20,462 bases of DNA, taken from positions 1-20,462 of IMG/VR virus record IMGVR_UViG_3300045974_000153; one strand, 5' to 3'. A program made the translations under genes and the position numbers. This DNA is from a virus. The notes under the pieces were generated by a model. That model did not search any database and was not told the origin of the DNA. It worked only from the letters and a program-made list of their open reading frames with translations. Positions 1 to 20,462 of the stretch are shown here, in pieces; within the stretch, counting starts at the first letter, position 1; every line of letters begins with the position of its first letter.

Positions 1-324
1 GATCTTGCGCAGAAGAAGCAACGCGACTGGGAGGATAGAACGGCAGCTCGACGCAAGAAGAAGGAAGAGTGCCGGCGCAGGAGGGATGCAGAGGAACAGC
101 AAAAAAGAATTGCTGTTGCCTCAAGGCAGGAAGCAGAGCGTCGCATTTTGCTAATACATAAAGAGTTAGTTACACACAACATTATGCGACTTGTTAGACC
201 GGTCGGCCGTGGGTTCGTTCAGGTTACGTGTGGCGTGTGTGGGTCGTCGTGGTCGCTGGTGGCTAGGTCTGAAGTCGACGACCTGTTTAGCAGGCACTCT
301 GCGGCCCGAGGCTGCCATGGATGA
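1..324 (+). CDS. C-terminal part of a charged protein with a zinc-ribbon-like end (partial)
   Basis: Frame 1 is open from the first base to a TGA at 322-324, giving about 107 residues with no start inside the window. I do not recognise the family. The first ~50 residues are very rich in Lys, Arg, Glu and Gln, as in a long charged helix or coiled coil (for example RRKKKEE and EAERR). The last ~45 residues hold CGVC followed by FSRHSAARGCH, a CxxC...H...CH arrangement that could bind one zinc. Its last 8 bases overlap the ATG of the next gene (ATGGATGA), the usual layout of translationally coupled genes. The first ~190 bases are clearly AT-richer than the rest of the window, which suggests a separate origin or a phage early/regulatory region. 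A DNA-binding or regulatory role is only an inference. Confidence 0.5.
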   Translation, partial: DLAQKKQRDWEDRTAARRKKKEECRRRRDAEEQQKRIAVASRQEAERRILLIHKELVTHNIMRLVRPVGRGFVQVTCGVCGSSWSLVARSEVDDLFSRHSAARGCHG

Positions 325-568
325 GTTGCCAGTGGTGTTGACCGTTCGCGACATGATCCGTCTCGCGAACCTGGGTGTCCCAGAGGCTGAGCGGATCACC
401 CGCTGGCGACTGCGGCGACTGCTCGTGCAGAAGGGGATCCTCGCGGGCGGCGGCTACGTCGAGCACATCGACCTTGCCACCCTGACGCGCGCCTGGCCGG
501 AGTTTGTCGAGGCGCTCCGGTGGCGCGTCGTCCGCTCGCGTGTGCGTCAGTGTGCGCTTGGCGAGTAG
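317..568 (+). CDS. Small helix-turn-helix-like protein
   Basis: The ATG at 317 has GAGG at 308-311 with five bases of spacing and overlaps the end of the previous gene by 8 bases. An upstream in-frame start near 191 is unlikely because it lies deep inside that gene. The 83-residue product begins MDELPVVLTVRDMIRLANLG and continues through RITRWRLRRLLVQKGIL and a GGGYVEHIDLATL segment. That order (helix, R-rich helix, turn, short beta pair) resembles small excisionase/MerR-type winged-helix DNA-binding proteins of phages. I see no exact family signature. It sits just before the packaging genes and could regulate them, but this is an inference. It could also be a phage protein of unknown role. 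Confidence 0.55.
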   Translation: MDELPVVLTVRDMIRLANLGVPEAERITRWRLRRLLVQKGILAGGGYVEHIDLATLTRAWPEFVEALRWRVVRSRVRQCALGE

Positions 569-805
569 TCCCGCGCAGTGGCGTGTAGCCGCGCGTAGTA
601 GCGTGCGCAGATCGCAGCTACTTACTATGGGCCCTCGCGCTGCACATGTCGTCGCAGACGGCGCATGGCTGCGGCCAGCCGACTACGCCAGCGACCGGCA
701 GCGTGAGTCGCCCATGCCCACCCTCGATCCCCGCAGCCGGTCGCTGCGGTGCGAGGTGCTGTCGCTCTTCCCTCCTCGTGCCGCGAGTCTGGCGAGGGCG
801 GCCTG
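569..805 (+). other. Intergenic region upstream of the HNH gene
   Basis: This stretch of 237 bases has no convincing gene. It begins with short G/T-rich repeats of the kind GCGTGTAGC / GCGCGTAGTAGC / GCGTGCGC (580-608) and carries the hairpin described at 597-622. One reading frame ends in a TGA at 804-806 that touches the HNH start, with a possible ATG at 714 (about 30 residues). It has no ribosome binding site worth the name and an arginine- and serine-rich composition typical of chance frames in GC-rich DNA. Because cos sites of HNH-bearing phages usually lie near the HNH/TerS genes, this gap and the next (1133-1322) are the places to look for one. Confidence 0.4.
597..622 (+). other. Hairpin, 10-bp stem with one bulged base
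   Basis: AGTAGC at 597-602 and TGCG at 604-607 pair with CGCAGCTACT at 613-622. G603 is bulged and the loop is CAGAT. There is no T-run after it, so it is not a typical intrinsic terminator. It lies 28 bases after the stop of the small HTH-like gene and may separate early-type genes from the packaging block, or be part of a protein binding site. The pairing is visible in the sequence; the function is unknown. Confidence 0.4.
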
Positions 806-1132
806 ATGCCGCTCGCGCCACTGCGTCCGTGCCTGCGTCCCGGGTGTCACACGCTCGTGCGTGGCCGGCCCCGCTGCGATGCGCACACTGTCGCCCGGGA
901 GTCGAGTGCGGCCCGAGGGTACGGCGGCGACTGGCAGCAGCTACGGGCGAGGCACCTCGGCATGTGGCCGAACTGCGCAGCATGCGGCGCGCCGGGCACC
1001 GACGTTGACCACATCCGGGCGCACCGGGGCGACGAGGAGTTGCGGCTCGACCCGGGCAACCTACAGACGCTCTGCCGGGCCTGCCACTCCCGCAAGACGG
1101 TCGGGGTCGATGGGGGATTCGGCAGGGGGTAG
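806..1132 (+). CDS. HNH endonuclease of the packaging machine
   Basis: The 108-residue protein belongs to the small phage HNH endonucleases. Residues 9-27 (C9, C14, C24, H27) form an N-terminal zinc knuckle. The core has CAAC (C57, C60), the DHI motif (D68, H69), N85 in NLQTL and CRACHSRK (C90, C93, H94), so the HNH residues and both zinc-binding CxxC pairs are all present. The start at 806 is preferred over an in-frame GTG at 749 because the conserved cysteine knuckle begins just after it and GAGGGCG lies upstream. In HK97-like phages such proteins lie next to the terminase genes and are needed for cos cleavage and packaging, and the position here, just upstream of TerS, fits that role. Confidence 0.9.
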   Translation: MPLAPLRPCLRPGCHTLVRGRPRCDAHTVARESSAARGYGGDWQQLRARHLGMWPNCAACGAPGTDVDHIRAHRGDEELRLDPGNLQTLCRACHSRKTVGVDGGFGRG

Positions 1133-1322
1133 GGGCTGGCGCCTGCCGCCGCCGGCCGTGGTGGTATCGGCCAGGGTCGGCAACAGGACGGCCCGGGGCG
1201 CGCCGTATGGCGAGGGGCCACCCCCTCATCATGTGGAGGGCGGAGCTAAACGACCGCCGTTAGTAAACAATTCTCACATGCAAAACTTGCAAAGTCGCGA
1301 TCGGTAGCGAATCGAGGCGAAA
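1133..1322 (+). promoter_or_regulatory. Gap before terS with hairpin and short repeats; possible cos or control region
   Basis: The gap goes from very GC-rich to a locally AT-rich patch. It holds a perfect 6-bp hairpin (GAGGGG at 1212-1217, CCCCTC at 1222-1227, loop CCAC) and a GGCGG...CCGCC pair around 1234-1253. Beyond these lies an AT-rich segment at about 1260-1285, two 9-bp repeats (TGCAAAACT 1279-1287, TGCAAAGTC 1288-1296) and three GCGA boxes at exactly 10-bp spacing (1297, 1307, 1317). Such phased repeats are typical of protein binding sites. I cannot point to a convincing sigma-70 promoter. A cos/TerS binding site or an operator is an inference from position. Confidence 0.35.
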
Positions 1323-1326
1323 ATGG
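1303..1326 (+). repeat. Start-region repeat, copy 1 (before terS)
   Basis: The 24 bases from GGTAGCGAA through GAGGCGAAA to the terS start codon closely match the 23 bases in front of the antirepressor gene (1747-1769). The blocks GGTAGCGAA, GAG, GCGAA and ATGG are shared. Both copies cover the ribosome binding site and the start codon, so the two genes may share a translational control or have arisen through recombination at this motif. Confidence 0.5.
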
Positions 1327-1751
1327 GCTCTGTCGTCGGCATCAATCGCGGCGGCCGTCCCCGCCTCCCGACCGCGCTCAAGGCACTCAAGGGCACGCTC
1401 GCGCCGAGCCGTGAGAACCCGCTCGAGCCGCAGCTCACCCCGACCCGCATCGGCCGCGCCCCCGCCGAACTGAGCGAGGACGAGGTGCTGATCTGGGGCG
1501 CCCTCGCCCGCGCCGTGAATCGCCTCGGCGTCGCGGTGGCCGGCGACCTCCAGGCGTTCGAGGCGATGGTCTGCGCGCTGGCGCAGGCCAAGCTCGCGCG
1601 CAGAGCCGGCGACCTCGACGGCTGGGCGAAGGCTGACGCGCGCTGGGAGAAGTGGGCCTCCCATTTCGGCCTCACGCCGGCGACGCGGCCGAAGGTGAAT
1701 CGGCTCGTTGACCAGGCGCCGAAGAAGGACCCGCTGAGCGAGTTCGGGTAG
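1323..1751 (+). CDS. terS: Terminase small subunit, P27 family
   Basis: The 142-residue protein carries the family hallmark near its N-terminus, GGRPRLPTALKALKGT (residues 10-25), followed by PLEPQLTP and a helical core (AELSEDEVLIWGALARAVNRLGV, then a long helix to about residue 105). This is the order and usual length (about 120-170) of P27-like small terminases. It recognises the phage packaging site and loads TerL onto DNA. The ATG at 1323 has GAGGCG at 1314-1319. The closest downstream neighbour is unexpectedly an antirepressor gene rather than terL. The C-terminus (PKKDPLSEFG) is typical of P27 proteins. Confidence 0.88.
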   Translation: MGSVVGINRGGRPRLPTALKALKGTLAPSRENPLEPQLTPTRIGRAPAELSEDEVLIWGALARAVNRLGVAVAGDLQAFEAMVCALAQAKLARRAGDLDGWAKADARWEKWASHFGLTPATRPKVNRLVDQAPKKDPLSEFG

Positions 1752-1769
1752 CGAACGGAGAGCGAATGG
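1747..1769 (+). repeat. Start-region repeat, copy 2 (before the antirepressor)
   Basis: This is the second copy of the motif at 1303-1326. It overlaps the terS stop codon (TAG at 1749-1751), includes GGAGAG as ribosome binding site, and ends on the ATG of the antirepressor gene. Confidence 0.5.
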
Positions 1770-2743
1770 CGACGAACATCAGCGCGGCCATGGTGGTTGC
1801 GACGGGTGCGTCCGAGGTCGAGTTCTACGGCGACCGGATCCCGGTGGGCTACGACGAATCGGGCCGACCCTCGTTCGACATCCAGACCGCCTCGGAGAAC
1901 ATGGGGCTGGACGGCGATGCCCAGATCGCCCGCGTGAAGCGTGCCGCCGCGGACGGAGAGGCGTGGGCAACGACCTCCAAGATGAAGGTCGTTGGAAAAG
2001 ACGGGAAACTTCGCGAGCGTGTCTCTCTTCCGAATCGGTCGGCAGGGATGTTCCTGGTCGGCGTCACGCTGCGCAAGGTCACCGACCCGGAGATGCGCGA
2101 GAAGATCCTCCGCTACAAGAACGAGGCCGCCGAGGCGCTCGCCGACTGGTCCCTGAGCGGCGGCACGCACGCAATCGTCAAGACCAGCGACGTCTTCGCC
2201 GAGCTGCTCGAGAGCAACCGGGAGATGCTGGAGCGGACGGAAGTGATCGGCACGAGGTTGCGTCTGATGCCGACGACCGAATACCTCGACGGGGCGCTGG
2301 AGCAGAAGGCGGACAAGGCCGACGTGGATGCCGTCGCCGCGCAGTTGCGAGCGGAGATGGACGCACTGAGGGAGCAGTTCCGCCGGCACGACATCGAGAC
2401 GAAGGGGCGGCGTCAGCCGAGTCGCGATGCCGTGCGGGAATCGCTGCGGGTGCTCTTGCGCTTCTATGGCGGCCTCGACCCAGTGGACCGCACGACGCGG
2501 GTCGCCAACCCGGACGGCACGCGAGCGCCGGGTGCCGTCTGGGACCACAACCTAGACCGGAGCGACCCTTCGGCCGAGCACGGCTGGATGACCTGTGAGG
2601 CGACGAACGCTCTCCTGAAGGAACCCGGCAGCCCTGAGCGAGAGAAGTTCAAGGCCGTCTTCGACGAGTACCAGCGTCTGCGCCGCAAGGCGGCCGACGA
2701 GAAGACGGCGGCGCAGCTCAGTCTCTGCCTCAAGCCCCGCTGA
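1766..2743 (+). CDS. Phage antirepressor with P22 Ant-type N-terminal domain
   Basis: The 325-residue protein has a P22_AR_N-like domain at about residues 17-128. It begins VEFYGDRIPVGYD, has NMGLDGDAQIARVKR at the usual LGL-x-Q-x-x-R-x-K position, and has VSLPNRSAGMFLVGV and MREKILRYKNEAAEALADW at its end. A helical segment follows (140-210, with EQKADKADVDAVAAQLRAEMDALREQF likely coiled coil). After it comes a distinct C-terminal region (about 220-325) with RFYGGLDPVDRTTR and EREKFKAVFDEYQRLRRKA that I do not recognise. P22 Ant binds the prophage repressor and induces the lytic cycle. The C-terminus may carry the specificity. Finding this gene between terS and terL, rather than in an immunity region, is odd. 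It reads with the late genes and ends 3 bases before terL. Confidence 0.75.
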   Translation: MATNISAAMVVATGASEVEFYGDRIPVGYDESGRPSFDIQTASENMGLDGDAQIARVKRAAADGEAWATTSKMKVVGKDGKLRERVSLPNRSAGMFLVGVTLRKVTDPEMREKILRYKNEAAEALADWSLSGGTHAIVKTSDVFAELLESNREMLERTEVIGTRLRLMPTTEYLDGALEQKADKADVDAVAAQLRAEMDALREQFRRHDIETKGRRQPSRDAVRESLRVLLRFYGGLDPVDRTTRVANPDGTRAPGAVWDHNLDRSDPSAEHGWMTCEATNALLKEPGSPEREKFKAVFDEYQRLRRKAADEKTAAQLSLCLKPR

Positions 2744-2746
2744 CCC

Positions 2747-4474
2747 GTGCCCCCGCCCAAGAAGTCCAAGGCGCGCCCCGCGGCGCCGCCTCCGGACCCG
2801 CACGTCGCGAGGGCACACGCCTACTGCCGCGCCGTCCTGTCCGGCGAGACACCCGCCGGGCTCATGGCGCAGGCCGCCTGCTCCCGGCAGCTCCTCGACC
2901 TCGAGCGGGCGGCGAAGGGCTGGGACTACGAGTTCGACGAGGGGCTCGCGGGCCGCGCCTGCCGATTCCTCGAGCTACTCCCGCACGTCAAGGGGCACCT
3001 CGCCGGGCAGACGCTCGTGCTCGAGCCGTGGCAGTGTTTCGTCGTCTGCACCGCGTTCGGCTGGGTGCGGCGCGGGACTAGGCGGCGGCGCTTCCGGCGC
3101 GTCACGATCTTCGTCCCTCGCGGCAACGGCAAGTCCTGCCTCTCCTCTGGCGTCGGCCTCTACTGCCTGGCGGCCGACGGCGAGGGCGGCGCAGAGGTCT
3201 ACAGCGCGGCGACGACGCGGGACCAGGCGCGGATCGTATTCGGCGACGCGCAGTCGATGGTCAAGCGCTCGCTGGCGCTTCGCGAGCGGCTGGGCCTCGA
3301 GTCCATGCAGCACTCGATCGTGCAGGAGTCGAGCAACTCGAGCTTCAAGGCGCTCTCGAGAGAGGCCGACAACCTCGACGGGCTCAACGTCCACTGCGCG
3401 GTGATCGACGAGATCCACGCGCACAAGACGCGCGACATCTACGACGTGCTCGAGACGGGCCTCGGCAAGCGGCTCAACTCGATCCTCTGGGTGATCTCGA
3501 CCGCCGGCTCGGACACGAGCGGGATCGGGTACGAGGTCTATGGCTACGCCAAGCGGATCCTGACGAAGACGGCGACAGACGAGTCGCTCTTCGCAGCCAT
3601 CTGGGAGGCCGACGAAGGCGACGACTGGACCGCCGAGGCGACGTGGCGCAAGGCAAACCCGAATTGGGGCGTCTCGGTCCAGCCGGAGATCCTCGGCCAG
3701 CTCGCGGCGAAGGCACAGCAGATCGCGTCGGCGCAGAGCGCCTTCGCCACCAAGCACCTGAACCGCTGGACGAACGCCGATCAGCAGTGGATGGACCTCG
3801 GCGCATGGGACCGATGCGCGGACCCGGAGATGCAGCTCGAGGCGATGGTCGGCGAGGAGTGCGTGATCGGCCTCGACCTGGCGAGCAAGACGGACATCGC
3901 GGCGAAGGCGCTCGTGTTCGCGCGCGACATCGACGGCAAGCGGCACTATCGGGTGTTCTGTGACTGCTACCTGCCGGAGTCGCGGGCGGCCGAAGGCGGC
4001 AATTCGCAGTACCGCGGCTGGCAGATCGAGGGCCGGTTGCGCACGACGCCGGGCGAGGTGCTCGACTTCGCGACGCTGCAGGCTGACGTGCTCGCCGACC
4101 GGGACCGCTTCCGGGTGCGCGAGGTGGCGTACGACCCCTGGCAGGCATTGAAGCTCTCGCAGGAGCTGACCGACGCCGGCATGACGTGCGTCGAGATGCG
4201 GCCGAGCGTTCAGAACTTCTCGCCGGCGATGAAGGAGTTCGAGGCGCTCGTCCGCTCGGGTCGTCTGCTGCACGACGGTAACCCGGTGCTCCGGTGGATG
4301 GTCTCCAACGTCGTCGCGCGTCCTGACGCGCAGGAGAACCTCTACCCGCGCAAGGATCGGCCGGAGAACAAGATCGACGGCGTGGTTGCGCTCTTGATGG
4401 CGCTCGGCCGCTCCATGGTGAGCGAGTCGGGGACGACCTCCTGCCCCTACACCGAGACCGACCGCCTCCTGTAG
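2747..4474 (+). CDS. terL: Terminase large subunit, HK97 type
   Basis: The 575-residue protein starts at GTG 2747, 3 bases after the antirepressor stop. The N-terminal ATPase has an adenine-contact region (LEPWQCFVV, 92-100), Walker A VPRGNGKS (123-130), Walker B VIDE (219-222) and the coupling motif STAGSD (251-256). The C-terminal RNase H-like nuclease shows its acidic residues in GLDLASKTD (D377, D383), AYDPW (D463) and NKIDG (D544). All key residues are present and the length is normal for the Terminase_1 family, so it should be an active packaging motor. It cuts concatemeric DNA with TerS and HNH and translocates it through the portal encoded next. Confidence 0.95.
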   Translation: MPPPKKSKARPAAPPPDPHVARAHAYCRAVLSGETPAGLMAQAACSRQLLDLERAAKGWDYEFDEGLAGRACRFLELLPHVKGHLAGQTLVLEPWQCFVVCTAFGWVRRGTRRRRFRRVTIFVPRGNGKSCLSSGVGLYCLAADGEGGAEVYSAATTRDQARIVFGDAQSMVKRSLALRERLGLESMQHSIVQESSNSSFKALSREADNLDGLNVHCAVIDEIHAHKTRDIYDVLETGLGKRLNSILWVISTAGSDTSGIGYEVYGYAKRILTKTATDESLFAAIWEADEGDDWTAEATWRKANPNWGVSVQPEILGQLAAKAQQIASAQSAFATKHLNRWTNADQQWMDLGAWDRCADPEMQLEAMVGEECVIGLDLASKTDIAAKALVFARDIDGKRHYRVFCDCYLPESRAAEGGNSQYRGWQIEGRLRTTPGEVLDFATLQADVLADRDRFRVREVAYDPWQALKLSQELTDAGMTCVEMRPSVQNFSPAMKEFEALVRSGRLLHDGNPVLRWMVSNVVARPDAQENLYPRKDRPENKIDGVVALLMALGRSMVSESGTTSCPYTETDRLL

Positions 4475-4501
4475 GCGGCCCTTCCGTTGACCGAGGTAGC
4501 A

Positions 4502-6451
4502 ATGTCCGAGGGCTCGCCGACAATCTGGGGTCGGCTGGCGGCGCCATTCCGGCGTGCGTTTGGCGCCTCGATTCGGCCCGACGACCCGCGCCGCTACCAG
4601 CAGTGGGTGCAGCTCCTCGACCAGCCGGCCGGCGTCACGATCACACCGGACAACGCGCTCGAGATCAGCGCGGTCTGGGCCTGCGTGATGGCGATCTCGA
4701 ACGCGTTGGCGCCAGCGCAGTGGAAGATCCTCACGACGACCCCCGAAGGGCGCAAGGAAGCGCTGCCCGACGACCCGCTGGCCTACCTGCTCAACGTCCG
4801 GCCGAACTCGGACATGACGTCGATCAGCCTGCGGTACGCGCTGCTCATGGCGCGGCTTACCTGGGGTAACGGATACGCGGCGATCACGAAGAGCGCGAGC
4901 GGCAAGATCACCGAGCTGTGGCCGATGCTCCCGCACCGCACGATCCCGACGCGAGACCGCGAGACCGGAGCGCTCTACTACGAGTATCACCAGCTCGAGG
5001 GCGGCATCGTCCGGCTCGAGCAGGACGAGGTCTTCCACGTCAAGGGGCCGGGCATCTCGGGCCTGCTCGGCGAGAACGTCGTTGCTCGAGCCGCGAAGTC
5101 GATGAGCCTCGCGGCGGCGGCCGAGAGGTTCGCGAGTACGTACTTCGGCAACAACACGATCGTCGGCGGCGTCCTGAGCGCGCCGTTCAAGTTCCCCCGC
5201 GACGCGGACGGCAAGAGCGCCGTCGCCGAGCGCCTGCGCGACGACTGGGCGGCGATGCACCAGGGGCCGAACAAGGCTTGGCGCCCGGCCATCCTCGAGA
5301 ACGGCATGAAGTGGGAGCCGTTCACGACGAACGCGACAGACGCGCAGCTCGTCGAGGCGCGGAGGCACCAGATCGAGGAGATCGCGCGCTGGTACGGAGT
5401 TCCGGGACACCTCATCGGCGTCGCCGGCTCCTCGCAGGGCTACGGAACGAACCTCGAAGAGTTGTCCCTCTCTTTCAACCGCCACACGCTGACCCCTCTC
5501 TGCCGCGAGATGGAGCAGGAGGCGGACTACAAGCTGCTCGCGCAGCGCGCGCCATGGCGGCACACGCTCATCGACCTGAAGCCGCTCACGCACGGCGACG
5601 CGGTGTCGAGGGCGAACAGCTACAAGCTGCACCGGGACATGGGCGTCCTCACGGTCAACGAGATCCGCGAGGCCGAAGGCTGGAACCACATCGGCGCTGA
5701 CGGCGACGTGCGCGTCGTGCCGCTCGGCTACCAGACGTTCGAGCAACTCGTGGCGCCGCAGCCCAAGCTGATGGCGGCGACGGGCCCGCAGATCGCGCAG
5801 ATGATGGCGATCCTGCAATCCGTCGTCGATGGCCACCTGCCCGCCGACTCGGCGCACGCGCTCATGGTGGTATCGTTCCCGGGGCTCGCCGAGGAGCAGA
5901 TCGCGGCGATGCTGGACGGGCTCGAGGAGTTCGAGGCGGAGCCTATCCCTGCCCCGCCGATGCAGCTACCGCCGCCCCCGCCGGCCGACGTCGAGGACGC
6001 GGAGATCGTCGGCGAGGATCCTGGCGCCGACGGCGTCGCAGTCTCCGCCGTTGCGAGGCTGTTCGGCGTGGCGTTCGAGCGCTACGTGCGGCGCCTGTCG
6101 AACCGAGAGGCCGACCTGCGCCGCGGCGGTGCCGACGAGGAGCGCGTGTCGGCAGCGCTCACCGAAGAGCGCGAGCGACTGCGCGGCTCGTGGCTCACCG
6201 ACGAGACCCGCGACGCGCGCGAGCTGGCGGCCGAACTCGGCGCGACGCTCACGACGGCACGGCTCGTGGCCGCGCTCACGGCGATCGACGGCGGCGAGGC
6301 ACCGCGAGAGGCGGCTGCGCGGCTCGTGCGCGACGTGGTCCAGCGGGCGCCGGCGAAGGCCACGGCGACGAAGAAGTCTACCAGCAAGCTGGTCACCTTC
6401 ATCCGAGACGCCGACGGGCAGGTTGTCGGCGCCACATTGCTCGAGGGATAG
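4502..6451 (+). CDS. Portal protein, HK97 family, with a C-terminal extension
   Basis: I take the ATG at 4502 because GAGG lies at 4493-4496; an in-frame TTG at 4487 would add five residues. The product has 649 residues. The first ~420 form the HK97-type portal: ISAVWACVMAISNALA, the clip/wing segment with NVRPNSDM and RLTWGNGYAAI, ELWPMLPHRT, and the stem helices with IARWYGVPGHLIG and LEELSLSFNRHTLTPL. Residues ~482-498 are a proline-rich linker. After it comes a charged helical region (~510-620) and a short beta tail with TFIRDADGQVVGA. At roughly 650 residues it is longer than the ~420-residue HK97 portal. The ring of 12 copies is the DNA entry pore and the head-tail contact. Confidence 0.93.
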   Translation: MSEGSPTIWGRLAAPFRRAFGASIRPDDPRRYQQWVQLLDQPAGVTITPDNALEISAVWACVMAISNALAPAQWKILTTTPEGRKEALPDDPLAYLLNVRPNSDMTSISLRYALLMARLTWGNGYAAITKSASGKITELWPMLPHRTIPTRDRETGALYYEYHQLEGGIVRLEQDEVFHVKGPGISGLLGENVVARAAKSMSLAAAAERFASTYFGNNTIVGGVLSAPFKFPRDADGKSAVAERLRDDWAAMHQGPNKAWRPAILENGMKWEPFTTNATDAQLVEARRHQIEEIARWYGVPGHLIGVAGSSQGYGTNLEELSLSFNRHTLTPLCREMEQEADYKLLAQRAPWRHTLIDLKPLTHGDAVSRANSYKLHRDMGVLTVNEIREAEGWNHIGADGDVRVVPLGYQTFEQLVAPQPKLMAATGPQIAQMMAILQSVVDGHLPADSAHALMVVSFPGLAEEQIAAMLDGLEEFEAEPIPAPPMQLPPPPPADVEDAEIVGEDPGADGVAVSAVARLFGVAFERYVRRLSNREADLRRGGADEERVSAALTEERERLRGSWLTDETRDARELAAELGATLTTARLVAALTAIDGGEAPREAAARLVRDVVQRAPAKATATKKSTSKLVTFIRDADGQVVGATLLEG

Positions 6452-6454
6452 CAA

Positions 6455-6919
6455 ATGGCGATCACCACCGCGCTCTGCAACTCGTACAAGCAGGAGGTTC
6501 TCGACGGCGTCCATGCCGCCGCGGACGTCTACAAGATCCTGCTCATCAAGGCGTCCGAGGCTGGCACCTACAGCAAGGCAACGACCAACGTCGGTACGCC
6601 CGGCACCGGCTCGCCGACCACCGCGAATGTTGGCACGGACGAGGCGGCAGGCACCGGATACACCACGGGCGGGCTCGTGCTCACCGGCTACACGAACACG
6701 CTCACAACCGACACGGCCTCGATCGACTGGGCCGATGCCGTGTGGGCGACGGCGACGCTCAGCGCGGACGGGGCGATCATCTACAACTCGAGCAAGGCGA
6801 ACCGCGCGGTCTGCGTGATCGCCTTCGTGGACGGCGGCGCGATCCCGGTGACCTCGACGGGCGCCAACTTCACCGTCCCGATCCCCAGCTCCGAAGTCGG
6901 CCAGATCCGGCTGACCTAA
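6455..6919 (+). CDS. Small beta-rich phage structural protein
   Basis: The 154-residue protein starts at ATG 6455, 3 bases after portal, with GAGGGAT as ribosome binding site. It opens MAITTALCNSYKQEVLDGVH and later has GYTTGGLVLTGYTNTL, DTASIDWADAVWATATLSADGAIIYN and VCVIAFVDGG. From memory this matches a widespread set of phage proteins of unknown function that begin with an ALC.S.K.E.L.G.H motif and form beta sandwiches. They are found next to head or tail genes, so a virion surface or decoration role is likely but not proven. It has no signal peptide and no catalytic motif. Confidence 0.7.
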   Translation: MAITTALCNSYKQEVLDGVHAAADVYKILLIKASEAGTYSKATTNVGTPGTGSPTTANVGTDEAAGTGYTTGGLVLTGYTNTLTTDTASIDWADAVWATATLSADGAIIYNSSKANRAVCVIAFVDGGAIPVTSTGANFTVPIPSSEVGQIRLT

Positions 6920-6922
6920 GCC

Positions 6923-7222
6923 GTGACCACGCCCTACGCGAACACGGCCATCCAGACTGCCCAGGTCGCTCTCTCTGCGGGGACGGCGACCAAGATGGGC
7001 AGCGGCGCGTCCGGAGTGCCGCTCGCCTCCCGCCTCTACTGGCGTGGCATCAGCCTCGACCCCCAGGCGCAGGTCTACCTGGGGCCGCTCGGGGTGACCG
7101 TCTCCACCGGCTACCCGATGCAGGTCGGCATCCCCGAGGAGCGCCCCTACGGACCGGCCATCGACATCTACGCGGTGAGCGCGACCGCCACCACGCTCTA
7201 CGTTGAGGAGGTGTCGGGATGA
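6923..7222 (+). CDS. Small beta-rich phage protein, probably virion-associated
   Basis: The GTG start at 6923 gives 99 residues. The centre reads VYLGPLGVTVSTGYPMQVG and the end IDIYAVSATATTLYVEEVSG. The pattern 'vYlG..GVt..tGypl...' followed by 'iyavsata..lyv.e' is common in short phage proteins coded near capsid genes and predicted to form a small beta barrel. Its function is not established. The last codon overlaps the next gene by 4 bases (ATGA), and the end of this gene carries that gene's very strong ribosome binding site, so the two are translationally coupled. Confidence 0.65.
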   Translation: MTTPYANTAIQTAQVALSAGTATKMGSGASGVPLASRLYWRGISLDPQAQVYLGPLGVTVSTGYPMQVGIPEERPYGPAIDIYAVSATATTLYVEEVSG

Positions 7223-8160
7223 CCGGCCTACTGCTCGGATTACTCCTCGCCGCGGTCACTCCGGTGCAGGTGCCTGACCTGATCACGCCGGTCGCCACGC
7301 TCTCCGCTGCGTGCGCGTCGGGATCTGCTTGCCCAGCGAACTCGACAGCAGCGGTCGCGCTCGCGGGTCACAACTCGATCTCCGTCAACTTCACCACATC
7401 GACCTCGCCCGTCCTGACGGTCGTAGCCGAGTGCAGCCACGACGGCGGCCTGACCTACATGGTCGGCCCCGGCTCGCCGTCGAGCGGCACCGTCTGGCTC
7501 GAGGACGACAACGGCTCTTTCGCGCAGTCGCTCACGTCGCCCTCGGCGGGCCGCAGCTACAATATGGTGGGCATCGAAGAGGGCGTCACGCACTGCCGTG
7601 CGCGCGTCTCTGCGTACACCTCTGGCTCGTCCACGCTGACGCTGTCTGCTGCGCTCTTCGCTGGCAGCCTGCCGCACCTGGCAGCACCGGGCGCGACGAG
7701 CAGCTCACCGCCATCCGTCGCCATGATCGGTGCGCAGGACTCGATCGCCAGCACGACAGCGCGAGCGCTGCGGGCTGATGCGAATGGGGCGCTCTACGTG
7801 CGGCAGGGCTCGCCCGGATCTGAGTGGCAGCTTTTCGCGTCGTCATCCGCTGTGACGGCTACCTCGACAGCGACCGCCGCGCTGCCGGGAGTGGGGCTGT
7901 CGTACTACGTCACCGACCTGACCATCGGGTCGTCGATCATCTCGACTGCCGCGAACTTCATCCAGCTTCAGAGCTGCACTACAGCCAACTGCGCAGGAAC
8001 CTGTACTCCGATCTGGGGCGGCTATGCCCAGGCGGCGTTTGCGCAGATCGTCGCCACCTTCACGAAGCCGCTGAAGGCCCCGGCCAACACCTGTCTCTGC
8101 TGGATGACTCCAGGCGCAGGCAGCAGACAGGTGTACATGAGCGGCTTTATCGCGCCCTAG
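7219..8160 (+). CDS. Cysteine-rich two-domain beta protein with hydrophobic N-terminus
   Basis: The start at 7219 is well supported by GAGGAGGTG (7205-7213). The 313-residue product begins MTGLLLGLLLAAVTPVQ, a hydrophobic stretch like a signal peptide but without a positive charge in front. Residues ~42-155 form one probable beta sandwich, with AECSHDGGLTYM and HCRARVSAYTSGSSTLTL, like the 'SxDGG...vRvr.s.ytsG' domains of phage fibres. After a Ser/Pro linker, ALRADANGALYVRQ leads into a second beta domain (about 205-313) ending QVYMSGFIAP. Nine cysteines, including SCTTANCAGTC and CLC, are far more than its neighbours have and point to disulfides. A virion fibre or surface protein is most likely; an exported protein is the alternative. 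Confidence 0.65.
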   Translation: MTGLLLGLLLAAVTPVQVPDLITPVATLSAACASGSACPANSTAAVALAGHNSISVNFTTSTSPVLTVVAECSHDGGLTYMVGPGSPSSGTVWLEDDNGSFAQSLTSPSAGRSYNMVGIEEGVTHCRARVSAYTSGSSTLTLSAALFAGSLPHLAAPGATSSSPPSVAMIGAQDSIASTTARALRADANGALYVRQGSPGSEWQLFASSSAVTATSTATAALPGVGLSYYVTDLTIGSSIISTAANFIQLQSCTTANCAGTCTPIWGGYAQAAFAQIVATFTKPLKAPANTCLCWMTPGAGSRQVYMSGFIAP

Positions 8161-8169
8161 GGGTGACAG

Positions 8170-9567
8170 ATGGCCTTCCTGCGCCGCCGTAGTACAGCGC
8201 TCGTCGCGGCCATCCTCGACCCGGCGGGATCGGCGGGCGGCGCGTCGGCATCCCGCGGGGCATCCCCCGTCAGCGGCGCACTTTCGCTGCCGACCGGGAA
8301 GGCCACAGGCGCAGCCAGTCGCGGAGCATCTCCGCTCTCGGCGGCGCTGGCTGCGCCCACAGGCAAGGCGACAGGAGCCGCCTCGCGCGGAGCGGCGGCG
8401 CTCTCCGCAGCACTGGCCTCCGGAGCCGGCAAGGCGTCCGGAGCTGCGTCCAGAGGTGCGTCGGCGCTTTCTGGTGCACTCGCACTCGCGAGCGGGAAGG
8501 CGACAGGCGGAAGCGGCGTGTCGCGCGGCGCATCGCCGGTCAACGGGGCGCTCGTAGTATCCGGTGGTCGTGCGACCGGCGGCGCATCGCGGGGAGCCTC
8601 CGCGCCGTCCGCCTCTCTGGCTCTGCCGACCGGCAAGGCCACGGGAGCGGCGTCCCGGGGAGCCGCTGCACTCGCCGGTGCACTCGCCGCAGCAGCGGGC
8701 CGCGCGACGGGGGCCGCCTCTCGCGGTGCCTCGCCCCTGGCCGTTGCTCTGGCGCTCTCGCCCGGCCTGGCTGCCGGCGGGTCCGGCGGCGTTTCGCGGG
8801 GCGCCACTCCAGTCACAGGCGCCCTGGCTCTCGCCTCCGGCAAGGCCACTGGCGCCAGCCTCCGCGGCGCCTCTGCGCTCTCGGCTGCATTGGCCCTGGC
8901 GTCAGGCCGCGCGACCGGACAGGCGTCGCGTGCGGCCGCCGCAGATGCCGTGTCGGCGAGCGTGGCCGGAGGTGCAGCTCGTGGCGGCGCAGCTCGTGGC
9001 GCGAGTCCAGTTCAGGCCACGGCGAGCGTGCCCGCGGGGCGCGCCTACGGCGATCCGGTAGCAGCCACGGCCTACGCCGCGCCGGTCTCGGCGAGCTTGA
9101 GCCTGCCGGCAGGTGCGGCCCTCGTGACGGTGCCGCAAGCGGGAGGTGGTGCAGGCCGGTGGCCGATGCCGGCTGCTTGGCACGTCCGGCGGGTCGAGTT
9201 GCCGCTGCGTCGGCCCGCGGGCGTGCCGGAGCCGGCAAGTGTGGCGGCCGTGGCGAGCGGCGGGGCGTGCGAGGCCAGGGGTGAGGTGGCGCATGGCGGG
9301 GCGAGGGGTGGCGCCGTTGTCCGTCGCGCTCCTGTCTCCGCGGACATGGCGCACTCGCCTGGTGGCGCATTCGGAGAGGCGACAGCCGGCGGCCGCTCGG
9401 TGGCGGCCCTTGTGGCTGTCGCTGGCGGGAGTGCCTCCGGGGCGGCCGCCGGAAATGCACGGGCCCTCGTTGGTTCTCTCTCGACCGCGAGAGGCAGGGC
9501 GCGAGGCGGACGCAACCCGTCTGACGAAGATCTCGCGCTGATGTTGCTCATGCTGCACGCGGCCTAG
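8170..9567 (+). CDS. Ala/Gly/Ser-rich 22-residue repeat protein, candidate head fibre
   Basis: The ATG at 8170 follows GGGGTGA. The 465-residue product is built from units that start at residues 28, 50, 72, 94, 118, 140, 162, 184, 209, 231, 253 and about 275, a spacing of 22 with three slightly longer steps caused by an extra G/S/V insertion. The unit reads roughly SRGASP-hydrophobic-S-GALAL-x-x-GKATG-AA. Degenerate units return near the C-terminus (GGRSVAALVAVAGGSASG, GNARALVGSLSTARGRARGG). The N-terminus (MAFLRRRSTALVAAILDP) and the C-terminus (PSDEDLALMLLMLHAA) are unique. It has one cysteine, almost no acidic residues in the repeats and many Lys/Arg. The alternating small/hydrophobic pattern suggests a beta-solenoid or trimeric fibre. 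I do not recognise a named family. Confidence 0.75.
   Translation: MAFLRRRSTALVAAILDPAGSAGGASASRGASPVSGALSLPTGKATGAASRGASPLSAALAAPTGKATGAASRGAAALSAALASGAGKASGAASRGASALSGALALASGKATGGSGVSRGASPVNGALVVSGGRATGGASRGASAPSASLALPTGKATGAASRGAAALAGALAAAAGRATGAASRGASPLAVALALSPGLAAGGSGGVSRGATPVTGALALASGKATGASLRGASALSAALALASGRATGQASRAAAADAVSASVAGGAARGGAARGASPVQATASVPAGRAYGDPVAATAYAAPVSASLSLPAGAALVTVPQAGGGAGRWPMPAAWHVRRVELPLRRPAGVPEPASVAAVASGGACEARGEVAHGGARGGAVVRRAPVSADMAHSPGGAFGEATAGGRSVAALVAVAGGSASGAAAGNARALVGSLSTARGRARGGRNPSDEDLALMLLMLHAA
8251..9129 (+). repeat. Tandem 66-bp coding repeats (22 codons each)
   Basis: About thirteen units of roughly 66 bp encode the repeats of the protein at 8170-9567. Unit starts are 8251, 8317, 8383, 8449, 8521, 8587, 8653, 8719, 8794, 8860, 8926 and about 8992. 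The units keep their protein pattern while third codon positions differ freely (GCA/GCG/GCC/GCT, TCT/TCG/AGT, ACA/ACG/ACC), so the copies are old or have been diversified, not freshly duplicated. Confidence 0.8.
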
Positions 9568-9582
9568 GCCGCAGGAGAAACC

Positions 9583-10413
9583 ATGCTGCCGAAGGGACTG
9601 AAGCGCGCGCGCGAACTCGCGGCGCAGATGCGCGGAGCGCGGCCGGGGGCGCAGGTGGTCAGTCGCGGCTTCCGCATGGAGTCGCCAGCGCCCGGCGCGC
9701 CAGCCGTGCTCTACATCTACGACGAGATCGGCAAGGATCCGTGGGACGGCTCCGGCATCTGCGCGAGCGACGTGATCGCCGCGATCGCCCAGGCGAAGTC
9801 TGCGCGCGCCACCTCGCTCGAGGTGCGCGTGCTGAGCGGTGGCGGTGATGCCTTCGAGGGCGTCGGCATCTACGAGGCGCTCAAGCGCTGCGAGTTGCCG
9901 ACGACGGCCTACAACGACGGCCTCGCGGCCTCCGCGGCGAGCTACGTCCTCCTCGGCTGCAACCGCGTGGTGAGCGCTCCGACGGCGACGACGATGGTTC
10001 ACTGCGCCTGGACGCTGGCGATGGGCAACGCCAAGGACATGCGCGACACCGCGGGCGTGCTCGACGTGCTCGACAAGGCCATCTGCGGCATCTACGCGAC
10101 CGAGGCCGGCGGCACCGCCGACGAGTGGCTCACCCGCATGAGCGCCGAGACGTGGCTCTCGGCCGACGAGTGCAAGGCGATCGGCTTCTGCGACGAGATC
10201 GCCCGAGCAGACGACGACAACGACGCAGGCCAGGAGCCCGACGGCGACCCCGACGATGCTCCGGCGGCCGCGCTCTGGCGGATGCTCGAAGAGACGCAGG
10301 CGCGCAACACCGCGTTCGCGAACCGCGCCCGGCTCCGCGCCGCGGCGGACACCTTCACCCGGGCCAGCCCGGGCAGCACGACGCGCAGCGGCCAGTCCGC
10401 GCGCCAGCAGTAG
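9583..10413 (+). CDS. ClpP-like prohead maturation protease
   Basis: The ATG at 9583 has AGGAGA at 9572-9577. The 276-residue protein has the ClpP fold of phage head proteases: VLYIYDEIG (42-50), VRVLSGGGDAFEGVGIYEAL (81-100) forming the oxyanion strand, DGLAASAAS with the nucleophile Ser117, and MVHCAW with His140. Then come GNAKDMRDTAG and SAETWLSADECKAIGFCDEI (187-206), where the third catalytic acid is expected. Residues ~209-276 are an acidic then basic disordered tail. It should cleave the N-terminal region of the capsid protein after prohead assembly. In canonical HK97 gene order it would follow portal directly; here four genes lie between. Confidence 0.92.
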   Translation: MLPKGLKRARELAAQMRGARPGAQVVSRGFRMESPAPGAPAVLYIYDEIGKDPWDGSGICASDVIAAIAQAKSARATSLEVRVLSGGGDAFEGVGIYEALKRCELPTTAYNDGLAASAASYVLLGCNRVVSAPTATTMVHCAWTLAMGNAKDMRDTAGVLDVLDKAICGIYATEAGGTADEWLTRMSAETWLSADECKAIGFCDEIARADDDNDAGQEPDGDPDDAPAAALWRMLEETQARNTAFANRARLRAAADTFTRASPGSTTRSGQSARQQ

Positions 10414-10424
10414 CAGCCCGCAGC
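10410..10424 (+). repeat. 15-bp post-stop repeat, copy 1
   Basis: GTAGCAGCCCGCAGC spans the protease stop codon (TAG at 10411-10413). The identical 15 bases span the stop of the tail terminator gene at 14066-14080. Each copy opens a C-rich linker that leads into a highly expressed structural gene. Confidence 0.55.
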
Positions 10425-10497
10425 GCCCCAACCCAACCCGCCCGAGTCACCAGACGCCCACCGGCGCCGGGGCCGGGCATTGCTGTGCGAGGACACG
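10414..10497 (+). other. C-rich linker before the capsid gene
   Basis: The 84 bases between protease and capsid genes are strongly C-rich in the first half (CCCCAACCCAACCCGCCC from 10426), then carry the palindrome CCGGCGCCGG (10461-10470). They end with GAGGA (10489-10493), which serves the capsid start. I see no clear promoter. A Rho-type site or an unstructured translation leader are possible readings. Confidence 0.35.
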
Positions 10498-11850
10498 ATG
10501 ACCAGCGAAGAGCTGAAGACGAAGTGGACCGGCCTGCACGCGCAGGCCACGGCGCTCATGGGCGCCGCCGACGCGGAGAAGCGCACCCTCTCGAGCGAGG
10601 AGCAGGGGCAGTACGACTCGCTCCTCGACCAGTGCGAGGCGCTGTCGGCCGACATCGACCGGCGCGAGCGCGCGGCGGAGATCCAGGCGCGCCTGGACGC
10701 CCCTCGGCGCAAGGTGACGCCGGAGTCGCCGCAGAGCGCGACGCAGGCGCCGCGGCCCGGCAACGCGGCCTCTACGCAGTCGCCGCGCTACACCGGCGGC
10801 GGCCCGGCCGACACGAAGACGTTCGGATTTTCGAGCCTCGGCGAGTTCGCCATGCTCGCCCGCGAGGCGCGCGTGTCGGGCAACGTCGATCCGCGGCTCC
10901 GCATCCTGAACGCGGCGACCACGTTCGGCTCCGAGGGCGTGGGCGCGGATGGCGGCTACGCGGTGCCGCCCGACTTCCGCACGAACATCATGAAGAAGGT
11001 GCTCGGGGAGGACGCGCTGCTCGGGATGACCGACCAGCTCACCACGACGAGCAACGAGATCGTGATCCCGATCGACGAGACCACGCCGTGGCAGACCTCG
11101 GGCGGCGTGCTGGCGCAGTGGCTCGGCGAGGGCGCGGCGCTCACCGGCACCAAGCCGGCGCTCAACGCGACCACCGTCCGGACCAACAAGCTGGCGGCGC
11201 TCGTGCCCGTGACGGACGAGCTGCTCGCCGACGCGAGCACGCTCGAGGGCTACCTGTCCGGCAAGGTGCCGGACAAGATCAACTTCGCGGTCAACGCGGC
11301 GATCATCGGCGGCGACGGCGTGGGCAAGCCCACCGGCATCCTGACCGCGGCCAGCACCGTGAGCCAGGCGGCCGAGGGCTCGCAGACCGCGGCCACGGTG
11401 AACTACCAGAACGTGACCAAGATGTGGTCCCGCATGTACGCCCCGTCGCGGCGCAACGGCGTCTGGATCCTGAACCAGGACATCGAGCCGCAGCTGTTCG
11501 CGATGGTCGTCGGCGGCACCACGACCGCCTTCCCGGCCTACCTGCCGCCCGGCGGCCTCTCGTCCTCGCCGTACGGGACGCTGTTCGGCCGGCCGGTCGT
11601 CTACTCGGAGGCCTGCTCCGCGGTCGGCACCGTCGGCGACATCATCTTCGCCGACCTCTCGCAGTACGTCTCGGTCGTCAAGGCCGGCGGCGTGCGCTCC
11701 GACGTCTCGATCCACCTGTACTTCGACCAGGACGTGACGGCGTTCCGCTTCATCCTGCGCGTCGGCGGTCAGCCGTACTGGAAGACGTCGATCACGCGCG
11801 CCAAGTCGGCGCTCCCGCTCTCCTGGGCGGTCACCCTCGCGGCTCGGTAG
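10498..11850 (+). CDS. Major capsid protein, HK97 fold
   Basis: The ATG at 10498 (450 residues) is chosen over an in-frame TTG at 10480 because GAGGA sits just before it. Residues 1-70 are a charged helical region (LKTKWTGLHAQATALM...DIDRRERAAEIQARLDA), like the delta domain that acts as built-in scaffold. Residues ~75-105 are a disordered Pro/Gln/Ser linker where the protease may cut. The core starts near 108 and has GADGGYAVPPDFRTNI (149-164), the E-loop region with TPWQTSGGVLAQWLGEGAAL, the spine helix with VPVTDELLADAS...INFAVNAAIIGGDGVGKPTGIL, and the A-domain with GRPVVYSEACSAVGTVGDIIFADLSQY. No separate scaffold gene is present, consistent with this fusion. Confidence 0.95.
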   Translation: MTSEELKTKWTGLHAQATALMGAADAEKRTLSSEEQGQYDSLLDQCEALSADIDRRERAAEIQARLDAPRRKVTPESPQSATQAPRPGNAASTQSPRYTGGGPADTKTFGFSSLGEFAMLAREARVSGNVDPRLRILNAATTFGSEGVGADGGYAVPPDFRTNIMKKVLGEDALLGMTDQLTTTSNEIVIPIDETTPWQTSGGVLAQWLGEGAALTGTKPALNATTVRTNKLAALVPVTDELLADASTLEGYLSGKVPDKINFAVNAAIIGGDGVGKPTGILTAASTVSQAAEGSQTAATVNYQNVTKMWSRMYAPSRRNGVWILNQDIEPQLFAMVVGGTTTAFPAYLPPGGLSSSPYGTLFGRPVVYSEACSAVGTVGDIIFADLSQYVSVVKAGGVRSDVSIHLYFDQDVTAFRFILRVGGQPYWKTSITRAKSALPLSWAVTLAAR

Positions 11851-11870
11851 TCGCGAGCTGACGCCCACCC

Positions 11871-11900
11871 GGCCGCCCGCGCCCGCATAGGCGGGCGGCC
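11871..11900 (+). terminator. Strong GC hairpin after the capsid gene
   Basis: GGCCGCCCGC (11871-11880) pairs perfectly with GCGGGCGGCC (11891-11900), with a loop of 10 bases, 20 bases after the capsid stop. No T-run follows, so it may act as a partial terminator, an mRNA 3' stabiliser or a processing site that sets capsid mRNA apart from downstream genes. Confidence 0.5.
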
Positions 11901-11926
11901 ACCCAACCCCTCAAGGAGAAGATCCC

Positions 11927-12331
11927 ATGCCCGTCAACGTGAAGCCCAGCCAGGTCTACCCGAACGTCGGCTCGATCCCCCCGCAGTCCCTCGCCACCGC
12001 AGCAGCCACGACCGGCGCCACCTACCTCCAGGTGCCGGCCGGCTCGAAGTGGATTTATCTCCGGCTCCTCGTCGGCGCTGGCGCCGGCTCGGTGGCCATC
12101 ACCGCGGCGCAGGCCACGGCGGCGGCCGGCACCGGCACCAAGGCGATGACGCTCAACCCGACCGTCACCGGCATCCTCACCGCCGCGACCGTCACCACGT
12201 ACGAGTTCAGCGTCGACACGCACCTCGACATCGTGAACGGTTTCTCGTTCGTGCAGTTCACGGCGACCACGACCGGCACGCTGATCGTGGGCCTCGACGT
12301 GTCGTTCGGCCCCGCCCAGTACATGGCGTAG
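11927..12331 (+). CDS. Probable capsid decoration protein
   Basis: The 134-residue protein starts at ATG 11927 with a strong ribosome binding site AAGGAGAAG (11913-11921), suggesting high expression. The sequence is Ala/Thr-rich and beta-like: ATYLQVPAGSKWIYLRLLVGAGAGSV, then AAGTGTKAMTLNP, then VTTYEFSVDTHLDIVNGFSFVQF and TLIVGLDVSFGPAQYMA. The pattern (p.G..wi.lr..., sv.it..qa...gt..k..t, .e..LD...GF.yv) is shared with small proteins coded right after the capsid gene in many siphoviruses, thought to decorate the capsid. No catalytic motif is seen. It is flanked by hairpins on both sides. Confidence 0.65.
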   Translation: MPVNVKPSQVYPNVGSIPPQSLATAAATTGATYLQVPAGSKWIYLRLLVGAGAGSVAITAAQATAAAGTGTKAMTLNPTVTGILTAATVTTYEFSVDTHLDIVNGFSFVQFTATTTGTLIVGLDVSFGPAQYMA

Positions 12332-12369
12332 CCGCAGCCACACAGCAGCCGTCCGCCACACCCAGCACC

Positions 12370-12400
12370 GGGCGGGGCTCTCCTCGTGGGAGCCTCGCCC
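12370..12400 (+). terminator. Strong GC hairpin after the decoration gene
   Basis: GGGCGGGGCTC (12370-12380) pairs with GAGCCTCGCCC (12390-12400) over 11 positions with one G-U pair, and the loop is TCCTCGTGG. It lies 38 bases after the decoration stop and 18 bases before the connector start, with no T-run. It probably lowers downstream expression or stabilises the upstream mRNA. Confidence 0.5.
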
Positions 12401-12418
12401 ATCACCATCGGAGCGAGC

Positions 12419-13063
12419 ATGGCGACAGGCGACCTGACCACGCTCGCGAGCGTGAAGGAGTACCTCGAGATCGCGACGGCCGACACGTCGGTCGACTCGC
12501 TCCTCGGGCGGCTCATCACCGAGTCGTCGCAGCAGTTCGTCAACGACTGCAACCGGCAGATCCTGTCGAAGAGCTACACCGACGAGTTCTCGGGCTCGGA
12601 CCTTCAGCCGCCGTGGGCGCGCAACTCGATCTGGGGCGGCCTGCCTGGCGCGCTGGTGAGCCGAGACCCGAACCGAGCCGGCAACGGCGTGACGCTGCGC
12701 AACTACCCGGTGATCAGCGTCGCGAGCCTCACGATCGACAACAACACGATCCCCGCCCGAGACCCCGCCGACGTCACCGCCGACGGATGGATCCTGGTCG
12801 GCGACCGCGTGCAACTCAATGGCTGGCAGTACATGTTCACCCGCGGCATCAGCAACATCGTCGTGGCCTACACGGCCGGCTACGCCGTGGTGCCGCCCGA
12901 CGTCGAGGGCGCGGTGATCCGCCGCTGCGCGTTCGAGCTGCGCCGCCGCCGGCACCTCGGGCAAAAGAGCCTCGGCGTCGGCCGCGAGACGATCTCATTC
13001 GGCGACGAGTGCCCCGGCTGGGATGCCACGGTGGCCAACTACCTGCGGGTCCAACTCACGTGA
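12419..13063 (+). CDS. Head-tail connector protein (gp6-like adaptor)
   Basis: The ATG at 12419 has GGAG at 12410-12413. An in-frame GTG at 12386 lies inside the preceding hairpin and is less likely. The 214-residue protein begins DLTTLASVKEYLEI and has LLGRLITESSQQFVNDCNRQI, LRNYPVISVASLTIDNNTIP, GISNIVVAYTAGYAVVPPDVEGAVIRRCAFELRRRRHLGQKSLGV and ETISF. This is the typical order of phage gp6-like connectors: N-terminal helices, a beta middle with YPV.SV.SL.id, and the 'vaYtAGya.vPpdv..A....a..l...r' helix. It forms the ring below the portal. It overlaps the next gene by 4 bases (GTGA). Confidence 0.88.
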   Translation: MATGDLTTLASVKEYLEIATADTSVDSLLGRLITESSQQFVNDCNRQILSKSYTDEFSGSDLQPPWARNSIWGGLPGALVSRDPNRAGNGVTLRNYPVISVASLTIDNNTIPARDPADVTADGWILVGDRVQLNGWQYMFTRGISNIVVAYTAGYAVVPPDVEGAVIRRCAFELRRRRHLGQKSLGVGRETISFGDECPGWDATVANYLRVQLT

Positions 13064-13599
13064 GCGCGGACGCGATCCAGCTCACCTCGAACGTCCTCGG
13101 TACGCCCGAGGCCGTGCAGATGTTCCTATCGGCTGAGTCCGGGATCCGCGCCCGCGTCAAGGCAGCGATCCTGGGTTCCAGCAAGGCCGCGCAGGACACC
13201 GCGAAGGCGCACGCCCCAGTCGGCAAGACCGGCGCGCTGCGCAACTCGATCTCGGTCATCTTCCACGAGGACCAGCGGCACATGACCGCCTCGATCGCTC
13301 CGCGCGACGTCTACTACGCGGCCCTCCTCGAGCGCGGCGTCGTGGCCTACGGCGGCCGGCGCAACAAGAACGCCGGCCTGATGTGGAGGCGGCTGAAGGA
13401 CGGCACGCTCAAGCAGGTGAGCTTCCGCGGAGGATCCAAGGTCCGCGCGGCTCGCGTGGCCGAGGGCCGCGCCGCGGGTCGCTACCGCGTCGCACCGCGC
13501 CCGTACATGGGGCCCGCGGCGCTCGCGCTCAAGCAGCAGGTCGAGCGGCTCTTCAGCGACTCGGCCATGTTCGGCTCCCTCACTCAGTCCGGAGGCTGA
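13060..13599 (+). CDS. HK97 gp10-like head-tail joining protein
   Basis: The start is the GTG at 13060 inside the GTGA overlap with the connector gene, giving 179 residues. The frame is open far upstream but that part is antiparallel noise inside other genes. Motifs: GSSKAAQDTAKAHAPVGKTGALRNSISV, then DVYYAALLERGVVAYGGRRNKNAG and RYRVAPRPYMGPAALALKQQVERLF. The pattern 'AP.kTGaLR.Si......YA..vE.G.......a.Pfm.pAl' defines the gp10 family, found between connector and tail terminator genes. A Lys/Arg-rich insert (residues ~90-140) is longer than in short members. Function: neck or tail-joining. Confidence 0.87.
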   Translation: MSADAIQLTSNVLGTPEAVQMFLSAESGIRARVKAAILGSSKAAQDTAKAHAPVGKTGALRNSISVIFHEDQRHMTASIAPRDVYYAALLERGVVAYGGRRNKNAGLMWRRLKDGTLKQVSFRGGSKVRAARVAEGRAAGRYRVAPRPYMGPAALALKQQVERLFSDSAMFGSLTQSGG

Positions 13600-13601
13600 C
13601 A

Positions 13602-14069
13602 ATGGCCTCCCGCGAGGCGATCTACCAGGCGCTCTATGACCGGCTCGTGGCGCGCATCGACCTGTGCCGCTTCTTCTCCCGGCGCTACCTCGAATTCCAG
13701 CGGTGCCCGGCCCAGCCGGCGCTCATCTGCGTCGCCACCGACTCCGCATCGACCCCGCGCCCCGGCTTCCCGGCGGTCCTCACGCTCAACGCGCTCCTGA
13801 TCATCTACGCCCAGCCGCCGGAGAGCGCTCTGGCAACCGCCGAGACGACCCTGTTTGCGATCATCGACCAGATCGAGGCCGCGCTCCTGCGCGACCCGTC
13901 CGAGTCGTCCGGATTCGGATCGAGCGTCGTCGGCCAGCCGCACACCACGCTCGGGGGACTCGTGCACCGCGCCTGGATCCCGCCGGGCGCGTCGATTGAG
14001 ACCTACTCCGGCGAGGGCGGCGAGCAGGCCGTCGCGCTGATCTCGGTCGAGATGACCGCAGCCACGTAG
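13602..14069 (+). CDS. Tail terminator / tail completion-like protein
   Basis: The ATG at 13602 lies 2 bases after the gp10-like gene, whose end supplies GGAGG (13591-13595). The 155-residue protein reads MASREAIYQALYDRLVARID, FFSRRYLEFQRCPAQPALICV, TLNALLIIYAQ, LFAIIDQIEAAL, TTLGGLVHRAWI and AVALISVEM. This mixed alpha/beta pattern and its position match a family of phage proteins that cap the tail tube before head joining. I recognise it from the combination of 'sRr...w...p..QPAL' and 'tLGGlVhh.wi' rather than from a catalytic motif. Confidence 0.75.
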   Translation: MASREAIYQALYDRLVARIDLCRFFSRRYLEFQRCPAQPALICVATDSASTPRPGFPAVLTLNALLIIYAQPPESALATAETTLFAIIDQIEAALLRDPSESSGFGSSVVGQPHTTLGGLVHRAWIPPGASIETYSGEGGEQAVALISVEMTAAT

Positions 14070-14080
14070 CAGCCCGCAGC
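14066..14080 (+). repeat. 15-bp post-stop repeat, copy 2
   Basis: This sequence is identical to 10410-10424 and again spans a stop codon (TAG at 14067-14069). It opens the 93-base C-rich linker to the tail-tube gene. That linker also holds GGCGG/CCGCC (14083-14087 / 14092-14096) with a 4-base loop, and several CCACCC/AACCC runs, before AAAGGAG at 14150-14156. Confidence 0.55.
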
Positions 14081-14162
14081 CCGGCGGCCAGCCGCCACCC
14101 CACCAGCCGCAACCCGCCACCCGTGAACCCGGGCGGCACCGCTTCGCCCAAAGGAGCAGCAC

Positions 14163-14900
14163 ATGGCCCAGTACATGTTCGGTGTCGGAATCCTCTCGTT
14201 CACGCCTCCTGGCACGAACCCGACGCCCGTCCAGGTCGGGGTGCTGCAGGACGTGACCCTCAACGTCACGTTCGAAGAGAAGGTGATGTACGGGGCGAAC
14301 TCCTTCCCGGTGGACATCGCCAAGGGCAAGGGAAAGATCGAGGGCTCGGCCAAGTATGGCCAGATCGGTTCCGGCCTCATCGGCGCCATGCTCTCCGGCT
14401 CGACGACGACGACCGGCATGAAGAAGGGGATCAGCCAGGAGTCGGTCACGATCCCTGCCACGCCGTTCCAGGTCACGGTCGCGAACGGGGCAACCTACTT
14501 CGAGGACCTCGGCGTCATCGACACGAACACGGGCCTCGCGATGACCCGCGGCGCGACGGCGACAGGGAGCGGCGTCTACGCTCTCAACACCACGACCGGC
14601 CAGTATACGTTCAACACGGCCGACTCGGGGCACGTCTGCCTCGTGAACTACGCCTACACGGTCGCCGGCAGCGGCCACACGGTGAGCTACTCGAACCAGC
14701 TCATGGGCTCGTCGGTGCTCTACACCGTCTCGCTCTACAACAACTTCCGCAGCAAGGACTACGGCTGCAAGCTCTACGCGGCGAGCTTCAGCAAGCTCTC
14801 CTTCGCGTGGAAGCAGGACGACTACTCGATCGGCGAGCTGCCCTTCCAGGCCGTGGCCGACTCCACCGGCAAGGTGATCGACTTCTGGACGGTGGACTAG
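14163..14900 (+). CDS. Major tail (tube) protein
   Basis: The ATG at 14163 has a strong ribosome binding site AAAGGAG (14150-14156), in line with the high dose needed for a tube protein. The 245-residue product begins MAQYMFGVGILSFTPPG and has QVGVLQDVTLNVTFEEKVMYGANSFPVDIAKGKGKIEGSAKYGQ, a beta core in which '..k.l.G.n.fPv.va.g..ki.g.ak.a' is the recurring tube signature. Residues ~100-185 form an extra Thr/Ser/Gly-rich beta segment (GATYFEDLGV...VNYAYTVAGSGHTVSYSNQ). The C-terminal part (LYNNFRSKDYGCKLYAASFSKLSFAWKQDDYSIGELPFQAVAD) closes the tube domain. The order between terminator and chaperone genes fits. Confidence 0.87.
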   Translation: MAQYMFGVGILSFTPPGTNPTPVQVGVLQDVTLNVTFEEKVMYGANSFPVDIAKGKGKIEGSAKYGQIGSGLIGAMLSGSTTTTGMKKGISQESVTIPATPFQVTVANGATYFEDLGVIDTNTGLAMTRGATATGSGVYALNTTTGQYTFNTADSGHVCLVNYAYTVAGSGHTVSYSNQLMGSSVLYTVSLYNNFRSKDYGCKLYAASFSKLSFAWKQDDYSIGELPFQAVADSTGKVIDFWTVD

Positions 14901-15211
14901 TGGCGCCGGTCACAGTCTCAATCGGCGGGCGCGAGCTGGTCGTCCGCCCGCTCACGGTCCGCGGGTTCGAGGTGGTCAGCGGGCTGTTCAAGGAGATGGA
15001 GGCCCGCGGCGGCGGCCCGTTCGCCTCGTCAGAGAATGTCGAGGCGACGATCACCGTGCTGACGACGGCGCTCTCCCGAGGCAACGAGGGCATCACCGCC
15101 GAGTGGCTGCGGGACGAACTCGAGATCCCGGCCGTCGGAGACCTCCTCCTCTCGATCGCGCGCGCCTCCGGCCTGTCCGCGGTGGCGCCGGGGGAAGGCA
15201 AGAGCCCGTAG
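14900..15211 (+). CDS. Tail assembly chaperone, short form (G-like)
   Basis: The GTG at 14900 overlaps the last base of the tail-tube stop codon (TAGTG). The zero-frame product has 103 residues: a small beta start (VTVSIGGRELVVRPLTVRGFEVV) and helices with NVEATITVLTTALSRGNEGITAEWLRDELEIPAVGDLLLSIARASGL, ending APGEGKSP at the TAG 15209-15211. Position between tube and tape measure, size, and a second open frame at its end are those of lambda gpG-like chaperones that coat the tape measure during tail assembly. Confidence 0.85.
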   Translation: MAPVTVSIGGRELVVRPLTVRGFEVVSGLFKEMEARGGGPFASSENVEATITVLTTALSRGNEGITAEWLRDELEIPAVGDLLLSIARASGLSAVAPGEGKSP

Positions 15212-15459
15212 ACTGGGATGGCCTCTACGGGCTCATCTGCACGACGCTCGGCCGCATGCCGTCAGAGGTGGCCGAGATGCCGCTCCCCGACGCCCTGCGG
15301 CTCTGCGCCTACTGGCGCAAGAGCCCACCGACCCACGTCCTCGTCGCCGCGTATCTCGGCGTCGGCGACGCGCAGAAGCCGGCCGCCAAGCCGCCGACGA
15401 AGTCCGACATCCGAGAACTGGGCGCCGTGTTCGGGCGCATGGCTCCCCCTCCGAGGTGA
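14900..15459 (+). CDS. Tail assembly chaperone, frameshifted long form (GT-like)
   Basis: A -1 slip at G GGG GAA (15190-15196) joins the first 99 codons to a frame that runs to the TGA at 15457-15459, for about 186 residues. The added part starts RQEPVDWDGLYGLICTTLG and continues with MPSEVAEMPLPDALRLCAYW, PTHVLVAAYLGVG and SDIRELGAVFGRMAPPPR. It reads like a real protein domain (DWdgLy...lg..p.ev..m.l.da). It has no suitable start of its own: the first in-frame ATG is at 15256, inside the domain. Long forms bind the tape measure through the T part in lambda-like phages, and the next gene is the tape measure. Confidence 0.82.
15190..15234 (+). promoter_or_regulatory. Programmed -1 frameshift signal: slippery site plus hairpin
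   Basis: The heptamer is GGGGGAA (15190-15196), read CCG GGG GAA in the zero frame. After five bases (15197-15201) GAGCCCGTAGA (15202-15212) pairs perfectly with TCTACGGGCTC (15224-15234) around an 11-base loop. The zero-frame stop (15209-15211) lies inside the stem. The P-site GGG can re-pair perfectly after a -1 slip. The A-site tRNA for GAA re-pairs imperfectly on GGA. Confidence 0.82.
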
Positions 15460-15462
15460 CGC

Positions 15463-17601
15463 ATGGCTGGCCAGTCGATCAAGCTCGTCATCGACGCCGA
15501 TGCGTCGAAGATGTCCGCGGGCATCAAGACTGCGATCACCGGCGTCGAGGCATCGGCGGCGCAGTTCAAGACGGCGCTCTCCGGCATGGGCTCGTCCGCG
15601 GCCTCGGCGAGCCAGGAGTGGATCAAGATCGGAGGCGCGTCGAAGACGGCCGCCGCCGGCATGAAGGACGGCACGAGGGCCGCGACCGACGCGGCCGCGG
15701 CGCAGAAGGAGGCCAGCAAGGCGATCACGCAGTTCAAGGAGAGCCAGGGCCGGGCGCGCGAAACGGGCACCTTCTTTCTGCGCGAGCTGTCTGCGATCGT
15801 CCCCATCTCGGCAGAGGCGCAGGGCGCGATGGGTGGCGTGTCGCAGGCCGTCCTCGGGCTCGCAATGGGCGGCGGCGTCGCGATGTCGGCTGTGACGCTC
15901 GTGGCTGCCGGCCTCGCGGCTCTCGGGTCGGCCAGCGCCAAGCACGCCGAGGATCTGAAGGCGCTGCGCAAGACGGCCTACGAGACCTGGACCGGCTACG
16001 CCGACGCGATGGAGTCCGTCCGGAAGAGCTACGCGGGAGGCCAGACGAAGGCGCTGCAGGCGCACCAGGACCAGCTCGACGCCGAGGCCCGCAAGATCCG
16101 CGACCTCAAGCACGCGATCACCGAGGCGTACGCTGAGAAGGGGCCGCTCGGCGAGCTCGGCGACGCCATCGCGGACCTGTTCGGAAGAGGCAGCATGGCC
16201 GAGGCTGACCTGGCCGTGGCCAACATCAAGAAGATCCGCGAGGCGATGGTTGGCCCGCAGGCCAAGGCAGCGCTCGACGAGACACAGAAGGTCGAGAACG
16301 TCGAGATGCACCGCACGACCTCGCAGCAGATCGCCAGCATCGAGGCATCGACGGCGAGCCAGATTCTTCAGATTCAGATCGACAAGCACAACAAGCTGGC
16401 AGACCTGGCACACGACGAGAAGAAGTACGGCGCAGACTACGCCGCGCTTCGCGTCGCGACCGAGCGCGAGGCGGCAGAGAAGATCCGAAAGATCAGCGCC
16501 GACGAGCAGCTCGCCTACCAGGCGGCCCGCCTCGCGGCCACGAGCGACCTCCTATCGGCCGAGGAGCGGCTCTTCGAGCAGTCGAGCCAGAAGATCGCCG
16601 CGCTCCGCGAGAAGAAGAAGGAGGCCCGCGGCGACTCGGCCGAGCAGGCGCGGATCGACGAGTTGATCCGGCTCGAGGGCGAGCTTGAGAAGCGGCAGGC
16701 GTCGCGGATCCTCGCGAGCGAGCAGCTCGCGGTGAACGTGTCCGCGTTGGCGCTGGCGCTCAAAAACAAAGAGCTGACCGCGATCGAGGCGCTGGAGTGG
16801 GACAGCGCAAACCGGATCTCCGCACTCAGGGCGAAGGAGCTCCTCGCGCAAGGAGAGAACGCGAAGGCTGCCGTCGCGGCGGAGATCGCGACCGAGGAGC
16901 AGGCACTCGAGGAGGCCAAGCGCGCGCAGTACGCCCGCGAGCGGCAGGCCGACGCGGCGCTGGAGGCGGACAGGGCGCAGCACAAGGCGGACGTCATCGC
17001 GAAGGACGTCGCGCGGTACGGCGAGGCGATCGGCAAGGCGAAAGAGCGGCTGCAGCCGTTCGCAGACGCGGCTAGCACCCTCGGGACGTCGCTCGGACAG
17101 GCGTTCGCCGATGCTGCTACCGGCGCCAAGTCGTTCGGCGCCGCCATGACGCAAGTCCTGAAGGACGTGGTCGGCTCGGTGATCGCGTCCGCGCAGAAGG
17201 TCATCATGGCGAACGCGCTCGAGGCCGCAGCCGAGGCGTTCGTCTCGCAGGCCGGAACGCCATTCATCGGCCCGCTGCTCGGCGCCGCTGCCCTCACCGC
17301 CGCCCTCGGCCTGGTCGGCGGCCTCGTCTCGTCGCTGCCGAGCGCGGCCGGCGGCTTCAACATCCCCGCCGGGATGAACCCAGTGACCCAGCTCCACGAG
17401 AAAGAGATGGTTCTCCCGCGCCACATCGCGGACCCGCTGCGAGAGCAGCTCGCGGGCGGCGGCATGGGCGGCACCTCCGGCCCCAACGTCACCGTCCAGA
17501 TCAACTCGACGGTCACCGACGTGGCGAGCCTGCGGACGTTCATCGCGAGCGAGCAATTCAAACTGGCCATGCGCGAGGCGACACGGAACGGGAGGCTCTA
17601 G
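15463..17601 (+). CDS. Tail tape measure protein
   Basis: The ATG at 15463 follows GAGGTGA (15453-15459), which also contains the stop of the chaperone extension. The 712-residue protein starts with a short beta/helical head (SIKLVIDADASKMSAGIKTAITGVEASAAQF) typical of tape measures. A hydrophobic segment at about 124-157 is followed by a long Ala/Glu/Lys-rich coiled coil (about 160-580), a second hydrophobic stretch (598-627), then AAGGFNIPAGMNP...LHEKEMVLPRHIADPLR and NVTVQINSTVTDVASLRTFI at the end. The AGGFNIP...EKEMVLP motif is a recurring tape-measure C-terminus. At about 0.15 nm per residue it predicts a tail near 107 nm. No lysozyme or peptidase motif is seen. Confidence 0.92.
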   Translation: MAGQSIKLVIDADASKMSAGIKTAITGVEASAAQFKTALSGMGSSAASASQEWIKIGGASKTAAAGMKDGTRAATDAAAAQKEASKAITQFKESQGRARETGTFFLRELSAIVPISAEAQGAMGGVSQAVLGLAMGGGVAMSAVTLVAAGLAALGSASAKHAEDLKALRKTAYETWTGYADAMESVRKSYAGGQTKALQAHQDQLDAEARKIRDLKHAITEAYAEKGPLGELGDAIADLFGRGSMAEADLAVANIKKIREAMVGPQAKAALDETQKVENVEMHRTTSQQIASIEASTASQILQIQIDKHNKLADLAHDEKKYGADYAALRVATEREAAEKIRKISADEQLAYQAARLAATSDLLSAEERLFEQSSQKIAALREKKKEARGDSAEQARIDELIRLEGELEKRQASRILASEQLAVNVSALALALKNKELTAIEALEWDSANRISALRAKELLAQGENAKAAVAAEIATEEQALEEAKRAQYARERQADAALEADRAQHKADVIAKDVARYGEAIGKAKERLQPFADAASTLGTSLGQAFADAATGAKSFGAAMTQVLKDVVGSVIASAQKVIMANALEAAAEAFVSQAGTPFIGPLLGAAALTAALGLVGGLVSSLPSAAGGFNIPAGMNPVTQLHEKEMVLPRHIADPLREQLAGGGMGGTSGPNVTVQINSTVTDVASLRTFIASEQFKLAMREATRNGRL

Positions 17602-17604
17602 GCC

Positions 17605-18516
17605 GTGGCCATCTACGAGATCCCGACCGGCACGATCGACGGGACGAACGCCACATTCACGTGCTCGCGGCTCATCTCTGACGAGATGGTGTTCGTCGAT
17701 CGCGTGCTCCAGGTGCCGGGCACCGACTACACCGCCAGCGGTACGACGCTCACGTTTCTGTCCGGCGCGATCCCGCAGCTCGCCGCGTCGCTGCTCGTCT
17801 ACCTGGGGCGCGCCGGTACTACTGTCTCCGGCGGCCCTGGCGGCGGCACGACGACGACTGGAGGGACCGCGCCGCTCGACCTCTGGACTCCGCCGCTCGG
17901 CGGCTACATCGACAGCCGGGAGCCGTTCTCGGAGGTCTCGATCGACACCTCTGCCGGCGGCAAGGAGGTGCGCTCGACATGGTGGTCGGCGCCCCGCTAC
18001 CGCTGGCGCATTGTGGTCGAGACTCTGCGCTCCGACGCTGGCTCGCGCGCCGACTGGCAGACGACGTGGGGGCATTTCGCGCGCCGGTTCGGACAGCTCG
18101 TCGTCTTCGGGCTCATCGACACGAGCGATAGCGCCGTCCTGACGCATCCGTTCGGCCTCGGCGACGGAGCAACGACCACCTTCCAGCTCCAGCGGAGCGT
18201 GCTGACGCCGGGTGTGACGCCCGCCTTCTGGCCGAGCTACGCCGATGGGTTTGAGCCGATCTGGGCGCCGATCGTGACGGGGCTCTCGATCTACGTCGAC
18301 GGCACGCTCGCCCTGCCGCTGGCGATGGATCCAAACGAGTACTCGCTCTCCAGCTCGGGACTCGTGACGTTCGCCGCGGCGCCCGCCATCGGCGCTGTGC
18401 TCACCTGGACCGGCAACTACGCCTGGCCGGTGCGGCTCGACGGCGTGACCACGTATCGCCGCATCGTCGGCGGCATGTGGGCAACGGAGATCAGCCTCGT
18501 GAGCGTGCGCCGATGA
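17605..18516 (+). CDS. DUF2460-type distal tail protein with extra beta domain
   Basis: The GTG at 17605 is 3 bases after the tape measure. Of 303 residues, 6-68 are a beta domain (IDGTNATFTCSRL...VFVDRVLQVPGTDYTASGTTLTF) and 70-90 a Gly/Thr linker. About 95-303 match DUF2460: REPFSEVSIDTSAGGKEVRSTWWSAPRYRWRIVVETL, FARRFGQLVVFGLIDTSD, LGDGATTTFQLQR and NYAWPVRLDG...EISLVSVRR. DUF2460 proteins are the distal tail ring of many siphoviruses and gene transfer agents. The insert at 184-272 resembles the N-terminal domain, as if duplicated. The gene ends in an ATGA overlap with the hub gene, as expected for a tail-tip pair. Confidence 0.82.
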   Translation: MAIYEIPTGTIDGTNATFTCSRLISDEMVFVDRVLQVPGTDYTASGTTLTFLSGAIPQLAASLLVYLGRAGTTVSGGPGGGTTTTGGTAPLDLWTPPLGGYIDSREPFSEVSIDTSAGGKEVRSTWWSAPRYRWRIVVETLRSDAGSRADWQTTWGHFARRFGQLVVFGLIDTSDSAVLTHPFGLGDGATTTFQLQRSVLTPGVTPAFWPSYADGFEPIWAPIVTGLSIYVDGTLALPLAMDPNEYSLSSSGLVTFAAAPAIGAVLTWTGNYAWPVRLDGVTTYRRIVGGMWATEISLVSVRR

Positions 18517-20462
18517 GGACCGCCAACGCAGCCGCCCTAGCGTGGCTCGCGGCCAATCCCGAGACGTGCGCCCGCGCCGACCTCATCCGACTCGAGCGCT
18601 CGGACTGGACCGACCCCGCCTTCCAATGGACGACGTGGGACGCGCCGCTCATCATCTCCGGCGTCCGCTGGAACGACGCGACGCAGCCGCTCGTGCGCCG
18701 CGCCGGCAGCGTGCAGGCGGCAGGACTCACGGCGGACACGCTCGACATCGACATCGTGGGCGGCGACTTCACCCGCGGCGGCAAGTCGATCCACCAGCTC
18801 GCACTCTCCGGCTACTTCGACGGCGCGAGCGCGCGCATCCACCACCTGATCATGCCGACCCCGGGCGAAACCTCCCTCGGCATCATCGAGGACTGGTTTC
18901 GCGGGCGCGTGGCGTACGCGAGGCCGCACGGGGCGACGCTAACGCTGCGGGTCAAAACCCAGCTCGACCGTCTCAACGTGCAGCTGCCGCGGTTCGCGAT
19001 CACCGCGACCTGCGGCAACGCCGTGTACGACGGCAACTGCGGCCTCTCGACGGCCGGCGTCAACTCCGACGGCCTCGCGTACTCGCAGGCGGGTACCGTC
19101 TCGTGGACGTGGGGGCTGTTCGGTCCGTACTCCGCCGACGGGTTCAGCGGCTACGCCGTCGCGACGACCGACGCGCCCGCCTGCACCGCTGCCCAGTACG
19201 GCTACCTGTTCGACGGCGGCTGGGCCACCGTCACGAGCGGGACCGGCGCCACGGACCGAGTCCCGATCCTGCACTCAGCGTGGGACGCGGCCCACTCGCG
19301 GCACGTGCTCATCCTGCGCCGGGCGCCGAGCTTCACGGTGTTCGTCGGCTCGGCGTTGTCGGCGGTGCTCGGCTGCGACCGCACCTACGACCGATGCAGC
19401 GCGCCCATGCGCAACACGACGCACTTCCGCGGCGTGGTGACCGGCGGCAAGGGTGACCCGGTAGCGCTCGCCTACGGCACGGTGAAGGCGCCCGCGCTGC
19501 CGGTGTATGCCTGGAGCTCCGGCGGCACCTATTCAAGCTGGATCCCCTCGCACGCCTACCAGTATCGAGGAGAGCGGGCGCTCAAGGGCACGATGCTCTA
19601 CGAGGTGGTCACGCCGGGCACATCCGCGGCATCCGGAGGGCCTGCCCCGTCCGCGCTCACCGACGGGACTGTCGTCTGGACGCTCGTCCGGGTGGCGGTC
19701 AGCAACCCGGCCTGGGCGCCCTCGACCGCCTACTCGCTGAGCCAGGTGGTCACGAACGGAGGCGAGGCGTTCGTCGTCGTCGTCGCAGGCACGTCCGGCA
19801 CGGGCGGCGGACCGAGCGGCACGGGGCTGAGCTTTGAGGGCTCGGTCGCGTGGCTGCACACGACCGGCGATCCGAATCAGCCGGTGTACTCCGGAACGCT
19901 CGTCGCGGTGCTCTGCGAGGGCCAGGTTGACGGCGCCGCGTCCGGGTGGTGGGGCGACTCGACGCAGCTTGTCGGCGGCGGCGCGCTCGGGCCGTTCGGC
20001 GGCCGAGGGCTCACGGCGACGTACGGTCCTGACGCGCTCGGCGTGACGCTACCGTACGCGCTTTCGGCATCGCAGACGCACCTGGCGCACGCGGCGCTGC
20101 TCGCCAGCACGGCGTGGGGCTCGTACGTGGCAGACGAGCAGCCCGACGGCATCTCGCTGGCGCTCGAGATTCAGAACCTCCTCGGCGCATCGTCGCCTGA
20201 CGCCGCCCCGCTCGACATCATCAACGACTTGCTCTTCCACGTCCGCCGCGGCGCCGGCTTCCTCGGGGCGCTCGACGCCGACGCGACGGCGAGCGGATAC
20301 CGGACCTACTGCGACGCGGCGGGCTTCCGGCTCTCGCTGCTCGTGTCGTCGAGGCAGACGGCGCTGAGCATCATCCGCGGCATCCTCGACGCGACGAACA
20401 GCGACGCGGTCATGAGCGGCAACAAGCTCCGAATCGTGCCGCTCGGCGTCTCGCCATACGCG
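18513..20462 (+). CDS. DUF2163/BR0599 protein fused to a tail-hub region (partial)
   Basis: Frame 3 is open from the ATG at 18513 (in the ATGA overlap) to the last base, giving 650 visible residues with no stop, so the gene continues beyond the window. Residues 1-165 resemble DUF2163 (CARADLIRLERSD, IEDWFRGRVAYARPHGATLTLRVKTQLDRLN). TCGNAVYDGNCG and VLGCDRTYDRCSAPMRNTTHFRG (285-307) are the cysteine signatures of the BR0599 part. Residues 343-391 and 401-448 are two copies of a W-x-PS-x-AY...GTS...GPS...DGT-W module. From 455 on, GTLVAVLCEGQVDG, then APLDIINDLLFHVRRGAGFLG, YRTYCDAAGFRLSLLVSS and SGNKLRIVPLG match J-like/central tail hub proteins. This would be the tail-tip hub that contacts the host. 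Confidence 0.8.
   Translation, partial: MRTANAAALAWLAANPETCARADLIRLERSDWTDPAFQWTTWDAPLIISGVRWNDATQPLVRRAGSVQAAGLTADTLDIDIVGGDFTRGGKSIHQLALSGYFDGASARIHHLIMPTPGETSLGIIEDWFRGRVAYARPHGATLTLRVKTQLDRLNVQLPRFAITATCGNAVYDGNCGLSTAGVNSDGLAYSQAGTVSWTWGLFGPYSADGFSGYAVATTDAPACTAAQYGYLFDGGWATVTSGTGATDRVPILHSAWDAAHSRHVLILRRAPSFTVFVGSALSAVLGCDRTYDRCSAPMRNTTHFRGVVTGGKGDPVALAYGTVKAPALPVYAWSSGGTYSSWIPSHAYQYRGERALKGTMLYEVVTPGTSAASGGPAPSALTDGTVVWTLVRVAVSNPAWAPSTAYSLSQVVTNGGEAFVVVVAGTSGTGGGPSGTGLSFEGSVAWLHTTGDPNQPVYSGTLVAVLCEGQVDGAASGWWGDSTQLVGGGALGPFGGRGLTATYGPDALGVTLPYALSASQTHLAHAALLASTAWGSYVADEQPDGISLALEIQNLLGASSPDAAPLDIINDLLFHVRRGAGFLGALDADATASGYRTYCDAAGFRLSLLVSSRQTALSIIRGILDATNSDAVMSGNKLRIVPLGVSPYA

Follow-up and report, generated by a model that had tools for sequence, protein, structure and literature searches.

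The window analysed here is an entire viral contig record (IMGVR_UViG_3300045974_000153; 20,462 bases). It encodes an HNH endonuclease, a terminase small subunit, an antirepressor-like gene, a terminase large subunit and the portal, followed by four genes referred to below as the cassette, a ClpP-type protease, an HK97-type capsid protein, a head-tail adaptor, a tape measure and a DUF2460 tail gene. The antirepressor-like gene (1766-2743; phrog_524, E = 3.6e-17) lies between the genes for the small and large terminase subunits. The four cassette genes occupy the 3131 bases from the portal stop (6451) to the protease start (9583), hereafter the slot (Table 1). The last of them, with AGGGG read a few bases upstream of its ATG, encodes the repeat protein that is the subject of this study, and the reading frame of 465 residues described in the initial annotation is indeed present. 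Its placement between the portal and protease genes needs refinement: the gene lies inside the gap and adjoins the protease gene, but three genes (starting at 6455, 6923 and 7219) separate it from the portal gene.

Table 1. Genes of the portal-protease interval and segments of the repeat protein (L060 and L141 are viral contigs introduced in the text)
Feature	Position	Strand	Basis
Portal, left slot border	4487..6451	+	PF04860, E = 3.7e-82
phrog_644 family protein, cassette gene 1	6455..6919	+	phrog_644, E = 6.8e-13
99-aa cassette gene	6923..7222	+	76% identical copy in L141 (166,843-base contig)
313-aa cassette gene, hydrophobic N-terminus	7219..8160	+	family matches all sub-threshold
Repeat-protein gene, 465 aa, ATG start	8170..9567	+	sole stop-free frame
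Non-repeated N-terminal 27 residues (MAFLRRRSTALVAAIL...)	8170..8250	+	lag analysis; unlike the L060 N-terminus
Twelve 22-residue units, residues 28-296, consensus SRGASPLSGALALPTGKATGAA	8251..9057	+	lag identity, unit alignment
Degenerate repeat continuation, residues 297-447	9058..9510	+	circular profile z 7.8; reversed sequence nearly equal
C-terminal tail, acidic then hydrophobic, residues 448-465 (RNPSDEDLALMLLMLHAA)	9511..9564	+	sequence; helix predicted at 452-464 with low confidence
ClpP-type head maturation protease, right slot border	9583..10413	+	PF00574, E = 9e-21; phrog_94, E = 1.6e-57

The 22-residue repeat and its homologue

The units start at residues 28, 50, 72, 94, 118, 140, 162, 184, 209, 231, 253 and 275. 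Successive starts lie 22 residues apart, with two exceptions (24 and 25) in which a short insert of G/S/V stands ahead of SRGA. Identity at lag 22 over residues 21-300 is 0.461, against a composition expectation of 0.185 and no more than 0.288 in 1000 shuffles (best lag between 10 and 60), so that the earlier count of at least twelve SRGASP-type units could be confirmed as twelve. Owing to divergence between the units at the DNA level, Tandem Repeats Finder detects no more than 2.2 copies. The view that such units fill most of the protein needs qualification, as the clear units cover about 58% of it. Residues 300-465 can be scored as degenerate units (0 of 200 shuffles reach their score), but the reversed sequence scores nearly alike (49.0 versus 57.5).

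Within the twelve units R2, A4, G16, A18 and G20 are invariant, G3 is present in 11 of 12 and a basic residue (K or R) at position 17 in 10 of 12, while mean hydrophobicity peaks at positions 7, 11 and 13. Such alternation would suit a beta strand with small inward-facing residues. The repeat is basic and nearly free of acids, as had been noted previously: residues 28-300 contain 6 K and 17 R (23 K+R) versus 2 D and no E, and the whole protein has 41 K+R and 12 D+E. A, G, S, T and P together make up 69% of its residues.

For the full protein, aligned with its homologue from contig L060 (see below), AlphaFold2 returned a beta-solenoid with strands between residues 34 and 311 (mean pLDDT 38.9, pTM 0.34), and a 113-residue fragment of five units, with four alignment rows, reached a mean pLDDT of 41.7. 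Both models stay under pLDDT 60 nearly throughout, and AlphaFold2 is reported to be biased towards beta-solenoids when given repeats, and such a fold can be wrong even when predicted with confidence (PMC11795689). When the model of the full protein, with its mean pLDDT of 38.9, was compared with known structures using VIA-align, the top matches were curli CsgA (8c50; Z 22.0, rmsd 9.1, 292 residues aligned), PfbA (3zpp; Z 16.9, rmsd 3.6), AlgE4 and several phage tailspikes (Z 12.4-15.6); a BFVD structure search with the same low-confidence model gave nothing significant (best E = 0.085). The low confidence of both predictions, the abundance of small residues and proline and the tolerance of short inserts between units are also what one would expect of a virion linker or brush rich in Ala, Gly and Ser that is flexible, for the most part disordered and free of any solenoid; what the repeat preserves would then be spacing and charge, not a fold. 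We regard this as unlikely: six unit columns (R2, G3, A4, G16, A18 and G20) are identical in 11 or 12 of the 12 units, and hydrophobic residues recur at positions 7, 11 and 13, a patterning that exceeds the needs of a simple linker.

Direct searches of viral contigs with the repeat protein detected no relative, tblastn no phage match, and a profile no match in viral or genome contigs. Neither Pfam (up to E = 0.1) nor PHROG or NCBIfam contains a match, nothing credible was retrieved among PDB sequences, and Peptidase_S74 and tail-fibre PHROG domains are absent according to the Pfam and PHROG scans. Literature on this 22-residue repeat was not found at the level of titles and abstracts. The unit belongs to no database family. 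One true homologue was nevertheless reached through the neighbourhood of phrog_644 relatives. It is a protein of 251 residues at L060:7466-8221 (IMG/VR 3300045993_000681), a contig whose phrog_644 protein is, among the 80 loci kept, the closest to that of the window (64% identity). The two repeats belong to one family, matching position by position in a single register: amino acid identity between L060 and window units is 0.441 in that register and 0.098-0.304 in the other 21. The profile of the window units scores the L060 protein at 137.5 with nine matches, compared to at most 25.5 for 2000 shuffles and 4.0 for the reversed sequence; BLASTP links the two proteins at E = 1e-05. The repeat is therefore present in a second phage contig. 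The L060 protein used as a query retrieved only itself and no phage record. Like its counterpart in the window, the L060 protein has the 22-residue unit in register, is encoded downstream of phrog_644 by a gene with lowered GC3 and is poor in acids, having 11 K+R, 2 H and no D or E. It differs in length, in its hydrophobic N-terminus and in its C-terminus; the suggestion that a conserved C-terminus could serve as a cap thus finds no support in the sole homologue found. Gene order in the L060 contig is also different, and no portal-ClpP slot lies within view.

Comparison of the twelve window units codon by codon gave agreement of 62%, 74% and 31% at positions 1, 2 and 3, and of 56% for amino acids. 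Fourfold sites are equal in 235 of 748 unit comparisons (0.314), versus 0.331 expected from the gene's own codon usage and 0.468 from that of the other genes. The L060 units behave alike (0.65, 0.73 and 0.33 for the three codon positions; 93 of 299 fourfold sites equal). Since the first two codon positions agree and the third does not, selection keeps the protein pattern and not the DNA; the units are old and maintained at the protein level. A DNA-level repeat produced by slippage is ruled out, third positions being unrelated between units, and so is antisense coding, because the sense frame alone is stop-free in both homologues and the flanking genes run in the same direction.

Both repeat genes have a flattened codon usage: GC3 is 0.733 in the window gene versus 0.899 expected (the lowest of 500 simulations gave 0.854), and 0.777 versus 0.913 in L060. 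Significant flattening is absent from five repeat genes of AT-rich contigs (L066, L098, L100, L129 and L138), L129 and L138 showing the reverse. Codon scrambling that avoids recombination was not adopted as the explanation, as there is no deficit of exact repeats relative to synonymously shuffled sequences. The low GC3 could equally well reflect an upper limit to total GC (0.76 in both repeat genes) or a foreign origin.

phrog_644 and its companions

Relatives of the phrog_644 gene were found at 173 places in viral contigs, 80 of which were kept, and none was found in genome contigs. Since the contigs are redundant, the figures below count loci, not independent events. The next gene is visible at 76 of the 80 loci, and in 73 of these 76 its product starts with a shared fibre N-terminus (KDRVKE or ADRVKV; 73 was read off the list, and a stricter pattern gives 66 of 80). 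Among these proteins, L066:2820-5801 has matches to tail-fibre PHROGs (E = 2.9e-50) and also carries peptidase S74, which is present in L134 as well. The remaining three of the 76 loci (L060, L061 and L062) do not share that N-terminus; in the latter two a protein with a 21/22-residue repeat (lags 42, 22 and 20) directly follows phrog_644. At 9 of the 80 loci there are 22-residue-repeat proteins starting with MLGF, located downstream of the fibre genes (L066, L083, L088, L092, L098, L100, L107, L129 and L138); the three of them that were scanned (L066, L098 and L138) have no Pfam or PHROG match. L088:8409-9299, also downstream of the fibre gene, consists of near-perfect 10-residue TTTTFNTS-like repeats, and its DNA repeats are recent (the longest exact one is 49 bases). 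A single PDB chain retrieved with the phrog_644 profile (E = 0.058) was discarded.

A comparable arrangement was observed in phage DSL-LC04, where an adaptor gene is followed by a small gene, phrog_644 (E = 2.5e-15), a 22-residue-repeat protein, a chaperone-domain protein and a putative lectin. The DSL-LC04 repeat protein (WJZ48131; hypothetical, 376 aa) can be likened to that of the window by its period of 22 and its position immediately after phrog_644. It differs in being acidic (pI 4.05), in its valine/glycine unit and in belonging to an adhesin module with a lectin gene.

The window protein and the L061/L062-type and MLGF-type repeat proteins thus have phrog_644 in the same module. Comparison of the window unit with both repeat types by hhalign yielded nothing, and its profile has no match in L062, L098, L129, L138, L066 or L100 (circular profile z from -1.2 to 2.1 across seven proteins). 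L061 gave the weak value of 2.1, which 8 of 200 shuffles reach. The L061/L062 and MLGF types do resemble one another (hhalign P = 4e-05). Linkage to phrog_644 is therefore common to several repeat types, the window unit having no clear sequence match among them. For phrog_644, a phage family without an assigned role, these associations provide a function to look for.

Occupants of the portal-protease slot

Among 55 ClpP relatives, 48 loci, from distant relatives of the window, show both the portal and the ClpP gene, and in 45 of them the two frames abut or overlap. The gaps in L021, L037 and L054 contain short ORFs, an HNH-like ORF and a reverse-transcriptase-like ORF (labels assigned by eye). 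At L054:4200-7001 the reverse-transcriptase-like ORF (4989-6779) sits inside the ClpP gene in a group II intron-like arrangement, again labelled by eye.

Relatives of the window's capsid protein were found at 11 loci (32-51% identity). L144 and L153 end before the slot and were dropped, leaving nine loci, which represent seven lineages because a stretch of 5300 bases is the same in L145, L146 and L148. The slot is empty in three of the seven lineages (L143, L149 and L152; the L152 protease was identified by eye) and holds one long protein in the other four. That of L145 (307 aa) is fibre-like, with DG-rich segments and weak matches to portal-extension PHROGs; that of L147 (211 aa) is collagen-like (PF01391, E = 8.3e-16; tail-fibre PHROG, E = 1.2e-20); and those of L150 and L151 (524 and 583 aa) are coiled-coil-like with HTH-like ends. 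The latter two (L150:897-2471 and L151:5532-7283) have C-terminal HTH_28 matches (E = 9e-4 and 5.2e-5) under the curated cut-off. By tblastn none of the window's four slot genes has a match at the capsid-relative loci. Since the collagen-, fibre- and coiled-coil-like occupants lack similarity to that of the window, the slot accepts unrelated, mostly rod-like proteins. Rhizobium phage 16-3, to which a capsid fibre gene is attributed (PMC11409702), has overlapping portal and protease genes, and its fibre gene must therefore lie outside this slot.

The position in the head module and the excess of K+R over D+E (41 to 12) might instead indicate a basic protein inside the head, bound to the DNA packaged there or leaving with it at ejection. 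This appears very improbable, as each 22-residue unit has only some two basic residues and the slot proteins of the relatives are rod-like and, by charge count, acidic or near neutral.

The 99-aa gene matches a single contig (L141), in a 12,294-base stretch of 59% GC, and no phage record, whereas the 313-aa gene yielded no relative. With 76% identity between the two copies of the 99-aa gene and at most 51% between the window's capsid protein and its relatives, this gene has probably moved after the phages diverged. Signal-peptide-like hydrophobic starts, recognized by eye and hydropathy, are present in the window (7219-8160) and in L141 (7094-8167 and 8446-9723), which is odd for virion proteins.

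A candidate virion fibre

The reading we favour, with moderate confidence, is that the repeat protein is a virion fibre or rod encoded in an exchangeable fibre slot. The fibre role put forward earlier fits the comparisons, fibrous proteins occupying the slot in four of the seven closest lineages and phrog_644 accompanying fibre genes at other loci. An elongated shaft would be formed by the 22-residue coils, some twelve of them clear and several degenerate, and the lineage would use the portal-protease gap for exchangeable fibrous proteins, with the companion genes, phrog_644 first, probably providing attachment or tip parts. The rod would most likely stand on the head or on the portal/neck and make weak, reversible contact with the cell. 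Invariant R2 and K/R17, combined with few acids, could create rows of positive charge suited to acidic polymers of the cell surface; this putative polyanion binding is suggested by charge.

Regarding location, the slot position would favour head or neck, whereas the company of phrog_644 would favour the tail. Tail-fibre genes are the neighbours of most phrog_644 modules, which makes a role on the tail side no less possible than one on the head. In one specific form of it, which we find rather doubtful, the protein would be the shaft of a host-binding tail fibre whose genes were relocated into the head module. Elsewhere phrog_644 modules border on adaptor, S74 or lectin genes or come after a large tail gene, and the window stops short of its own tail-tip genes; against this, the slot already holds fibrous proteins in relatives in which tblastn detects no phrog_644. 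The fibre reading also agrees with the location of the gene within the head module, between portal and ClpP, as for a head fibre. If it is correct, related phages interchange structurally unrelated rods in the portal-protease gap, which is a testable statement on the swapping of head or neck fibres. A far-reaching version, to which we assign little likelihood, would make the protein the first of a new fibre class, built as a narrow beta-solenoid that lacks acids and has an Ala/Leu core and two continuous ladders of Arg and Lys. Such a fibre would tether virions to acidic polymers, interchange with collagen and coiled-coil rods in the slot and belong to a phrog_644 cassette exchanged between unrelated phage types.

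Head fibres have precedents. Capsid fibres of phage 7-7-1 contact flagella (PMC12796354), and phi29 gp8.5 and the collagen-like SPP1 gp12, a predicted trimeric capsid spike, are thought to aid adsorption (PMC7602432). phi29 gp8.5 is a repetitive head fibre (PMC7602432), to which the window protein, as a putative fibre, can be likened, but it is built of coiled-coil helices. The collagen-like protein of L147 is a repetitive rod in the same slot; it and SPP1 gp12 have Gly-X-Y repeats, which the window protein lacks (no PF01391 in Pfam up to E = 0.1). What sets the present case apart from known head fibres is the unit, the lack of acids and the cassette.

Follow-up and report, generated by a model that had tools for sequence, protein, structure and literature searches.

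The window analysed here, the whole stretch of 20,462 nucleotides of the virus record IMGVR_UViG_3300045974_000153, carries a pair of overlapping genes, G and T, placed between the genes for the tail tube and tape measure proteins; all of these lie on the plus strand. The upstream gene (14163..14900) encodes the major tail tube protein. Its product matches PHROG 8234 of unknown function (2.5e-47) and phrog_2729, a virion structural protein (0.003), and its AlphaFold model, of low confidence (pLDDT 68), has tail tube proteins as its best PDB matches (8xkn, E=5e-9). The downstream gene (15463..17601) encodes the tape measure protein, as judged from its match to phrog_27190, a tail length tape measure protein (6.7e-20). 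G itself (14900..15211) encodes a short, probable tail assembly chaperone of 103 amino acids and begins with a GTG start codon that overlaps the stop codon of the preceding gene. The AlphaFold model of G (pLDDT 85) has the HK97 tail assembly chaperone (PDB 2ob9) as its top PDB match (probability 0.87, E 0.068), which is a modest fold match with 13% identity, and several of its viral structure matches carry the name tail assembly chaperone. The G protein of a related locus, L068, matches phrog_7947 and the T protein of the window matches phrog_8018 (1.3e-4), both of unknown function, and no named Pfam or NCBIfam family was found among the matches of G and T. Elsewhere in the window, a 465-aa Ala/Gly/Ser-rich ORF composed of repeated GASPVSGALSLPTGKATGAASR-like units (8170-9567), which has no Pfam match, lies between the portal and protease genes, and the small and large terminase genes flank a gene (1766-2743) whose product carries a P22 antirepressor N-terminal domain (PF10547).

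The reading frame of G ends with CCG GGG GAA GGC AAG AGC CCG TAG. The slippery heptamer G_GGG_GAA (15190..15196) stands in phase in this sequence, within CCG GGG GAA (15188-15196), and is the sole slippery candidate in the overlap of G and T. It is followed by a spacer of 5 nt, GGCAA (15197..15201), and by the 5' arm of the putative stimulatory stem, GAGCCCGTAGA (15202..15212), which pairs perfectly with the 3' arm, TCTACGGGCTC (15224..15234), across a predicted loop of 11 nt, CTGGGATGGCC (15213..15223). The zero-frame TAG stop codon of G (15209..15211) is located within the 5' arm, and the 3' arm codes for part of the residues LYGL in T. The T domain (15190..15459), which comprises 89 codons in the -1 frame and is defined by the ORF, its homologues and phrog_8018, is open up to a stop codon at 15457-15459, followed by the ATG of the tape measure gene at 15463; it would be entered only via the frameshift. 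The initial annotation of this DNA had already described the G GGG GAA run, the five-base spacer, the 11-bp inverted repeat and the buried TAG, and every one of its coordinates was correct. By eye, the loop could also pair with GCCGTC at 15258-15263 (6 bp including one G:U pair) and is a candidate for a pseudoknot.

As a bare word, GGGGGAA is uninformative because its frequency is at chance: it occurs twice in the window when both strands are counted, which equals the shuffle expectation. Its weight lies in its phase near the end of G and in its conservation. Outside the slip site, GGGGGAA/G stands in phase at 2 of the 33,572 positions examined across 18 loci, a background of about 6e-5 per position. 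From T-based and tail-tube-based searches, plus the public phages 5W, KT1, Polewnik and MD-2021a, we obtained 106 related loci, in which the second frame is -1 relative to G. The in-phase slip heptamer is GGGGGAA in 92 of them, CCCTTTG in seven and GGGGGAG in four, with AAAAAAA, GGGAAAC and GGGGGGA in one locus each; for the lineages with CCCTTTG and GGGAAAC the heptamer assignment is uncertain. Since the count of 106 is inflated by many close Acinetobacter-type loci, the statistics rest on 22 representatives. Homologues of T were found in L002-L029, L035, L056 and L058. The L002 contig was the sole match in a search with G alone, and no relatives of T were found in genome contig scans, no viral contig matched a degenerate DNA pattern built on the cassette, and a blastn search of the region against phages gave no match. 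Ten of 79 further tail-tube neighbours were without an in-phase heptamer, several of these being cut by contig ends. G_GGG_GAA fails the canonical X_XXZ_ZZN rule in that the A-site tRNA meets GGA via a G:U pair, and this re-pairing of tRNA-Glu has already been proposed (PMC10885494). The initial annotation was right that the heptamer breaks the strict rule, but not that it is unusual, as GGGGGAA is the only sequence recorded for the published 'fivetwo' motif in a set of roughly a thousand SEA-PHAGES motifs (PRFect, PMC10885494).

Among perfect stems with loops of 3-25 nt, that at 15202-15234 is the only one in the window to reach 11 bp, where dinucleotide shuffles give 0.75 such stems per window; by arithmetic from this shuffle rate, the chance of one such stem at this exact position is about 2e-4. 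The 40 nt 3' of the heptamer fold at -22.9 kcal/mol as compared with a control mean of -11.5 kcal/mol, beating all of 487 control windows taken within 1.5 kb (p=0.002), with a z value of -4.1 against shuffles. Windows of 60 nt were less decisive (p 0.089) and the fold of 100 nt gave z -1.44, and therefore the signal is that of a local hairpin, not of overall structure. When codons were redrawn synonymously with the T protein fixed, 3.7% of the redraws folded as well and 5.6% retained a stem of at least 11 bp. Coding constraint accounts for part of the stem in the window, not comfortably for all of it.

Across the 22 divergent lineages, the best helix starting 3-8 nt after the heptamer was in the top 10% of codon-phase-matched controls in 14, where 2.2 were expected (Fisher 3e-12), and a helix scan from -90 to +104 gave its maximum exactly at 3-8 nt over a near-flat background elsewhere. 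Several of the 22 lineages have no strong helix (L003-L005, L063, L069 and L079). The window and L002 differ by 54 mismatches in 560 positions, with none from -2 to +65. In the clade of L008-L028, a distinct stem, UCCGGUA/UACCGGA, with inner helices is formed around the stop codon, 5 nt after the heptamer, and 97% of its cells are paired, as against 23-53% when the partner is slid. The synonymous third bases in the 3' arm of this clade (GCT ACC GG[A/G]) are nearly frozen, and the adjoining unpaired fourfold site uses all four bases. Comparison of homologues had been proposed as a check both on the G run, which indeed proved conserved, and on compensatory changes in the stem, for which true covariation in the L008 clade is slight (2 pairs). 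The stem of L067, CCGUAGAUCC/GGGUCUACGG, has the stop codon inside it and has the core CCGTAGA/TCTACGG in common with the window; its core arms are 10 nt further apart than those of the window, so that the 3' arm is in a different codon phase. In L068, UCAGGAGCC pairs with GGCUCCUGA over the same place. The stems are unalignable across most lineages, and their homology between lineages is for the most part something we infer. An amino-acid-preserving test gave p values of 0.025-0.033 for the window, L008 and L067, was weak or uninformative in the other lineages, and gave p=0.26 for all 13 tested lineages combined; in some lineages this control is uninformative because both arms of the stem are dual-coded. 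The stem is more than chance, its sequence varies by lineage, and the amino-acid-preserving control is weaker.

The locus is very probably explained by a programmed -1 ribosomal frameshift of tail assembly chaperone genes of the lambda gpG/gpGT type, with a 3' stem-loop as stimulator. Most ribosomes would translate G and terminate at the TAG at 15209. The 11-bp stem, beginning 5 nt further on, would lie at the mRNA entrance and hold the ribosome back while GGG GAA occupies the P and A sites or, immediately after translocation, the E and P sites. A minority would then slip back by one base, with tRNA-Gly re-pairing fully on GGG and tRNA-Glu re-pairing on GGA through a G:U pair, and these shifted ribosomes would continue into T to yield a G-T fusion of about 186 residues. 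The slippage itself and its efficiency are what we infer by analogy with lambda, and G-T may, like its lambda counterpart, link the tape measure protein to the tail tube protein. A lambda-like production of G and G-T by -1 slippage had been suggested in the initial annotation, and the gene order, the frames, the conserved in-phase heptamer, the T frames without a start codon and the placement of the helix all agree with it. This is very probably a real frameshift site, and it is well conserved; the phage trick itself is well known.

If T were instead a separate protein, made from its own start codon or by re-initiation after the stop codon of G, no frameshift would be needed. The record of phage 5W has two separate hypothetical CDSs, L067 has an in-frame ATG just past the stem, and in the window a GTG at 15103 is in the T frame. 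However, 88 of the 106 T frames lack any ATG, GTG or TTG upstream of their first W (in most of them the conserved one), and the T alignment starts at the heptamer; the initial annotation had likewise read the downstream frame as an extension. The GTG at 15103, 29 codons 5' of the heptamer, sits inside G, and the extension that starts from it is unconserved. No start codon was found in the window T frame between this GTG and codon 22 after the heptamer, which falls beyond the conserved W. Moreover, a separate T would leave the in-phase conservation of GGGGGA without a reason, and we regard this explanation as very improbable. In public phage records, the T part is annotated as a separate hypothetical protein with its start inside the conserved region (L063, 1531-1764; L065, 3631-3858). 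Slippage of RNA polymerase on the G run, rather than of the ribosome, could also give access to the second frame. In L014 (~1968-1985; same contig as L043) there are six Gs and G and T are in a single frame, as expected of a product of such slippage, and this sequence reflects either a genuine fusion or an error in the homopolymer. Five Gs make a short run by comparison with those known for polymerase slippage. In addition, GAA/GAG and the phase are retained, the hairpin spacing suits ribosomes, and GGGAAAC is found in one lineage and CCCTTTG in seven loci, all of which speak for ribosomal frameshifting, and polymerase slippage is hardly to be expected here.

It is also conceivable, but unlikely, that the frameshift is real and the stem incidental, with GGGGGAA slipping alone and the complementarity arising, in a genome rich in GC, from coding constraint where the conserved LYGL codons face the end of G. 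The fraction of synonymous redraws in which the stem survives, the lack of overall significance in the test of 13 lineages, and the lineages that have the heptamer without a helix are in line with this idea. Against it stand the helix peak at 3-8 nt, which was obtained with codon-phase-matched controls, the recurrence of the core pairing in L067, where the codon phase differs, and the nearly frozen synonymous sites in the arm of the L008 clade. With the stem taken as a stimulator of the frameshift, the initial annotation had further proposed that a ribosome terminating on the buried TAG melts the stem and thus tunes frameshifting. Besides the window and L067, in which the stop codon is inside the stem, it is within the helix span in L008, L029, L068, L072 and L075. 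But the position of the stop codon is free in the 22 lineages, anywhere between +0 and +96 nt downstream of the heptamer, and only 7 of the 14 strong-helix lineages have it within the helix span. Judging from the ribosome footprint, a following ribosome could not occupy the heptamer, 15 nt behind the terminating one. We therefore give such coupling very little credence. Where a stop codon closely follows the slip site, a hairpin starting 5 nt from that site will frequently include it, and most simply the buried stop is the result of G ending shortly after the slip site.

GGGGGAA is followed immediately by a zero-frame TAA or TAG stop codon in 52 Acinetobacter-type loci (for example L063, 1495-1504; L065, 3586-3595; L083, 3574; and 49 similar loci). 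The overlapping Ile codon of the T frame is ATA in all 52 because of this adjoining stop codon, whereas of 690 Ile codons in the adjacent tail-tube gene 19 are ATA. L063, the sole tested representative of this group, has no helix at 3-8 nt, and neither has L069, in which the stop codon is at +3. This suggests that an abutting stop codon can substitute for the hairpin. The idea in the initial annotation that a strong stem may compensate for an irregular heptamer does not fit these loci, which keep GGGGGAA, with no such stem in the tested L063. Possibly, though we hold this only tentatively, the near-invariant GGGGGAA has two exchangeable stimulators within this one chaperone family: a variable hairpin at 3-8 nt or, in Acinetobacter-type prophages that lack such a helix, an abutting stop codon that stalls the ribosome.

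Xu, Hendrix and Duda are reportedly an earlier source (2004) on the tail assembly chaperones of long-tailed phages. Those of lambda (gpG/gpGT) and other long-tailed phages have been reviewed (PMC5009743). As in lambda, the genes for the tail tube and tape measure proteins enclose two overlapping ORFs, with a -1 shift, putative in the window, close to the 3' end of the first ORF and a second part without its own start. Lambda slips on G_GGA_AAG (PMC7618472), whereas G_GGG_GAA is used here with a strong stem 5 nt on, and the sequences here have no detectable relation to named families. The 'fivetwo' chaperones of SEA-PHAGES have the identical heptamer in the same gene pair; in that analysis, no clear accuracy peak was found for windows of downstream structure, whereas the helix here is sharply located at 3-8 nt (PRFect, PMC10885494). 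Corynephage phi16 gp14A was also predicted to shift at GGGGGAA in its tail assembly genes, and the RNA structure predicted downstream of it is an H-type pseudoknot together with an internal Shine-Dalgarno sequence, GAGG (PMC5506516), whereas the structure here is a simple hairpin and no such element was seen by eye. For other phages, too, there are predictions of stem-loops after such slip sites (PMC3483164). Stimulatory 3' stem-loops start about 5-9 nt after the heptamer (PMC7618472); the 11-bp stem of the window, with its 5-nt spacer, agrees with this rule, and the helices of related loci peak at 3-8 nt.

In conclusion, what is new here is a probable frameshift site in a protein family without a previously assigned function. 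PHROG 8018, to which the T part belongs, and proteins near PHROG 7947, to which the G part is related, thereby gain a likely function, and the G and T proteins should be annotated as one frameshifted gene. One near-fixed heptamer combined with many independent stems at one spacing makes a natural series for testing stimulators, and this series would gauge the contributions of the hairpin and of the abutting stop codon to slippage on GGGGGAA.
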